Below, one piece after another: positions 1 through 63,658 of a stretch of 63,658 nucleotides of DNA (positions are counted from its first letter, which is position 1; the number at the start of each line of letters is the position of its first letter). The stretch spans positions 1-63,658 of the forward strand of contig CAHJWM010000033.1 of NCBI GenBank assembly GCA_903642325.1. Direction: 5' to 3'. The position numbers and the translations under genes were made by a program. The notes beneath the pieces are model-generated. The model searched no databases, was not told the origin of the DNA, and saw only the letters and a program-made list of their open reading frames with translations. Origin of the DNA: Myxococcales bacterium. GTDB lineage: Bacteria > Myxococcota_A > Polyangia > Polyangiales > Polyangiaceae.

Positions 1-308
1 GCGTAGGCCAGCCAGCGCTCTTCCAGCGCCTCGCGCAGGTTCACGGGGAGAAGCGTGCCGCCCGCCGGGGGCTCGCCGCTTGCGCCGCCCGCAGTCGGTG
101 CTGCGCCCCCGGTCGCGGCACCAGAGCTCCCGACGCTGCCGCTCTGCCCTGGGCTACCCCCCGCCGCCGTCGCAGCCCCGGCCGTGCCCGCCGTTGGAAA
201 ATTGAAACCTCCGCCTCCGCTGGCGTCGCTCGAGGAACACCCGTAAATGCACGCACCCGTGGCTCCGAGCATCACGAGAACGGCACCGGCAGACAATGAA
301 GATCGCAT
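1..308 (-). CDS. Partial lipoprotein with Gly/Ala-rich linker
   Basis: An open frame runs leftward from an ATG at 308 to the window edge (102 codons, no stop), so only the N-terminus is present. Residues 1-24 form a lipoprotein-type signal: charged start MRSS, a hydrophobic stretch, then Cys at 20 and 24. The IYGC at 21-24 fits a lipobox best. A low-complexity Gly/Ala/Ser/Thr/Pro linker of about 60 residues follows, and the first structured-looking segment (LLPVNLREALEERW) begins near residue 86. Such linkers are common in surface lipoproteins of Polyangia. The function cannot be told because the body of the protein lies outside the window. Confidence 0.75.
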   Translation of the reverse strand, partial: MRSSLSAGAVLVMLGATGACIYGCSSSDASGGGGFNFPTAGTAGAATAAGGSPGQSGSVGSSGAATGGAAPTAGGASGEPPAGGTLLPVNLREALEERWLAY

Positions 309-844
309 CTATTTTTTCCTTCGTTCAGGGGGCGCCGACGGCGCTAGTTAGTCAGCGAGCGTAGCGGTCGGGGCGCGGCACCAGACAGTGTCCGCAAACG
401 GTAGCATCTGCCGCGTCATTTACCGATTACTCCGACTACACCAAGCACAAATGGAAAAAAGCGCACGGCGGGTGCGTGCTGTGGGCCTCGTGGGCTAAAG
501 CGCCCGCCTGCAGTGAAATAATCAGTCGACGGCGGCCGACGCGACGAAGGTTGCGCGCAACCTCGATACTGAGCGGCGGCTCGTGGTGACGTTCGCTCCG
601 TGAAGCCCTGCGCATGATGACCGCGCAGCTCAACTCCGCGCGTCGCATGCGAAGTTCGAGCACGCGCGCCGCACTCATGAGCCGCTCGCCACTGAAGCTA
701 GCCCCGATCCACCGCGGAGCGACGACATCGTGGCGGCGGCCCCCTGCGAATCCTAGCTCGCGACTCGGGGGCAAAGGGGTAAAATCCTGGGCAGGTGCGC
801 AACCGGCCCGAATATTTGCGGCTCATGGTAAACGCTCGGGCTCG
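309..844. other. 536-bp intergenic region
   Basis: This is the region between two divergent genes. Small overlapping frames on both strands lack family motifs and look like GC-rich shadows. An in-frame extension of the downstream methylase to an ATG at 614 is possible, but the added residues are low-complexity Arg/Ser/Ala and fall before the conserved motif. I see no RNA gene or clear repeat here. Confidence 0.4.
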
Positions 845-1711
845 ATGCAGGCCCGAGCCGACGTGAAACCGGTCCTCAAATGGGCTGGCGGCAAGCGCCA
901 GTTGCTCGAGCCGATTCTGGCCTTCGTCGAGCGCATTTTTCCGACTCAGATCGAAAAATATTACGAGCCTTTTGCAGGCGGTGGGGCCGTGTTTTTCGCA
1001 CTCGTCGCGAGGGGCAAATTCAAGCGTGCCCGGCTCAGCGACAAGAACGAGGATCTGATCCGCGTGTACACCGCGCTGCGTGACGACGCACACTCGGTGA
1101 TCCACGAGCTCGAGAAGCTCTGCCAAGCGAAGCTCAGTGAAGATACCTATTACAAGGTGCGGGCGAGCCGCCCGACGAAAGCGCCGGCGCGCGCGGCCCG
1201 TATGCTCTACCTCAACCGTACGGGCTACAATGGCTTGTATCGAGTGAACCGTAGCGGCGAATTCAACGTCCCCTACGGGCGTTACAAAAAGCCGAACATC
1301 TTGGACCCGGCGCGCCTGCTCGCCACCGCGGGAGCGTTGCAAGGCGTCGAGCTCGCGGTCGAGGACTTCGAGCAATGTTGCGCTCGCGCTAAACGGGGCG
1401 ACTTCGTGTACTTCGATCCGCCCTACGTGCCGGTCTCCAAAACCTCGAGCTTTGCCGCTTATCACTCGGTTGCCTTCACCTTGACCGAGCATGAACGGCT
1501 GGCCAAAACTTTCGCCAAGCTCAGCAAGCGCGGCGTTGCCGCCCTGCTTTCCAATTCCGACACACCCGAGACGCGTCGGCTTTTTGCCGCATTCGATACG
1601 CATACAGTGCACGCCAAACGCGCCATCAATTCCAACGGCGCTCGCCGCGGCAAAGTGTCCGAGCTGCTCGTGCGCGCGCACGTCTCTGCTCTTGCGCGAC
1701 AAGCCAAATAG
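845..1711 (+). CDS. D12-class adenine-specific DNA methyltransferase (Dam-like)
   Basis: The predicted 288-residue enzyme should transfer a methyl group from S-adenosylmethionine to N6 of adenine in DNA. The alpha-group (D12/Dam) motif order is visible: KWAGGKRQLL near residue 11 (motif X), EPFAGGGAVFF near 39 (motif I, SAM binding), and the catalytic DPPY motif near 190, with LLSNSDT further on. I chose the ATG at 845 because it lies just before motif X, as in Dam proteins. The frame stays open upstream to 614, but that part is low-complexity. No restriction endonuclease gene adjoins it, so it looks like an orphan methylase. Target specificity (GATC or other) cannot be read by eye. Confidence 0.9.
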   Translation: MQARADVKPVLKWAGGKRQLLEPILAFVERIFPTQIEKYYEPFAGGGAVFFALVARGKFKRARLSDKNEDLIRVYTALRDDAHSVIHELEKLCQAKLSEDTYYKVRASRPTKAPARAARMLYLNRTGYNGLYRVNRSGEFNVPYGRYKKPNILDPARLLATAGALQGVELAVEDFEQCCARAKRGDFVYFDPPYVPVSKTSSFAAYHSVAFTLTEHERLAKTFAKLSKRGVAALLSNSDTPETRRLFAAFDTHTVHAKRAINSNGARRGKVSELLVRAHVSALARQAK

Positions 1712-1771
1712 CTCTCGTAATCCTGCACTTCGCCGCGTGTCCGGTCGGCTCGGGGAGAGCGTGAGCTTGCT

Positions 1772-3193
1772 CTAGTCGCCCTCTTGGAACCGATACAACG
1801 CCCCGTCCCGTTGCCCGCCCGCGTAGAGCGCGCCCTGAAAGACGCTCAATGGGGGCGCACAAAAGCTATCGTTCAGCTCGAACGGCGATTTTTTGTCGTC
1901 GAATCGTGCAAGCTCGGTCGGGCCACTCGCGTCCAGCCTAAGCAAAGCGCGCGATGTGAGCACGTGCAGCGCGCCCTTGAAGCGGACGATGTCCGCGGGC
2001 ACGCCCGCGTCCTTCGGGAGTGCCACGATACGCCAGGTATCGCCGTCGCTCGTGACGCGCAGCGCGACGCCAGAGTGGTTCCAGGCGATCCAGTACAATG
2101 CGCCGCGATCGACATACCAGCGTAGGGTTTGCGCGGTGCCGGTCTCTGTGACACGCACCGCGTGCAAGTCGGATTGAGTGATCACCTCGCGCTCGGCGGG
2201 CGGCGCAAAGTACACGTAGTCATTCGGTTCGCTCTGATCGTAGTCTTGGAGGCCCGCGTATAGCCGGTCCTTGAAGCGGACCAGAAACGTCAAGCGCCAG
2301 ACGCCGTTCTGATACGGATGGGGATAGTCGGCAGCGTAGCGAAAGCGCGCGCCGATCTCGTCCTCGACTTGCAAGGCGCCGGGCGAGGCTCCGTGCCACG
2401 CGCGTTGTCCGGGCGGCACTGAGCCCGTGGCCGCGTATTGATGGCCGCGGAAGCGAATCACGTCGATCACGTGGTAGGCCCGCGGCAGCACCGCGGCGCC
2501 AGCGTGATCGGCGTCTGGAGGCCGCGGCGGCAGGTGGCCCGGCATGCGCGCTCGCGCAAAGTCGCCCGCGCTGCTGGACACGAACACGAAGCCTTCGGTG
2601 CCCGGCTCGGAGAGCCCAAAACCATTGTACGGAGGATCCGCGTCGGCCACGAACAGCCGCGCTCCGATGGCATGAACGCGTAAAAATCCCTGCCCCGCGC
2701 CGCCGCCTTTGCTGGGTTCGCCCGAGCGATTCCAGTCGAATGCGACCGAAAATGGCCGACTGTCGGCAGGCCGGTAACGCGTCACCGTTGCGCCATCGAG
2801 GCCGAGTGGCCGCGTCGCGTGCGCCGCATACAAGCTATCGCCGAGCGGGGTCAAATCACAGATCCGCTGCAGAGCCAAGGGCGCGCGCCCCACGCGCACG
2901 AAGTGTCCCGGAGCCGATGGCCCGGAGTCGTCCACTTGCGGCGGCGCGTCGTCGTCGCCGTCTGCGTCCAAGCGTGCAGCTCCGGCGCTAGCGCCAGGCT
3001 CGGGGGGCTCGTTCTCTGACCCCGGCGCTGCGGGCTCGCTCCTTTTAGAGGGAGAGGCGACCCCAGACGAGGCCGGTCGCGGCCGCTCCGCCGAGCTCGA
3101 CGCGTCGGTCGATGCGGGCGGGCTTTGGCTCGGCGGCGGCGCTTGGCAGGCGGCGAAAACGCAAGCAATGACGATCAGGAGGCGCCAATTCAC
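1772..3193 (-). CDS. Putative lipoprotein with beta-propeller-like repeats
   Basis: The 473-residue product starts with a clear lipoprotein signal (MNWRLLIVIACVFAAC, lipobox FAAC with Cys16). A long Pro/Ser/Ala/Asp-rich linker runs to about residue 95. The rest carries short recurring segments with a similar hydrophobic-Tyr-Ala pattern: GDSLYAAH, FRGHQYAATG, FKDRLYAG, FKGALHVL and FQGALYAGG. This spacing suggests a beta-propeller (Kelch/TolB-like) fold. No catalytic motif is recognised. It converges with the methylase gene and lies 78 bp downstream of the kinase gene on the same strand. An envelope location is inferred from the signal; the function is unknown. Confidence 0.75.
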   Translation of the reverse strand: MNWRLLIVIACVFAACQAPPPSQSPPASTDASSSAERPRPASSGVASPSKRSEPAAPGSENEPPEPGASAGAARLDADGDDDAPPQVDDSGPSAPGHFVRVGRAPLALQRICDLTPLGDSLYAAHATRPLGLDGATVTRYRPADSRPFSVAFDWNRSGEPSKGGGAGQGFLRVHAIGARLFVADADPPYNGFGLSEPGTEGFVFVSSSAGDFARARMPGHLPPRPPDADHAGAAVLPRAYHVIDVIRFRGHQYAATGSVPPGQRAWHGASPGALQVEDEIGARFRYAADYPHPYQNGVWRLTFLVRFKDRLYAGLQDYDQSEPNDYVYFAPPAEREVITQSDLHAVRVTETGTAQTLRWYVDRGALYWIAWNHSGVALRVTSDGDTWRIVALPKDAGVPADIVRFKGALHVLTSRALLRLDASGPTELARFDDKKSPFELNDSFCAPPLSVFQGALYAGGQRDGALYRFQEGD

Positions 3194-3271
3194 GCGGCGA
3201 ACTTAGCAAAGTATGACGCGACGAACGATGTGGCAGTTTCGCCCGTGCGTTCGTCCCGGCAAGCGTCGAGC

Positions 3272-5002
3272 TCAACCCTGAGCGTCCGATTCCAGCTCCT
3301 GGAAGAGCGGCATCAGCTCGCGTCGACTACGCAGCGGCTTGCAGAAGCGCGTGGCACGTTCGAGGAGCAGCGCTTCCAGCTCATCCGCGCGAGGACCGAG
3401 CTCCGACACGGCTTTGCGCAGCTCGCCCTCTTCGCGTTCCAGGCCTTCTTCGTTCTTGGCCAAGGCGGCGCGCAGCTCGCGGATCTGAAATTCCAGATCT
3501 TCGACCTCGCCGCGTCGCGTAGCGGCACGGGCTTCGGCGTCTTTCATGCGCTGTTTCGAGGTGCACCACGTGTCGACGATATCCGCGCAGCGACGGTACG
3601 CGGCGGCTAGCTCCGGATAGGGCTCGACGAACGCCGAGCGCCCTTCCCAGCGCATCGCGTCGCTCACCGCCCGCTTCAGCTCTTCCATGGGGCGATCCAT
3701 GTCCAGCGTCAGCGCCGCTGTGCCCGCCAATGCGCCCTTCAGCTCGCCCCGCGCCTTACTCGCGTCGATGCCGAGGGCATCCACCGCGTGTCCGAGACGC
3801 TGCCTGATTTCACGTCCGCGAGCTTCGATGCTCTCGAGCGCGCGTTGCTCGGTGATGGCTTTGGCGCGGAGCTCACTGATCTCGCGCACCAAGTGCTTGA
3901 TTTCCAGAAACAGCTCGTTCAGCCCCGCGGGCCGATCATGGGCGAAAGCCACGGCCAGCATTTGTTCGAACACCGCGGTCCGCTTCAGCCAGCGGTCGAT
4001 TGCCACGGTGGGCAGAGTCTTGGCAAGACTCCGCGATTCGATCTCGTCGCCGAACGCGTCGACTTGCACGCGCAGGCCAATCGCGCCGGCGATGGCCATC
4101 AGGTCGGTATTCACGCGGTGGGCATCCACCGGCCGATCCTTGGCGTCTTTGGCCAGGCACTCCATCACGAGCTTCTCGAGGGCGCTCGGGATGGAAGGGT
4201 CGTGCTTTTTGGGCGCGACCGGCTCTTCCTTGAGATGCTTGATGAAATACGTGGTGATGTCGCTGGCATCGAAGGGGAACGTGCCCGTCACCATCTCGTA
4301 CATGACGACGCCCAGCGAATACAGATCAGCCGACGGCCCCGCCTCGATCGACGTGATGCGCTCCGGCGCCATGTACTGTGGTGTGCCGAAGACCTCACCC
4401 GCGCCCGTGAGCCGTGAATCTTCCATGGACCGGGCAATGCCGAAGTCGAGCAATTTTACTTGATCGGCCCCGTTCGGGCCTCGCGCCAAAAAAATATTCT
4501 CGGGCTTGAGATCGCGGTGAATCACCTCCAGATCGTGAGCGCGCGCCAAGGCACGCGAGATTTGAATCATGATCGGCAGGCCGCGCTCGAGCGGCACTTT
4601 GCCGTGCTCGAGCAGGTCCGCGAGCGTCTCGCCCTGCAGCAGTTCCATGACCAGGTACACGAGCCCGTCGGGGGTCTCGCCTTGGTCGAAAATCTCGATG
4701 ATGTTTGGATGAGCGAGCTTCTGCGCGGCTTTGGCCTCGCGCCGAAAACGCTCGCGAATGATCTCGTTCCGCGTGTACTGCGGGCTCATCACCTTGACCG
4801 CGCACGGCCGATCGACCAAGCGGTGACGAGCGGCGTAAACGGTGGCCATGCCGCCCTGACCCAATACGTCTTCGATCTGGTAGCGGCCGGCGATCGTGGT
4901 TCCAATCAGGGGGTCCTGCAGCACGACCAGCGCACCGCCGCATAGGAAGCATGCAGCGCTGTCATCGGGATACTTCAGCTTGCACTGCGGACACGACTTC
5001 AT
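3272..5002 (-). CDS. Serine/threonine protein kinase with N-terminal zinc ribbon and C-terminal coiled coil
   Basis: The 576-residue protein opens with a short zinc ribbon (CPQC at 4-7, CFLC at 18-21). A complete Hanks-type kinase domain follows at about 41-310: glycine loop GQGGMATVY at 49-56, ATP-anchoring Lys70 in [14 protein letters not shown] at 162-169, DFG at 186-188 and APE at 212-214. All catalytic residues are present, so it should be active. Residues about 350-570 are rich in Glu, Arg, Ala and Leu with heptad-like spacing, predicting coiled coil. No membrane segment is seen, so it is probably cytoplasmic, unlike PknB-type receptor kinases. It is divergent from the SH3-domain gene at 5136. 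Its substrate is unknown. Confidence 0.93.
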
Positions 5003-5135
5003 GACCCTGCGCTATCCTCCCCGGATCGTTTGCGGGAAGAAAGCGCTTCCGATATTGGGCCGGGATTCGCCTGCGATCAGCCGATCATCGGCGCCGGGCC
5101 ATGGTAGAACGCTGCCGAAAAGGTAGTGTGGCGGC

Positions 5136-6026
5136 GTGCCGGCAGAACGACGACAACCCCTGAAGATCGAGGTGCCGAACCAAAAGCAGGAAAGCCTGCG
5201 TTTTGGCCGGGTTGGGCTGATCGTCAGCGTCGGTTTTGCGATCGGAATACTGTGGCCGCGCCTGGCCGGCTTCAAGCTCGTGCCCGCGGTGCCAAGTCAG
5301 CCGGCTGACAGTAGCAGCTTGGACTTGACCGGTGCGCCCGCGGATCCCAAACCCTCGGCGGCGGCCAGCGCTCCGGCGGCGCAGGAGAGCGAGCCACCGC
5401 CCGCCGACCCCGAGCCCGCTGACCGTCTCAAGGTGAGCGAGCCGCAGTTCGTGAACTGCGGACCCAAGGGTAAGAAGCGCAAAGCAGACTGCGATTCAAT
5501 CGAGTTCGATCGCGTGGCGCGCCCGCACATCTTGGCGCTCGCCGCCTGCCCCGGTGCCGCGCACATGGCAGGCTCGCTGTCACTGGGGTTCGATCTGGAC
5601 TTCGATTCGCAGTCGGTCAAAGGCATCAAAAATGGCAAGAGCACGAGCTTGCCCGGGAGTGACGCGGAAGCGCTGTTGACCTGCGAAAAGAAGGAAATTT
5701 CGACGGTCTCGCTCGCGGGAATCCCGCACAAGGAGCAGACTTATTCGGTGTTTTACCGAGTCGATTTCGCGAAAGAGGATGCGGCAAAGTCTGCTCCCGC
5801 CACGGATCTTGCGCCGGGTGACGTCACCGAGGCCACTGGCCACGCGACCGTGGCCTGGGACGTCGCTTTGGTGCGCGCTTCGGCCAGCCGCGACGGGGCA
5901 GTCACTGCGCGCGTCCTGCAGGGTACCCGCGTATCCGTCACCGGTCGGCGCGGCGACTGGTACCGCATCAAGTACGACGTGAAGGGCAACGTGGGCTGGG
6001 TGTATCGCACCGCCATTGGCATGTGA
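5136..6026 (+). CDS. Membrane-anchored protein with C-terminal bacterial SH3 domain
   Basis: The 296-residue product begins at a GTG preceded by AGGTAG. A single hydrophobic segment near residues 24-41 probably anchors it in the inner membrane. A Pro/Ala/Ser/Glu-rich linker (about 50-90) leads to a middle domain with several Cys residues (VNCGPKGKK, CDSIEFD, LAACPG, LLTCEKK). The last 65 residues look like a bacterial SH3 domain (VRASASRDG, VLQGTRVSV, GDWYRIKY, GNVGWVYRT), which in this family often binds cell wall or proteins. Its start lies 133 bp from the start of the divergent kinase gene. A periplasmic role is inferred. Confidence 0.8.
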   Translation: MPAERRQPLKIEVPNQKQESLRFGRVGLIVSVGFAIGILWPRLAGFKLVPAVPSQPADSSSLDLTGAPADPKPSAAASAPAAQESEPPPADPEPADRLKVSEPQFVNCGPKGKKRKADCDSIEFDRVARPHILALAACPGAAHMAGSLSLGFDLDFDSQSVKGIKNGKSTSLPGSDAEALLTCEKKEISTVSLAGIPHKEQTYSVFYRVDFAKEDAAKSAPATDLAPGDVTEATGHATVAWDVALVRASASRDGAVTARVLQGTRVSVTGRRGDWYRIKYDVKGNVGWVYRTAIGM

Positions 6027-6088
6027 TTGGCGAAAAAAGTGGCGGTCACCCGTGGCGAGCGAGCCGCGTGTGCGATAAGTTTTTACGA

Positions 6089-6493
6089 GTGACCCCGAAA
6101 AAGCAGGCTCCTGATGCCAACGACTCAGCTCCGGTCGCGGCCGCAGCGCCCGCAGCGCCTGACATTGCCCTGATCGGCGGTCCGACCGCAGATGGGGAAG
6201 GGCTGCGCATCCTGCGCGCACGAGACAATCGCTTAGAAGTCGGCGCCATCCGCCCAATCCGCGAAGGCGTGCCCATCACCGGGGAGCTCGTGACGCTCCG
6301 TCCGCGCCCGGAATTACCCGGGCTATGTGACGTTGAGGTGCAGTATCGCGCGCCCCAGGTCGCAAGCGATCGCCAAGAGGCGCACGCCGCGCTTCCGCAC
6401 GCGGGCCCGGCTCAGGTCGCGAGCGATGGTTACAGGAAAAATTGGGACGTGATCTGGAGTCGTCCGGACGCGCGCGCCAAGGTCCTCAATTAG
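6089..6493 (+). CDS. Conserved hypothetical protein
   Basis: This 134-residue protein has no recognised domain. The chosen GTG at 6089 begins VTPKKQAPDAND; the frame is also open to a GTG at 6023 that overlaps the stop of the SH3 gene (GTGA), giving 156 residues, so coupling to that gene is possible. After an Ala/Pro-rich stretch come an IALIGG segment and a compact region (LRILRARDN, VGAIRPIREG, LVTLRPRPE) that looks like a small beta domain. The C-terminus (NWDVIWSRP) is Trp-rich. It ends 7 bp before the convergent DUF4340 gene. Confidence 0.6.
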   Translation: MTPKKQAPDANDSAPVAAAAPAAPDIALIGGPTADGEGLRILRARDNRLEVGAIRPIREGVPITGELVTLRPRPELPGLCDVEVQYRAPQVASDRQEAHAALPHAGPAQVASDGYRKNWDVIWSRPDARAKVLN

Positions 6494-6500
6494 ATGCGGG

Positions 6501-8666
6501 CTAGAGCGCGTCGCTCAGTGCTCGCACTTTGCTCTGTGCCATGACGAACGTCGCATCGACGCCACTGACTCGCAGATAGAAAATACTCGTCGAGCGCCAG
6601 ACGTCGCCCGCGCCGAAGCTCACGGTTTGCACGGCGCCCACCTTGGGCGTCAAATGCAACGTCAGGCCTGGTTTGCTGAGTCCTTCTGCCGGTCGAGGGG
6701 GCCCGATGTGAATCGCCGCCTCCGGCCGCAGGTCGCCCAATGCCTCGAGCACCGCCGCGACTCGCTCTGCGGCAAAGCTCGCCGGAGGCACCGGCGCCCA
6801 TTGCTCCCCGTGACGCTCGAGGTGCAGCGCATGGCCATGCGCTTCCACGATGATGCGGTCGAAGGCCGCCGCAGATCCGGGGAAGGCCGAGCGATTGATC
6901 AGCAAGGTGTCGCACAGCTCGCGTACGGATCGCTGCAGCACGAACACTGGCCCACCTTCCGCGAGCGATGCATAGATACCTGCCTCGGTCTCGTTCCCAA
7001 AGCGCAGTGTATGTTCGATACCGAGCCCGCTTTCGCCCTTGGACACGAAGCGCACGGAAACCGACGGATGCTCGAGACCGAACGAGCCGTCGTCGCGGTC
7101 GGCAACGAAGCGCTCCGCGGTCAGCGCGCCAAGCGCTTGGATCAGGTCCGTGCTCAGCCCACTGTCTAGTTCGAAGCCCTTGGGCTCCCGCAGCTGAAGC
7201 TCCCCATTCTTGTCCCGGTCGAGCGTCTGCTTGCTTGCTGCGTTCGATATGTCCGCGGACACGAAGCTCGAGGGTCCAAATTCGGTGAGCTTGCGCGCAT
7301 ACAAGAGGGTTGAATCGGCCGTGAAGGCGCGGGCGGCCTCACGAGGTAGCCGCAGCAGCACGCCGTCCTGCTCGCGGTAGACCCACAGCGTGCCCGTACC
7401 GTTTGCTTTACCGACGCGCACCGATTGCTGCACGACGTCCGCGTCGCGAGCCGCGGAGGAGCGCAGCGTGACCGAGCTGCGAGCTGGCTCGAGGCCGAGC
7501 TCGGCCGGCTTCTTGTCGACCTCGCGTTCGCCGACGGCCTCGAGCAGCGCCTTGATGCGTTGATTCCCGGCTTCGAGCTCGACGGCAGTTTCGGCTCCGG
7601 CGTGGAGGACGAAGGCGTTACCCTTGCGAAGCAGCGCGAATTTGCTCGAGCCGCCCGTGATGTCGAGCTCCTCGACTTCGTCCGCGTGAAGCGAGAAGGG
7701 GTGTCGATCGACGAAGTCGCTCGCCGCGAGCCGTAGCGTGGCTTCCAGGTCGCGCGGTGCGCAGGCGCTTTGCGCGCTGGGTGCGCGCCGCACCACCACG
7801 AGCTGCGCCGGGTCTCCGGGGCAGCTCCCGCCTACTTCGAACCGATACAGCTCGTGCTTGCCCTCGAGCTCGAATTGGGCTCGCACGGGGCCGAGCGCGC
7901 TTTCTGCTTCGGACGGAGTCAGAAACCGACTCCCGGAAAGGCGGCTCAGTTGAAAGAACAAGCTTCTCACCGTTTCACGATCCGCGAGCACCTTCGCTTC
8001 GCCATCGAGCAAAAATGCGATGCCGCTCACGCGGCGCAGCGTCACCCCGAGCGTTGGGCTGGAAATGACGATGCGCGTCACTTCGTGCTCGCTCAAGGGC
8101 ACGACACCGCGCTGGCGAAACGTGTCGAGCTCGACGTCCAAGTCTTCGGCCACGGCTTTGTCGACGACGACGACTTTGGCCGGCTCGTTGCCGACCGTCA
8201 CTTGCACGTAGCGCGCGCCCGCGGGCGTCGGCGCGTTATTGCCGACCAACACCTGATATGACGAGTCGAGCGTGCGCAGGCTCAGGCGCAGGCGTGGCTT
8301 GTCCAATCCGAAGGCGCCGAGGGGCGGCCCCGGGTCGACCGAGCGCAGCGCGCGCGCGTTGGCCAGCGCCGTCAACAGCTTATCGACCGCCGCGGCGTCG
8401 GCCGGCTCCCGCACGGGAGAAATCAGCTGGAACACTGCTGGCTCCCCAGCCGCCCCTTTGCTGTGTTCGACGGTAACCCGTTGGCCTGCGCTTTCCAGCT
8501 CCAGGCGCGTGCTGTCTGCCGCGCGGAGCTCGGGCAATAGGCTGGGCGCGCTCGCGAGGCTATCGCCGGTGGTCGGCGTGCGGCGCGTCGCCAGGACGGC
8601 CACGAAGGAAGCACACGCCAATACGCCAATGCCAACGTTGATCCACGTGGTCAGTGCGGTTTTCAT
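6501..8666 (-). CDS. DUF4340-repeat protein of a GldG-type ABC export cluster
   Basis: The 721-residue product has one N-terminal membrane segment (about residues 8-26) and then a long extracytoplasmic region. The region seems to contain about five copies of a 120-140 residue unit. Each has a helix (for example LLTALANARAL, LIQALGALTAERF, VLEALGDLRPEA), an FGL/LGLE..P turn, and strands with GN or VG followed by aromatic-Val pairs. This matches the DUF4340 family, usually encoded beside ABC-2 exporters and GldG-like proteins. It is the last gene of the secA-led operon, overlapping the GldG-like gene by 4 bp (ATGA). It may be an extracytoplasmic part of the exporter, but its biochemical role is unknown. 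Confidence 0.85.
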   Translation of the reverse strand: MKTALTTWINVGIGVLACASFVAVLATRRTPTTGDSLASAPSLLPELRAADSTRLELESAGQRVTVEHSKGAAGEPAVFQLISPVREPADAAAVDKLLTALANARALRSVDPGPPLGAFGLDKPRLRLSLRTLDSSYQVLVGNNAPTPAGARYVQVTVGNEPAKVVVVDKAVAEDLDVELDTFRQRGVVPLSEHEVTRIVISSPTLGVTLRRVSGIAFLLDGEAKVLADRETVRSLFFQLSRLSGSRFLTPSEAESALGPVRAQFELEGKHELYRFEVGGSCPGDPAQLVVVRRAPSAQSACAPRDLEATLRLAASDFVDRHPFSLHADEVEELDITGGSSKFALLRKGNAFVLHAGAETAVELEAGNQRIKALLEAVGEREVDKKPAELGLEPARSSVTLRSSAARDADVVQQSVRVGKANGTGTLWVYREQDGVLLRLPREAARAFTADSTLLYARKLTEFGPSSFVSADISNAASKQTLDRDKNGELQLREPKGFELDSGLSTDLIQALGALTAERFVADRDDGSFGLEHPSVSVRFVSKGESGLGIEHTLRFGNETEAGIYASLAEGGPVFVLQRSVRELCDTLLINRSAFPGSAAAFDRIIVEAHGHALHLERHGEQWAPVPPASFAAERVAAVLEALGDLRPEAAIHIGPPRPAEGLSKPGLTLHLTPKVGAVQTVSFGAGDVWRSTSIFYLRVSGVDATFVMAQSKVRALSDAL

Positions 8667-10213
8667 ACCGGCTCGCCCTGGCGCGACTTTTTTTCCAAAG
8701 AACGACGGCGGAGCATGACGAACACGCCGAGCGCCGCCGCACAGCCCGGCATGTACACGAGCACGTAGCGCAGCACCTCCGCGAGCGAGCCCTCGCTGAG
8801 CGACAGCCCGACTTCGTGTTCCGTTTTCTCGGGCACGCTGACCAGGGTGGGTCGCGCGCTGAGCCAGCTCAGTGCATTCTCTGAAAATAAGCGGTCACCG
8901 TACAGCGATGAGTCGCTGTAATTGCGATTCCAAAGCAAATTGGCCGAACCGGCGAGGACCACGCGCGGCCCGTACTTAGCCGCGGAACCGACTGGCTTCG
9001 GCAGCTCTGCAGCAACGGCCAGCGTGTATTCTGCGCGGGGCGCGTTTTCAATCGGGTCGTCCTTGTGGGCCGCGTCGAAGAGGGGGCCGAGATTGCGTAA
9101 GCTCAGTGATTTATCGCTCGCATTCAGCAGCGGTTTAGCCGGTGAATTACGATTGATCCGGATACTTTGTGCACCGCTCACCAGCACCCGAGAATCGATT
9201 TTCACGCCCTCGCGCTCGAGGCCGCGCGTGACCTCGTGCGGTTTTGGCGTCGCGAAAAACACTTCCCCGGCGCCGCGTGGCAGTCGGAGCGCGGCGTCGG
9301 TCTCCAAGATGAAGTCTTGGCCGAAGTCGACGCCGAGCAACGCCCCTACGGGCTCCAGCCCCGAGCGCTGCACGCTGCGGTCTTCGCCGATCACGGGCGC
9401 GACGAGCAGGTAAGCACTGCCGCCGGATTTGATGAAATCGACGATGCGGCTAGCGGCCGACGCGTCGACCTCGACGGCCGGGCCTGGCACCACGAGCAGC
9501 GTGCATTCGGTCAGGCTCGTGCCGGGCTGGCTCAGGTCGAGCGCGCTGACCTCGAAATTGCTCTTTTCCAGCCGATGGCGTAGCTCGGCCAAGCCTTCCG
9601 GTCCGACGTCGTCGATCGACAGCTCGCGGTGCCCAATCGTAAAACAGGCCTTGGCTTTCGCGGTCGACAGGACGTTGGCGATGCCCTCGGTCAGCGACTG
9701 TTCCAGGCGCGGCCGAGCTTTGCCGGTCTCGTCGTCGTAATGCACGAGCTCCTCGCTCGTGACGAACCAATGCCGCTCGCCGCGGGTGATGACGACGCTC
9801 GCGTCACTGACCACGCGGCCATCCTCCGCGCGCCCCGTGAGCAAGCCCAGATCCTTTTGAAGCACCTGGAATTCGGCTGGATTCTGGTCCGGATCCACGT
9901 ATTTGATGTGCAGCTGAGAGGTCTCGGCACCGTACTGCACCAGCATCTGCCGCACGCTGACGCTCAGCGGATCGGCGTGAGCCAAGAGCACCACCACGCC
10001 GATCGGCTGGTCGAGCGCGTGTAAGATTTTCAAGGTGGCGGGCGAGAGCGTGTAGAGCTTTTCTGCCGTAAGGTCCCAACGCTTGTACCAGCGAGCCACC
10101 AGCACGTTGGCATTGACGGCCAAGAGCGCCGCGCCGAGCACCCCGAGCGCGGCGAAGGCCTTGAAGGAGCGGGTGATGCCACCCCGCTCGGCAGGCACAA
10201 GCTCGCTCTTCAT
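8663..10213 (-). CDS. GldG-like ABC transporter auxiliary protein
   Basis: The 516-residue product has an N-terminal membrane helix (about 17-40) followed by the family hallmark WDLTAEKLYTLSPAT. A large soluble domain with a ThuA-like fold is expected (segments CFTIGHRELSIDD, LLVVPGPAVEV, GGSAYLLVAP). A C-terminal membrane helix (VLVYMPGCAAALGVFVML) ends in a basic tail. This is the architecture of the GldG/ABC-auxiliary family. The ATG at 10213 is preferred over the GTG at 10219 because it overlaps the permease stop as ATGA, the same 4-bp coupling seen at the other junctions of this operon. In Flavobacterium, GldG works with GldA and GldF; the substrate in other phyla is not known. Confidence 0.88.
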   Translation of the reverse strand: MKSELVPAERGGITRSFKAFAALGVLGAALLAVNANVLVARWYKRWDLTAEKLYTLSPATLKILHALDQPIGVVVLLAHADPLSVSVRQMLVQYGAETSQLHIKYVDPDQNPAEFQVLQKDLGLLTGRAEDGRVVSDASVVITRGERHWFVTSEELVHYDDETGKARPRLEQSLTEGIANVLSTAKAKACFTIGHRELSIDDVGPEGLAELRHRLEKSNFEVSALDLSQPGTSLTECTLLVVPGPAVEVDASAASRIVDFIKSGGSAYLLVAPVIGEDRSVQRSGLEPVGALLGVDFGQDFILETDAALRLPRGAGEVFFATPKPHEVTRGLEREGVKIDSRVLVSGAQSIRINRNSPAKPLLNASDKSLSLRNLGPLFDAAHKDDPIENAPRAEYTLAVAAELPKPVGSAAKYGPRVVLAGSANLLWNRNYSDSSLYGDRLFSENALSWLSARPTLVSVPEKTEHEVGLSLSEGSLAEVLRYVLVYMPGCAAALGVFVMLRRRSLEKKSRQGEPV

Positions 10214-10959
10214 CCCCACCGCCAGGAGTCGACCACGCGCGTGGTGACGAACAAGCCGAGCAGAGTGACCGAGCCATCGAACACGACACGGCGCAGATCC
10301 AAGATGCCCTTCGAGAAGTCCTCCATCTGACTCATCATCGAGACGTGCGCGCAGATGTCGCGAAACACGCCGGGCTCGAAGATGTATTCACCGACGCCCA
10401 AAATGAACGAGCCAAACTCCACGAAAATAGTCAGCAGCAAGGCCACGAGCTGACTCTTGGTCATCGCGCTCATCAGCGTCCCCAGGCTCAAATACGCCGC
10501 TCCGATGCCCAGCAAACCCAGGTAACTCGCGCCGACGACGCCCCAATCGACGACCCCGGTTTTACGCAAAACGACCACGTACAGCAACGTGGGGGCCCAG
10601 ATCAGTGCGTACGTGGTCAGGAGCGCGGAGTACTTGCCGAGCACGACGCTGGCCGGCGTGACCGGCGCCGTGAGCAAGGTCTCGATGGTGCCACTGCGGC
10701 GCTCTTCTGCGAACACACGCATCGTCAACGCCGGGCAGACCAAGAGCAGCGTCATCAACAAGAAGATCGACTCCTGGCCGAAGTAGGCTTGCAGCGGCCC
10801 GGTGTCGACCGACGCTTCGCTCATGCTCGCGAAGTGAGTGATGATCGAATAAAAGATCGCGCCTTGCAGTAGCAGAAACACGGTGAGCAGCACCCACGCC
10901 AAGGGCGTGACCCACAGGCTCAAGAGCTCGCGCCGATACACTGCAAGAAAGCCGTTCAC
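10210..10959 (-). CDS. ABC-2 type transporter permease (GldF/NosY-like)
   Basis: This 249-residue integral membrane protein has six probable membrane helices, starting with LLSLWVTPLAWVLLTVF. The N-terminus (FLAVYRRELLSLWVTP) and the cytoplasmic segment RVFAEERRSGTIETLLTAPV are typical of ABC-2 permeases that export or move substrates at the inner membrane. It starts with GTG overlapping the stop of the ATPase gene (GTGA) and its stop overlaps the GldG-like start. One permease with one ATPase suggests a homodimeric transporter. Confidence 0.92.
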   Translation of the reverse strand: MNGFLAVYRRELLSLWVTPLAWVLLTVFLLLQGAIFYSIITHFASMSEASVDTGPLQAYFGQESIFLLMTLLLVCPALTMRVFAEERRSGTIETLLTAPVTPASVVLGKYSALLTTYALIWAPTLLYVVVLRKTGVVDWGVVGASYLGLLGIGAAYLSLGTLMSAMTKSQLVALLLTIFVEFGSFILGVGEYIFEPGVFRDICAHVSMMSQMEDFSKGILDLRRVVFDGSVTLLGLFVTTRVVDSWRWG

Positions 10960-11936
10960 GCCGTCTCCGCGCTCTGTTCCGGGGCGGCGCTTGGCTCGTG
11001 ACGAGTGAGCGCGCTGAAGACTTGCTCGAGGGATGCCTGTTCCGGCACGAGGGCGTGAATGCCGATGCCGGCGGCGGTTAGGGCCTGCACGACGGCTTCG
11101 GTGACGGTGTCGGCGTCGAGCGCGGCGTCCAAACCCAAGCGCAATCGCCGGCGATCAGGCGCTGTCTCTTCGGTAACCCCGGACCGCACGGATACGCCAA
11201 AAACCGCGGTCAGCGCCGCCTCCGCCGCAGCATGGGGATCGCGCACGCGCAACTCGAGGCCGGTCGACCGCTGGCGCGCCCGGAGCTCCTCGATCGTTCC
11301 TTCTGCCACGAGGCGGCCGCGGTCGATCACGATCGCGCGTTCGCAAGTGGCCTCGACCTCCGACAAGATGTGGGTCGAGAGCAACACGGTTCGGTCACTA
11401 CCCAGGTCTTTGACGAGGGCACGCACGTCACGAATCTGATTGGGGTCGAGACCCGCGGTGGGCTCGTCCAAGATCAACAACGGCGGATTGCTGACGAGCG
11501 CGTCGGCCAAGGCCACGCGCTGCCGATAGCCCTTGGACAGGTGGGCGATGACGGTGCCCGCCATGTGGCTCACGCCGGCCCGATCCATGGCGCCGCCGAT
11601 GGCGCGCAGGCGCTCCGTGCGCGGCACCTCCTTCAGGCGCGCGCGAAACATCAGATACTCCGAGACGCGCATCTCCGGGTAGAGCGGCGCGCTCTCGGGC
11701 ATGTAACCAAGGGCACGGCGTGCCGCGAGTGGGGCCTTGGCAATGTCGTGGCCCGCGATGCGCACGTGGCCACTCGTGGCCCCCAAGAAACCGGCGAGCA
11801 CGCGCAAGGTCGTGCTCTTGCCCGCGCCATTTGGCCCTAAAAAACCGACGATCTCGCCCTTTCCGACCGAGAACGAGACGCCGCGGACCGCCACGACCGT
11901 GCCGTAGTCCTTGGTGAGATCCTCGACCTGAATCAC
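10956..11936 (-). CDS. ABC transporter ATP-binding protein (GldA-like)
   Basis: The 326-residue ATPase energises the adjacent permease. Visible motifs are Walker [10 protein letters not shown] near residue 34, a signature-like LSKGYRQR near 134 (Lys in place of the first Gly of LSGGQ, common in this subfamily), Walker [14 protein letters not shown] near 155 and the switch His in LLSTHILSE. The C-terminal 80 residues form the small regulatory domain seen in NosF/GldA-type ATPases. The GTG start overlaps the secA stop (GTGA), which strongly suggests coupled translation with secA. Confidence 0.95.
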
Positions 11937-14900
11937 GCGCTAGCCGCGGCGTCTTCCGTTTCGTCGTCGTCGGCGGCGCCCTCTTCTTCGAGGATCGCGC
12001 CGTGGCACTTCTTGAATTTCTTCCCCGAGCCACAGGGGCATAGGTCGTTGCGACCGATCTTGGGCGTGGGCGGCAGCGAGCGGCGCGCCGGCGCGGGCAG
12101 AGGCGCCGCGTCCGGAGTCGGATCCGACTCACCGGGGTGCCGTGCCACCGCCGCTTCGAGCTCCGCACGGTGTCGCGCTTCCGCCTGCGCCTCGATGGCC
12201 GCCAGCTCTTCGGTGCGGTGAACCTGCACCTCGAACAACTTCGCGAGCACGGTGCTCGAGATCTTGGCCATCATGTTCAAAAACAGGTTGTAACCCTCTT
12301 TTTTGTACTCGTTCTTCGGGTCGCGCTGACCGTAGCCGCGGAGCCCGATGCCATCCCGCAGGTGCTCCATGTTCGACAGGTGGTCGACCCAGGCCTCGTC
12401 GATGCTCTCCACGTAGGTGTGTCGAAACGCGCGCAAGAGCAAGTCGGGGCCGATGTCTTGCTCCTTGTCGAAAAACGCTTTTTCACCGAACCGATACAGC
12501 TCGCGCACCAAAAAATCCGCGTCACCGATCTCGTCGATGCTCTTGTCCGGGTCGACCCGGAAGTGCTCGCGAAAGCCTTGATGGATGCTCTTCCAGTCCC
12601 AGTCCTCGGCTTGTTTGCCGGGCGGGCAGCTCTCTTCCACCATCGCGCCTACGACGCGATCCAGTAGGTCGAGGACGCGCTCGCGTTGCTCGGACAGGGC
12701 TTGCGGCACGAGCCCGCTGAGCTCCTCGTACACGCTGAGTGGCGTGCGCTCGCGACGCTCCTCCAAGTCGAGCTTGACGCCCCACATCTGATAAACTTCG
12801 TGCTGAAGCGCGCCGAGCTCGACCAGCTTCCCGGCTTTGCCGAGCTCTTCGGCGGTGGGCGGGCGCGCTTTGCCGTCCTCACCCACGAGCTGCATCTGCT
12901 CTTCGCAGAAGAAGCCGACCAGCTGTGCGAGCAGCGGGCGCGTGCGCTCGGCGATCTTCGGGTCGAGCGGGATCTTACGCACCTCACCGGTCGACTTGCC
13001 GTTGTCGTCGTGCTCCTCCGGTGCATAGCGACCGAGTAAGAGCTGCTGGCGGAGCGCGTACACGGTCTTCCGCTGCGCGTTCATCACGTCGTCGTATTCG
13101 AGCAAATTTTTGCGGATGTCGAAGTTGCGCTCCTCGACCTTGCGCTGCGCATTCTCGATGCTGCGCGACACGAGCGGGTGCTCGATGGGCTCGTCGTCGG
13201 GCATGCCCATGCGATCCATCAAATTCTTCACGCGGTCGCCCGCGAAGATGCGCATCAAGTCATCTTCCAAAGAAAGGTAGAACTTGCTGTATCCCGGGTC
13301 GCCCTGCCGGCCCGCGCGGCCGCGCAGCTGGTTGTCGATGCGCCGCGATTCATGCCGCTCGGTGCCGATGATGTACAGGCCGCCGAGGTTCACGACCTCG
13401 TCGTGCTCGGCTTTGCACTGAACTTGAATCTCGGTCACGAGCTTTTGAAAATCGTCTGGATGCGACTCCGGCGTCTTGCCAGACTTCTTGAACTCCACAC
13501 TGGCGATCATCTCTGCGTTGCCGCCGAGCATGATGTCCGTGCCACGGCCGGCCATGTTCGTAGACACGGTGATGGCGTTCTTTTTACCCGCCTGAGCGAC
13601 GATGAACGCTTCGTTCTCGTGGTGCTTGGCGTTCAGCACGTGATGCGGAATCTTCTTTTTGGCTAAAATGCGCGCGATTGCCGAGCTTTTCTCGACGCTC
13701 GTGGTCCCGACCAGCACCGGTCGGCCCTCCTCGTGATGAGTGAGGATGTCACGCGTGAGCGCGTTGAACTTCTCGCGCTCGGTTTTGTAGACCACGTCGT
13801 GGTCATCCATACGAATGTTGTTTTTGTTCGTCGGAATCGCCGTTACGTCCAGCTTGTACGTCTCGGAAAACTCGTGCGCCTCGGTCTCGGCCGTGCCCGT
13901 CATGCCGGCGAGCTTCTTGTACAAGCGAAACAAGTTCTGAAACGTGATCGTGGCCATGGTGCGGCTCTCCTCTTGGATGCGCACGTTCTCCTTGGCCTCC
14001 ACCGCTTGATGCAGCCCGTCACTCCAACGCCGCCCGGCTAGCACGCGGCCCGTGAACTCATCGATGATCAGCACCTTGTCTTGCGAGACCATGTAGTGCT
14101 GATCGCGCTTGTACAACGCATGCGCGCGGAGCAGCTGATTCAAGATGTGCAGCGTCTGCACGTTGACCGGGTCGTACAAGTTGCCAATGCCGACCAGCCG
14201 CTGCACCGTCTCCACGCCCTCGTCCGTGAGCGTGGCACTGAAGCCCTTCTCGTCCACATTGTAGTGCTCGTCTTTCACGAGCTTCAGCACGACCTCGTTC
14301 AGCGTTCGGTACTTCGCGCTTGCGGCGTCGGCGGCACCACTGATGATCAATGGAGTCCGCGCCTCGTCGATCAAGATCGAATCCACCTCGTCCACGATCG
14401 CGTAATTCAGCGGCCGCTGCATGTATTCGAGCGCCGAGAACTTCATGTTGTCGCGCAGGTAATCGAAGCCAAACTCGTTGTTCTGCCCGTAGCAAATGTC
14501 ACTCTGATAGGCGCGGCGCTTGTCGGCATCCTGCTGCTGATTGACGATGGTGCCGATGCTCAAACCGAGCCAGCGGTACAGCCGCCCCATCCACTCGGCG
14601 TCGCGCGTGGCGAGGTAGTCATTGACCGTGATCAGATGAACGCCCTTGCCTTCGAGGGCGTTCAAATACACAGGCAAGGTGGCGACGAGCGTCTTGCCTT
14701 CGCCGGTGCGCATCTCGGCGATCGAGCCTTTGTGCAGCACCATGCCGCCAAGCATCTGCACGTCGTAGTGGCGCATCTTCAACACGCGCAAGCTCGCCTC
14801 GCGGCAGACGGCAAAGGCGTCCACTAAAATATCGTCCAGCGTCGCGCCTGCATCGAGCTTCTGTTTGAACTCGGCCGTCTTGGCCTGCAGCTCTGCATCC

Positions 14901-15016
14901 GTAAGCTTCTTCAAGGCCTCTTCGCGCGCGGCGATCTGAACGACCATCGGCTGCAATCGTTTGACCGCGCGCTCATTCGACGTGCCAAAAAGCTTCTTCG
15001 CTACCCAGGTGAGCAT
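11933..15016 (-). CDS. secA: Preprotein translocase ATPase SecA
   Basis: SecA is the motor that drives unfolded preproteins through SecYEG. The start is set at the ATG at 15016 ([16 protein letters not shown]), giving 1027 residues; an upstream frame adds 20 residues without SecA similarity. Motifs are Walker [12 protein letters not shown] (GEGKT near 105-109), [17 protein letters not shown] near 205, the helicase segment [13 protein letters not shown], and [17 protein letters not shown]. The C-terminal SEC-C zinc motif ([14 protein letters not shown]) is intact, followed by an acidic tail. It is the first gene of a five-gene chain with ABC exporter genes, an unusual neighbourhood for secA. 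At 1027 residues it is longer than the roughly 900 of E. coli SecA. Confidence 0.98.
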
Positions 15017-15759
15017 TTTCTTTTGTCCACTCGCGAGGCAGGCAAGGCCGGTCCCAAGACCGTCTCGCCCCGCCAAAAAACCGAATTGTTCCGAAGGCAG
15101 GGGGTGGCCGACGAAAGCCCCGGGGAACCTAATCCCTAGGGCCCTAGCGTGCCAGCGTGAGTTTGCGGATCGCGGGTCCGCGGTGAGACGGCTTTATCAA
15201 GACTAAACATTCGTAACGATTACTTTATTCGCAGGCTCCGGAGCCGCGCTTCAAGCCGGCCCCAAGGCCAGCAACGCGGGGATGCGCGGATCGTCAGGAC
15301 CCGAACACCAGCTAAAGCGAAACCGATGACGCGCGCGTTTACTTCCGGGCCGAGCGCGCCCGCGCCGCGGCACATCCCGTGGGGCACCACGTGCCGCGAG
15401 GGGGCGATCTCACGCCAGCCTCGCACCTCCCCGGCCGCCGTGTACCCGCTCGCGCCGGATTCGCGAGAGCGGGGGTTTGAACGACCGTCGGAGTCGCACG
15501 CCGCAACGCCGGCACCCCGAGGGCTTCGTCATATTGAGGAATGGAAAGGCTGTTTTAAGAAACTTCGACGGCGATAGTGCAGGGGGGCGCGGCATCGGTA
15601 TCGGTATCGGTATCAAGTGAGCGTGACGTCACCGGTGCCGTCTCGCCGCTCAGCGACGGCGCCTGCCGCCGGGCCCCTCAATTCAAAGAGTCGCCCATCT
15701 CAGCTTTGACACGACGCTCGGCGCGGGCAGTCGTTCGGCGTCGTGCGTCGCGCGGGTGA
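15017..15759. other. 743-bp intergenic region upstream of secA
   Basis: No supported gene lies here. It presumably holds the secA promoter. Two small structures are visible: a perfect 12-bp palindrome CTAGGGCCCTAG at 15136-15147, and about three and a half copies of the hexamer ATCGGT at 15594-15615. Small frames on either strand lack motifs. Confidence 0.45.
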
Positions 15760-16233
15760 TCATTCGCCATGAGCCATCCGGTGCCGCTGCCTCTCCGCTC
15801 CTTCGCGAAATAGCGTGCGGTCTTCGTCCGTCTCGAGCTCTAATTCGGGCACGGGCGTGGGGCGGCCGTCGGTGCCGAGGGCGACGTACACGACGTATGC
15901 GGAGTTGGTGTGGGTGGTGTGGCCGGTGATCGGATTCTCGGAGTGCACGCGCACCGAGGTCTCGATCGAGGTGCGGCCGACGTAGCTCACTCGGGCTTCG
16001 CACATCAGGAGCGCGCCCACGTGAACGGGCTCGCGGAAGGTCATGGAGTCGATGGCGATGGTGACGCACGCTCGGCGCGCATGGCGCATGGCGCAGATCG
16101 CGCCGCACTCGTCGACCAGGCGCATGATGACGCCGCCGTGTACGTTGCCGAGCGCGTTGGCGTGCTCGGGAGTCATCAGGTGATGCAGCGCAACGCGCGA
16201 TGAGGTCGCGGATTTTTTGGTTGCGAGGGTCAT
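15760..16233 (-). CDS. Acyl-CoA thioesterase, hotdog fold (YciA/BFIT-like)
   Basis: The 157-residue protein is predicted to hydrolyse acyl-CoA thioesters. The hotdog-family helix region is clear: LMTPEHANALGNVHGGVIMRL, with the catalytic-region Asp in VDECGAICAMRHA. The strands that follow (CVTIAIDSMTFREPVHVGALLM, YVGRTSIETSVRV) match the acyl-CoA thioesterase family, including the conserved FREPVHVG. The ATG at 16233 gives the usual family length; a longer frame to 16413 would run past the start of rseP on the other strand and is rejected. It is divergent from rseP. Confidence 0.92.
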   Translation of the reverse strand: MTLATKKSATSSRVALHHLMTPEHANALGNVHGGVIMRLVDECGAICAMRHARRACVTIAIDSMTFREPVHVGALLMCEARVSYVGRTSIETSVRVHSENPITGHTTHTNSAYVVYVALGTDGRPTPVPELELETDEDRTLFREGAERQRHRMAHGE

Positions 16234-16350
16234 GCGAATTTTGCCAAGTCGTTTCGCGGGGTCTGAGGCGGGGAAGCGTCGCGCAACGCCTAATTTGTGT
16301 GGCTTTGCCAAATCACGGAAAACAAGTGCTAGGGTCGCGCGACTTCGAGG

Positions 16351-18027
16351 ATGGACCTTTTTTACCCCATCATCCTCATCAGCTCGCTGATTTTCGTTCA
16401 CGAGCTGGGGCACTTTCTGTTCGCCAAGGCGTTCGGCGTGAAGGTGCTGACCTTCAGTCTGGGTTTCGGACCGAAGGTGCTGAGGTTCCGTGGCCGCGAA
16501 ACGGAGTACTGCATTTCGCTAATTCCGCTGGGCGGCTACGTGCGCATGCTGGAAGCGGCAAAGAGCGACGTCGTGCTGCCCGAGGATCGCCGGCGCACCT
16601 TCGAGTCACTGCCCATGTACAAGAGGATCGTGGTCGTGCTGGCCGGCCCGGCGATGAACCTGCTTTTTCCGGTGCTGCTCTACTTTGCCGTGTTCGTGGG
16701 CGACGGGCCCTTCTTGCCCCCCACCGTAGGGGTCGTGCTCCCGGGCCACCCCGCGGACGGCAAGCTGCTGCCGGGCGACCGCATCATGAGCGTGAACGGC
16801 GAAGAGGTGGCCACGTTCGACGAGGTCAAACGCATCATCACCAAAAGCCCAGCCAAGTTGCTGCACTTTCGAGTTTTTCGAAACAACCGCCACGTCGACG
16901 TGGAAGTCACCAGCGAAGACACGGTCGAGAAACGCGAGTTGGATATCACCGAGCGCGTCGGCAGCGTCGGCATTCAACCGAGCGCGCCGACCCCCGTGAT
17001 TGGCGTCTCGAATCCCGAATCGCCCGCTTATCGCGCCGGGCTTCGCACATTCGACATCATCACCAACGTGGGCGGCTTACCGGTGCGGCGGTTTCAAGAC
17101 TTGACCGAAGCATTCCGCGACAATGGCGGGGAGACGTTGCCAATCACTTATTTGCGGCCCGTTGCCGTGCCGAACGCGCTCGGCGGCTTAGCGGACGTCG
17201 CCGTGCTGGAAGCGGGCGTCGTGGCGCTGACGCCGGACGCGGCGGGGACTACGCTCTTCGAACGCACGGGTATGGAGCTCGCGGATCTGTACGCAGCGGT
17301 GGTGCCGGAAGACAGCTACTTCTACAAGGCGGGTCTGCGCCCGGGCGACAAGGTGTTGAAGCTCGACGAAGAACCGGTCGCGGCCTGGTCCACTTTTCGC
17401 GAGCGCGTGATGGCTCAGCCGGATCGCCCGCACCGTATCGACTACCAAGCAGCCCGGGACGGCGTGGTTCGGTCCGGAACCTTCCAGGTGCGCCGCGAAG
17501 ATTTCACCGACGACCACGGCCAATCGTTCTCTTATTACGTTCTTCAGATCCAGCATTGGGTTCCGCTCGCGCCCGAAGAACGGGTCGAGCATTCGGCGCC
17601 GGTGCGCTACGCCTTGGAGAAAGCGGTCGAAGAAACTGCGGACGTTACCCACTTCGTCCTGGTCGGCATCGTTCGCCTGATCGAGGGGCGCATCAGCTTG
17701 AAGTCGCTCTCGGGGCCGATCACCATCTACGAGGTTGCCGGTGAAGAAGGCCGCAAGGGCGCCGATCACTTCATCTGGGTGATGGCCCTAATCAGCATCA
17801 ATTTGGGCCTTTTCAACCTGCTGCCGATTCCCGTGCTGGACGGCGGCCACCTGCTTTTTTTCGCGATTGAAAGCATTCTGCGCCGGCCGTTGCCACTGCG
17901 CATACGTGAGCTGGCGCACGTGGTGGGCATGGCAATTTTGGTTGGCCTCACGCTGCTTGCTTTCAAAAATGATCTGCAGAGGCGCTGGGACGCAAACGCG
18001 CAGGCGGAAAAGGCGTCGCGAGGCTGA
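16351..18027 (+). CDS. rseP: Site-2 protease RseP with three PDZ-like domains
   Basis: This intramembrane zinc metalloprotease cleaves anti-sigma factors or remnant signal peptides within the membrane. The zinc motif HELGH is at residues 17-21 in the first membrane helix, and the third ligand motif LDGGH begins near residue 496. The protein is 558 residues against about 450 in E. coli. The extra length is explained by three PDZ-like units between the core helices: GVVLPGHPADGKLLPGD, GVSNPESPAYRAGLRTFD and AVVPEDSYFYKAGLRPGD. E. coli RseP has two. A GAGG Shine-Dalgarno lies 1-2 bases before the ATG. The next gene, rsmB, starts 3 bp after the stop. Its targets may include the many lipoproteins here, but that is inference. 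Confidence 0.96.
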   Translation: MDLFYPIILISSLIFVHELGHFLFAKAFGVKVLTFSLGFGPKVLRFRGRETEYCISLIPLGGYVRMLEAAKSDVVLPEDRRRTFESLPMYKRIVVVLAGPAMNLLFPVLLYFAVFVGDGPFLPPTVGVVLPGHPADGKLLPGDRIMSVNGEEVATFDEVKRIITKSPAKLLHFRVFRNNRHVDVEVTSEDTVEKRELDITERVGSVGIQPSAPTPVIGVSNPESPAYRAGLRTFDIITNVGGLPVRRFQDLTEAFRDNGGETLPITYLRPVAVPNALGGLADVAVLEAGVVALTPDAAGTTLFERTGMELADLYAAVVPEDSYFYKAGLRPGDKVLKLDEEPVAAWSTFRERVMAQPDRPHRIDYQAARDGVVRSGTFQVRREDFTDDHGQSFSYYVLQIQHWVPLAPEERVEHSAPVRYALEKAVEETADVTHFVLVGIVRLIEGRISLKSLSGPITIYEVAGEEGRKGADHFIWVMALISINLGLFNLLPIPVLDGGHLLFFAIESILRRPLPLRIRELAHVVGMAILVGLTLLAFKNDLQRRWDANAQAEKASRG

Positions 18028-18030
18028 GGC

Positions 18031-19374
18031 TTGGACGAGCAAAAGCCAGAGCCGGCGAGCTCATCAGCACCGAGCCCGAGCGCGCCACTCGAAAACGTCG
18101 GTGTTGCGCCGAGCTCACGCAGCGTGGCGGCGTTGGCAGTCGTGCGCGTCTTGAGAGATGGCGCTTACGCCGCCGCAGCGCTGTCCGCCGAGCTGGAACG
18201 CGCCACCGCGCTTTCGGAGCGCGACCGCGCCCTTGCGACCGAGCTATGCTACGGAACCTTGCGCTTGCGAACGGCGTTGGAAGCGCGCCTGGCCCCGCTC
18301 GCGCCGCGCGGTCTGAAAGACGTGGTGGTCAAGGCGGAGCTCTTGATTGCCGCCTATCAATTGCTGTCGCTCGATCGAGTGCCGGCTTTTGCCGCGGTAA
18401 ACGCGGCGGTTGGCGCCGTGCGGGCCGCGCGCGGGCCGCAGGTGGCGGGCTTTGCCAATGCCGTATTGCGCAAGCTCGCCACCGGCGAGAAACTGCTCAC
18501 CGGAGATGCCGCACTTGGTAACGTCGCGCCCTGGCTGATCGATGCGCTGACGCGAGCGGTGGGACCGGCAGAAACCGAGGCCTTGATCGTGCCGCCGCGC
18601 GAGAAGGTGGTGGGTTTACGGCTGCTCTCCGAACGACCCATTCCCGACTGGCTAGACAACAGTGAGCCCGGACAGGCTTGCAAGCGCTCACGATTGATTC
18701 GAGGTGAGGGGGATCCGCGCAAGCGCGCCGGCTTCGAGCAAGGCGCGTTCGTCGTGCAAGAGGAAGGCGCACAGGCCATCGGGCTCGCGCTCGGGGCGCG
18801 GCCGGGCGAGCGGGTGCTCGATGCCTGTGCGGGCCGCGGCCAAAAGACATCGCTACTTGCGGAACAAGTGGGCGCCTCCGGCTGCGTCTGGGCCACCGAC
18901 GTTTACCCTAAAAAGCTCGAGGCGCTGCAGGCCGACTTTCAACGTTTGCGCCTGCCGTCGCCCGAGGTGCGCGCCATCGATTGGACGGTCGGCGTGGGCG
19001 ACGTCCCCTCCGATTTCGATCGTGTGTTAATCGACGCGCCCTGCACTGGGACGGGCACGTTGCGGCGCCGACCCGAAATCGCGGCGCGTTTACAACCGAC
19101 GGACCCCGCTCGCCTCTCACGTTTGGCGGAGACAATCGTTCGGGCTGCGGCGACCCGCGCGAAAGCGGGTGGGCGCGTGGTGTTTGCGGTGTGCAGCGTG
19201 CTCGAAGAAGAGTGTGAAGCGTTGGTGGCGCGCGTATTGGACGTGCTCGAGCCGGCCCCCTTCGACGCCCCAGAGCTCCGCGGTCTGCTCGAAGGTAGCG
19301 AGGCTTCATTTCGCCTCGGTCCAACGCGCTGCGCGACGGACGGCTACTTCGCGGCGAGCTTCCGAAAACGCTGA
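18031..19374 (+). CDS. rsmB: 16S rRNA cytosine-C5 methyltransferase RsmB
   Basis: RsmB methylates C967 (E. coli numbering) of 16S rRNA. The 447-residue protein has the NusB-like RNA-binding domain at about 30-165 (LATELCYGTLRLR, AAYQLLSLDRVPAFAAVNAAV). It is followed by the SAM-binding domain with VLDACAGRGQKT near residue 269. Both RNA C5-methyltransferase cysteines are present: Cys338 in DAPCTGTGTLRRRPE and Cys388 in VCSVLEEE. It starts with TTG at 18031, three bases after the rseP stop, so the two genes are probably co-transcribed. Confidence 0.93.
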   Translation: MDEQKPEPASSSAPSPSAPLENVGVAPSSRSVAALAVVRVLRDGAYAAAALSAELERATALSERDRALATELCYGTLRLRTALEARLAPLAPRGLKDVVVKAELLIAAYQLLSLDRVPAFAAVNAAVGAVRAARGPQVAGFANAVLRKLATGEKLLTGDAALGNVAPWLIDALTRAVGPAETEALIVPPREKVVGLRLLSERPIPDWLDNSEPGQACKRSRLIRGEGDPRKRAGFEQGAFVVQEEGAQAIGLALGARPGERVLDACAGRGQKTSLLAEQVGASGCVWATDVYPKKLEALQADFQRLRLPSPEVRAIDWTVGVGDVPSDFDRVLIDAPCTGTGTLRRRPEIAARLQPTDPARLSRLAETIVRAAATRAKAGGRVVFAVCSVLEEECEALVARVLDVLEPAPFDAPELRGLLEGSEASFRLGPTRCATDGYFAASFRKR

Positions 19375-19521
19375 GACCGTGCGCTGTTACGGCGTCGCGC
19401 GTTGGCGATCATGCCCAACGTCTCCGTAAAAATGACCATGGAAGTTCGGTGCCGCGCCAGGTATTGGGGGGAAACGCGGGGTGGTATTTGCGGGTCGGCC
19501 CCTGCCGCGCAGAGCGCTGCT

Positions 19522-20232
19522 TCAAGGCGCAAGCCGCTCCGGATCGCCCAAAAATTCGAAGTGCATGGTGTCTTGGAGCTCAGGGTCGCGGCCGAGCCAA
19601 TAGAAGCCAAAGCGCTCGAAGCCATTGATCCAGCAGCGCGGCAACGCCGTACGTTGGAATGCCGTTGCCTTCACGTTTCGGCAGGCCGGGTGGCTCGACC
19701 ATGGCGAGACGCAACCGCAGCAGGGGTTGCGATTTGGATCGATGTCGACGGCGATGCCAAAGAGATGATTCGAGACCTCACCGCCGCGGTAGGTGTTGTT
19801 CTGGCGCAAGCCGCCGACGGCGCGCGGCGTATAGCGTTCCTCGGGACCCGAGCACGTACGATGAATGTAGCGCTCCACGCAGCGTAACGCGGGGGCGACC
19901 TTCTTGTGAATTTCTAGGGGCAACCCGAAGAAGCGCAGCATGACCGCGTTCGCGTAGGCCCGGTTTTTGTTGAAGCGCTCGAGGCCGAAGCCCGCCACGT
20001 TGCCGTAGCGTTCAGCGCGGTAGCGCAAAGCTCGTTCGTGCGCGGCCTCGTCCATGACGCCGTGTTTGACGAAGCTCGACCGAATCAAGAACTGCTGCGG
20101 CTCTTGTAGCGGGCAGGCTTGGCGGGCGCGCGGTTGATGCGTGCGCTCGGCCGCGGACACGCTAGGCAAGAGCCAAAGCAACGCGATCGCGGGCGCGCCG
20201 AACAGGGTTAGAAGCCGTAAAAATTGCCGCAT
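19522..20232 (-). CDS. Exported M15-family D,D/L,D-peptidase (VanY-like)
   Basis: The 236-residue product (ATG at 20232) has a Sec signal peptide (hydrophobic 4-27, ending SVSAAE). The M15 zinc motif SNHLFGIAVDID fits SxHxxGxAxD, and the second His lies in DTMHFEF near the C-terminus. These would place the zinc and catalytic residues for cleaving peptidoglycan stem peptides in the periplasm. Between the motifs is a Cys-rich loop (NPCCGC, ACRN, RCW) that could form disulphides. Substrate preference (D-Ala-D-Ala or L-Ala-D-Glu) cannot be told. It lies 82 bp downstream of purL on the same strand, but a functional link is not apparent. Confidence 0.85.
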   Translation of the reverse strand: MRQFLRLLTLFGAPAIALLWLLPSVSAAERTHQPRARQACPLQEPQQFLIRSSFVKHGVMDEAAHERALRYRAERYGNVAGFGLERFNKNRAYANAVMLRFFGLPLEIHKKVAPALRCVERYIHRTCSGPEERYTPRAVGGLRQNNTYRGGEVSNHLFGIAVDIDPNRNPCCGCVSPWSSHPACRNVKATAFQRTALPRCWINGFERFGFYWLGRDPELQDTMHFEFLGDPERLAP

Positions 20233-20314
20233 CGTGGCCGCGCCCCGACCGTCATAGCCCGAGTGACTCGAGCGCAGACAGCCGATCATTCGACGCGCCG
20301 GGGGCTTCGCCTAT

Positions 20315-23300
20315 TCAATGCTCGGCGACCCAGGCGCGTGCATTTCGGAAGAGCCGCAGCCAGGGCGCGTCCTCCGCCCATCCGCGCGGATGCCACGAAT
20401 ATTGCACGCTGCGAAAAACTCTCTCCGGGTGTGGCATGAGCAGCGTCACGCGCCCGTCGCGGTTGCACAGCCCGGTAATGCCGTTCGGCGAGCCGTTGGG
20501 GTTTTCCGGGTAGCGCTCGGTCACGTCGCCGAAGTGGTCGACGAAGCGCGCGCCGACCAGGCCGCTCGCATCGAGCGCCGCGCGCGCCTGCTCGTTGTCG
20601 AACTCGGCGCGCCCTTCACCGTGCGCGACCGCGATCGGGAGCAGAGAGCCGCGCATCCCGCGTAGCAAGACGGACGGACTGTCGGTGATCTCGACCATGC
20701 ACAGGCGCGCTTCGAACTGCTCGGAGCGGTTCTTGACGAAACGCGGCCAAAGCTCCGCGCCGGGTATGAGCTCGCGCAGGTTCGACAGCATCTGACAGCC
20801 ATTGCAGATTCCAAGCGCGAAGGCGTCCGCGCGGGCGAAGAAATCCGTCAGCTCTCGACGCGCTCGGGCGTTGAACAAAATCGACTTGGCCCAGCCTTCA
20901 CCCGCGCCCAGCACGTCCCCGTACGAGAAGCCTCCGCACGCGGCAAGGCCACGAAATTCAGCCAAGCTGCGCCGACCGCTCAGAATATCGGTCATGTGCA
21001 CATCGACCGCCTCGAAACCAGCGCGGTCGAAGGCGGCGGCCATCTCTACCTGCCCGTTCACCCCTTGCTCGCGCAAAATGGCAACTCGGGGGCGAGCGCC
21101 AACCTGGATGCGTTCAGCGATGTCTTCCTTCGGGTCGAACGTGAGCTGGACGGACAGCCCAGGGTCCCGCGCATTCAAGCGGGACTCGTGCTCTTGATCG
21201 GCGCATTCCGCGTCATCCCGCAGGCGTTGCATCAGGTGCGTGGTCTCCGACCAATGAGCACGCAGCTCGATGCGGCTCGCTTCGAACAGCGCCTGCCCGT
21301 CGCGGCCGATCCGCACGTGATCGTCGTTCGAGATCGTGCCGATGGCATGCACGGCGCTCCCCAAGCCGCGCGCGGCAAAGGCCGCGCGCACCGCCGCGAC
21401 CTCGCTGCGCTGCACCTGCACCACCGCGCCCAGCTCTTCGTTGAACAGCACCGCGCGCGCATCGCCGGCTAGCGTCGATAGGTCGACGGCAAGGCCGGTG
21501 CCGCTTGCAAAGGCCATCTCCACCAACACCGCGAACAGCCCACCGTCCGAGCGATCGTGATAGGCGAGCAAGCGCCCGGCCGCCGATAGCTCCTGAATTG
21601 CGGCGAAGAAGCCGCTCAACGTAGCGGATTGGTCGAGGTCTGGCGCGGAGCCCCCAATCCGGGAAAAGACTTGAAATAACGCCGATCCCCCCAACCGGTT
21701 ACGGCCCAAGCCCAGATCCACCAGCAAGAGCTGCGTGTCCGGCAGGTCTCGACGCAGCTCCGGCGTGAGCACGCGACGCACGTCGCTGGTCTTGGCGAAG
21801 GCGCTGACCACCAACGAAAGCGGAGCCGTCACGCTCTTTTTGGCGCCGCCTTCGTCCCACACCATGCGCATCGACATGGAGTCCTTACCAACCGGAATGG
21901 CGATGCCAAGCGCGGGGCAGAGCTCGCTACCCACCGCGCGCACCGCATCGTACAGGCGCGCGTCTTCGCCGGGATGACCGGCGGGTGCCATCCAATTGGC
22001 CGAGAGCTTGATGTCGGACAGGTGCTCGATAGGCGCCGCCGTGATGTTGGTGATGGCTTCGGCAACGGCCATCCGCGCCGAGGCCGCGGCGTCGATCAAC
22101 GCGAGTGGCGTGCGCTCGCCCATGGCCATCGCTTCCCCCAGATAGCCCTCGTAGCTCGTCGCGGTGACCGCAACGTCGGCGACCGGCACCTGCCACGGGC
22201 CGACCATTTGATCGCGCGCTACCAAGCCGGTGACGGTGCGGTCGCCGATCGTCACCAAAAAAGTCTTGTCCGCCACGCTCGGCAGCTGAAGCACGCGTCG
22301 CGCGGCTTCGCCGAGCTCGATGCCCGTGAGCTCGTCGGTGTCCGCCGTGAAATGGCCATGCTCGGCCAAGCGCGTCATCTTTGGCGGCTTGCCGAGCAGC
22401 ACCTGCAGCGGCAGGGAAATGGGCTGATTGTCGAAGTGAGCGTCGGTGACGGTGAGCAGGCCGTCGTCCGTGGCGTGGCCGAGGACGGCGTAGGGGCAGC
22501 GCTCGCGCGCGCACAAAGCCTCGAATTTTGGAAGCGAGGAGGGCTCGAGAGCAAGCACGTAGCGCTCTTGAGCCTCGTTACACCACAGCTCCCGCGGTGA
22601 CATGCTCGGCTCGTCATTCGGGATCCTGCGTAGCTCGAAGCGCGCCCCCCGCCCGCTGTCATTTACGAGCTCGGGCAAGGCGTTCGACAGCCCGCCGGCG
22701 CCCACGTCGTGAATCGATATGATTGGATTGTCGTCGCCGAGCTGCCAAGCACGATCGATCACCTCTTGACAGCGACGTTGCATCTCCGCGTTGTCGCGCT
22801 GTACGGAAGCAAAATCCAAATCTTCGTGGGATGCGCCCGAGCTCACCGACGAGGCGGCCCCGCCACCCAGACCGATCAACATCGCTGGCCCTCCCAAAAC
22901 CACGATCGCGGCCCCCGCCGGAATGAGCCCCTTTTTGATGTGTGCCTCACGGATCTGCCCGAAGCCGCCCGCGAGCATGATCGGTTTGTGGTAGCCACGA
23001 ACCTCGCGGCCAGCTGGACCCGGGGCTTCCAGCTCGAGCGTGCGAAAGTAGCCGGCCAAGTTGGGTCGGCCAAACTCGTTGTTGAAAGCGGATGCACCGA
23101 GCGGCCCGTCCAACATGATATCGAGCGCGGATGCCACGCGTGCCGGCTTGCCGTAGTCGCTCTCCCAAGGCTTGAGTGCCCCGGGTAAGCGCAAGTTCGA
23201 GACCGAGAACCCCGTCAACCCGGCTTTGGGCTTCGAGCCGCGACCCGTCGCGCCCTCGTCCCGGATCTCGCCCCCTGAGCCGGTAGCGGCGCCAGGATGT

Positions 23301-24202
23301 GGAGATATCGCGGTCGGATGATTGTGCGTCTCCACCTTGAGCAAGATGTGCACGGCCTCACCGTGGCCTCGGTAGACGTCATTGCCTGGATCGGGAAAAA
23401 AGCGCGACGCCGTGTGGCCAGCCATGACTGCGGCATTGTCGTGATAGGCGGACAGCACGCCCTCCGGGCTCGCCTCCGTGCTTCGCCGGATCATTTTGAA
23501 CAGCGAAGCGGGTTGCTTTTCGCCGTCGATGACGAAGTCCGCATTGAAGATTTTATGTCGGCAGTGCTCGCTGTTGGCCTGCGCGAACATCATCAGCTCC
23601 ACATCCGTCGGATTACGGCCGAGGGCGCGGTAGCTCCGCTCCAGGTAGTCCACCTCGTCCTCGGCCAAAGCCAGCCCGAGCGTGCGATTGGCGTCCTCGA
23701 TAGCCGCTTTGCCGCGCCCGAGCACGTCGATGCTGTGAAGGGGTTTCGGTTCGGAGCGGGTGAACAAACGAGCCGCGTCGTGCTCGCTGCGCAGCACCGA
23801 CTCCGTCATGCGATCGTGCAGCGTGCGGAGCAGCGCAGGTTCGTCACTGAGTGCCCCGGTCACTAGGTAGGCCACACCGCGCTCGATCCGACGCACCTGG
23901 GTCAGGCCGCAGATCTTGGCAATGTCCGTGGCCTTGGATGCCCAGGGCGAAATGGTGCCCAACCGCGGCACGATCCAGTAGGTTCGGCCGTCGAGCTCAC
24001 GGCTGCCATCGCGCGGGCCATACTCCAACAAACGACCGAGCAGAGCTCGTTCGTCCTCGGCAAGGTCAGCTGCGCCGAGGTCAACGAAGTGGATGAAGCG
24101 AGCGCTGAGCGCGGTCACTTCGGGATTCGACGCCCGAGCTCTGGCGAGACGCTTTGCCAAGCGCCCGGGGGACAGCGCGGCCTTTCCCGGTACGACGATC
24201 AT
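20315..24202 (-). CDS. purL: Phosphoribosylformylglycinamidine synthase, large single-chain type
   Basis: PurL makes FGAM from FGAR, ATP and glutamine in purine synthesis. With the ATG at 24202 the protein is 1295 residues, the length of E. coli PurL; the frame continues to 24262 but the extra residues are not family-like. It has the full single-chain layout: PurS-like N-terminus, two AIR-synthase-like halves ([19 protein letters not shown], SVDDxE-like [25 protein letters not shown]), and a C-terminal class I glutaminase domain. The glutaminase shows [12 protein letters not shown], the nucleophile Cys in [12 protein letters not shown], and [10 protein letters not shown]. Separate purS and purQ genes are therefore not needed. 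purM lies elsewhere in the window. Confidence 0.98.
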
Positions 24203-24311
24203 GGGCCGATTGTGGCCCGCACGCCGCATGATGCAATCGTGTAAAGGGTCGGCACGAACCAACGAGCGGCGGCTTCCGCGATCAGGTGCTCAGCGAAGGC
24301 CGCCGCTTGCA

Positions 24312-25064
24312 TCATTCCAAGCCCAGGCGATCCATCTCCTCGTCCGATAGAGCGTAATAGTTGCCGATTTCATGGAGCAACGTGATTTCGATTTCGCTTG
24401 CGAGCTCTTCCTCGTCTTCGAACTCGGCCGGCAAATTCGCGGTGAACAGCACGATACGGCTCGGGGCCGCCACCTCGGTCTCGGCGCCGGATTCCAGGGT
24501 GGGCCCTTCGAACAGAGCCAGCGCCCGTGGGTCGAAGCCTTCCTTCACGAGTACCTTGCTGGGGCGCTGCTCGAGCAGCACGGGCACGTCCTTCAAACGC
24601 TCGAGGTAGGGCGAAGGCAAGCCGGCCAAAGCGGTCTCCGCGCTCTTCACGATGAGGCCTTGAAACGCGCCGGCATCGAAGCCGGCCTCGGCATCGTCCT
24701 TCTCGTCGAGCTCGAGCACGCGCATGAAGTGACTGGTGCGGAGCGCGCTCTCCTTCAGCTCGCCATAGACGTCGGCCAGCGCATAATGGGCGTCAGAAAA
24801 TTCCGGCTCGGCCGCCACGAGCGCCTCGAGCTCGGCGCGGGCGGGGGCTGCGCCTTTGGTGACCCAAACCGCATGCGCGTGCGCGATTCGAATCAGGGGG
24901 TGCGCCGCGAAGGACTCGTCGACACTTTCTACGAGCTCCATCGCTGCTTCTGGATCGCTGCCCAGCAGCTCTTGGAACTCGCCCAAGAATTCATCGAGCT
25001 CGTCGGCGAATTCTTCTTCGTCGTCGTGCTCGTGATCGTGATCGTGCTCATGGTCGTGCGCCAT
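24312..25064 (-). CDS. Zincin-fold (Zincin_1 family) protein with HEIGN in place of HExxH
   Basis: The 250-residue protein starts at the ATG at 25064 with a His/Asp-rich tail (MAHDHEHDHDHEHD), perhaps metal binding. Residues 20-150 are acidic and helical with TPR-like spacing. The C-terminus matches the Zincin_1 (MMP-like) family: PSRIVLFTANLPAEF, then EITLLHEIGNYYALSDEEMDRLGLE. Members usually read HEIGHYFGL; here the second zinc ligand His is Asn. If read correctly, metal binding or catalysis would be altered. The motif lies only some 13 residues from the C-terminus, as usual for the family. It is upstream of purL with a 109-bp gap, possibly in one transcript. Confidence 0.85.
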   Translation of the reverse strand: MAHDHEHDHDHEHDDEEEFADELDEFLGEFQELLGSDPEAAMELVESVDESFAAHPLIRIAHAHAVWVTKGAAPARAELEALVAAEPEFSDAHYALADVYGELKESALRTSHFMRVLELDEKDDAEAGFDAGAFQGLIVKSAETALAGLPSPYLERLKDVPVLLEQRPSKVLVKEGFDPRALALFEGPTLESGAETEVAAPSRIVLFTANLPAEFEDEEELASEIEITLLHEIGNYYALSDEEMDRLGLE

Positions 25065-25175
25065 GCGGGGCAAGCTATCTGATTTGGCCGGCGGTGGTAG
25101 ATAATTTGCACCGGTCGGGCGCGCCTTTTGCCGCAAAGTTGTCCGGCCCGCGAGCGATCCGTTAAGGCTCGGCCC

Positions 25176-25457
25176 ATGCCTGTTCTCGAAACGTGCCGTT
25201 GCTGCGCTGCGCAAAGCAAGCTCGATCAGGGGATTTGCGCGACTTGCACGCGCACTCACGGCCCCCGCGTCGCGTCTCTGCTCGCGCGCTGCCAAGCCGA
25301 TCCGGTGTTCGCTAGCACCTGCCTGGCGCGACTTGCCGAGCCCGCACGCTCGCGACTCGCCGCCGCCCTGAGCGCAAAATGCCTGATGTCGAGTCGCGGC
25401 CCCGGCCTGCGGTACACGCGAGCCAGTGCGGCCGAAACCGGCCGCGCTTCTGCGTGA
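25176..25457 (+). CDS. Small Cys-rich protein translationally coupled to a cupin
   Basis: A 93-residue frame starts at an ATG at 25176 (MPVLETCRCCAAQ). It has CRCC near residue 7 and CATC near 21, a pattern that could bind zinc, then scattered single Cys residues and a helical Ala/Arg/Leu-rich tail. I recognise no family. Its TGA overlaps the GTG start of the cupin gene (GTGA), which is the main reason to accept it as a gene. It could also be a chance frame. Confidence 0.5.
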   Translation: MPVLETCRCCAAQSKLDQGICATCTRTHGPRVASLLARCQADPVFASTCLARLAEPARSRLAAALSAKCLMSSRGPGLRYTRASAAETGRASA

Positions 25458-25957
25458 GCGCGCTCGCTGCGGCGCAGGTGATCGCGGCGCTCGGCCTCAC
25501 CCCGCACCCGGAAGGCGGCTTTTTTCGGGAAACGTTCCGCGCGCCCGCGGTCGTGGAGAGGCGGTCCGGCGGGGCGGCTAGGTCGGCCTCGACGGCCATT
25601 TACTTTTTGCTGCGCGCCGGTGACTTCTCGGCCTTTCACACGGTCGAAAGCGAAGAAGTCTGGCACTACTATCTCGGCGCTAGTCTGGAGCTTCACACGA
25701 TAAGTGGCGCCGGTCGCCACGAGCGGGTCGAGCTCGGGCCTGCAATCTTGCAAGGTGAGCAGCCGCAGTGGACGGTGCCGGCGAATACCCTCCAGGCGGC
25801 GCGCGTCATCGGCGATGGCTTCGGGCTATTCGGGTGCACGGTCGCGCCCGGCTTCGATTTCGCGGACTTTTACCTGCCGGAGCGGGCCGAGCTACTGGCT
25901 CGATTTCCCGAGCTGCGCTCCGTGATCGAGCCATTCACGCGCTGGGCTGGGCGCTAA
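25454..25957 (+). CDS. Cupin_5 (DUF985) family protein
   Basis: The 167-residue protein matches the DUF985/cupin_5 family: VIAALGLTPHPEGGFFRETFR at the N-terminus, STAIYFLLRAGDFSAFHTVESEEVWHYY in the middle, and VAPGFDFADFYLP near the end. The fold is a small cupin barrel; members are mostly uncharacterised and may bind a sugar or metal. I chose the GTG at 25454 because it gives the usual family N-terminus and overlaps the stop of the preceding small gene. A frame from 25379 adds 25 unlike residues. It ends overlapping the convergent FHA-GGDEF gene by 4 bp. Confidence 0.9.
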   Translation: MSALAAAQVIAALGLTPHPEGGFFRETFRAPAVVERRSGGAARSASTAIYFLLRAGDFSAFHTVESEEVWHYYLGASLELHTISGAGRHERVELGPAILQGEQPQWTVPANTLQAARVIGDGFGLFGCTVAPGFDFADFYLPERAELLARFPELRSVIEPFTRWAGR

Positions 25958-26832
25958 CACACGCGATTTCGCCCGCTGTGCTTGGCGGCGTACAGCTGCG
26001 CGTCGGCGCGCTGATAAAGATCCTCCGGAACTTCGCCCGCCAAAAGCTCGGCCACCCCCAAGCTCACCGTCACGGGTACCGCCGCGCCCGCGACTTCGCA
26101 CACAGCGTGCTCGACGGCCGCGCGGATTGATTCCGCGGCTTCGAGCGCGGAAGCGAGCGCGCTCTGCGCAAGGATGAGCGCGAATTCTTCGCCGCCGACG
26201 CGGCACAAGCAATGGCACGCACGAGTTTGGCTTTTCACCACGGCGGCCACGTGCTGCAGCACCGCGTCTCCTGCCGGGTGGCCGAAGCCGTCGTTGATCC
26301 GCTTGAAGTGATCGATGTCGAGCAAGACCAGTGACAGGCACTGCTGGCCTTTGTCTGCTCGTGAGACTTCCTTCTCGAAAACTTCGTCGAAGTGGCGCTT
26401 GTTGAAGAGTTGCGTCAGCGAATCGACGGTCGCCAGATTCAGAATGTGCTGCGTGTACTCGAGCTCGACGCTGTTTTCCAAGTATTTCAGAACCGTCTTG
26501 CCCGCGCGCAACAGGTCGCCATCCCTGAGCTCCGCGCTTTCCACCCGGGCGTCGTTCACGAAGGTTCCGTTGGTGGACTTCAAGTCGACCACGATGAAGT
26601 GGCCGAGCACGCAATTGATGACCGCGTGCCGCCGGCTCACGGCGTCGCTATTCACGCGTACCGTGCATTCCTCGCTCCGCCCGATCGACACTTCCTCGTA
26701 GCTGAGCTCGATGCGCCTCCCCATCTCCGGGCCCGTCATCACGACCAGGCACGGCTGCGGCTGCCTGTCACTTTTGGGACGATCCGAAGGGAACGAAACC
26801 GTGGTGCGTCGGACGGGGTGAACGGAGGCCAT
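25954..26832 (-). CDS. FHA-GGDEF protein, predicted diguanylate cyclase
   Basis: The 292-residue protein joins an N-terminal FHA domain (about 30-115) to a C-terminal GGDEF domain (about 130-290). FHA motifs are VSIGRSEECTVRV, VSRRHAVI and KSTNGTFVND, which bind phosphothreonine. The GGDEF active site reads RVGGEEFALIL, a functional variant, after the substrate-binding segment DHFKRINDGFGHPAGDAVL. It should make cyclic di-GMP in response to a Ser/Thr-kinase signal. No signal peptide or membrane segment is seen, so it is cytoplasmic. The ATG at 26832 precedes the first structured region; a longer frame to 26961 would reach the start of dapA. No RxxD inhibitory site was noticed. Confidence 0.95.
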   Translation of the reverse strand: MASVHPVRRTTVSFPSDRPKSDRQPQPCLVVMTGPEMGRRIELSYEEVSIGRSEECTVRVNSDAVSRRHAVINCVLGHFIVVDLKSTNGTFVNDARVESAELRDGDLLRAGKTVLKYLENSVELEYTQHILNLATVDSLTQLFNKRHFDEVFEKEVSRADKGQQCLSLVLLDIDHFKRINDGFGHPAGDAVLQHVAAVVKSQTRACHCLCRVGGEEFALILAQSALASALEAAESIRAAVEHAVCEVAGAAVPVTVSLGVAELLAGEVPEDLYQRADAQLYAAKHSGRNRVC

Positions 26833-26960
26833 GACCCTAGCGAGCGATGATACACCGCTTGTCGGTTTTACGGGCGGCCACCGGCACTGATTAAGGGTAC
26901 AAAATCGCCCAGCGCGCGGAGGTTGCGCCGCGCCCCAGAACGCGGGAAAAGAAGCGCGCA

Positions 26961-27854
26961 ATGGCCCAGCTCAGCCTCTCCGGCGCATACACCGCGCTCG
27001 TCACCCCGTTCTCGCCAGACGGCTCCGAGGTCGACTTCGTCGCCTTCGAGAAACATTTGGAGCTGCAGATCGCGGGGGGCGTCGCCGGGCTCGTCCCCTG
27101 TGGCACCACGGGGGAGGCGCCCACGCTGACGGACGGGGAGCAGCGCGAGCTCGTCCTACGCTGCAAGCGCGTGGCCCGCGGCCGCGCCGTCGTGCTCGCC
27201 GGCACCGGCTCGAACAGCACCAAAAAGAGCATCGCATCGGCGCGGGCCGCCGTCGAAGCAGGGGCCGACGCGGTGATGATCGTGATGCCGTATTACAGTA
27301 AGCCCACCCAAGAAGGCTTGTTTCAACATGTGTGCGCCATCGCCCAGGCCACGCCCGCGCCGATTGTCCTCTACAACATCCCCGGCCGCAGCGTGGTCGA
27401 GCTGAGTGTCGACAGCGTGTTACGGGTTCTGGACGCCTGTCCGAACGTCATCGGCTTGAAGGACGCCACCGGCAATACCGTGCACTGCCAAGAGCTTCTG
27501 CTGCGTGCCAAGCGCCCGGTCTCGATCCTGTCGGGGGACGACGCGCTCACCGTGCCGATGATGAGCGTCGGCGCCAAAGGCGTCATCAGCGTGACCAGCA
27601 ACCTGTATCCGGGGCCCGTCAGCGACATGGTCAAAGACGCCCTCGCCGGCCGCGTGCTCGACGCGGGCAAGAAGCAAGTTGCGCTGTTCGCGGTCAACAA
27701 AGCCATGTTCTCCGAGGCGAGCCCCGCGCCGGTGAAGGCCGCCTTGCAGATGAAGGGTCGCATGAGCGCCAGCGTGCGCTTGCCCATCGTCGAGGCATCG
27801 GCCGAATGCCGCGCGCGCCTCAGCGCCGTGCTGGCCGAGTACGAGGCATCGTGA
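26961..27854 (+). CDS. dapA: 4-hydroxy-tetrahydrodipicolinate synthase
   Basis: DapA condenses pyruvate with aspartate semialdehyde, the first committed step to lysine and diaminopimelate. The 297-residue TIM-barrel protein shows CGTTGEAPTL near residue 47, the catalytic Tyr in VLYNIPGRS near 137, and the Schiff-base Lys in IGLKDATGN near 165. The ATG at 26961 sits after GAAAAGAAGCG. Its TGA overlaps the GTG start of dapB (GTGA), so the two enzymes acting in sequence are translationally coupled. Confidence 0.97.
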   Translation: MAQLSLSGAYTALVTPFSPDGSEVDFVAFEKHLELQIAGGVAGLVPCGTTGEAPTLTDGEQRELVLRCKRVARGRAVVLAGTGSNSTKKSIASARAAVEAGADAVMIVMPYYSKPTQEGLFQHVCAIAQATPAPIVLYNIPGRSVVELSVDSVLRVLDACPNVIGLKDATGNTVHCQELLLRAKRPVSILSGDDALTVPMMSVGAKGVISVTSNLYPGPVSDMVKDALAGRVLDAGKKQVALFAVNKAMFSEASPAPVKAALQMKGRMSASVRLPIVEASAECRARLSAVLAEYEAS

Positions 27855-28636
27855 AGCTCGCGCTACACGGCGCCTCTGGGCGCATGGGCCTTTCCATCAC
27901 GCGCCTGGCGCGAGCGCTACCTGAAGTCGAAATCGTTGGCGCCGCTTGTTCGAGCACCGATCCGTTACTGGGGCGGGACCTTGGCGAGCTGGCGGGCCTG
28001 GGCTCGCTCGGCGTCGTCACGAGCCCCGACGTGTCGTCTTCACTGCTCGGCGCCGAAGTCGTGATCGACTTTTCCACCGCCTCCGCGGTGGCGGCGCTCG
28101 CGCAGCTGGCCGCGCGGCAGGGCATCGCGATTGTCAGCGGTACCTCGAACCTGGACGCCCCGAGCAAGCGCGCGTTGGACAAGGCGGCGGAGGTGGTACC
28201 CGTGCTTTGGGCCGGCAATATGAGCCTCGGCGTGCAGGTACTGGCCGAGGCGGTGGAGCTCGCTTTACGGAGGTTGGGGCTCGGTTACGACGTAGAAATC
28301 GTCGAGCTGCATCATCGAAAAAAGATCGATGCGCCGAGCGGCACCGCATCGCGCTTGGTGGAAGCGGTGAGGAACGTGCGACCCGAAATCCGCGAGCTGC
28401 GCGGCCGTGACGGTGAAGTCGGCGCGCGCACCCCCGACGAGATGGCCGTCTTCGGCGTGCGCGGCGGCGACGTGATCGGCGACCACACCGTGTACCTCTT
28501 GGGCGACGGCGAACGGCTCGAGCTCACCCACCGAGCCTCCAATCGCGACCTCTTCGCCCACGGCGCCCTCCGCGCCGCGCTCTTCTTGGCCGGCAAAAAA
28601 CCGGGCCGATACGCCATCGCCGACGTGCTCGGTTGA
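27851..28636 (+). CDS. dapB: 4-hydroxy-tetrahydrodipicolinate reductase
   Basis: DapB reduces the DapA product with NAD(P)H in the lysine/DAP pathway. The 261-residue protein has the nucleotide-binding start VKLALHGASGRMG, VIDFSTASAV, the GTSNLD loop, AGNMSLGVQVL, and the catalytic HHRKKIDAPSGTA with both His and Lys. The frame stays open upstream into dapA, but the GTG at 27851 gives the family N-terminus and the 4-bp overlap. After the gene there is a 220-bp gap that holds one copy of the dispersed repeat at 28678. Confidence 0.97.
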   Translation: MKLALHGASGRMGLSITRLARALPEVEIVGAACSSTDPLLGRDLGELAGLGSLGVVTSPDVSSSLLGAEVVIDFSTASAVAALAQLAARQGIAIVSGTSNLDAPSKRALDKAAEVVPVLWAGNMSLGVQVLAEAVELALRRLGLGYDVEIVELHHRKKIDAPSGTASRLVEAVRNVRPEIRELRGRDGEVGARTPDEMAVFGVRGGDVIGDHTVYLLGDGERLELTHRASNRDLFAHGALRAALFLAGKKPGRYAIADVLG

Positions 28637-28677
28637 ATGCGTTGCATGGCAGAGTCACGGCTGAAGCAAATGGGTTG

Positions 28678-28723
28678 ATGGTCACGCGTTAGGCGGAAAG
28701 CGGCGCAGCCTTCGGCGTCGCGG
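28678..28723 (-). repeat. Copy of dispersed ~46-bp intergenic repeat (half element)
   Basis: Read on the minus strand this is GCCGAAGGCTG, then 20 variable bases, then GTGACCAT, preceded by CCGCGAC. The same pattern and spacing occur at 33811-33859 and as both arms of the inverted repeat at 47560-47689. The inner flank also matches: GGGTTGATGGTCACG here against GGGTTCGATGGTCACG at 47633. Confidence 0.5.
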
Positions 28724-28857
28724 CGCGGCGTCACGGTGAGCGGGTTAGGGCGCACATGCCAAAGTACACAAGCACCGGGAGCGGGCCGAGCGCGCAGGAG
28801 CAGGACGCACGATGCCTGCGGTTGGCGCACGTGAAAAGCCCGCGCTACTCCCGAGGG

Positions 28858-29700
28858 ATGCCACGGATGGCCCGCGAGAGCGTTCTTCTGGCGCTGCTAT
28901 GGAGCGCCTGCGCCGAGCCCCGCACGACTGCCGCGACCGCGCTGCCCGCTGCGAATGATTCAGCGAGCGAGGCGCCCGCTGCCTCACCGGCTTCCGTCGA
29001 CGACGCTGATCCTGCTGAGCATGCTCCTTCTGATCCCGCCGAAGCGACCACGTCGCTCGGTCGCGTGCGTGCGCTAGAGGTGCCCGGCTTTCAGAGTGCA
29101 TTGCTGTACACGCCGCCCGGCCGCGATCTCCGTCCCTTGCTCGTTGCCGCCCACGGCGCCGGCGGCGCGCCCGACTGGGATTGCGAATACTGGCGCCGCC
29201 TAACCGAAGGCCGCGTGTTTCTACTCTGCCTCCGCGGCACCCCACTCGGCACCTACGACGGCTACTACTACCGCGACCACCACGCCCTCGACCACGAGCT
29301 CACCGCCGCCGAACAAGCCGCACGCGCCGCCGACCCCCGCATTGCCCCCACCGGCGGAGCCTACGCCGGCTTCTCCCAAGGCTCGACCATGGGCACCGCC
29401 ATGATCGCCCCCCACGCCGCCGCGTTCCCCTACTTAATCTTGATCGAAGGCTTCCAACTCTGGAACATCCCCCAAGCCCGCGCCTTCGCCAAAGCCGGCG
29501 GCAAACGCGTCCTCATCGCCTGCGGCTCCAAAGAATGCGCCAAAATAGGTAAAGAGTCGGCACACTGGTTGGAAGTCGCGGGCGTCGAATCAAAGCTCGA
29601 ATTCGCGCGCGGCGCGGGCCACACGCCGGGGGGTGAGGTGATGACGCGTGTGGAGGCGGCGTTGCCGTGGTTATTGGGTGGGGAAGCGCTTTGGCATTAA
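28858..29700 (+). CDS. Putative lipoprotein alpha/beta-hydrolase (esterase-like)
   Basis: The 280-residue product (ATG at 28858 after GAGGG) has a lipoprotein signal ending WSAC, so it is probably membrane-anchored in the envelope. After an Ala/Ser/Asp-rich linker the hydrolase core begins (LLYTPPGRD, LLVAAHGAGG). The nucleophile elbow is GFSQGSTMG (GxSxG), a Cys-containing strand VLIACGSKEC follows, and the likely catalytic His lies in GAGHTPGG near residue 259. This fits the dienelactone-hydrolase or phospholipase/carboxylesterase type of fold. The substrate is unknown. It converges with the Uma2 genes across a strong hairpin at 29802-29828. Confidence 0.8.
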   Translation: MPRMARESVLLALLWSACAEPRTTAATALPAANDSASEAPAASPASVDDADPAEHAPSDPAEATTSLGRVRALEVPGFQSALLYTPPGRDLRPLLVAAHGAGGAPDWDCEYWRRLTEGRVFLLCLRGTPLGTYDGYYYRDHHALDHELTAAEQAARAADPRIAPTGGAYAGFSQGSTMGTAMIAPHAAAFPYLILIEGFQLWNIPQARAFAKAGGKRVLIACGSKECAKIGKESAHWLEVAGVESKLEFARGAGHTPGGEVMTRVEAALPWLLGGEALWH

Positions 29701-29801
29701 GTGAAGGCGTGAGTCGTTAGGGCGATGGGGCGTGGGGCATTGGATGCAGCGTTTGCGTGAGTAATGACCTGACTGGCGGCGCCTCGCGAATCACAGAGCC
29801 C

Positions 29802-29828
29802 GCCGAAGCGCGCGTTGCGCGCTTCGGC
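29802..29828. terminator. Perfect 12-bp stem hairpin between convergent genes
   Basis: GCCGAAGCGCGC, a 3-base loop GTT, then GCGCGCTTCGGC form a perfect inverted repeat. It lies in the 254-bp gap between the hydrolase (plus) and Uma2 (minus), where a two-way terminator would be expected. There is no T-tract, so it may act with Rho or only stabilise 3' ends. Confidence 0.55.
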
Positions 29829-29954
29829 TCAGCGTGTGAATGAATGTCGAGCCCTCACGCTCACGATTCGTCCCGTGAAGTTAGCGTCTCACACCTGCAG
29901 TTGCGCTCACGGTCTACGCTCGAGGCGCAGCAATATAGCGACGTCCTCAAGCGC

Positions 29955-30515
29955 TCACCTCGCCCACAGCGTTCCCATTTCGAGCTCGAGCGCCTCGAAT
30001 GGCGACACGCGCATGACGGCGTTTCCACGCCAAGCCCCGATGAGCTCATACCGTGCGTCGCGTAGTGCGAAGGCTTCGAGCGTTTGCAAACGAGGGTCGA
30101 GTAGCCAAGCGTGCTGGACCTGCTCACGCGCGTACACGGGCACTTTCTCGGCGCGATCGATCGCGGCCGTTGAAGGCGAGAGGATTTCGGCAACCCAGTC
30201 GGGGGCGAGCTGGAATGCGGCGATGTCGGGTATTTGGGGCATGCGTTCGCGACGCCAGCCGGCGAGATCGGGCACGAGGACATCGCTAGTGAGGTGGAGC
30301 TCCGGCTCGTCGAGGATGACCCAGCCGCCGGGGCCCCCCTTGCCACGGTGAAACGGGTTGCCCAGCACCATTCCGAGGATCGATGCGGTTGCGGCGTGGG
30401 GCCCGCCCGGACGCGGTTGCGCATGCAGCTCCCCGTTGATGAGCTCACCCACGACGTTGCGAGGCAGCGCGAGCAAATCTTGATAGCCGTCGTTAGTGCG
30501 TACGGGATTCGCCAT
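29955..30515 (-). CDS. Uma2-family putative restriction-endonuclease-fold protein (copy 2)
   Basis: The 186-residue protein belongs to the Uma2 family, a PD-(D/E)XK nuclease fold expanded in cyanobacteria and myxobacteria. Key segments are VVGELINGELHAQPRPG, LVPDLAGWRRERMP (catalytic-region Asp), DWVAEILSPST (Glu and LSPST hallmark), and EKVPVYAREQVQHAWLLDP with the Lys and Tyr. Its ATG is 3 bp after the stop of the neighbouring Uma2 gene. The two proteins have the same length and align throughout, so they look like a tandem duplication. Biological role of the family is unclear; nuclease activity is only predicted. Confidence 0.92.
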   Translation of the reverse strand: MANPVRTNDGYQDLLALPRNVVGELINGELHAQPRPGGPHAATASILGMVLGNPFHRGKGGPGGWVILDEPELHLTSDVLVPDLAGWRRERMPQIPDIAAFQLAPDWVAEILSPSTAAIDRAEKVPVYAREQVQHAWLLDPRLQTLEAFALRDARYELIGAWRGNAVMRVSPFEALELEMGTLWAR

Positions 30516-30518
30516 CGG

Positions 30519-31079
30519 TCATCGTCCCCAGATTCGACTCAAGTCCACTTCGGCGGCTTCGAATGGTGCGGCGCGGACCATTTCGTCGCCGGCGGGGGTT
30601 GCGAGGAGCGCCCAATGGGCAGATTCGAGCCGGTAGGTCTCGAGGGTCTCAAGAGCTGGATCGAGCAGCCAAAGGTGCAGCACGCCAAGGCGTGCATAGA
30701 GCGGGAGTTTTCGGGTGCGGTCGAAGCGGCCGGTCGTGGGCGACAGGACTTCGCAAATCCAGTCGGGCGCTAGGGTGAGGAATGGCTCGCGTGGTGGTTC
30801 CGGCATTCGGTCCCGCCGCCAGCCCGCGATGTCGGGCACGACGACGTGCTCCGCCAAGTGCAGCTCGGGCTCGTCCAGGATCCACCAACCACCGGGGCCG
30901 CCGTCACCGAACTGCATGCGCGTGACAAGCGTCGCACCGAGGGCCGAAGACCCGATCGCGTGCGGAATGGCGGGGCGCGGGCTGACGGACAGCTCTCCGT
31001 CTACGATCTCTCCCACCAGATGCTCAGGCAACGCGAGGATGTCCTCGTAAGTGGCTGGGCGACGGGCGGCCTGCGTCAT
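30519..31079 (-). CDS. Uma2-family putative restriction-endonuclease-fold protein (copy 1)
   Basis: This 186-residue Uma2 protein starts at the ATG at 31079 (MTQAARRPATYEDILALPE); the frame is open to 31178 but the extra residues are not family-like. Motifs are LVGEIVDGELSVSPRP, VVPDIAGWRRDRMP, DWICEVLSPTT and RKLPLYARLGVLHLWLLDP. It is the first gene of the tandem pair. It differs from copy 2 at many positions, so the duplication is not recent. No antitoxin-like partner or mobile element is beside it. Confidence 0.92.
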   Translation of the reverse strand: MTQAARRPATYEDILALPEHLVGEIVDGELSVSPRPAIPHAIGSSALGATLVTRMQFGDGGPGGWWILDEPELHLAEHVVVPDIAGWRRDRMPEPPREPFLTLAPDWICEVLSPTTGRFDRTRKLPLYARLGVLHLWLLDPALETLETYRLESAHWALLATPAGDEMVRAAPFEAAEVDLSRIWGR

Positions 31080-31440
31080 CACTACAAGGTAGCACGCCAG
31101 ATGACCGTGAACCGACCCAGCATCTCGCGTTTCGTCGCGCGATAAGCCTCGTTGTGTCGCGTCCGCGTCCGTGAGCAAGCCAGTAGACAGCGGCGCGACC
31201 GGTCTGGATTATTAGAGCACGCGAACTCGCGATTGCGTGCGTGGCACTCGCGATCGCACTTCGCTGCATTCGTGAGCGCCGTCATTTGTAGCTCGGTCGG
31301 GCCTGCGGGTACGGCTACGTGAAGCGCGCGGGCGATCGCACACGGCCGATCATGTACGCTTACGTTTCAACTACACTCGCGGTAATAAGATTTTGAAGTC
31401 GCACGGGCTGGGGCTCGCTCTTCAGCTCCCACTTCGCCAC
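31080..31440. other. 361-bp intergenic region
   Basis: This lies between the Uma2 pair and the DUF952 gene, all leftward. Short frames lack motifs. It is somewhat AT-richer around 31360-31400 (ACTCGCGGTAATAAGATTTTG) and may hold the Uma2 promoter. No repeat or RNA gene was recognised. Confidence 0.35.
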
Positions 31441-31809
31441 TCACCCCCCAAACACCGCGAGCTCCTCCGGCAAATCAAACCCCCCATCCACGCGACACGG
31501 AAAGTCGAGTACCGCGGAGATGGCATCCAAGGGAATCGAGCCGTAGCAATGCGGGAACGAGTCGCCGTCGGCCGCTTCAAAGCGCAGCAATCTGCCGAGC
31601 TGAGCGACGGAGATGCACAGCAGCACGAGGCCGCTTTGTCCGGTGTAAAAGCGACCCGCACTCCGCCCGACTTGGGCGCGGGTCGAGCAATGGATGAAGC
31701 CTTCGCTTTGTAAGCTGTCGGCTTCGTAGGCGCCGTTATCGAGCGCGGCGGCGAAGGCGCTGCGCGGTGTGATGTGAAAGACGTGTACGGGCGCCCCCTC
31801 GGCTTGCAC
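31441..31809 (-). CDS. DUF952 family protein
   Basis: The 122-residue protein matches DUF952, a small fold distantly related to ADP-ribosyltransferases. Hallmarks are VFHITPRSAFAAAL at the start, SEGFIHCSTRAQV, a Tyr/Leu strand (FYTGQSGLVLLCI) and the C-terminal SFPHCYGSIPLDAI. It starts with GTG at 31809, only 4 bp after the thiC stop, so it is very probably in the thiC transcript and under the TPP riboswitch. A role in thiamine metabolism is suggested only by this position. Confidence 0.9.
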   Translation of the reverse strand: MQAEGAPVHVFHITPRSAFAAALDNGAYEADSLQSEGFIHCSTRAQVGRSAGRFYTGQSGLVLLCISVAQLGRLLRFEAADGDSFPHCYGSIPLDAISAVLDFPCRVDGGFDLPEELAVFGG

Positions 31810-31813
31810 TCTT

Positions 31814-33586
31814 TTACTCCGCCGCCGACACCTCGGGCTTGGTGCGCAGTTGCACGAGCCGCTGCTCTTGAATCTGTTGCGCGGTCTGGGGTTCGACCAG
31901 GTCCGAATGGCAGGAAGCCTTGTTGCCCTCGGCGCCTACCGCTTTGCGCGTCTTCGAGGCCAAGCGGTGGATCTCCTCGGGGCTGAGCACGCCGCGCTTT
32001 TCTAGGATTTCGCGCTGGTCTGGCGTGAGAGCGGCGGATTGCATCACTTGGTCGCGCTCGAAGCCGTCGGCTTTGCCGCTCGCGAACTCCACGATTTCTT
32101 TCGAGATGCGTACGGAGCACCAGTCGTGGCCGCACATCGCGCAAAAGTCGGTGTCTACGTCCAAGTCTTCGTCGTGGAAGGCGCGGGCGATGTCGCCGTC
32201 GAAGGCGAGCTCGAAGTGCTTTTCCCAATTCAGGGCCGCGCGCGCCTTGGTGAGCGAATCGTCCCAATCCCGCGTGCCGGGGATGCCGAGCGCGACATCG
32301 GCGGCGTGCGCGGCGATCTTGTACGCGACGCAGCCCTGTTTCACGTCGTCTTTCTTGGGCAGGCCCACGTGCTCTTTGGGCGTGACGTAACAGAGCATGC
32401 TGGCGCCGTGATACGCCGCCGCGGTCGCGCCGATGCAGGAGGTGATGTGATCGTAGCCGGGGAACACGTCGGTCACGAGCGGCCCGAGCACGTAGAACGG
32501 GGCGCCGTGACACACGCTGCGCTCGAGCTTCATGTTGTATTCGATCTGATCGAAGGGCACGTGTCCGGGGCCCTCGATCATCACTTGTACGCCCTTCTTC
32601 CAAGCGCGCTCGGTGAGCTCACCCAAGGTCTCGAGCTCGCGGAGCTGCGCGTCGTCGCTGGCATCCGCCAAGCCACCGGGGCGCAGCCCATCACCCAGCG
32701 AGAAGGAGACGTCGTACTCCCGCATGATGTCGCAGATCTCGTCGAAGTGCGTGTACATCGGGTTTTGCTTGCCGTGTACGAGCATCCACTTGGCGAGCAA
32801 AGAACCGCCGCGGCTCACGATCCCGATCAAACGCCGCGTGACGAAGGGCAAGTGCTCGCGCAGCACGCCAGCGTGGATCGTGAAATAATCCACGCCCTGC
32901 TTGGCCTGATGCAAGAGGCCGTCCATGATCACCTTTTCCGTCAGGTCTTCGATCTTGCGCCCGATGATCATCGAATAAATCGGCACGGTGCCGATCGGCA
33001 CGCGCGAATTCGCGATGATCGCCTGGCGGCATTCGTCGATGTTGCCGCCCGTCGAAAGGTCCATGACCGTGTCCGCGCCCCAGCGTTCGGCCCATTTCAG
33101 CTTCTCGACCTCTTCCGGCGTTCCGGAAGAAACGGGGGACGCCCCCATGTTGGCATTGATCTTGGTCTTGCTCGCGCGGCCGATGCACATGGGCTCGAGG
33201 GCATGCTTCAAGTGCTGGGTGTTCGCCGGAATGATCATGCGGCCTGCCGCTACCTCGTTTCGCACCTGCTCGGCGCTCAAGTGCGGCTCGCGCTCGGCCA
33301 CGCGCCGCATCTCCGGCGTCACCGTGCCCAGGCGTGCGTTTTCGAGCTGAGTCGTCGGCCTGAACCCCGCCGGCGTGATCAGCTGGCCGTGCTCGAGCCG
33401 GAAACCGGCGGGCAAGAAATCCCACGCCGTCTTGTCGCTGGGCGGCGGCATGCCGGGCGTGTCCGGTGAGGAGAACGTGAGCGCGCCGCCCAGGTTCGGC
33501 GGATTGGCAAACGACCCCGGATTGGTTCCATCGCGCAGGCTGGAAGGGTTTGCGGCACCACGTAGCGGCAAGCTTCTGGTCGACAT
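31814..33586 (-). CDS. thiC: Phosphomethylpyrimidine synthase ThiC
   Basis: ThiC is a radical-SAM-type enzyme that turns aminoimidazole ribotide into the pyrimidine (HMP-P) of thiamine. The 590-residue protein shows the family core ([54 protein letters not shown]) and the C-terminal iron-sulphur motif CAMCGHDWC, which carries the CxxCx4C cysteines. An AGGAGA Shine-Dalgarno lies just before the ATG at 33586. A TPP riboswitch lies in the leader, so thiamine pyrophosphate should repress it. Confidence 0.98.
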
Positions 33587-33616
33587 CGTCTCTCCTCGAT
33601 TGGGCGAAAGGACGAA

Positions 33617-33632
33617 CGCCGAAGCTTCGGCG
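33617..33632 (-). promoter_or_regulatory. 16-bp perfect palindrome between TPP aptamer and thiC
   Basis: CGCCGAAGCTTCGGCG is its own reverse complement and can form a short hairpin immediately 3' of the TPP aptamer and about 30 bases before the thiC start codon. It is well placed to be part of the riboswitch expression platform. It has no T-tract, so translational control is as likely as termination. Confidence 0.5.
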
Positions 33633-33712
33633 CGCTTCCCTACGCCGGTGCAAACCGGATCAGGTTCTACGGGTGCTTCTCAGCGGTCTGGGACCGCGCC
33701 CCGAGCGTGAGC
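33628..33712 (-). ncRNA. TPP (THI-box) riboswitch
   Basis: On the minus strand the thi-box consensus is clear in order: CGGGG, CTGAGA, ACCCGTAGAACCTGATC, GGTTTGCACCGGCGTAGGGAA. The closing P1 stem can form from CGCT (33704-33707) and AGCG (33633-33636). It lies 40-120 bases upstream of thiC and should bind thiamine pyrophosphate to lower expression of thiC and the following DUF952 gene. Confidence 0.95.
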
Positions 33713-34062
33713 GGAGTGTATCCGAAGGACCCCGAAGGGCAAGCGGCGACCTCGATTGCAACGCTTTTGCAAGTGTCTACCCGCGCTCGTCGCTGGCCGT
33801 GGCGATTTTTTTGATGGTCACCGTGCACGACCAAGTCGTCCCAGCCTTCGGCGGCGCGTGACGTACGAGTGCGCGGGCGGCTAAGACGCGCGGGCGGCTG
33901 AGACGCCGAAGGCTGGGCCGCCCCCGCCTTGCAGCGCGCCCATCAACCCCCTGCAAGCGAAGGGCGACGCTCAACGGCCGCTGAGCTCGCCTCCGCGCTC
34001 CGCTCTGACTCGCCCTTTGCAGGGTCGAGCCGCGCTCGGCTCGCTTGATTCGTGGACCCGGT
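33713..34062. other. 350-bp intergenic region with a dispersed repeat copy
   Basis: This is upstream of the thiC leader and downstream of lgt. It should contain the thiC promoter. A copy of the dispersed repeat sits at 33811-33859. A direct repeat (GCGCGGGCGGCTAAGAC and GCGCGGGCGGCTGAGAC) and another GACGCCGAAGGCTG core lie at about 33876-33920. Frames here lack motifs. Confidence 0.4.
33811..33859 (-). repeat. Copy of dispersed ~49-bp intergenic repeat (half element)
   Basis: Read on the minus strand: GCGCCGCCGAAGGCTG, 20 bases, GTGACCATC. It shares core sequences and exact 20-base spacing with the copy at 28678-28723 and with the left arm at 47560-47608. Confidence 0.5.
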
Positions 34063-35361
34063 TCAAGTTTCGGGCTCGTGGCGGGTCTTCTTTAGTTTAC
34101 CTGCTTCGAACTCGGATTCGACGTCGGGATCGACGGTCGCGGGCCTCTTGCCTACTGCGCCGGGCTGCTCCTCGTCGTCCTCCTCGTCCTCCTCCTCGTC
34201 TTCTTCTTCTTCTTCTTCGTCCTCCTCCTCCTCCTCTTCCTTCACGTCTTCGACGACGGGCTTTCGAAGGCGGCCCGCGTTGGAGCGCGTCAATTGGCGT
34301 GCGCGGTTCGCGACCGGCTCGTCTTCCTCGCCGTCGTCGTCGTCCTCCTCGTCTTCATCCTCACCTTCGTCCGGGGGCCGGAAAGAGCTGTCATCGGTCC
34401 AACCGGCGGGCTCGCGACGCTTCAGCGCCCAGTACACGCCGATCCAACCGAGCAGCGCGGGCAAGGCGCTCAGGTATTGACCCATGCTGATCGAGGAATC
34501 CAGAGGCAGCGCCTCTATCTCCTTGTAATATTCGGTGAACAGGCGGCCGGTGAAGTAGAGAGCGAACCACCAGGCGATCATGGCGCCACGGGGTCGCTTC
34601 TCTTTCCCCATCACTTTATCGGCGATTAGTAGGCCGATGAACAAGGCGATGCCGAGGGCGATCTCGTAGAGCTGACTCGGGTAGCGGAGCGGAATGGGGT
34701 CCAGGCCGTGATCGGGGATGTTGCGCGGAAAGCGCACGCCCCAGCTCTGGTCGGGCACTTTTCGGCCGACGATCTCGGAGTTGAACAAGTTGCCGATGCG
34801 AACGACGGTCGCGCCGAGCGCGGCCGAGAATGTGAAGCGATCGGCGCCCTCGAGGAAGGGCACGCCCCGGCGCTTCGTGAACAAGTACATGACGAAGATC
34901 AAACCGAGGACCGCGCCATGGCTGGCGAGGCCGCCCGTCCAGATCTTGAATACCCAGATCGGGTCTTCGAGCGCGTGATCCAGATCGTAAAACAACACGT
35001 GCCCCAGGCGCGCACCGATCAATACCCCGAGCACGCCGTACACGATGAAGTCGCCCGCGACCTCCGGCCCACCGCCGCCGCGTTTGATCTGCCAATTGAG
35101 CAGGGCGTGCCCGCCCAAGAACACGACCACGAAGAGCAGGCTGTAATAGCGAAGCTCCACCGTCGGGCCCATGAACTGAACGATCAGGAGCGCCGCCATT
35201 CCGAAGAACAACCCGGTGATGAGCTGTTCGCGCTCCTTCTTGAGCAAGCCGTACAAGACCATCAGCAGGCCCACGACGCCGATGGTGACCGCCACGCCAT
35301 TGCGTGGAATGCGCCAAAAGACCGGGTCGACGTTCCAAGTGTAGCTAGGCAGGAGCAGCAT
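34063..35361 (-). CDS. lgt: Prolipoprotein diacylglyceryl transferase with acidic C-terminal tail
   Basis: Lgt transfers diacylglycerol to the lipobox Cys of prolipoproteins in the inner membrane. With the ATG at 35361 the protein is 432 residues, of which about 330 form the polytopic core. Conserved segments are GARLGHVLFYD, GGLASHGAVLG (catalytic-region His), VVRIGNLFNSEIVG (signature Arg, Asn, Glu), RYPSQLYE and FYFTGR-like ALYFTGRLFTEYY. The last 100 or so residues are an unusual, extremely acidic Glu/Asp-rich tail encoded by GAG/GAA/GAC runs, ending in a mixed Lys/Arg segment. Many lipoproteins in this window would be its substrates. It follows SMUG1 by 49 bp on the same strand. Confidence 0.96.
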   Translation of the reverse strand: MLLLPSYTWNVDPVFWRIPRNGVAVTIGVVGLLMVLYGLLKKEREQLITGLFFGMAALLIVQFMGPTVELRYYSLLFVVVFLGGHALLNWQIKRGGGGPEVAGDFIVYGVLGVLIGARLGHVLFYDLDHALEDPIWVFKIWTGGLASHGAVLGLIFVMYLFTKRRGVPFLEGADRFTFSAALGATVVRIGNLFNSEIVGRKVPDQSWGVRFPRNIPDHGLDPIPLRYPSQLYEIALGIALFIGLLIADKVMGKEKRPRGAMIAWWFALYFTGRLFTEYYKEIEALPLDSSISMGQYLSALPALLGWIGVYWALKRREPAGWTDDSSFRPPDEGEDEDEEDDDDGEEDEPVANRARQLTRSNAGRLRKPVVEDVKEEEEEEDEEEEEEDEEEDEEDDEEQPGAVGKRPATVDPDVESEFEAGKLKKTRHEPET

Positions 35362-35410
35362 GGATTTCGGGGCGGAGCCTAATGCGCTAGCTCGAGCCTC
35401 GCAAACGGCG

Positions 35411-36118
35411 CTAGAGCGCGCCGAGCGCTTGCAGCTCTTGCTCGGCGATGGCGGCCCAGTTGCGGTTTGCCTTTGGGCTCGCCGGGCTGGGGTGAAGCAC
35501 CATGCCAATCTTGCCGGTAAAATTCGGGAGGGCGCGCGACGCGCGATCCCGCGCGAACGCGCCCACGCCGATCACGAGCTCCGGCTGCAGCTTGTCGACG
35601 GTTCGTTGCAGCGCCTCATCGCAGGCGAGAAAGAGCGGCACTTGCTCCGCTTTCGGTAATTTGTCGGGCGTCAAATTGCGCCCGCCTTCGTCCATGAACA
35701 CGAGGGGACAGTAGTTCGCGACGAAGAAGGCTTCGAAGAAACGCGCCGCGGTCTGGAAGCGGCTCTGCGCGAAGCCCCACAGCCTGCTGCCGCTCACTTC
35801 CGAGCGCTTGCAGTCGAAGCCGGTGATGGCACGCTTCGGGTGCTCGCGCTCGGGTTTGCCAACCACGCCGGTCACGCTCAAGAAGTCGCGGACCATCGTC
35901 ACGTCACCGAACGGCACGCCGGTCTGGGCCATTCCGAACGGGCCTGGGTTCATGCCCAGGAGCAGCGCACGCTTCGGCGGTTTTCCATATCGCTTTAGGT
36001 ACGCTTCATGGGGGGCGCGCGCGTAGGCGAGCGGGTTGTAGACGTACGCGACGGGGCTCTTGAATTCGAGCGCCGAGACCCGTTCTGAAAGGGCTCGGCT
36101 CACCTGAACGAGGGTCAT
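35411..36118 (-). CDS. SMUG1-type uracil-DNA glycosylase
   Basis: The 235-residue enzyme is predicted to remove uracil from DNA in base-excision repair. The SMUG1 signature is near residue 54: LLLGMNPGPFGMAQTGVPFG, with the catalytic Asn in GMNPGPFG. The C-terminal motif HPSPASPKANRNW supplies the second active-site His. The family is best known from animals but is also found in some bacteria. I chose the ATG at 36118 (MTLVQVSRAL); longer starts at 36136 and 36190 exist. It is upstream of lgt and probably co-transcribed; no functional link is evident. Confidence 0.92.
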   Translation of the reverse strand: MTLVQVSRALSERVSALEFKSPVAYVYNPLAYARAPHEAYLKRYGKPPKRALLLGMNPGPFGMAQTGVPFGDVTMVRDFLSVTGVVGKPEREHPKRAITGFDCKRSEVSGSRLWGFAQSRFQTAARFFEAFFVANYCPLVFMDEGGRNLTPDKLPKAEQVPLFLACDEALQRTVDKLQPELVIGVGAFARDRASRALPNFTGKIGMVLHPSPASPKANRNWAAIAEQELQALGAL

Positions 36119-36346
36119 CGTCGGCCAGCCTGCCATGCTCACCTGCCAATCGGCCAGTGAGCTGACGCGCGGGGCCGCGCCTCGGGGCATTTGTGCCGCA
36201 GCGTTCTAGGCGGGTTTTAGTGCTGCATTTGCGCTTATCGTATCAATCGGGATGTTCTTGAGTACAGACCGCCCAAGATCTGTTAATTCACGCCCTTATC
36301 CGAGACCGACTTAGAGAAGAGCCAATTCAGGTTCGAAGGGTATTTC

Positions 36347-37798
36347 ATGTCAAAGTATGTGACACGTTGGATTGTGTGGGGGCTGAGTGCGACCGCCGCG
36401 AGTAATGCATTCGCGCAGACCGCCACTACGCCAGAGGCATCTGGTTCAGTATCGCTGTCTAGCAGTGACGGCGCGAAGAGCGATGGTTCAGCAACCGCAG
36501 GCGCCCCGGCGCCAGCGAACACTACGGAAGGGTACGAGCCCTATACGCCCGGCTCTCCGCCGGAGAACAACCTATTAGAGATCGGCATCTTCGGCGGTCT
36601 GATCTTTCCGAGTAGCAGCCACAACCTGCGCTACGAGGCTTATCCACACCGTGAATTCACGACCGGTGGCGAGTTCGGCGCGCGGCTGGGTTATTATCCG
36701 CTGTCGTTCGTGGGCGCGGAAGTAGAAGCAATGGCGGCCGCCAGCAAGATCCGCCACACCGAGACGGCAGCTGCCCTGTACGCGGGGCGCGTGCAACTCG
36801 TGCTTCAGGCGCCGTCGGGCTACATCACTCCGTTCATTCTCGGTGGCTTCGGCCGGCTTGGTGCGATCGACCGGTTGATGGCCAATGACAGCGATCCGGA
36901 ATGGCACTTGGGCGTCGGCGCAAAGGTCCCCTTCAGCCACGACTTCGGCATGCGCGTCGACCTTCGGGATACACTGACTGAGAAGGTCCAGCAGGACGGC
37001 CAAGCGCAGACCTTCGAGATCCTGGTCAGCTTGACCAGCACCGTTGGCCGCAAGATGAAAGATCCGCCAGCGCCGCCGGCTGATTCGGACCACGACGGCT
37101 TCGTCGACAGCGCCGACCAATGCCCGAACGATCCGGGCGTTGCGCCCAATGGTTGCCCGGCCGATACCGACAACGACGGCGTCTTGGACAAGGACGATTA
37201 CTGCCCGCGCGAAGCAGGCCCCGCGCCCAAGGGTTGCCCGATCATCGATCTGGATCCGGACAAGGACGGCGTGCCGGTGCCTTGTGACCAATGCCCGACG
37301 GAGAAGGGCGTGAAGCCGACCGGCTGCCCCATCCGCGACACCGACGGTGACGGCATCCCGGACGACAAGGACAAGTGCCCGAAGGAGCCCGAGACCAAGA
37401 ACGGCTACGAGGACCAAGACGGTTGCCCGGACACCGTCCCGGAGCAGGTGAAGAAGTTCACCGGCGTGATCCAAGGCATCTTCTTCGACAAGAACAAGGC
37501 CACGATTCGACCGGAGTCGAAGCGTGTCTTGGGCAATGCGGGCAAGGTGTTGCAAACGTACCCGAGCGTCAGCCTCGAGATCTCTGGGCACACGTCCAGC
37601 GAGGGCGACGCCGAGTTCAATCAACGGCTGTCGCAAGACCGAGCCGACTCCGTCAAGCAGTGGCTGGTCGAGGCAGGCATTCCTCCGGAGCGTCTGCGGA
37701 CGCGCGGCGCCGGGCCGAGCGAGCCCATTGCCGACAACAAGACCGCTGCCGGTCGCGAGAAGAACCGCCGCATCGAGTTCAAGGTGCTGCTGCAGTGA
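36347..37798 (+). CDS. OmpA-family outer-membrane protein with thrombospondin type 3 repeats
   Basis: The 483-residue protein starts after GAAGGG with a signal peptide (MSKYVTRW... ending AFAQ). A Ser/Ala/Pro-rich linker leads to a beta-barrel-like domain of about 160 residues. The central region (about 245-365) has four to five Ca-binding thrombospondin-3 units, seen as DSDHDGFVDSADQCP, DTDNDGVLDKDDYCP, DPDKDGVPVPCDQCP and DTDGDGIPDDKDKCP. The C-terminal OmpA domain (about 370-483) binds peptidoglycan: FFDKNKATIRPES, ISGHTSSEGDAEFN, LSQDRADSVKQWL and KNRRIEFKV. It probably anchors the outer membrane to the wall. A possible promoter is TTGAGT at 36258 with GTTAAT at 36282. A strong hairpin follows the stop. 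Confidence 0.95.
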   Translation: MSKYVTRWIVWGLSATAASNAFAQTATTPEASGSVSLSSSDGAKSDGSATAGAPAPANTTEGYEPYTPGSPPENNLLEIGIFGGLIFPSSSHNLRYEAYPHREFTTGGEFGARLGYYPLSFVGAEVEAMAAASKIRHTETAAALYAGRVQLVLQAPSGYITPFILGGFGRLGAIDRLMANDSDPEWHLGVGAKVPFSHDFGMRVDLRDTLTEKVQQDGQAQTFEILVSLTSTVGRKMKDPPAPPADSDHDGFVDSADQCPNDPGVAPNGCPADTDNDGVLDKDDYCPREAGPAPKGCPIIDLDPDKDGVPVPCDQCPTEKGVKPTGCPIRDTDGDGIPDDKDKCPKEPETKNGYEDQDGCPDTVPEQVKKFTGVIQGIFFDKNKATIRPESKRVLGNAGKVLQTYPSVSLEISGHTSSEGDAEFNQRLSQDRADSVKQWLVEAGIPPERLRTRGAGPSEPIADNKTAAGREKNRRIEFKVLLQ

Positions 37799-37809
37799 GG
37801 TGAGCGAGG

Positions 37810-37838
37810 CACGGACAGCCGCGTCGCGGCTGTCCGTG
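37810..37838 (+). terminator. Perfect 14-bp inverted repeat after the OmpA gene
   Basis: CACGGACAGCCGCG, one T, then CGCGGCTGTCCGTG: a perfect 14-bp inverted repeat starting 11 bp after the stop. The innermost pairs must open to form the loop. No T-run follows, so termination may be Rho-assisted, or the hairpin may protect an abundant mRNA. Confidence 0.6.
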
Positions 37839-37948
37839 GCCGCCTGACCCGGGGTGCCAAGCGCCGTCCATGGCGCCCCGAGGTCACGATTGAATTCCAC
37901 CCGCGCGCCAGGATCGACTGCCTGGCCCCCCGTGACTCAGCGCATCGG

Positions 37949-39718
37949 TCAGTGCGCCGAGCAGACCACGGGGCGCGGCGTGATCAGAGACAAGCGCGGA
38001 TGATCCGGGTCGAAAATTGCCGGATCGCGCGGTGACAAGCGCGGGTGATGCTTCAGCGCGGCGACCAATGCGTCCCGGAATGAGCGCCCGGCCTCGACGT
38101 GGATACGTTCGGGGGACAGCTTCAAAATCGTGAACAATCCGTCGCCACCGGTCGCCAAGTAGTCGCTCATGGCGATCTGCAGGACTTCATGGTCCGTGAT
38201 CACATGGCCGTTATTGCGCAAGAGGGTGATCTCTAAACCGTCTTTGGCGCAGCGCGTGCTCAGCGTAAGCCCGCTGATCGAGACCAGGCCGTGGGCGTTG
38301 TGGCCGAGGTGAACGGCAAGCGCAGCCCGGAGCTCGGCGCCCGTCATGCGAATACGCGCAATCAGATTGTCGAACGGCATCACCTCGTACAGCTGGCCAT
38401 AGTCGAGCGGGCCGGCGGGCAGATCGGCGCGTAAGGCGCCACCGTTGACGATCGCGACGTCCGACCCGGGCACCGCCTCACGCGTCAAGTCAGCCAGCAA
38501 ATTGCCGAGCGGGGATTCCTCCGCGTGCTCTCCGCGAAACGGCTCGCTCAGCGCGCAGCCGACAGGTGCTTCGCAGCGGTTTTCGGCCAGGGCCAGCGCC
38601 GGCGCAATGGCGGATGCCAACGCGGGGTCCGGCAACGTCTGACGGCCCTCGTAGTCGCTCAGCGGACACCTCCCGGCGGCCAACTCCGGACACAGATCAT
38701 GCGGCGGAAAAACGTGCTGAGCGAGCACGCGATGAGTTTGCCCATCGAGCCGCAGATCGATGCGTGAGAACGAACGCCCATAAGCATACGCTTCCACGAT
38801 CGGAATGCCGTTGACGATGTGCGCGATCCCCGTGTGCGAGTGGCCGGCAAAGATCGCATCCACGAGGCCGGGCGGCATCGCCCGCGCAACGTCGAAGACT
38901 TCGGCATTTGGCCCGCAGCTGCTCAAATTGTTTGGGTCAGCAAAGTCTTTGCAGTCCGCCCCCGCGTGCGCCACCGCGATGACGAGCTCCGCCCCTGCCG
39001 CGCGCAGGGCTTTCGCTTCCGTGAGCAGCGCGGGCGCCAGTGCCTCCACGCCCAGGCCGACGAAGGCCGACTCCATCACGATGCTCGGCGTCTCAGCGGT
39101 GAGCAAGCCGACGAAGCCCACACGCACGCCGTCGACCTTCAGCAATACCGAACGCTGAAGCCGCGCCCATTGGGGCGAGCCATGCGTGCCCTTTGCAACC
39201 AGATTGGCCGAGATGATTGGAAACGCCGCCTCGACGATGCGGGCGCGGATGGCCCCCTGCGGATCGACAGCGGGCGCGTCGCCCACGGGCCCGTAATCGA
39301 ACTCGTGATTCCCGAGCGTCGCCACGTTCATGCCCAAGACGCCGTAGGCGGTGATCACTGAAGCGCCCTCGGTCATGTTGGATTCGAGGGTGCCTTGGAA
39401 CATGTCGCCCGCATCGACGAGGACCACCGCGCCGCCGTCCGCCTGGCGCGCGCGCCGCACATTGCGAACGTAGCCCGCAAACCCCGGCAATGCTCGCAGC
39501 CGCCCGTGCAAATCATTCAAGCCCATGAAGCTGAGCGTAAGCTCGGGCCGCACGCCCTCTGCGCCATGCGTTACGGAAGCGCTCGGCGTAGCTTTCGCCG
39601 ACCCCTGGCTCTTCACGACCACCTTGGGCTCGCTGCCGCAGGCGGTTGCGGTCAGGCCCGACGCGGTCGCCCAAGCGATCAACCAGCCGATGGAAGAATT
39701 GGAGCGCCAGCGATGCAT
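37949..39718 (-). CDS. Lipoprotein 5'-nucleotidase / 2',3'-cyclic phosphodiesterase (UshA/CpdB-like)
   Basis: The 589-residue protein starts at the ATG at 39718, with a signal peptide ending TATAC that suggests a lipoprotein. The calcineurin-like phosphoesterase domain has all metal motifs: GLNDLHGRL, VDAGDMFQG, LGNHEFDYG, VIAVAHAGADC and IFAGHSHTG. The C-terminal 5'-nucleotidase domain follows (VAIVNGGALRADLPAG, LYEVMPFDN, DYLATGGDG) and binds the nucleotide base. It should scavenge phosphate or nucleosides in the envelope. The ATG lies 17 bp after the Hsp33 stop, so the two form an operon. Confidence 0.95.
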   Translation of the reverse strand: MHRWRSNSSIGWLIAWATASGLTATACGSEPKVVVKSQGSAKATPSASVTHGAEGVRPELTLSFMGLNDLHGRLRALPGFAGYVRNVRRARQADGGAVVLVDAGDMFQGTLESNMTEGASVITAYGVLGMNVATLGNHEFDYGPVGDAPAVDPQGAIRARIVEAAFPIISANLVAKGTHGSPQWARLQRSVLLKVDGVRVGFVGLLTAETPSIVMESAFVGLGVEALAPALLTEAKALRAAGAELVIAVAHAGADCKDFADPNNLSSCGPNAEVFDVARAMPPGLVDAIFAGHSHTGIAHIVNGIPIVEAYAYGRSFSRIDLRLDGQTHRVLAQHVFPPHDLCPELAAGRCPLSDYEGRQTLPDPALASAIAPALALAENRCEAPVGCALSEPFRGEHAEESPLGNLLADLTREAVPGSDVAIVNGGALRADLPAGPLDYGQLYEVMPFDNLIARIRMTGAELRAALAVHLGHNAHGLVSISGLTLSTRCAKDGLEITLLRNNGHVITDHEVLQIAMSDYLATGGDGLFTILKLSPERIHVEAGRSFRDALVAALKHHPRLSPRDPAIFDPDHPRLSLITPRPVVCSAH

Positions 39719-39735
39719 CAGGGTCAAGCCGTGGG

Positions 39736-40593
39736 CTAGCTCTGCTCGAGCAAGCCGCGGAGGCGGGCCGGTGCAATCCGAAAGTCCCGCTTGCAATACT
39801 CGCACGCGATCTCCAAGACCTCGTTCGTGGACAGCAGGTGCTCGAGATCTCCGCGGCCCAAACTGGCCAGCGCCGAGACCACCCGGACTTCATCACACCA
39901 GCACTCGAAGCGCACTGGGCTCTCACCCAGCTTGGTGAAGGGCATTCCGTACAAGAGCTCCCCCAGCAGCCACGCCGGGTTGAACGCACTGTCCTTGAGC
40001 TGCGGATCGATCGACTCGAAATCGCGCAGGCGCTCGGTCATTACCATCAATGGGCCGCGCCCCACCTCCGGAAGCAGCTGAACCAGATAGCCGCCAGCGC
40101 TGACCACGCGCTCGCCGTCGAAAATGGTCCCGACCGCCAGCATCGAAAGTACCTGCTCCGAGGTCTGCATGTAGGCCATGAAGGCGTGCGAAATGCCGCC
40201 GTCCTTCGGAACCTCTACGATTCCTTGGTTGATTCGACCACTCGGCAGGCTGCGCATCAACTGCAGCACCGCGCCTTGGCCGAGCTCGACCTCTTTGGCG
40301 CCGGCCTTCAGCTGGATCAGACCCCGGGTTTGGCCGGTTGGGTTCGAGTCCGCGATCACACTGCCGCTATTGCCGGCGCCCTTCAGGACGCCCTGCACAC
40401 GCATGTTGGGCGCCATGGTCTCACGAAATAGGATCGAGCCGGTCAGCAGGTCGCCAAAGTGGCGAGCCGTGTGGCCGGCGACGCCCTGCGCCTCGACCGC
40501 GCCGCGCACGGTCTGGGTCGTCCGCGCGGTGATCACGCGGAAAGCGCCGTCGTCGGTGATGCCGCGGAGGACGCTGTCGGAGGGCTCGCTCAC
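39736..40593 (-). CDS. hslO: Redox-regulated chaperone Hsp33
   Basis: Hsp33 is a cytoplasmic holdase turned on by oxidation. The 285-residue protein shows the family core (LLTGSILFRETMAP, GSVIADSNPTGQTRG, VPKDGGISHAFMAYMQTSEQ). The C-terminal redox switch is complete: CWC, 30 residues, CEYC, fitting the CxC-x27-32-CxxC zinc centre. It is the first gene of a two-gene operon with the 5'-nucleotidase and is divergent from purU. Confidence 0.96.
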   Translation of the reverse strand: MSEPSDSVLRGITDDGAFRVITARTTQTVRGAVEAQGVAGHTARHFGDLLTGSILFRETMAPNMRVQGVLKGAGNSGSVIADSNPTGQTRGLIQLKAGAKEVELGQGAVLQLMRSLPSGRINQGIVEVPKDGGISHAFMAYMQTSEQVLSMLAVGTIFDGERVVSAGGYLVQLLPEVGRGPLMVMTERLRDFESIDPQLKDSAFNPAWLLGELLYGMPFTKLGESPVRFECWCDEVRVVSALASLGRGDLEHLLSTNEVLEIACEYCKRDFRIAPARLRGLLEQS

Positions 40594-40674
40594 CGGTCAA
40601 ATCTAATGCCTGAATCCACTAGGGTCTAGGGGGGAAGGGCAACACTTCCGGGTTCCGAGCTATAAGCGGGAAGG

Positions 40675-41541
40675 ATGATTGCCGAAGGATCCGAACGCGC
40701 CACCCTGCTCGTATCCTGCCCGGACCGGCGTGGGATCGTCGCGGCGCTGGCCCAGGTGCTGTACGGGCACGGCGCCAACATCTTCGACTCGGTGCAGCAC
40801 ACGGACCCGCTCGCGGCGCAATTTTTTCAGCGCCTTCACTTCGACCTGACGGACCTGCAGACCGACCGCGCAACGCTCGAACGTGCCATCTCGGAGGTCG
40901 CCGAGCGCTTCGGCATGCGTTACGAGCTGCGTTTTCAAAGGCAAGCCAGGCGCGTTGCGCTGTTCGTCTCGCGCTACGACCATTGCCTATACGATCTTCT
41001 GTTACGGCACCGGAGCGGGGAGCTTTGCTGTGAGCTCCCGCTGATCATCAGCAATCACCCCGAGCTCGAGCCGGTTGCTCGGCAGTTCGGAGTCGAATTC
41101 AAGGTCGTGCCCGTCTCCACAGACGCCAAATCCGCCGCTGAGACCGCGGAGCTCGAGCTGCTTGCCGAGCGCGGCATCGAGCTCGTGGTGCTGGCTCGCT
41201 ACATGCAGATCTTGAGCGCGGATTTCATCGGCAAATTCCCGGGTAAGATCATCAACATTCACCACTCATTTTTGCCGGCGTTCGTGGGCGGTAAGCCCTA
41301 TCACCAGGCCTATCAGCGCGGCGTCAAGCTGATCGGCGCGACCGCGCACTATGTCAGCGCAGTGCTCGACGAGGGGCCGATCATCGAGCAAGACGTGGTG
41401 CGCTGCTCGCATCGCGACGCCATCGAAGACTTGGTTCGCAAGGGGCGCGACTTGGAGAAGGTGGTGTTGGCGCGCGCAGTGCGCCTGCATTTGGAAGAGC
41501 GCCTACTCATTTTCGGCAATAAGACCGTTGTCTTCGAGTGA
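40675..41541 (+). CDS. purU: Formyltetrahydrofolate deformylase
   Basis: PurU hydrolyses 10-formyl-THF to formate and THF, balancing one-carbon pools and supplying formate for purine synthesis. The 288-residue protein has an N-terminal ACT domain (about 1-85, LVSCPDRRGIVAALAQVL) and a formyltransferase-type catalytic domain. The latter has LARYMQILSADFI, NIHHSFLPAF with catalytic Asn and His, and LDEGPIIEQDV with the Asp. The ATG follows GGAAGG. It fits with purL and purM also encoded in this window. Confidence 0.97.
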   Translation: MIAEGSERATLLVSCPDRRGIVAALAQVLYGHGANIFDSVQHTDPLAAQFFQRLHFDLTDLQTDRATLERAISEVAERFGMRYELRFQRQARRVALFVSRYDHCLYDLLLRHRSGELCCELPLIISNHPELEPVARQFGVEFKVVPVSTDAKSAAETAELELLAERGIELVVLARYMQILSADFIGKFPGKIINIHHSFLPAFVGGKPYHQAYQRGVKLIGATAHYVSAVLDEGPIIEQDVVRCSHRDAIEDLVRKGRDLEKVVLARAVRLHLEERLLIFGNKTVVFE

Positions 41542-41596
41542 GCACCGCGAGCGCGGCTTTGCTCGATAGGGAGGCGGCGGCTCGCAATTTTCTCTC

Positions 41597-42535
41597 TCAA
41601 GCGTTCGCATCGAAGCTTGCCCGCATGCGGACCACGGCAAGGTCGACCTCCGCCCAGGTCACGACTTGCTGCAACCGCGCGTCGTTCAGCGCGATTTTTC
41701 GCGCGTTCCTGCCGCCCAACCAGACCGGCATGTCCGCGGGCAGAGCGCTCAACAAACGCCGTAGGTGCCCCTCCGTCACCGCGATATCGGAGCTGGAGGA
41801 GATGGTGACTCCGACCACTTGCACAGAAAGCGCGACCGCGGCTTCCGCGACCTGGTCGGGCGGCGTATTCACGCCCAGGAGGCGCGTCGTGATTCCCTCC
41901 AGAGCCAGGTACAGAGCCACCATATGCAAACCCAGCCCGTGCTGCTCGTCGGTAAACCCGGCCAGCAGAGCCACCGGGCCCGATAGGCGATCGTCGTAAG
42001 CCGACGACAGAAGCCGCAATTGGCCGGACAGCACCTCGGATAAGAGATGCTCGTGCCGTATCGCGATGCGGCCCGCCGCCCACGCCTCGCCCACGCGCTC
42101 CACGAGCGGGGCGGCGACATCCGTCAAGAATTGGCGCGGGCCGAACAGCGCCACACTGCGCCGGAGCTCGTCGCGCAGGCCGTCCGGATCGTCGGCCATT
42201 AGCCGAGCAAGCAGCGAGTCGATGGTCGGCGTGCGTTGTTCGTTCTCGGTCTCGATGCGGGCCGAATTGGCCAGGATGTTTCGCAGCTCTTCGACGCCGC
42301 GATGGATGACCTCACCGGAACGGAAGCCGGCCTTCAGCGCGCGCGACACCAACACCAAACGTTCGATGTCGGCGTCGGTGTACACGCGCACTTGTGAGCC
42401 ATTGCGCAACGGTTTTGGAAAGCCGTAACGGCGCTCCCACATACGCAGCGTGTCGGGCGAGACGCCGGTCAGCCGTGATGCCACGCGAATGGAATAGCCC
42501 GGCAAAGCTTCGGAGTCGTCGCGGGGCGGCACCAT
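41597..42535 (-). CDS. MerR-family regulator with adenosylcobalamin-binding domain (CarH/LitR-like)
   Basis: The 312-residue protein has an N-terminal MerR helix-turn-helix (about 14-80; YSIRVASRLTGVSPDTLRMW) and a C-terminal cobalamin-binding module (about 105-305). The helical-bundle signature W-x9-EH is exact (Trp152, Glu162, His163), and the B12 motif ExHxxG is at 197-202 (EQHGLG, His199 the expected lower ligand). SxSSS and WLGGRN complete the Rossmann part. It should bind DNA as a B12-dependent, possibly light-sensing repressor as CarH does. The residue after Trp152 is Ala, where Thermus CarH has the His that caps cobalamin after light. No carotenoid gene is nearby. Confidence 0.93.
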   Translation of the reverse strand: MVPPRDDSEALPGYSIRVASRLTGVSPDTLRMWERRYGFPKPLRNGSQVRVYTDADIERLVLVSRALKAGFRSGEVIHRGVEELRNILANSARIETENEQRTPTIDSLLARLMADDPDGLRDELRRSVALFGPRQFLTDVAAPLVERVGEAWAAGRIAIRHEHLLSEVLSGQLRLLSSAYDDRLSGPVALLAGFTDEQHGLGLHMVALYLALEGITTRLLGVNTPPDQVAEAAVALSVQVVGVTISSSSDIAVTEGHLRRLLSALPADMPVWLGGRNARKIALNDARLQQVVTWAEVDLAVVRMRASFDANA

Positions 42536-42544
42536 GACCCGCTA

Positions 42545-42573
42545 GCGTTAGTCCTAGACAAGAGTTCGTCAAG
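42545..42573 (-). promoter_or_regulatory. Possible promoter/operator of the MerR-B12 gene
   Basis: On the minus strand, TTGACG (42568-42573), a 17-base spacer and TAACGC (42545-42550) precede the ATG by about 9 bases, so the transcript would be almost leaderless. The -35 overlaps an imperfect dyad, GACGAACTCTTGTC (GACnA...TnGTC). This could be an autoregulatory operator, but the -10 match is weak. Confidence 0.3.
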
Positions 42574-42612
42574 TCGAAGCTATGGGTGCCCAGTTTGGAC
42601 AACCGCCGGAAA

Positions 42613-43380
42613 TTAAAGTGGTTTTGCGGAGCGCGCGGCCTCGATGGCTTGGTCGAGAGCTAATGGGCTGAAGCCAACCAAGACCTGCCCCATGACATCG
42701 ATCACCGGAATGCTGGAGCCGGTTCGGCCGGCGCGCGCCAACTTTTGGCGCATTTCCGCGGCCGCCAGCTCATTCTCCTCGATGTCCTTATCGACGACAG
42801 TCACCCCGCGCTGCTTCAGGTAGCGCGCGGCATCGTGGCAAGGTTTGCACCACGACGCGCCGTAGATGGTGGCGCTAACGCCCGTGGCCAGCCTTTTGGA
42901 GCTGGCCGCGGAGTCCGAGCTCATGCCGGCCGCCGCTGAATCGGGCGGTGTGGCGACCGCGCTAGGGGCCAGTGCCTCCAAGCGTGACTTGCGTTTGCCC
43001 GCCCCGAGCTCGTCCCAAGCCGCACGCGAAAGGGTCTTCACGCGGTAGCTGCCGGCCGGTGTGACCTCATTCAAGTTCGCGACGTACACGAGCTTGCCCG
43101 TGCCTTCTTCGCGCGTCGTCACCACGACGCGCACCGGATCACGGCTCTCCTTGGGCACGTCGGCCGGCTTCTGCACCACGTGGAAGTCGCCCTTGTCGTC
43201 GATCCAGGTCAAAAGCAAATTGGGGGTTTCTTCTTTGACCTCGAGAGGTGGAAGCTCCGCGGCTTGCGGCGCGGCGCCCGTGTCGTCGCCCGGCTGCGGC
43301 GCAACCTGCTTATGGCATGCGACCAGAAGCACCGCGAGCGCCAGCGCTCTGCGCAAGTTGGAGCGCAGCGCGCGGCCCAT
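42613..43380 (-). CDS. Lipoprotein with C-terminal glutaredoxin-like domain
   Basis: The 255-residue product (ATG at 43380) has a lipoprotein signal ending LLVAC. The middle (about 45-130) includes LTWIDDKGDFHVVQKPADVP, which resembles a DUF4124-like segment. The C-terminal 85 residues are a glutaredoxin fold: ATIYGASWCKPCHDAARYL with a CxxC redox site, SSIPVIDVMG with the cis-Pro, and VLVGFSP. The domain order and signal suggest an envelope thiol-disulphide protein. The gene lies between the ABC-F gene (51 bp) and the MerR gene (77 bp) on the same strand. Confidence 0.85.
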   Translation of the reverse strand: MGRALRSNLRRALALAVLLVACHKQVAPQPGDDTGAAPQAAELPPLEVKEETPNLLLTWIDDKGDFHVVQKPADVPKESRDPVRVVVTTREEGTGKLVYVANLNEVTPAGSYRVKTLSRAAWDELGAGKRKSRLEALAPSAVATPPDSAAAGMSSDSAASSKRLATGVSATIYGASWCKPCHDAARYLKQRGVTVVDKDIEENELAAAEMRQKLARAGRTGSSIPVIDVMGQVLVGFSPLALDQAIEAARSAKPL

Positions 43381-43431
43381 GCCCGGAGCCCCATCGTGTC
43401 TCGACTCGCTTTCGACCGCGCGACCCATCTG

Positions 43432-45126
43432 TCAATATGCCTTCTTTTTGGACTTTGGCTTGTCGGACTCTGCGCTTCGGCTTCGGCTTTCGGCTCGGGC
43501 GGCCAACTCGAGCTCCGCGACCTGTTTTCTGAGCCGGGCGTCCGAGTAATCTTTGAAGCCGCCATCATATAGATCGATGCCGCCCTCGCCAAAGCTGGCG
43601 GTGCGCGTGGTGACGGTTTCCAGAAAGCGCCGGTCGTGGGAGATCAGCACCACGGTGCCCTCGAAGCCGACCAGCGCTTCTTCCAAAATCTCGGCGGCCG
43701 GAATATCCAAGTGGTTCGTGGGCTCGTCGAGGAACAGGACGTTGCGCGGCTCCAAGAGGAGCTTAGCGAGCGCTAGGCGCGTGCTTTCGCCGCCCGACAG
43801 ACTAGCGACTTTGCGTAGTGGGTCGTCGCCGTAAAAGCGAAAGCGCGCGAGATATTGGCGCGCGCCGTCCGCGTTCAAATCCCCGCGCACACTACGCACT
43901 TCGTCCACGCCGGTCTTTTTGGGATCGAGGGACCCGAGGTGCTGATCGAAGTAGCCTTCGTACAGGTTCGTGCCCCGCTTGATGGCACCGCGGTCACCCG
44001 GCTCTCCGCGCCCCGCCAAAAGCTTGATCAAGGTCGACTTGCCGCAACCGTTCGGACCGACGATGCCCAAGCGATCCCCCCGGCGGAGGAGCAGATTGAA
44101 GCCGGAAAAAAGCTCCGCGCCGCCGCGCACGCCGGCCAAGCCCTTGGCATCGAGAACGATGTCACCACTGCGAGGCACTTCCGCGAAGCGAAACCGCACT
44201 CGTTCTGCGCGCGCCCACACGTCCTCGGGGCCGTCCACACGGTCCAGCTTGTCCAGCATGCGACGTCGAGACTGCGCTTGTTTGGTGTTGGAGCCGGCGA
44301 TGTTCTTGCGAATGAAGTCTTCGGTTTTGGCGATGAACGTGGCTTGCTCTTCGGCTAGCCTACGCTCCCGCTCGATGTCCTCCGCGCGTTCTTGGTAATA
44401 GCGGGTGTAGGGGAGAGGATAGCTGCGGAAGGTCGTGCGACCGAGCTCCATCGTGATGGGGCAGCACGCGTCCAAGAAGGCACGGTCGTGTGATACCACC
44501 AGCACCGCACCGCGAAAGCCGACGAGATACGCCGACAGCCACTCGATCGTCTCCAAGTCCAGGTGATTCGTGGGCTCGTCCAAGAACAAGACATCGTGCT
44601 CGCCGGCCAGCACCACGCCGAGCGAGAGCCGACCGCGTTCGCCGCCGGACAGCGTGCGCACGTCTCGCTCGAGATCGCGCGGCGTGAAACCGAGGCGCAT
44701 CGCAATCATCTCCACGCGCCGCTCGAGCTGGTCGGCGCCCGCGTGCTGATAGCGATCCATCGCGGTCGCCAAGCGGTCGAGGGCGGCTTCTTCGCCGCTT
44801 GCGGCCGCTTCTTGTGCGTGCGAAAGCTCATGGCGGAGCTTCAAGAGACCGCTGAAGCCGGCCAGAAGGTTGTCCATCACGCTGCCCTCCGCGCGCGTCT
44901 CGTGGCCTTGCCGATAGTAGCCGAGCGTGGAGCCTTTCTTGATCGCGACCGTGCCCTCGTCCGGGTCGAGCTCAGCGGCGATGACGCGCAGCAGCGTGCT
45001 CTTGCCGGCACCGTTCGGCGCCACGAGGCCCGCGCGCTCGCCAAGGTCGAGGCGGAACGCAACGCCCTGAAAAAGGCGCTGATTGCTATAACCAAAACCC
45101 AGATTGGCGACTTCCAGCACGGACAA
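43432..45126 (-). CDS. ABC-F family ATPase (Uup/EttA-like)
   Basis: The 564-residue protein has two ABC cassettes and no membrane segment, as in ABC-F translation factors. First cassette: Walker [10 protein letters not shown] near residue 37, signature LSGGERGRL, Walker B VLFLDEPTNHLD. The linker (about 240-315) is charged and helical (YYQERAEDIERERRLAEEQ). Second cassette: GPNGCGKST, LSGGESTRL, NVLFLDEPTNHLD. The C-terminus is a short basic-acidic helix ending KSKKKAY. Proteins of this family act on ribosomes or in antibiotic protection; which subgroup this is cannot be told by eye. Confidence 0.95.
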   Translation of the reverse strand: MSVLEVANLGFGYSNQRLFQGVAFRLDLGERAGLVAPNGAGKSTLLRVIAAELDPDEGTVAIKKGSTLGYYRQGHETRAEGSVMDNLLAGFSGLLKLRHELSHAQEAAASGEEAALDRLATAMDRYQHAGADQLERRVEMIAMRLGFTPRDLERDVRTLSGGERGRLSLGVVLAGEHDVLFLDEPTNHLDLETIEWLSAYLVGFRGAVLVVSHDRAFLDACCPITMELGRTTFRSYPLPYTRYYQERAEDIERERRLAEEQATFIAKTEDFIRKNIAGSNTKQAQSRRRMLDKLDRVDGPEDVWARAERVRFRFAEVPRSGDIVLDAKGLAGVRGGAELFSGFNLLLRRGDRLGIVGPNGCGKSTLIKLLAGRGEPGDRGAIKRGTNLYEGYFDQHLGSLDPKKTGVDEVRSVRGDLNADGARQYLARFRFYGDDPLRKVASLSGGESTRLALAKLLLEPRNVLFLDEPTNHLDIPAAEILEEALVGFEGTVVLISHDRRFLETVTTRTASFGEGGIDLYDGGFKDYSDARLRKQVAELELAARAESRSRSAESDKPKSKKKAY

Positions 45127-45196
45127 GGCGCCGAGGGTTTAGCACGCTCGGCCGTGCCCGAGAAACCTCGGCCGACGGCGGGACGTAGAGCCTGCA

Positions 45197-45583
45197 ATGC
45201 CAGCGTCGCGCGCAATCTTTCCCGAGACCCACATCCACCCGGGCGTCGCCCAAAAGATAGCTTCTTACAAGAAAGAGGAGGTGGAAGCGGTCAACGCCTT
45301 GCTTGCCGTGCACCGAGTGGTCGTCGTCGGCATGAGACAAAACCCATACCCGAAGAAAGCGCGTAAGCTCCTGGACGCGAAGGGCATCGGCTATGAGTAC
45401 CTGGCAATCGGTAGCTACCTGAGTGAATGGCGGCGCCGCCTAGTGCTGAAGATGTGGACCGGGTGGCCCACATTTCCCATGGTGTTCGTGGACGGCACGC
45501 TCATTGGCGGCTTCGAGGATCTAGAACGCCTGGTGGAGAGTGGCGAGCTCGCAAGCACGCTGAGCCGAGCGCGCTCAGGCTGA
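45197..45583 (+). CDS. Monothiol-glutaredoxin-like protein lacking the active-site Cys
   Basis: The 128-residue protein has the glutaredoxin fold pattern: VVVVGMRQNPYPKKARKLLD, then a Gly-x-Glu-Tyr strand, WTGWPTFPMVFVDG with the TFP cis-Pro loop, and GTLIGGFEDLERL with the GG motif that holds glutathione. Where a CxxC or CGFS should be, the sequence is NPYPKK, and there is no Cys anywhere in the protein. It cannot do normal dithiol chemistry but may still bind glutathione. It lies between the divergently placed ABC-F gene and the convergent SPFH pair. Confidence 0.85.
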   Translation: MPASRAIFPETHIHPGVAQKIASYKKEEVEAVNALLAVHRVVVVGMRQNPYPKKARKLLDAKGIGYEYLAIGSYLSEWRRRLVLKMWTGWPTFPMVFVDGTLIGGFEDLERLVESGELASTLSRARSG

Positions 45584-45589
45584 GTTGCG

Positions 45590-46489
45590 CTAACGAATGG
45601 GCACGTGAGCGGGGCTCGGGATCGCGGCCAGCAATTGCGTCCCTTTGGGCAACACGCTCACTTCCAGCCCGGGCGCGGCCAACAGGTTTTGTGTTTCCAG
45701 CAGCTCGAACAGCGCGTCGGAAATCTGAGCGTCTTTCGCGATTTCGCTCAGGGCCGCTCCGACTATTTGTGGTCGCGTGGCCGCGGCTTGGGCAAATGCG
45801 ACGGCGGCTTGCCGCTCGGCGGTGGAGCGGATCACGTTCACGCGGTTGGTTCCGTCTTGCTGAATCGCGGCGGTTACCTGGCGCAGGCGATTCACGACTT
45901 TTTGCTCGATCTGCTGAATCATGCCGAGATCTCGGAAATGCACTTTGCGAATGTAAGTGCTGCCCAGCATGTAGCCCCACTCGCGCGACTTCAGCGATAC
46001 TTCTTCGCGAACGACCTGGCTCATGGCGTGCCGTGTCTCGAGCATCTCCGACAGCTTCATGTTGCTCAAACAACGCACCGTCGCATTCGATACGTTGGCG
46101 CGAAGTGAGCCCACCGGGTCCCAGTTTTTGTACAGATAAGCCAGCGGGTCGCTGACGAACATTTCGCACCAAACGCCGATCCCCATCGGCGCGCCTTCTT
46201 CCGAGTTGACCGGCTGACTGCGTAGGTAAGTCTGATCGAGCCGCAGATCCACCACGCGCTTTTTACCGAAGAACGAGACCAGCGGCGCAAATAGGCCCAT
46301 CCTCAACCAGGGGAAGTGGATGCCGGGCTGATTTTCGACCAGTCGCACTTTGCCAAATAGCTCGAACACGACACATTGCCGCTCGGTCACCACGACGTAC
46401 ACGCCGAGCAGCCGCACGAGAAACAAAAACAGCGGTACACCGAACAAGCAAACCGCGAACGTTATCCCGACCGTGGTGAGAAAGATCAT
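45590..46489 (-). CDS. SPFH/band-7 membrane protein (HflC-like)
   Basis: The 299-residue protein starts with a membrane segment (about 1-28) followed by VVVTERQCVVFELFGKVRLVENQPGIHF-type SPFH sequence, then a conserved band-7 core (LYKNWDPVGSLRANV, VREEVSLKSREWGYML). A helical region rich in Ala, Gln and Arg follows (VNRLRQVTAAIQQDG, AERQAAVAFAQAAA). The ATG overlaps the stop of the upstream SPFH gene by one base (TGATG). The pair resembles HflK-HflC, which form a membrane cage around FtsH; no ftsH gene is in the window. The frame stays open far upstream, but that reading lies over the partner gene. Confidence 0.88.
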   Translation of the reverse strand: MIFLTTVGITFAVCLFGVPLFLFLVRLLGVYVVVTERQCVVFELFGKVRLVENQPGIHFPWLRMGLFAPLVSFFGKKRVVDLRLDQTYLRSQPVNSEEGAPMGIGVWCEMFVSDPLAYLYKNWDPVGSLRANVSNATVRCLSNMKLSEMLETRHAMSQVVREEVSLKSREWGYMLGSTYIRKVHFRDLGMIQQIEQKVVNRLRQVTAAIQQDGTNRVNVIRSTAERQAAVAFAQAAATRPQIVGAALSEIAKDAQISDALFELLETQNLLAAPGLEVSVLPKGTQLLAAIPSPAHVPIR

Positions 46490-47493
46490 CAGCGCGTCTC
46501 CTGAGTCGCCGTCAGCACCAATTGCCGAGTCTTGCGCCTGAGGCCAAGCTTGGCGTTGCGCACATAAGCGCCGAGCGCGGCTTCTCCGCTCGCTCGCAAG
46601 GAGCGAAGCTGCGCGGCGAGGGTCAAAAGCGGCTCGACTTCCGCCTGCGCATTGAGCGTCTCGATCTCCACGGCGCGCCGCGATTGCACGATCTTTTGGT
46701 CGGCGGCGGCCTGAGCCAAGCTGATTTCGCTCGAGACATGATTGTGCGCCGTATTGATGGCGGCGAGCGCAGAGTCCACGTCTAGCGGCGGGTCGATACC
46801 GGTGATCAACGCCGCGTCCAAACTGATGCCGTAGCGAGCGGCCGCAGAAGCGCAATCCTCTGCCATATGATCATTCAGATCACGCAGGTTCTTCCGCAAG
46901 TCATTGATTGATATGCCTTGCACGCTGGCTCCCACCTCTCCGCCCGCCTCCGCGCCGGCCAAAATTCCTTGTGACTCTGGCGCCTCGAAGTTGGCGATCC
47001 GGTCGCGCAGCACCGACACGAAATAGCCCATGATGTGGGCGACCGGATTTTTTACGCCAAAGATGTACGCATACAGGTTGCGCTCGGAAACCGTGAAGCG
47101 CAGTTGCCCGTTCAAGCCCGTGTTCAATTGATCCTTCGTGACGGCGTCCAGGATCTGTCCATTTGCGTTCGCGCTCAGGCTTTCCGGGTCGTACGCAATC
47201 GAGACCGTGTTCGTGGCAACCGACACCTTGTGCGCGTTTTGCCAGGGCAACTTCCAATAGAAGCCAGGTCCGATCAAGCGCACTTGCGGGTAAGCGTAAC
47301 GTTCCCGCTCGTCCGGTCGCAGCGTCATCGCAAGCGGTTCTTCGAGCGTGCTCGTACCCGTGCGCTGGGCGCGCCCGAAGGTGCTGATTACGGCGCGCTC
47401 GTTCGGACCCACCGTGTAAAACCCGCCCACGCCGTAGCGCACGAAGAACCACAACAGAAATCCAATCGGTATCCCAAACAGAACTTCGAACAT
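46489..47493 (-). CDS. SPFH/band-7 membrane protein (HflK-like)
   Basis: The 334-residue protein has an N-terminal membrane helix (about 2-22) and the band-7 start GFYTVGPNERAVISTFGRA, close to HflK in arrangement (an N-terminal anchor and VGPNERAV...). The domain goes on with RLIGPGFYWKLPWQNAHKVSV and ends in a long helix (ISLAQAAADQKIVQSRRAVEIETLNAQAEVE). It is translated just before the HflC-like gene. It probably forms a hetero-oligomer with it at the inner membrane. No proline-rich N-terminal extension as in E. coli HflK is seen. Confidence 0.9.
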   Translation of the reverse strand: MFEVLFGIPIGFLLWFFVRYGVGGFYTVGPNERAVISTFGRAQRTGTSTLEEPLAMTLRPDERERYAYPQVRLIGPGFYWKLPWQNAHKVSVATNTVSIAYDPESLSANANGQILDAVTKDQLNTGLNGQLRFTVSERNLYAYIFGVKNPVAHIMGYFVSVLRDRIANFEAPESQGILAGAEAGGEVGASVQGISINDLRKNLRDLNDHMAEDCASAAARYGISLDAALITGIDPPLDVDSALAAINTAHNHVSSEISLAQAAADQKIVQSRRAVEIETLNAQAEVEPLLTLAAQLRSLRASGEAALGAYVRNAKLGLRRKTRQLVLTATQETR

Positions 47494-47559
47494 CCGTCGA
47501 TGATTACATGTTTCGGCTCTGAGGGCGCGCGGTTGGCTCGGTCGAGCAACGCGTGCTCG

Positions 47560-47689
47560 CGTCCGCGCCGCCGAAGGCTGAGTGCTGTTCGCCGCTCCGC
47601 GTGACCATGAACAAGTAGAGCTCGATAGGGTTGGGTTCGATGGTCACGGGCGCGCGCGCGGCCCGTCATAACCTTCGGCGTCGCGGACG
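47560..47689. repeat. 130-bp imperfect palindromic element
   Basis: The two ends are inverted copies: CGTCCGCGCCGCCGAAGG at 47560-47577 and CCTTCGGCGTCGCGGACG at 47672-47689 (17 of 18 match). Inner cores GTGACCAT (47601-47608) and ATGGTCAC (47640-47647) are also inverted. The arms are 49 and 50 bases around a 31-base centre. Half copies occur at 28678 and 33811. It lies in the gap between pssA and the SPFH pair. Confidence 0.6.
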
Positions 47690-47743
47690 AAATTGACGCC
47701 TCGTCCACGATACGGGCGACGGCCTCGGATCCCGAAGCTCGAA

Positions 47744-48583
47744 TCAGTGCGGAACAGGCGGCACGGAATTTCGCTCGTCCAGGCCGCGCAGGCGGCGCCC
47801 CAAGACGCGCAGGGTTTCTACGAGGCCGATGAATACGTACATGCTGAGCAGCCAGATGAGCACGAATTGGGGCTTGAATTGCTGCCAGACGAATACGCTG
47901 GATCCGATCGTGAACAGAACGAAGAGCAGCGTGGCGGTGTTCAGCTTCAGCTCTTTGAAGGAACGGAAGCGAACACTGGAGACCATCAGCAGGCCCAGTG
48001 CAATGGTCACGCAGAATAGCAGCAGGGTGTAGCGCTCGTCGCCCAGTGCACCGCCCACGCCGTGGTTGGCGACCATCAGCGATATCAAGATGCCTGCTGC
48101 CGGCGGGCTAGGGAGACCGAGAATGTATTTGCCAGGCTTGCTGGGCGCGCCGCTCGAGCTCGAGCTCAGCACGTTGAAGCGTGCGAGCCGGATCGCCGCA
48201 CAGGATACGAATAGGAAGGAGGTCAGGATGCCGGGGATCGGCGCGCGGTGGAGTACCCATTTATAAACGAGCAGGGCGGGGGCGACGCCGAACGATACGA
48301 TGTCGGCCAACGAGTCGAGCTGCAGCCCAAACGCACTTTGCGTTTTGGTCATGCGCGCCACACGCCCGTCCATCATGTCGAACAGCATCGCGAAGATCAG
48401 CAGTACAGCCGCGCGGTACACGTCGATTTCTGCCGGTTGATCCTTGGAGACCAAGCGGATGGCATTGAAGCCGCAAAACACGCTGCCCAGCGTGATCAGG
48501 TTGGGCAACACGAACAGTGTCTTCCGCAGGTCGAGCTTTGGCCTGGGGCGATTCAGATTGCGGCGGGGACGGCGGAACGCCAC
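47744..48583 (-). CDS. pssA: CDP-diacylglycerol-serine O-phosphatidyltransferase
   Basis: PssA makes phosphatidylserine, the precursor of phosphatidylethanolamine. The 279-residue polytopic membrane protein carries the CDP-alcohol phosphatidyltransferase motif (DGRVARMTKTQSAFGLQLDS then LAD), matching D-G-x2-A-R-x8-G-x3-D-x3-D exactly. The start LPNLITLGSVFCGFNAI is typical of the serine-specific enzyme, and about seven membrane helices follow. It stands alone between the palindromic element and the divergent lipoprotein gene. Confidence 0.92.
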   Translation of the reverse strand: MAFRRPRRNLNRPRPKLDLRKTLFVLPNLITLGSVFCGFNAIRLVSKDQPAEIDVYRAAVLLIFAMLFDMMDGRVARMTKTQSAFGLQLDSLADIVSFGVAPALLVYKWVLHRAPIPGILTSFLFVSCAAIRLARFNVLSSSSSGAPSKPGKYILGLPSPPAAGILISLMVANHGVGGALGDERYTLLLFCVTIALGLLMVSSVRFRSFKELKLNTATLLFVLFTIGSSVFVWQQFKPQFVLIWLLSMYVFIGLVETLRVLGRRLRGLDERNSVPPVPH

Positions 48584-48738
48584 CAGGTGACCTTAGGGGG
48601 CGAACGGACGCGCGTCCAGCAACTGAGCTTAACTAGACGTGATGTATTGCTAATTTGCCAAGTGGGCGCCTCGAGGGCGCGCGCCTCGTGACCGGTCTTT
48701 TTGGCCCACTGCCCACGAACCCCCTACGATCCGTGGCG

Positions 48739-49167
48739 ATGCGCTCTTCACCTCTCTCCTTCGGCCCGTTCGTGCTGCTTCTGGCCAGCTGCGCCATCGG
48801 CGCTTGCGGCAGCAGTCATGACGACCTCTCCAAGCGCATGGCTGGGATGCAGGCCGATCTGACCCGGCTCCAGAACCACAGCGACCGTCTGGAAGAGCGT
48901 CTCGAGGCCTTGGAAGTGCGCAAAGAGGCGCTCGTCCCGGCCAAGCCGACGAGCGATGCCAGCGCGAGCCTGGAGCGACCGCGCCTGATGATCGTCAAGC
49001 TCGAGCCTGGTGACGACAGCCACGAAGCGTCCAGTGACGCGCCAACGGCCGAGCTCAGGCCCGAAGATTCGGTAGCCGATCAAACGCCGCGCCCCGTGAT
49101 CCGCGTGCACGGCTCCCACGCGGACGGTGATTCCGTCGGCTCCGATAGCCCCCGACACAAGCGGTGA
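48739..49167 (+). CDS. Coiled-coil lipoprotein of unknown function
   Basis: The 142-residue product starts at the ATG at 48739 with a lipoprotein signal; the lipobox is IGAC. A coiled coil follows (about 30-65: LSKRMAGMQADLTRLQNHSD, LEERLEALEVRKEAL), then a low-complexity tail with Ser, Asp and His. A short Lpp-like helix suggests a periplasmic trimer, but this is inference. Seven bases separate its stop from the LysM gene, so the two are probably co-expressed. Confidence 0.75.
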   Translation: MRSSPLSFGPFVLLLASCAIGACGSSHDDLSKRMAGMQADLTRLQNHSDRLEERLEALEVRKEALVPAKPTSDASASLERPRLMIVKLEPGDDSHEASSDAPTAELRPEDSVADQTPRPVIRVHGSHADGDSVGSDSPRHKR

Positions 49168-49174
49168 GAACGAC

Positions 49175-50503
49175 ATGAAGCGAGCACTCTTCTGGAACGC
49201 GTCCAGCGCCTTGTTCTGGTTTGCTGCAGGGGCCCCCGCGCAGGAAATACCAGGTTTTGGTCCGGACACGACGAGCCCGTCCGTGGCCGCCGATAGCGGC
49301 GGCTCCGTGGTGATCGCACCTCAAAACAACGGCACGACGACGTATTCGCCGGCGAACCCCGGAGAAGGCTCGAACCCGGGCCCGGCAAGCGTCACGGTCA
49401 CGAATCCGGGCCCCGCCGACGCCGGCTCTCATGGCACGAACGGAGTCCTCCCCGACGACGCCCGCTCCGGCCCCGAATCGATCCCCGACATCCATCTGGT
49501 TCGCCGCGGGGACACGCTCTGGGACCTGTGTAACCACTATTATCAAAACCCCTGGGCGTGGCCCAAGGTGTGGAGTTACAACCCACAGATCGACAACCCG
49601 CACTGGATCTACCCGGGCGATCAAGTACGCATCACGAGTCCCACGGGGGACCAACAAGCGCTGTCTTTGGGTAAGCGCACTTCCTCGACGATCGGCGGCG
49701 CCGCGTCCTTGATCAATCGCCGTCCCGTCGTGGCGAGAGACACGGTGTTCCTGCGCGATCAGGGCTATCTCGGCGACCCCGAGCGCGATGTGTGGGGTGA
49801 GCTCGTCGGCTCGGACGAAGAGCAAATGATGCTCGCCGAGGGCAACCACGTCGTGCTCGTCTTTCGCCCCGGCGTGACGGTGCGCACGGGTCAGGAGTTG
49901 ACCGTGTTCAACTCGGTTCGCCAGCCGGAGCACGTCGCTGGCGCGCGCACGCCGCCGGGTCAAATAGTGGCGGTCCGCGGTACCGTGAAAGTCTTGGAGT
50001 TCGACGCCGGTACGCGCGTCGCCAAGGCAATCTTGACCGAGTCGGTCGACGTCGTCGAACGCGGGGCGAAGGTCGGCCCGGTGGGTCGGCGCTTCGACAT
50101 CGTGCCTTCTAGAAAGACTAGCTCCAAGATCGCAACTCGAGTGCTGACCAGCATTTACCCGAACGTATACATCGCTCGAGATCAGATCGCGTTCTTAGAC
50201 AAGGGTAGCCAAGACGGGCTGCAGCCGGGCACGAACTTGTATGTGGTCCGAAAGGGCGACACTTGGCGCGATAGCCTCACCTCTCACTCGCCCTTCGACA
50301 AAACCCGCATGCTGATCAATTCGCCCGAGTGGGCGGGCGCCGAGCAAACACCGACCGACGGCGACGAAAAGACCTTTCCGGAGGACACTATCGCGGAGCT
50401 GCGTGTGCTCCGTACCGAGAAATTCAGCGCGATTGCGATCGTAACCCAATCCAAGCGCGAGCTCGTCGCCGGTGACCTAGCCGTGACTCGTCCCGGGGAG
50501 TAA
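49175..50503 (+). CDS. Secreted LysM-domain protein
   Basis: The 442-residue protein (ATG at 49175, after GAGAACG) has a signal peptide ending GAPAQE. A Gly/Ser/Pro/Thr-rich linker runs to about residue 100. A LysM domain follows: IHLVRRGDTLWDLCNHYYQN, WAWPKVWSYNPQIDNPHWIYPGDQVRI, which binds N-acetylglucosamine polymers in peptidoglycan. The remaining 280 residues hold beta-rich segments (VRGTVKVLEFDAG, RFDIVPSRKT, ARDQIAFLDKGS, GLQPGTNLYVVRKGD). A similar layout is common in Deltaproteobacteria and Myxococcota; the function beyond wall binding is unknown. Confidence 0.9.
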   Translation: MKRALFWNASSALFWFAAGAPAQEIPGFGPDTTSPSVAADSGGSVVIAPQNNGTTTYSPANPGEGSNPGPASVTVTNPGPADAGSHGTNGVLPDDARSGPESIPDIHLVRRGDTLWDLCNHYYQNPWAWPKVWSYNPQIDNPHWIYPGDQVRITSPTGDQQALSLGKRTSSTIGGAASLINRRPVVARDTVFLRDQGYLGDPERDVWGELVGSDEEQMMLAEGNHVVLVFRPGVTVRTGQELTVFNSVRQPEHVAGARTPPGQIVAVRGTVKVLEFDAGTRVAKAILTESVDVVERGAKVGPVGRRFDIVPSRKTSSKIATRVLTSIYPNVYIARDQIAFLDKGSQDGLQPGTNLYVVRKGDTWRDSLTSHSPFDKTRMLINSPEWAGAEQTPTDGDEKTFPEDTIAELRVLRTEKFSAIAIVTQSKRELVAGDLAVTRPGE

Positions 50504-50540
50504 GCTTCGCGCTTCGGGCCCAAGGGCCTCGGAGTCCCCG

Positions 50541-50963
50541 ATGAGCAAGAACCGCGTCTTCTTTCCGCAAGAGGCGCTCGACCGTTGGCTGTTGAACGGA
50601 GAGGTCGAGCTCGCTCAGGGCCTACTCACGATCCAGAGCGAACGACGTCGCTACCACCTCGTGGAAGCGGCCAGGGTCATGGCCGAGGTCAGCGGCACCC
50701 CAGACCCGTACGACGTCATGGGCAAGGTCAAAACAATCGGCTTTTTGAGTGAGCTCGGCGCGTCCCTGCTCGGTGAATCGATGGTGATAGCTGACAACGC
50801 GTACGAGGTGGTGCCGGGTTGGCTCGGCTCGCCCGTGGGCTCCTTTGCCGAGCATCGTGCCGAGCGCTCGGCATCGAACAGCTCACCGCCGCCGCCGAGC
50901 GCGCTACCGTCCGCGGGCAGCGACGAACAGCTTTTGGCGTCGTTTCTGGTACGGAATCGTTGA
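50541..50963 (+). CDS. Conserved hypothetical protein upstream of hemX-hemA
   Basis: The 140-residue protein has an N-terminal helical region (FFPQEALDRWLLNGEVELAQGLLTI, YHLVEAARVMAEVSG) and a Ser/Pro-rich tail. I recognise no catalytic motif or membrane segment. Its stop overlaps a TTG (50960, TTGA) that could start the next gene, and the spacing to LysM is 37 bp, so it appears to link the LysM gene to the heme genes in one transcript. The function is unknown. Confidence 0.7.
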   Translation: MSKNRVFFPQEALDRWLLNGEVELAQGLLTIQSERRRYHLVEAARVMAEVSGTPDPYDVMGKVKTIGFLSELGASLLGESMVIADNAYEVVPGWLGSPVGSFAEHRAERSASNSSPPPPSALPSAGSDEQLLASFLVRNR

Positions 50964-50971
50964 GCTCCCGC

Positions 50972-51799
50972 ATGATCGACATCGCCACGGTCGCCTTTTA
51001 CCTCGGCGTCATCGCCTACTCGGCGGCCGCTACGCTGTTCTTTTTGGACATGGCGCGCCGTGACGGGAGTAACTCGCGTGCGCAGTGGGCCCCGCGCTTG
51101 CTCGCCCTGGGCGGCGCGTTGCATGCAGTGCACGTCGTGACGGCCAGCCTGTTGTCTCGGGTATGTCCCATCGATTCGTTGCACTTTGCCCTCAGCTTTA
51201 CGGCGCTGATCGCCGTCGGCGCATATTTGGCGCTGCGTGGGCGGCTGCGACTATTTGCGCTGGGCGCCTTCATTGCGCCGATTGCGCTCACGTTCCTGGT
51301 GGGCGCGCAGTTCGTCGGGCAAAGCAGCGAAAGCGTGCTCGGCGTATCGCGCACGCTGCTGCTGTTTCACATCGCGGCCAATGTCGGCGGCGTGGGCTTG
51401 TTCTTGATTGCCGGCGCCGCGGGCTCTGTCTATCTGGTGCAAGAGCGGCGTCTGCGTACGAAGCAACGCGTTGCCCAAATGGGCTCCCGTTTGCCTCCGC
51501 TCGACGCCCTCGATCGGACCACGCATCGATTACTGCTGGCCGGCTTTCCGCTCCTCACATTCGGCGTGGTCACCGGCGCGGTGTTCAGCCATCAGCTGGG
51601 CAGCGCCAGCAGCGCAGAATCACTGCGCTCGCTCTTGGGTTATGCGACGTGGTTGCTGTTGGGCGGGGTGTTGGTGCTGCGCAAAACCGCGGGCTTCCGC
51701 GGGCGCAAGGCGGCGTACGGGACGATAGCAGGTGTCGTCTGCATGCTGATCGTGATGCTGCTGTACGCGGTGCGCGCGAGCAGCGGAGCTAGCCTATGA
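50972..51799 (+). CDS. HemX/CcsA-like cytochrome c assembly family membrane protein
   Basis: The 275-residue protein has about eight membrane helices and belongs to the CcsA/HemX family. Typical features are LYxxR-like segments, His residues at helix ends (LHAVHVV, LLLFHIAAN) and VFSHQLG before the last helices. In many bacteria HemX lies directly upstream of hemA and modulates GlutR abundance. The ATG at 50972 is favoured; a TTG at 50960 would give a 4-bp overlap with the upstream stop. Its stop overlaps the hemA ATG (ATGA). Whether it handles heme cannot be settled here. Confidence 0.82.
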   Translation: MIDIATVAFYLGVIAYSAAATLFFLDMARRDGSNSRAQWAPRLLALGGALHAVHVVTASLLSRVCPIDSLHFALSFTALIAVGAYLALRGRLRLFALGAFIAPIALTFLVGAQFVGQSSESVLGVSRTLLLFHIAANVGGVGLFLIAGAAGSVYLVQERRLRTKQRVAQMGSRLPPLDALDRTTHRLLLAGFPLLTFGVVTGAVFSHQLGSASSAESLRSLLGYATWLLLGGVLVLRKTAGFRGRKAAYGTIAGVVCMLIVMLLYAVRASSGASL

Positions 51800-53184
51800 T
51801 CGTCGTCGTCGGCCTATCCCACCGGACAGCCCCGATTGCGGTGCGTGAAAAACTGGTGCTCAGCGCCGAAGGGCTGCCGGACTTCCTGCGCGAGCTCGTG
51901 CAGCATCCGCAGGTCGGTGAAGCACTGTTGGTCTCGACCTGTAACCGTGTCGAGCTCGTGGCGGCCGGCCGTGCCGGTTTCGAGTCGGACCTGACCCAGG
52001 TCGCCCAGGCCTGTATCGAGGCGCTATCGAAACGCGCACCCGACATCAGTCCGCACCTTTATACACATGTCGGGGCCGGCGCCGTCCGGCATCTATTTCG
52101 CGTGGCTGCGTCGCTGGACTCGATGGTGCTCGGCGAGCCCCAGATCCTCGGCCAAGTGAAGGACGCCTACGAGGTCGCGCGGGCGACGGGCACCGTGGGG
52201 CCGGTGCTGCATCGCACCTTGCCGCGCGCCATTCGCGCGGCCAAGCGCGTGCGCACGGAGACGGCGATCGGCAGCGGCCAAGTGTCGGTGCCGAGCGTGG
52301 CCGTTGATTTGACGCGCCAAATCTTCGGTGATTTGGCGGGGCACGTCGCCGTCCTGGTGGGCTCGGGTGAAATGGCCGAAAGCGTGGCTCGGCTGCTGAA
52401 GGTGGCCGGCGCTTCGATCATCGTCGTCGGCCGAACGTTGGCCAAGGCGGAGGCGCTGGCCAGTGCCGTGGGCGGCACGGCCCGTCCTTGGTCGGCGCTC
52501 GCGGACAGCATCACCGTTGCAGATGTCATCGTGACGAGCACGAGCGCGCCCCACCACGTCGTGGATTTCGAGATGGTGTCGGCCGCGCGCAAGGCGAGGA
52601 AGGGTCGCAATCAGTTCTTCATCGATCTCGCGGTGCCGCGAGACGTCGAGCCACGGATCGAAGAGCTGGATGGCGAGTTCTTGTACAACATCGACGATCT
52701 GTCGAAGGTCGTCTCGGAGACGCTGTCGAGCCGTTCGCGCGAGGCCACCGCGGCCGAAGCCATCGTGCGGCTCGAGGCGGAAGGCTACGATCGCTGGGCC
52801 GACGCCGAGCAGGCCACGCCTACGATCGTCGCGTTGCGCGCACGGCTGAGCGCGGCGCTCGAAGCCGAGCTGTCGCGTAGCTTGCGCGGCCGGCTCAAAC
52901 ACCTGTCCGTGGAGGACCGCTCGGCGCTCTCGAAAATGCTCGAGTCCTCGGTAAATCGTCTGCTACATCAACCGACCATTCGTCTCCGGCAAGCCGCGCT
53001 CGAGCGCGGTTCGGAACTGTTGTCGCTCGAGCAACTGAGCGCCGCCATCAATGAGCTGTTCGCGCTGGACACTGACCAGGATGCCGAGAGCTCACCTGAC
53101 AACACGGCGGACCTGCCGGAAGCCGAAGGCTCTTCGGCAAGCTCGTTGCCGCCTCGTCCGCGCGTCGTCGCCTCCCGCCGTTGA
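51796..53184 (+). CDS. hemA: Glutamyl-tRNA reductase
   Basis: HemA reduces glutamyl-tRNA to glutamate-1-semialdehyde, the first step of tetrapyrrole synthesis by the C5 route. The 462-residue protein has the substrate motif [14 protein letters not shown], the catalytic Cys in STCNRVEL (Cys49), [17 protein letters not shown], the NADPH-binding [13 protein letters not shown] and a C-terminal dimerisation region (about 320-430). The last 35 residues are acidic/Ser/Pro-rich and variable. Upstream HemX and downstream pyrD are coupled by 4-bp overlaps. hemC lies 3.5 kb downstream. Confidence 0.97.
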
Positions 53185-54269
53185 CCGTGTACCGGCTACT
53201 TTTCAAAGGCGTCCTACGCTGGCTTCCGACCGAATGGGTGCATCACGTCGCCCTCGGTGGGCTCCGTGCGTTCATGTTCGTTTTCGGCGGTCTCGCGCGC
53301 CGCTTGTTGCTCAGGCGCGATCCAAAGCTTGCCGTGAGCGCGCTCGGTCTGCACTTTCCGCATCCGGTCGGTTTGGCTGCCGGTTTCGACAAGAACGCGA
53401 CCGCTTACGAGGCCCTGTCCGCCCTTGGCTTCGGCTTCGTCGAAGTTGGCACGGTGACGGCGGACCCCCAACCAGGAAATCCCAAGCCGCGCCTGTTCCG
53501 TTTGCCTAGAGACCGCGCGCTGATCAACCGAATGGGCTTCAACAACCTGGGCGCGCGCGCCGTAGCCGGGCGCCTGCGCGTACCGCGCAGCGTGCCGATA
53601 GGGGTCAACATCGGCAAGACGAAGCTCGTCGCCGAGGACGCCGCCGTCGACGATTACGTTGCCAGCACTCGGCTGCTCGGGCCGCTTGCCGACTACCTGG
53701 TCGTCAACGTGAGCTCGCCAAACACGCCCGGTCTGCGCAGTTTCCAGGCCGCAGCGCGGCTTGGCCCGCTCTTGCGCGCGGTGAGAGCGGAGTTGGCGGC
53801 CTCTGGCCGCCCTTGTCCATTACTCGTCAAAATTGCACCCGATTTAGCTGACTCGGAAATCGACGCGGTGGCCGATCTGGCGCTCGAGCTGAAGCTGGAT
53901 GGCATCATTGCAACCAACACCACGACCTCGCGATCGGGATTGAGGAGCGAAGCAGAGAGCGTCGAGGCCTGCGGCGCGGGCGGTCTGTCCGGTGCGATCC
54001 TCAAAGCGCGATCGCTGGAGGTGCTGCGCCGCCTGCACCAACGAGTCGGCAACCGGGTCACGCTGATCTCCGTTGGAGGCGTGGAAACGGCCGATGATGT
54101 CTGGGCGCGGCTGTGCGCAGGCGCGTCGCTCGTGCAGCTGTACACCGGGTTCGTGTACGGCGGGCCACTTCTGCTTTGGTCACTGCAGCGTGGGCTGCGG
54201 CGGCTGCTCGCCGCTTCCCGTTTCGACTCGATCGAAGCCGTCGTTGCCAGTGCCAGCCAGTCGAGCTAG
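53181..54269 (+). CDS. pyrD: Dihydroorotate dehydrogenase (quinone), class 2
   Basis: PyrD oxidises dihydroorotate to orotate in pyrimidine synthesis, passing electrons to quinone at the inner membrane. The 362-residue protein has the N-terminal helical quinone-binding segment of class 2 enzymes ([16 protein letters not shown]), then [25 protein letters not shown], the class 2 catalytic Ser in [11 protein letters not shown] and NTTTSRSGL, with GLSG and SVGGV phosphate-binding loops. Its start is a TTG overlapping the hemA stop (TTGA); a GTG at 53187 is an alternative. Quinone-type rather than class 1 is supported by the N-terminal extension. Confidence 0.96.
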
Positions 54270-54420
54270 CGGCGGCGACTCTGTGACAGTAGCGTCAAGC
54301 GCGAGTGTCAACTTGCACCTGACATGCGCGCCTAGAAGCAGAACAGGATCGCGCAGCGGTCTCCGGATAACGCCCGCGCCGGCGTTGCAGGCGCCACGCG
54401 CCTTGTCATAATGGCGCTCG

Positions 54421-55368
54421 ATGATTCGGACCGGCTTGTTTCTCAGCGGTGTTTTGCTCTCTACGGCAGCTTGTGGTGCCCGCGCACCCGACAGGTTTAC
54501 CGCCGGCACCGGTCAAACGAACGACGGCACGACGATCGCAAGCGATGGAGGTGCTGCTGGCGCGTCCTTCGGCAGCACGGCTTCGGGGGGCGCGCGTGCC
54601 GTGGGCAGCGGCTCGCTGCCCGGACCGCCGCCGTTGGATCCGGCAGGCGGTGCGCCGGACGCAGATCTGCCCGGGTCGAAGACGTGTGTGCCCGAGATCT
54701 GCAACGGTCGAGACGACAATTGCGATGGCGTCGTGGACGAAGGTTGCCCCGCGGGGGTGATGACCGGGAACGCGACCGAGCGCGATCCACTCGGCGACAG
54801 TCAGCGCGGCTCGCTCTTCGCCGACACCTGTTCGGACGGAGAATTGCTGGTCGGGATCAACGTGACGGCGGCCGGATGGCTCGATCAAGTAGCCGGTATT
54901 TGCAAAAAGTACGTGCTGACCGCGAACACGAAGTCGATCCCATATCAGTATTCATTGACGCTCTCCGACAAGCGTTCTCTCTCGCCTCATCCGCCAACCA
55001 GCGTCAGCGCCGCTACGGAGTTGATGTGCAGTGAGGGCACGGCCATGGTCGGCCTGCAAATTTCTCAGCAACATACGGCGTTTGGTTCCGACGCGGACGA
55101 AATAGTCGTGCCGCAGATTTCGGTCGATTGCGCGCAGCCGATTCTCGACCTGAGTGCGGGCCCCACTCAGAAACCGGGCCTAGAGTGGGCGAACGTGGCG
55201 CATATCGGGCCGGTGTCCGGGCTCACCGCCAACAACCAAGCGTGGTTCGAGACCGACTCGCTCGTAGACGGTCAGGTTTTGGTTGGCTTACACGGCGCAG
55301 CCGGAACCGGGATTGATCGCATCGGGCTGATTGCAAGTCCATTCGCGATCAGCTTGAACGCTGAGTAA
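54421..55368 (+). CDS. Putative lipoprotein with MopE-type metal-binding motif and repeats
   Basis: The 315-residue product has a lipoprotein signal ending STAAC. After a Gly/Ala/Ser/Pro-rich linker comes EICNGRDDNCDGVVDEGC (about 98-115), the Cys/Asp motif found in MopE and in many myxobacterial surface proteins. The rest shows three related units with a VG and a hydrophobic-Asp pattern: GELLVGINV, GTAMVGLQIS and GQVLVGLHGA, each followed by D-x-I/V segments, plus paired Cys. It is probably a cell-surface protein. Ligand and role are unknown. It sits 152 bp after pyrD. Confidence 0.8.
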   Translation: MIRTGLFLSGVLLSTAACGARAPDRFTAGTGQTNDGTTIASDGGAAGASFGSTASGGARAVGSGSLPGPPPLDPAGGAPDADLPGSKTCVPEICNGRDDNCDGVVDEGCPAGVMTGNATERDPLGDSQRGSLFADTCSDGELLVGINVTAAGWLDQVAGICKKYVLTANTKSIPYQYSLTLSDKRSLSPHPPTSVSAATELMCSEGTAMVGLQISQQHTAFGSDADEIVVPQISVDCAQPILDLSAGPTQKPGLEWANVAHIGPVSGLTANNQAWFETDSLVDGQVLVGLHGAAGTGIDRIGLIASPFAISLNAE

Positions 55369-55484
55369 GACCTCGACCGGAAGGCCAGGGCGCACGGCCT
55401 CCGCTGGCAATGTCGCTGCCCCGGCGCTCTCCGCTGGCCATGACGCGGGTCTCATGACAAACAGTTGCCCGCTTGCAGACTGAC

Positions 55485-56660
55485 ATGAGCCGCAACGAAT
55501 ACTTAGACCGGGGCGTGTCACCTACCAAGGACGACGTGCATCGGGCCATCGCCAAGCATTCGGCCGGGGAAGTTCCCGGCGCGTTCTGCAAAGTGGTCGC
55601 AGACCCCGCGGGCGATCCGAACATGGTTGCAGTGATGCACGCGGACGGCGCAGGTACGAAGTCGTCGGTCGCCTATTTGTCGTATGCGGAGACCGGCGAC
55701 GCGAGCGCGTTTCGCGGGATCGCTCAAGACTCGTTGGTAATGAACACCGATGACCTGCTGTGCGTCGGCGCGACGAGCGGCTTTCTGGTCAGCAACACCA
55801 TCGGCCGGAACGCCCATCGCGTGCGTGGTGACGTAATATCGGCACTGATCGATGGTTACGAGTCCTGCGCGGCCATGCTGCGCAGCTACGGGGTGGCGAT
55901 CGAGCTGACCGGCGGCGAGACGGCAGACGTCGGGGATCTAGTGCGCACCGTGATCGCCGACTCGACCGTGTTCGCACGCCTGCCGCGGGCCCTCGTCCCG
56001 GATTTTTCGCGCGTGCGAGCGGGAGACGTGATCATCGGTTTGTCGTCTACCGGTAAGGCCGTGTACGAGCTCGACGAGAACTCGGGCATCGGTTCGAATG
56101 GCCTCACGTTGGCGCGGCACGCGCTCTTGGCTCACGTTTACGCCGAGCGCTTTCCGGAGAGCTTCTCGGAGACCATTCCGGCAAACAAGGTGTATGGTGG
56201 GCGCTTCCTTTTGCAGGACGCGTTGCCCGGCACGTCACGCAACGTGGCCTGGGGGTTGCTCTCGCCGACTCGCACGTATCTCCCCGTTGCCCGCGCGATC
56301 TTCGCCTCGCCGCTGGTCGACGCGGTCACGGGCATCCTGCACTGTAGTGGCGGGGGGCAGACCAAGTGTCGAGGCTTTGGTCTCGGTCTGCATTACGTGA
56401 AGGACGCGCTTTTCCCGACCCCTCCGCTGTTCGAGGCGATTTTAGAGTCCGGCATCGAGCCGAAGCAGATGTACCAGGTGTTCAACATGGGTCATCGCAT
56501 GGAGCTGTACGCGCGGCCCTCCGCCGCTGCGGGCATCGTTGAAATCGCTCGTAGCTTCGGGATCGAAGCGCGAGTCGTGGGCCATATCGAAGCCAATCCG
56601 GGCTCGCCGGCAAACCGCGTGACGATCGCCGTAAACGGGCAAAGCTACGAGTACACCTGA
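55485..56660 (+). CDS. purM: Phosphoribosylformylglycinamidine cyclo-ligase (AIR synthase)
   Basis: PurM closes FGAM to aminoimidazole ribotide, the step after PurL. With the ATG at 55485 (MSRNEYLDRGVS) it is 391 residues, longer than the usual 340-350 and similar to the Bacteroidetes-type enzyme. Motifs are HADGAGTKSSVAY, QDSLVMNTDDLLCVGA, ELTGGETADVGDLV, IIGLSSTGKAVYELDENSGIG and a C-terminal HCSGGGQTKCRGFG. The start at 55473 adds four residues. hemC follows after a 14-bp gap, so co-transcription is likely. Confidence 0.9.
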   Translation: MSRNEYLDRGVSPTKDDVHRAIAKHSAGEVPGAFCKVVADPAGDPNMVAVMHADGAGTKSSVAYLSYAETGDASAFRGIAQDSLVMNTDDLLCVGATSGFLVSNTIGRNAHRVRGDVISALIDGYESCAAMLRSYGVAIELTGGETADVGDLVRTVIADSTVFARLPRALVPDFSRVRAGDVIIGLSSTGKAVYELDENSGIGSNGLTLARHALLAHVYAERFPESFSETIPANKVYGGRFLLQDALPGTSRNVAWGLLSPTRTYLPVARAIFASPLVDAVTGILHCSGGGQTKCRGFGLGLHYVKDALFPTPPLFEAILESGIEPKQMYQVFNMGHRMELYARPSAAAGIVEIARSFGIEARVVGHIEANPGSPANRVTIAVNGQSYEYT

Positions 56661-56674
56661 GCTTGTCCGCCATC

Positions 56675-57583
56675 ATGACCCGTACTCGCTTCACCTACGC
56701 CACGCGCAAGAGCGCGCTCGCTTTGGCGCAATGTCGCGCGTTCGTCGCGCTGATAGAACGCGTGCACCCGCAGCTTCAATTCGAGGAGCTTCAGGTAGTG
56801 ACCACGGGCGACCGTGTGCAGGACCGCCCGCTCAGCGAAATCGGGGGTAAGGGCCTGTTCATCAAAGAAATCGAGGAAGCGTTGCTGGACGGCCGCGCGG
56901 ACTTCGCCGTGCATTCGTCCAAGGATATTCCCCCGGACCTGGCCGAGTCGCTCGTCGTCGAGTGCTTTCCGGAACGCGTGGACGCGCGCGACGTGATCGT
57001 CACGCGCTCCGGAGCGGGCTTCGATGCCCTCCCCCCAGGCTCGACGGTTGGCACCTCGTCTCTACGTCGGCGCATTCAGCTGAGCGCGCTGCGCCCTGAT
57101 CTGACATTTTCGGTGCTGCGCGGTAACGTCGACACGCGTATTCGGAAGTGCCGGGAAGGCGTGGTCGAGGCCATCGTGTTGGCCCGCGCCGGCATGCTGC
57201 GCCTAGGCATCGAAGCGGAGGCAAGCGAGGTGTTCTCGCCCGAGCGCTCGCTGCCCGCAGTCGGGCAGGGGGCGCTCGCCGTCGAGCAACGCGCCAACGA
57301 TCACGAGGTGCGCGCCTTGCTCGCCCAGGTTTCGCACCAAGAAACGAAAATTGCGGTGCTAGCCGAGCGCGGCGTGATGCGCGCGGTGGAGGGCAATTGC
57401 CAAACTCCAGTCGCGGCCTACGCCATCCGCGATGGCGCCGACCTGTGGCTCCGCGCCATGCTGGCCGAGCCGGACGGCTCGAACGTGCGCAAGAACGAGC
57501 TTCGTGTGCCCTGGCCGACCGGCGACGTCGAGGCCGGCGCGCTCGGTGAGCAGCTGGGTCGCGCCCTCCGCGGTCGGGGTTAG
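56675..57583 (+). CDS. hemC: Porphobilinogen deaminase
   Basis: HemC joins four porphobilinogens into hydroxymethylbilane. The 302-residue protein has YATRKSALALAQ, EIGGKGLFIKEIEEALLDGRAD, HSSKDIPPDL with the catalytic Asp, GTSSLRRRIQL, ARAGMLRLG, and the dipyrromethane cofactor Cys in EGNCQTPVAAYA. The ATG at 56675 is preferred; a TTG at 56663 would add four residues right after the purM stop. It continues the heme theme set by hemX-hemA. Confidence 0.95.
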   Translation: MTRTRFTYATRKSALALAQCRAFVALIERVHPQLQFEELQVVTTGDRVQDRPLSEIGGKGLFIKEIEEALLDGRADFAVHSSKDIPPDLAESLVVECFPERVDARDVIVTRSGAGFDALPPGSTVGTSSLRRRIQLSALRPDLTFSVLRGNVDTRIRKCREGVVEAIVLARAGMLRLGIEAEASEVFSPERSLPAVGQGALAVEQRANDHEVRALLAQVSHQETKIAVLAERGVMRAVEGNCQTPVAAYAIRDGADLWLRAMLAEPDGSNVRKNELRVPWPTGDVEAGALGEQLGRALRGRG

Positions 57584-57672
57584 GTGACAACACCTCGAAA
57601 TGCCCGTTCGGCTCGGACCGAAGCGCGCGCTCCGCACTTTCCACGCCTTGCCGCCATGATATAACCCGCGCC

Positions 57673-58269
57673 ATGTTCCTTCGGAGCCTCGTCGAACTTT
57701 CGCTGCTGAGCGCGCTGGCCATTCCGAGCGCGTTCTCGCTGTCTGCTTGCGGTCCAAGCAGTTCTGTCAAACATGCGCAGGTCAAGGCGGGCGACATGCC
57801 TGCAGGTGCGGAGTGGCAGGGCGTCTACTACAGCCCGGTGTACGGCTACCTCCACGTGCTCGCCGATGGGAAAACCGTGCAAGGCGCCTGGCGTACCGGC
57901 GGTGGTGACGCCTATGGAGAGCTGCAGGGTGAGGTCGACGGCAATGTCATGCGTTACACGTGGACCCAACACAAGATCGGCATGGTGGGGGCGGAGGCCA
58001 ACAGCAATGGCCACGGCTATTTCGTGTACAGCATTCCGAAAGAGGGCGAAGCGCACAAAATCGCTGGCGAGTGGGGCTTGGGCGAAAGCGACGCCGGCAA
58101 CAATTGGGACGCAGTCAAGCAAACCAACATGCAGCCGAATCTGGACTCGGTGAAGCCGGACGAGATCGAAGGCAAGGTAAACGCCGGCGGCTGGGACGAC
58201 GACGACAAGAGCGGTAACGGCGGCGCCAAGAAGAAATCCAACGACGGAGGCGCGCCGCAGGCGCCTTGA
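57673..58269 (+). CDS. Putative lipoprotein of unknown function
   Basis: The 198-residue product has a signal peptide with lipobox LSAC near residue 26. The folded part (about 40-150) is rich in Tyr, Gly and Trp strands (WQGVYYSPVYGYLHVL, VQGAWRTGGGDAYGELQG, MRYTWTQHKIG, IAGEWGLGESDAG) and could be a small beta-sandwich or lipocalin-like fold. The C-terminus is Asp/Lys-rich and disordered (GGWDDDDKSGNGG, KKKSND). It ends 3 bp before gcvPB, so they are probably in one transcript, but a functional link is not evident. Confidence 0.75.
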   Translation: MFLRSLVELSLLSALAIPSAFSLSACGPSSSVKHAQVKAGDMPAGAEWQGVYYSPVYGYLHVLADGKTVQGAWRTGGGDAYGELQGEVDGNVMRYTWTQHKIGMVGAEANSNGHGYFVYSIPKEGEAHKIAGEWGLGESDAGNNWDAVKQTNMQPNLDSVKPDEIEGKVNAGGWDDDDKSGNGGAKKKSNDGGAPQAP

Positions 58270-58272
58270 GCC

Positions 58273-59784
58273 GTGCCCGGCGACGCGGCAAAAGGGCTCC
58301 AATTCAAAGAGCCCCCGATTTTCGAGCGCGGCGCACCGGGGCGGAGTGGCGCATCGTTGAGTGCGCTGGACGTGCCGCCCGTCGACCTCGACGCGGCCCT
58401 GCCCAACCTGCAGCGCGCGAAGCCCGCCGCCCTGCCGGAGGTCAGCGAGCCCGAGGCGATTCGCCACTTCGTGCGCTTGAGTCAGTGGAACTTCAGCATC
58501 GACACGCAGTTTTATCCGCTCGGGTCATGCACAATGAAGCACAACCCGAAGGTGAATGAGTGGGCCGCCCGCTTGGACGGCTTCGCCAACTTACACCCGC
58601 TCACGCCGCCGCACCTAGCGCAGGGCGCGCTCGAGGTGATGGTGCGCCTGCAAGCATTGCTGGCCGAGATCGTGGGCATGGACGACGTGAGCCTTCAACC
58701 CGCCGCGGGCGCGCAGGGTGAGCTCACGGGTTTGATGATGATTCGCGCTTATCACCAGAGCATGGGGCGCTCTCCGCGCAAGATCCTGATCCCTGACAGC
58801 GCACACGGGACGAACGCCGCGAGCTGCACGTTGAACGGCTTCGAAGCGGTGCCCTTCGCTTCTGGCCCGCAGGGGATCGTCGAGCCGGAGACGCTAGCGC
58901 GCGCTTTAGAGGCCGCGAGTGGTGACGTGGCCGGGCTGATGATGACCAACCCGAACACGATTGGGCTCTACGAGAGTGCGATGCCCAAGCTCACGCAGTT
59001 GGTGCATGAGAAGGGCGGCCAAGTGTACGGCGACGGGGCGAACATGAACGCCGTGCTCGGGCGCGCCCGGCCCGGGGACGTGGGAGTGGACGTGATGCAG
59101 TACAATCTGCACAAGACCTTCACCACGCCGCACGGTGGCGGTGGCCCAGGCTCGGGCCCGGTCGCCTTCAAGCGCCACTTGCAGCCCTTTCAGCCCTCGC
59201 CCGTCGTGCGACGCTTGGAGAACCAATTCATCATCGATGCCGATAGGCCAGAGAGCGTGGGCCGCGTACGCTCATTTTTGGGCAATTTCGGAATGATGGT
59301 ACGGGCCTATACGTACATCCGCGAGCTGGGAGCCGATGGCTTGCGCAGCGTCAGCGACCTCGCGGTGCTGAACGCGAACTACGTGGCAGCAGCGCTGCGC
59401 GGCGTGCTACCGCTGGCGTTCGAGACGCCCATGCTGCACGAAGCAGTGTTTACGGATCGGGCGCTAGAAGCCAAGACAGGCGTCAAAACATTGGATGTCG
59501 CCAAGCGCTTGATCGACTACGGCTATCACCCGCCGACTGTGTACTTCCCGTTGGTCGTGCGCGGCGCGCTCATGGTCGAGCCGACCGAGACCGAGACCAA
59601 GCAGACCATCGACTCCTTCGTCGAGGCCCTGAAAGCGATCGTGAAGGAGGCCGAAGACTCGCCGGACCTAGTCAAGGGCGCACCGCATCTGACCCGCCTG
59701 GGGCGGTTGGACGAAGCGCGCGCCGCGCGTAAACCACGGCTGCGTTGGTCACCCGTTCCCTCGGCCGCCTCTGAAATCGAGTGA
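58273..59784 (+). CDS. gcvPB: Glycine dehydrogenase (decarboxylating) subunit 2
   Basis: This is the PLP-binding P-protein subunit 2 of the glycine cleavage system, which splits glycine to CO2 and a methylene unit on the H-protein lipoyl arm. The 503-residue protein shows FVRLSQWNFSIDTQFYPLGS, TMKHNP, QPAAGAQGELTGL, PDSAHGTNAASC, MTNPNTIGLYE and the PLP Lys in NLHKTFTTPHGGGGPG. It is the split form (GcvPA and GcvPB) and needs subunit 1, gcvT, gcvH and lpd from elsewhere, as none is in the window. GTG start at 58273, three bases after the previous stop. Confidence 0.95.
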   Translation: MPGDAAKGLQFKEPPIFERGAPGRSGASLSALDVPPVDLDAALPNLQRAKPAALPEVSEPEAIRHFVRLSQWNFSIDTQFYPLGSCTMKHNPKVNEWAARLDGFANLHPLTPPHLAQGALEVMVRLQALLAEIVGMDDVSLQPAAGAQGELTGLMMIRAYHQSMGRSPRKILIPDSAHGTNAASCTLNGFEAVPFASGPQGIVEPETLARALEAASGDVAGLMMTNPNTIGLYESAMPKLTQLVHEKGGQVYGDGANMNAVLGRARPGDVGVDVMQYNLHKTFTTPHGGGGPGSGPVAFKRHLQPFQPSPVVRRLENQFIIDADRPESVGRVRSFLGNFGMMVRAYTYIRELGADGLRSVSDLAVLNANYVAAALRGVLPLAFETPMLHEAVFTDRALEAKTGVKTLDVAKRLIDYGYHPPTVYFPLVVRGALMVEPTETETKQTIDSFVEALKAIVKEAEDSPDLVKGAPHLTRLGRLDEARAARKPRLRWSPVPSAASEIE

Positions 59785-59910
59785 CAGGCGGGCTCGTTCG
59801 AGTCGCGTGCACGCACTCTGCGCCAGGAGCTGGTTCTCACTTGGCGCGCTCGGCGAGAACCCCAAAAAAAGGCGGATTTAGGGCGTTTATGACGGTTCCG
59901 CGCTCGAAAC

Positions 59911-59939
59911 CTGACAGGCGCAGGCGTCGGACCTACAAT
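59911..59939 (+). promoter_or_regulatory. Sigma-70-like promoter for the 488-residue protein
   Basis: CTGACA (59911-59916), a 17-base spacer and TACAAT (59934-59939) form a near-consensus promoter. The start codon at 59984 follows with an AGAGAGG Shine-Dalgarno at 59969-59975, giving a leader of about 38 bases. Confidence 0.6.
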
Positions 59940-59983
59940 CGACGACACGCTCTTGAAATATCCGCCCTAGAGAGGCTTCGCTC

Positions 59984-61450
59984 ATGGCACCTCGTACGTC
60001 GCTCGTCACCGATGGTTTGCTCGACACGCATAGGAAGGCGCTCGCCATCAACTTGGATCCGCGGCGCTACGGGACCTTTGCTGAAATCGGCGCTGGGCAA
60101 GAGGTCGTGCGTTGGTTCTTCCGGGTAGGCGGCGCGGCGGGCACGATCGCCAAGAGCATCTCCGCTTACGACATGGCGGTGAGCGACGCCATCTACGGGC
60201 ATACCGAGCGCTACGTGGCGCGTAAGCGCCTGCAAAGCATGCTCGACCACGAGCACGAGCTGAACTTACAGCGCTTGCGCGACGCGCGCGGCGATACCAC
60301 CGCGTTTTTCGCCTTTTCGGACACCGTCTCGGCGCGCAACTTTGCCGGCACGAACGACTCGCACGGCTGGATAGGAGTGAAGTTCCAGGCGCACCCGCGC
60401 GACCAAGACAGCCAAATAATCATTCACGTGCGCATGTTGGACGTCGAAAATCAGCTCCAACAAGAGGCGCTCGGCATCGTGGGCGTCAATTTGTTGTACG
60501 GGGCGTTTTTCCTTCACCACGATCCGGAGCGCTTGGTCGAATCTTTGATTCACAATCTGTCGACCGACCGCATCGAGATCGACATGATCGAGTTTTCGGG
60601 TATCGAATTCCGCAGTGTCGACAACCGCGTGATGAGTCTGAAACTCGTGCAGCTCGGGCTATCGGGCGCCGCCATGTTCGGCGCGCATGGCCAAGTGTTG
60701 CAACCGTCCGAGGTCTTGTATCGGCACCCCGTATTGGTCGAGCGTGGCAGTTTCCGGCCGGTCACGCGGGTGAATATGGATATGCTGAGCTCCGCCAACG
60801 ACGCATTCACCAAGTCACTCGAAGGCAATGATTCGCCGCGCGAGGTCGTTCAGCTGCTCGAGATCACCATGCGTAACCTAATGGCGAGCGGCGAGATTGA
60901 CTATCGCGACTTTCTGGCGCGCGCCGACATGATGGCGGCGACCGGAAAAATCGTGCTGATTTCCGACTATTTCGAGTACTACCGCCTGGCCGCGTACCTG
61001 CGCCGCTACACCAATCAGCGCATCGGCATCGCCATGGGTGCGGGCAGCTTGCTCGAGCTGTTCGACGAGAAGTACTACACGCACTTGGACGGCGGGATTC
61101 TCGAGTCCTTCGGGCGCCTGTTCAAGAACGACTTGCGCGTATACGTTTATCCTCTGCTCGAGGCCGCCACCAACACGCTGACCACGGTTGAAAACCTGAA
61201 CGTGGCCTCGGACCTGCGCAAGCTCTTCGGCCACCTTGTCGACCGTGGCTGCATCGTACAATTGGAAAACTTCGACCGTACGCTTTTGCACATCTTCTCG
61301 CGCGATGCGCTGAAACGCATCAAGGCCGGCGACGCCAGCTGGCAAGACATGGTGCCCCCAGAAATCGCCGAAGTAATCCGCAAACGCGGCCTCTTCGGCT
61401 ACCACGCCGCAAACGAAGCCCGCGCCACCGCCGCCCGCAGCGCGAGCTGA
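59984..61450 (+). CDS. Conserved protein of unknown function (488 residues)
   Basis: The 488-residue protein has no signal peptide or membrane helix and no motif I recognise. It is rich in helices and conserved-looking strings (INLDPRRYGTFAEIGAGQEV, VRWFFRVGGAAGTIAKSISAYDM, YGHTERYVARKRLQSML). Later segments GWIGVKFQAHPRDQDSQIII, VLISDYFEYYRLAAYLRRYT and DEKYYTHLDGGILESFG suggest a soluble enzyme or nucleotide-binding protein. A strong promoter and ribosome site precede it, so it is probably well expressed and alone in its transcript. Homologs are expected in other bacteria but their role is not known to me. The tandem-repeat array begins 41 bp after its stop. Confidence 0.85.
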   Translation: MAPRTSLVTDGLLDTHRKALAINLDPRRYGTFAEIGAGQEVVRWFFRVGGAAGTIAKSISAYDMAVSDAIYGHTERYVARKRLQSMLDHEHELNLQRLRDARGDTTAFFAFSDTVSARNFAGTNDSHGWIGVKFQAHPRDQDSQIIIHVRMLDVENQLQQEALGIVGVNLLYGAFFLHHDPERLVESLIHNLSTDRIEIDMIEFSGIEFRSVDNRVMSLKLVQLGLSGAAMFGAHGQVLQPSEVLYRHPVLVERGSFRPVTRVNMDMLSSANDAFTKSLEGNDSPREVVQLLEITMRNLMASGEIDYRDFLARADMMAATGKIVLISDYFEYYRLAAYLRRYTNQRIGIAMGAGSLLELFDEKYYTHLDGGILESFGRLFKNDLRVYVYPLLEAATNTLTTVENLNVASDLRKLFGHLVDRGCIVQLENFDRTLLHIFSRDALKRIKAGDASWQDMVPPEIAEVIRKRGLFGYHAANEARATAARSAS

Positions 61451-61490
61451 ACGCCGGCCGCCGGCCCCGCCGCGCCAGCTAGAGGCCCTC

Positions 61491-61654
61491 GAAGCCAAGC
61501 TGAGGGACGAATCGAAGCCAAGCTGAGAGACGAATCGAAGCCAAGCTGAGGGACGAATCGAAGCCAAGCTGAGGGACGAATCGAAGTTAGCGCAAAGGCA
61601 CGAATCGAAGTTAGCGCAAAGGCACGAATCGAAGCTAGCGCAAAGGCACGAATC
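61491..61654. repeat. Tandem array: 4 x 23 bp then 3 x 24 bp
   Basis: Four copies of GAAGCCAAGCTGAGGGACGAATC (61491-61582, one with AGAGA) are followed by three of GAAGTTAGCGCAAAGGCACG plus AATC (61583-61654, the last with CTAG). The two unit types share GAAG at the start and ACGAATC at the end, so they diverged from one ancestor. Lengths of 23 are not multiples of three, so the array does not code. It lies 290 bp from the 3' end of the transposase gene. Confidence 0.9.
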
Positions 61655-61944
61655 GAAGGATACGCCACAGCTATCGAGGCTGCGCGCTGCACATACGTTC
61701 GGACCGCGCGGAGCAGATTACGAGTGCATCGCCCGCCGCGACGGAATACACCCGCCGGACAACGCGGTGGAATTCCAACGAACCGCACTCCCCGTAGGAC
61801 GTGCGCTTACGTCGGAGCGTTGCATCGGCATCTCGAAACTGAAGGGGGACGACGAAGCCGGAAGGGCGTGCACGCGTCAACGGCGCCGCAACCACGTGCC
61901 CGTAGCGCGAGAAGCGGCGTGCCCGTAGCGCGAGAAGCAGCACC

Positions 61945-62613
61945 TCAAAGCGCGCGCGGCGATTCGGCGAGGGTGAGCCTGCCGTGGCGAAGCCAGCCTT
62001 TCTGCAGCAGCCAAGTCTTTGGTTCGCAGACGCTAGGCGGGCCGACGCTCCGAAAGCCGACCGGCGGCTCTTCGATAAAGCCGTTGAACCACTCTGCCGA
62101 TGACAACGGGTCGAGCGCGGAACCGAAGGGCATGGTGGAATGTTTTTTGTGGTTTTGAAGCACATAAACCAGCGCATTTCGGACTTGGCGAGGAGAGGTG
62201 AGCGGTCGCCCGTGCCAGCGGTCCGCCCAAACCCGGCCACGGCGCGAAAGTAACTTGTTCAGGCGCCGCGCCAGACGCACCGACAGGCTGCGCACGCCGC
62301 TAGACAGCAATGACGCGCTCTCGGCCTCGACGAGGAGGTGGATGTGATTGGGCTGCACGGAATAATGCACGATTGAAAATGAGCTGCGATTACTGTCCCG
62401 AAGCGCGCCCAGCACTGTCTTGATAACGTACTGACTACGCAAGCAGCGGAGCGCCGCACGCAACGTGACATGTACCGGATGTGCGGCGCGATGTACCGGC
62501 CGAGCCCGATGCGGTGTACGCCGGCAGCCTGCAGGCAGCGCCTTTCTGCCCGCGCCACGACGCCGCCCGCCCCGACCAACCCGGAGGAATTCGAATCCCA
62601 ACTGCTCGATCAA
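61945..62613 (-). mobile_element. REP-associated tyrosine transposase (RAYT, Y1_Tnp/HUH)
   Basis: The 222-residue protein has the HUH single-strand nuclease signature: the HIH in YSVQPNHIHLLVEAES (about 80-92) and the catalytic Tyr in RQVRNALVYVLQNHKKH. The basic N-terminus GRGGRRRGAGRK is typical of RAYT proteins in this group. All motifs are intact, so it may be active. The start is a TTG at 62613 with GGGAG upstream; TATAAT sits at 62632-62637 on this strand. No terminal inverted repeats were found. RAYTs are thought to spread or maintain REP-like repeats; here short tandem arrays lie on both sides. It does not look like a classical insertion sequence. Confidence 0.9.
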
Positions 62614-62814
62614 GCCCGTACTCCCTTCACAATTATATTAGCACGAACCTCACGCGGCGCAAGTGAGAATATAGATGTACACACTGATTCAATCTCAATC
62701 ACACTCGCGACATGCTTAGTGAGGCTGCCTCTGCTGCATGCGACCGCCACGCATCTGCTGCCACTCGATAGTGCCGCGACGGACGCTCAACTCGACTCCC
62801 ATTCCGTTAAACCT

Positions 62815-62933
62815 CGAATCACGCCTACCTCCGAATCACGCCTACCTCCGAATCGCGCCTACCTCCGAATCACGCCTACCTCCGAATCGCGCCTACCTCC
62901 GAATCACGCCTACCTCCGAATCGCGCCTACGTC
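62815..62933. repeat. Tandem array of seven 17-bp units
   Basis: Seven copies of CGAATCRCGCCTACCTC occupy 62815-62933. The variable base runs A, A, G, A, G, A, G, so from the second copy on the array is a 34-bp higher-order repeat. The last unit has GTC for CTC. It lies 201 bp upstream of the transposase start. The unit shares CGAATC with the array at 61491. Confidence 0.92.
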
Positions 62934-63588
62934 CCCGGTCGCTTTGAATAGGGCTAATCTCTCCTGACTCTAGGCATCTATCCTCTTCGTGGATCTTTCG
63001 AGTCGCGAAACGGTGCTGGCAAAGGTATGGGCGACGCAGCGCGCGAAAGGCGGGAGAAGCTAGACATCGCAGTAGTCACCGCCGCGAGCGCCGCAGCCGC
63101 GGTCATCCGCCTCGGTGAGCTGACCGGCAACCGCTTCAGAAAGGTCTCGAGCACGCTGATTGTGCTCCCAGTCCCGAATGGCGCGCTGCTGTGCAGCATG
63201 GTCTTGGCAATAGCCGTCCTACAAGACGCCTCGTACGCAGCGCGGCGCACGAAGCAGCAAGGCAAGGCGGTCGCATACTTGAAGTCTGTCGTACCGATGC
63301 GAGTCCATACGGCGCCCACGCTTTCCGTCCAAAGCCTTCGCTTCAGTCGGATGCACCTCGTTGGCGCTTGCCATGCCAGCGCAGGCTGCCTCATAGCTCG
63401 CGCGCATCGCGCAGTCGTATCTGCGACGGCGACGTACGTGCTGGGGCAGTGACAGACCTGGAGGCCGCGCTCTGATCACGGCGAAGTGCCGCAGAGGGGC
63501 GAATCGTCAACTCATTAGATCAAGAATCCCGACTCCACGCCGCTGAGCGGTGCGCATCAAACTTCCTGGTCGGCCCTCGCTCCGCGCC
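62934..63588. other. 655 bp without a supported gene
   Basis: Overlapping frames exist on both strands (for example 63027-63452 plus and 62978-63394 minus), but none has a recognisable motif and they cannot all be real. I see no RNA gene. The stretch lies between two repeat arrays and may be decayed accessory DNA. Confidence 0.4.
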
Positions 63589-63658
63589 GTCAAAACGCAC
63601 CCCGTCAAACGCACCCCGTCAAAACGCACCCCCGTCAAAACGCACCCCCGTCAAAACG
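63589..63658. repeat. Tandem array of 14-16-bp units at the window edge
   Basis: Units of GTCAAAACGCACCCC with one A or C gained or lost start at 63589, 63604, 63618, 63634 and 63650, the last cut by the window end. The array probably continues outside. It is unrelated to the other two arrays in sequence. Confidence 0.85.

Follow-up and report, generated by a model that had tools for sequence, protein, structure and literature searches.

The window, the whole stretch of DNA that we analyzed, comprises 63,658 nucleotides of a Myxococcales bacterium contig (CAHJWM010000033.1). At its center of interest lies a gene for a MerR/cobalamin-binding regulator (Table 1), in which Pfam recognizes, all above cutoff, MerR_1 (residues 14-76), B12-binding_2 (106-173), and B12-binding (190-277). 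The recognition helix of the MerR domain reads LRxWERRYG. A convergent neighbor with ACT and Formyl_trans_N domains is purU-like, and its product is presumably formyltetrahydrofolate deformylase-like; directly upstream, on the same strand as the regulator gene and possibly cotranscribed with it, is a gene for a glutaredoxin-domain protein. The other neighbors tested with Pfam encode Hsp33, an ABC-type ATPase, a 5′-nucleotidase-like protein, and a second glutaredoxin. None of the named, Pfam-tested neighbors in the window is a light gene, which counts against the reading we favor below. A glutaredoxin-domain homolog also sits directly upstream in one same-genus relative (L004/L156). We considered the order of purU-like, regulator, and glutaredoxin-domain genes as meaningful synteny and rejected it: few relatives have it, and it looks like ordinary neighborhood inheritance. 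Elsewhere in the window there is a thiamine pyrophosphate (TPP) riboswitch (RF00059; 33620-33713, minus strand; 69.9 bits).

TABLE 1 Features of the regulator gene, its surroundings, and the crt locus of the same genome (window coordinates unless a contig is named)
Feature	Position	Strand	Basis
CDS, MerR/cobalamin-binding regulator, 312 aa	41597..42535	-	ORF, Pfam
MerR winged-helix DNA-binding domain, residues 14-76	42308..42496	-	Pfam MerR_1, alignment
Four-helix cobalamin cap subdomain, residues 105-179	41999..42223	-	B12-binding_2, AlphaFold secondary structure, Thermus CarH fold match
Trp152-Ala153 (Trp131 position kept, His132 position Ala)	42077..42082	-	Alignments, fold alignment
His161-Glu162-His163 (Glu140, Glu141-His142 of Thermus CarH)	42047..42055	-	Alignments
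Rossmann-type B12-binding subdomain, residues 188-311	41603..41974	-	Pfam B12-binding, AlphaFold model, fold alignment
His199, position of lower axial cobalt ligand (His177 of Thermus CarH)	41939..41941	-	Invariant, 106/106
Candidate promoter/operator: TTGACG (42572-42567), 16-bp spacer, TAACGC (42550-42545)	42545..42572	-	Conservation, genome search
CarH-like 11-bp-spaced repeats: TAGACA (42555-42560, perfect TnnACA), TCGTCA (42566-42571, 3/4)	42555..42571	+	Shuffle test
Glutaredoxin-domain protein, upstream neighbor, possibly cotranscribed	42613..43428	-	ORF, Pfam
purU-like convergent neighbor (ACT, Formyl_trans_N)	40675..41541	+	Pfam
MerR-only crt-linked CarH, 102 aa	Contig C18, L123:8316-8624	-	Search, synteny
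CarH-type operator before crtY, about 4 bp from likely start codon	Contig C18, L123:13887-13914		11/12 letters

The closest PDB sequences to the regulator (HMMER) are chains of Thermus CarH (E 4.5e-24). A first-pass annotation had read from the DNA intact W-x9-EH and ExHxxG cobalamin signatures and an Ala where Thermus CarH has the cobalt-capping His132, and it was right about all three: Trp152 and Glu162-His163 are present, the lower-ligand motif is E197-Q-H199-x-x-G202, and HMMER, MAFFT, and fold alignment agree in placing Ala153 (codon GCG, 42079-42077) at the His132 position. In HMMER, the residue opposite A153 is His132 in Thermus CarH and Ala in a chain of a solved variant; the structure search names PDB 8c35 as the H132A variant.

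An AlphaFold model of the regulator (42 aligned sequences; mean pLDDT 94, pTM 0.72) ranked Thermus CarH 5c8d first in Foldseek (E 1.9e-15). With VIA-align, the model matched the Thermus B12 domain at Z 20.8 and rmsd 2.3 over 195 residues, with the same Z and rmsd for the H132A variant, and matched CtMerR of Chloracidobacterium thermophilum at Z 20.3 and rmsd 3.3. Photocobilins, at Z 20.6, tie with CarH, and the next scores (about 18) belong to AppA and methionine synthase; the fold therefore marks the regulator as kin of B12 domains at large, not of CarH alone. Model residues 100 to 304 align to CarH 79 to 274; this offset of about 21 equates Ala153 with His132 and His161 with Glu140.

By architecture, the regulator resembles LitR/CarH proteins of class I, with N-terminal MerR, four-helix, and Rossmann B12 domains and the intact Wx9EH of that class. 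The Rossmann subdomain, absent from class II LitR, is present, as is the Trp of Wx9EH that is missing from CarA. It shares with T. thermophilus CarH/LitR (PDB 5C8D, 5C8F) the domain order, fold, Trp/Glu/His/His pocket, and LRxWERRYG helix, but the two are only 28% identical over aligned columns. Besides lacking the His after Trp of the Thermus-type bis-His pair, the regulator has Gln198 and Asn223 in place of the dimer salt bridge (Arg176-Asp201 in Thermus CarH numbering), Asp181 in place of Gly160, and a different wing loop (RNGSQVRVY, versus RTPGGHRLY in Thermus CarH), differences that count against a CarH-like reading. It scored 111.6 bits with the NCBIfam CarH equivalog NF052513, against a cutoff of 400. 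In the SignatureFinder signature of light-responsive cobalamin-binding domains (CBDs), GxxW, EH, and GxxxP are present, but the GxxH step fails (D196-E-Q-H); Gly occupies that position in 38 of 106 aligned rows. CtMerR (PDB 8JBS/8JBT), likewise a MerR-type CBD protein without capping His (it has Arg), retains GxxH where the regulator has Asp-x-x-His, and the similarity is remote (31.7 bits). The motif D/ExHx2G/P-x41-SxT/V-x22-27-GG (PMC9304148) fits at ExHxxG and GG, and its SxT/V step reads T244-I-S246.

We aligned the regulator with its relatives by MAFFT. The resulting 106 rows, of which the regulator is one, represent 114 proteins with duplicates merged. They come from the 80 top-scoring loci among the 192 of one scan, 29 further loci, and four plasmid hits, with the regulator's own locus (L001) and a locus encoding a DNA-binding domain only (L002) excluded; being drawn mainly from best-scoring loci, the set leans toward kin of the regulator. 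The positions of Trp131, Glu141, His142, and His177, and with them W-x9-EH, are invariant in all 106 rows. The His132 position is variable: E 36, A 22, M 21, S 6, H 5, F 4, Q 3, V 3, R 2, I 2, C 1, and K 1. The five rows with His are Thermus CarH and four proteins (L096, L098, L100, and L102) from genomes of the regulator's own family or order. In the regulator's clade, whose 22 other members form one side of a branch with SH-aLRT 98 (in a quick tree, built without bootstrap, in which Thermus CarH forms a long branch), those members have A 14, S 3, E 2, R 2, C 1, and never His. A group of beta- and gammaproteobacterial MerR-CBD proteins joins the clade (support 85, with inner branching poorly separated) at 30 to 38% identity, differing in that most have Glu or Met at position 132 and in their gene neighbors.

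His is also missing from all eight CarHs found at a syntenic carotenoid (crt) locus in related myxobacteria, where the residues are Q, V, Q, E, E, A, Q, and A. Seven of these genes are flanked by crt genes, whereas the one remaining gene lies on a short contig and has only the conserved small membrane-protein gene beside it; three further loci examined alongside showed no such link to the carotenoid locus. The crt-operon CarHs (L166, L168-L172, and L175) have the class I pocket without His132, as the regulator does, but they occupy a separate branch (SH-aLRT 96) and are carotenoid-linked, which the regulator gene is not. In the 30-row set from which these residues were read, Wx9EH is present in 22 rows; the rows without it are L136 and L149, which are long frames, and shorter MerR proteins. 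Three additional CarHs encoded near a phytoene-synthase hit have Glu (G031), Ile (G012), and His (G010; L096), so the family does include a carotenoid locus with this His; many myxobacterial CarHs are stated to carry it in PMC9304148.

Judged by this alignment, lack of His132 in the regulator is ordinary among its relatives, 101 of the 106 lacking it. The first-pass annotation had suggested that the missing His might point to another chemistry for sensing light or B12, and had named an alignment of CarH homologs as a check. The residue is truly missing, and that much stands; its absence, as the alignment shows, is nothing special and makes weak evidence for novelty. Such chemistry has, moreover, already been described: according to PMC11796333, CtMerR, with Arg at the His132 position, goes from a dark tetramer to a monomer in light, and the absorbance of SasPcob (Gln) and AbDPcob (Tyr) responds to light. 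For both reasons we rejected the missing His, taken alone, as a mark of new chemistry.

The sequence upstream of the regulator gene carries, on the coding strand, TTGACG-N16-TAACGC, which ends nine bases before the ATG and may supply −35 and −10 hexamers. Its 28-mer agrees at 22 of 28 bases with the same place in L003, whose protein is 54% identical and with which it has TTGTCTAGGACTAA in common, and at 19 of 28 with L009. TTGAC-N6-TTGTC recurs in 7 of the 23 clade rows (the regulator gene, L003, L009, L010, L014, L017, and L021), L020 has a near form, and the remaining rows are without it. Allowing two or fewer mismatches, TTGAC-N6-TTGTC-N3-GACTAA matches the 5.83-Mb genome once, at the regulator gene (25-bp core, 42548-42572), and G028 has one exact match, at the ortholog L003. 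Since the pattern was drawn from these two genes, both matches arise by construction; the informative part is that nothing else in the regulator's own genome matches. The reversed control gave no match in that genome or G028, two in G013, and one each in G002 and G020. Before the clade genes of G002, G013, G017, and G020 the core pattern is absent, so that the two positives among the six genomes searched are the pattern sources themselves. G013 has one two-mismatch core match between its clade gene and a DCC1-like gene.

CarH sites, according to PMC9304148, consist of consecutive 11-bp repeats, each built on the core TnnACA. Read on its other strand, the upstream element is TAGACA-N5-TCGTCA, one perfect and one imperfect repeat of this type. 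In a two-repeat test, the 77-bp gap upstream of the regulator gene scored 7 of 8 letters, and 9 of 300 shuffles that keep base content only were as good. We found no three-repeat CarH operator upstream of the regulator gene (P = 0.305) or of the glutaredoxin-domain gene (P = 0.722), and no self-similarity at lag 11 upstream of the regulator gene (P = 0.64). A possible autoregulatory promoter-dyad had been annotated at 42545-42573. The interval does contain an element conserved upstream of some related genes, although a generic σ70 promoter scan did not call it and exact inverted repeats within the interval are all short. The conserved element strengthens the idea of autoregulation, in which the regulator would bind there directly.

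Among the regulator's relatives, evidence for CarH-type operators is more extensive. We scored three TnnACA motifs at 11-bp steps, with first-order Markov shuffles for clade, beta/gamma, and crtY regions; the Thermus control scored 12 of 12 letters (0 of 300 shuffles, with base content kept, were as good). Of the 22 clade mates, 12 had P ≤ 0.05 in their upstream regions, as did 23 of the 61 beta/gamma loci. The exact three-repeat pattern has seven matches in 11 genomes versus none in the reversed control: three at clade genes, one at a SOUL gene, two overlapping at a FAD-oxidoreductase/DUF1365 operon, and one at a gene without Pfam match. At the eight nearest relatives of the regulator (L003-L009 and L015), the test was below significance (P = 0.09 to 0.945), and several of these proteins have a different wing loop. 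On this evidence the clade works with CarH-type sites, from which the regulator's own subclade may have drifted.

The surroundings of related genes are also informative. Fasciclin-domain genes adjoin the clade gene at seven loci (L008, L010, L011, L013, L014, L018, and L021; one was tested with Pfam), six of them in divergent orientation, and near sister loci we noted DCC1-like genes (four loci, one Pfam tested) and σ factor-like ORFs (three loci, named by eye). Upstream of 64 beta/gamma loci, the recurrent clusters, with one member of each checked by Pfam, are DUF1365 (31), cyclopropane fatty acid (CFA) synthase (30), FAD-oxidoreductase (26), and glutathione peroxidase (19); these neighbor sets resemble light or photo-oxidative regulons of LitR or MerR relatives described in PMC9758184 and PMC5241685.

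When we searched the regulator's own genome with its sequence at E 0.001, the sole other match was a MerR-only gene on contig C18. It comes after a crtY-crtE-crtI-crtB-membrane protein series, at the place where syntenic relatives have a full-length CarH, and its product is 46 to 55% identical to the DNA-binding domains of the eight syntenic-locus CarHs. Seven full CarHs, compared by tblastn with 20 kb of sequence, found the DNA-binding part alone at a meaningful E value. A PF02310 search of the genome hit five places, three above cutoff (the regulator and frames of 1,322 and 620 aa) and two weaker (frames of 995 and 125 aa). Taken with the homology searches, this makes the regulator the only intact CarH-type sensor found in the genome. 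An operator is retained before crtY: TATACA-N5-TGTGCA-N5-TGGACA scored 11 of 12 letters, and 0 of 500 shuffles were as good; the crtY regions of seven relatives gave P values of 0.058, 0.03, 0.232, 0.048, 0.004, 0.034, and 0 (≤0.05 in five of seven). The window and contig C18 are alike in composition (GC, 0.640 and 0.642; tetranucleotide correlation, 0.989). At a completeness of 98.97% and a contamination of 3.49%, an assembly error behind the truncated CarH is possible. Sensorless CarH relatives as such are not new, since LitR classes IV and V, which have no B12 domain, are known (PMC9758184). Among the papers listed by our search of the open literature, which mostly leaves out subscription journals, none dealt with the regulator's clade or with truncation of a crt-linked CarH to the DNA-binding domain.

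These findings raise the tentative idea of a split CarH, which we think rather unlikely: the regulator, by itself or jointly with the sensorless remnant, would supply light sensing to the crt genes in trans via a His-free light state. It might thus act on crt from a distant locus. Two relatives make it less likely that the clade controls crt in general: G029 has both carotenoid genes and a clade member, but there is no CarH motif in 18.5 kb of its sequence and no operator of at least 10/12 letters in the same 18.5 kb; G017 has two clade members and no phytoene-synthase hit.

Sequence, fold, pocket residues, clade, upstream element, and CarH operators at sister genes were observed directly; from them we infer that the regulator binds AdoCbl, responds to light, represses, and binds its own upstream region. 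We favor, with reasonable if limited confidence, a class I-like LitR/CarH protein that is AdoCbl-dependent, released by light, and self-repressing. Its genome encodes an AdoCbl-forming enzyme family, the Cob_adeno_trans adenosyltransferase. In the dark, AdoCbl would be bound between the four-helix cap and the Rossmann domain, with the adenosyl group contacted by Trp152 and Glu162 and with His199 under the cobalt; the AdoCbl-bound protein would oligomerize and repress its own promoter, and probably others, via TnnACA-type sites. Light would break the Co-C bond. Since Ala occupies position 132, we propose that water or hydroxide, perhaps aided by Glu162, would then cap the cobalt in place of a second His, much as it does in CtMerR and the Thermus H132A variant; the complex would loosen and the promoter open. 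The regulator probably senses light, and for it to do so through AdoCbl without a His cap is a fair expectation.

The most serious rival, which we consider less likely though far from negligible, is that the regulator reports B12 status as a sensor of AdoCbl levels: without a capping His, light would release it poorly. Most Thermus H132A protein stays tetrameric after light (PMC10442372), which counts against the light-released reading; the salt-bridge and interface residues that differ from Thermus CarH, and the lack of a light gene among the tested neighbors, point the same way. The same source, however, recounts an earlier study of full-length H132A that reported disassembly, so that the need for His132 in light disassembly of Thermus CarH is disputed there, and CtMerR dissociates in light without this His (PMC11796333). 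The eight His-less CarHs at the syntenic carotenoid locus also argue for light release, as does the location of relatives' genes near FAD-oxidoreductase, DUF1365, and CFA synthase genes, or near fasciclin and DCC1-like genes.

The remaining alternatives seem to us improbable to different degrees. Myxococcus CarA does not need B12 to work although its B12 motif is intact, and the regulator could similarly retain the fold alone as a B12-independent protein; this is unlikely, given that CarA, according to PMC9304148, lacks the Trp of Wx9EH, the residue represented by the invariant Trp152. Slightly less likely still is bis-His chemistry after all, with His161 or another His taking over as upper ligand once light has acted. 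Of the 22 clade mates, 15 have His at position 161 and 7 have Gln. His161 immediately precedes the Glu-His pair of the next helix, and by the helical geometry of the model its side chain should point away from the cobalt; His161 as occupant of the capping site, an option left by the first-pass annotation, thus finds no support. Least probable of all is a B12 domain that has lost its function, in a protein answering to some other signal, for example redox stress. The glutaredoxin-domain gene directly upstream, with its homolog likewise placed in the same-genus relative, would suit such a role, but all four cobalamin-contact residues are conserved and CarH-type operators occur at 12 of 22 clade mates.

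Under the light-released, class I-like reading, the regulator and the crt-linked CarHs, as natural versions without His132, some of them with operators, can reveal how a B12 light switch operates without a second His. The truncated crt-linked CarH is a natural experiment on whether a sensorless DNA-binding domain still controls carotenoid genes and whether a paralog took over from it. The upstream element, together with sensor loss in the genome's other CarH, makes the regulator gene a useful test case.

Operator-like sequences also turned up away from clade genes. In the regulator's own genome, the three-repeat pattern at two or fewer mismatches matched 37 times, not above the 45 of its reversed control, and we therefore used one-mismatch matches alone; there are three, at two places (the reversed control was counted at two or fewer mismatches only). 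About 100 bp upstream of lexA on contig C29, a TnnACA-like 11-bp unit is repeated four times in tandem (L215:1255-1293); the repeats may be due to chance or form a LexA-type site. G017, the genome without a phytoene-synthase hit, has an exact CarH operator (L218:4157-4184) upstream of a gene for a SOUL heme-binding protein, and G002 has a one-mismatch CarH operator (L217:1718-1745) 38 bp upstream of a σ70 family gene.
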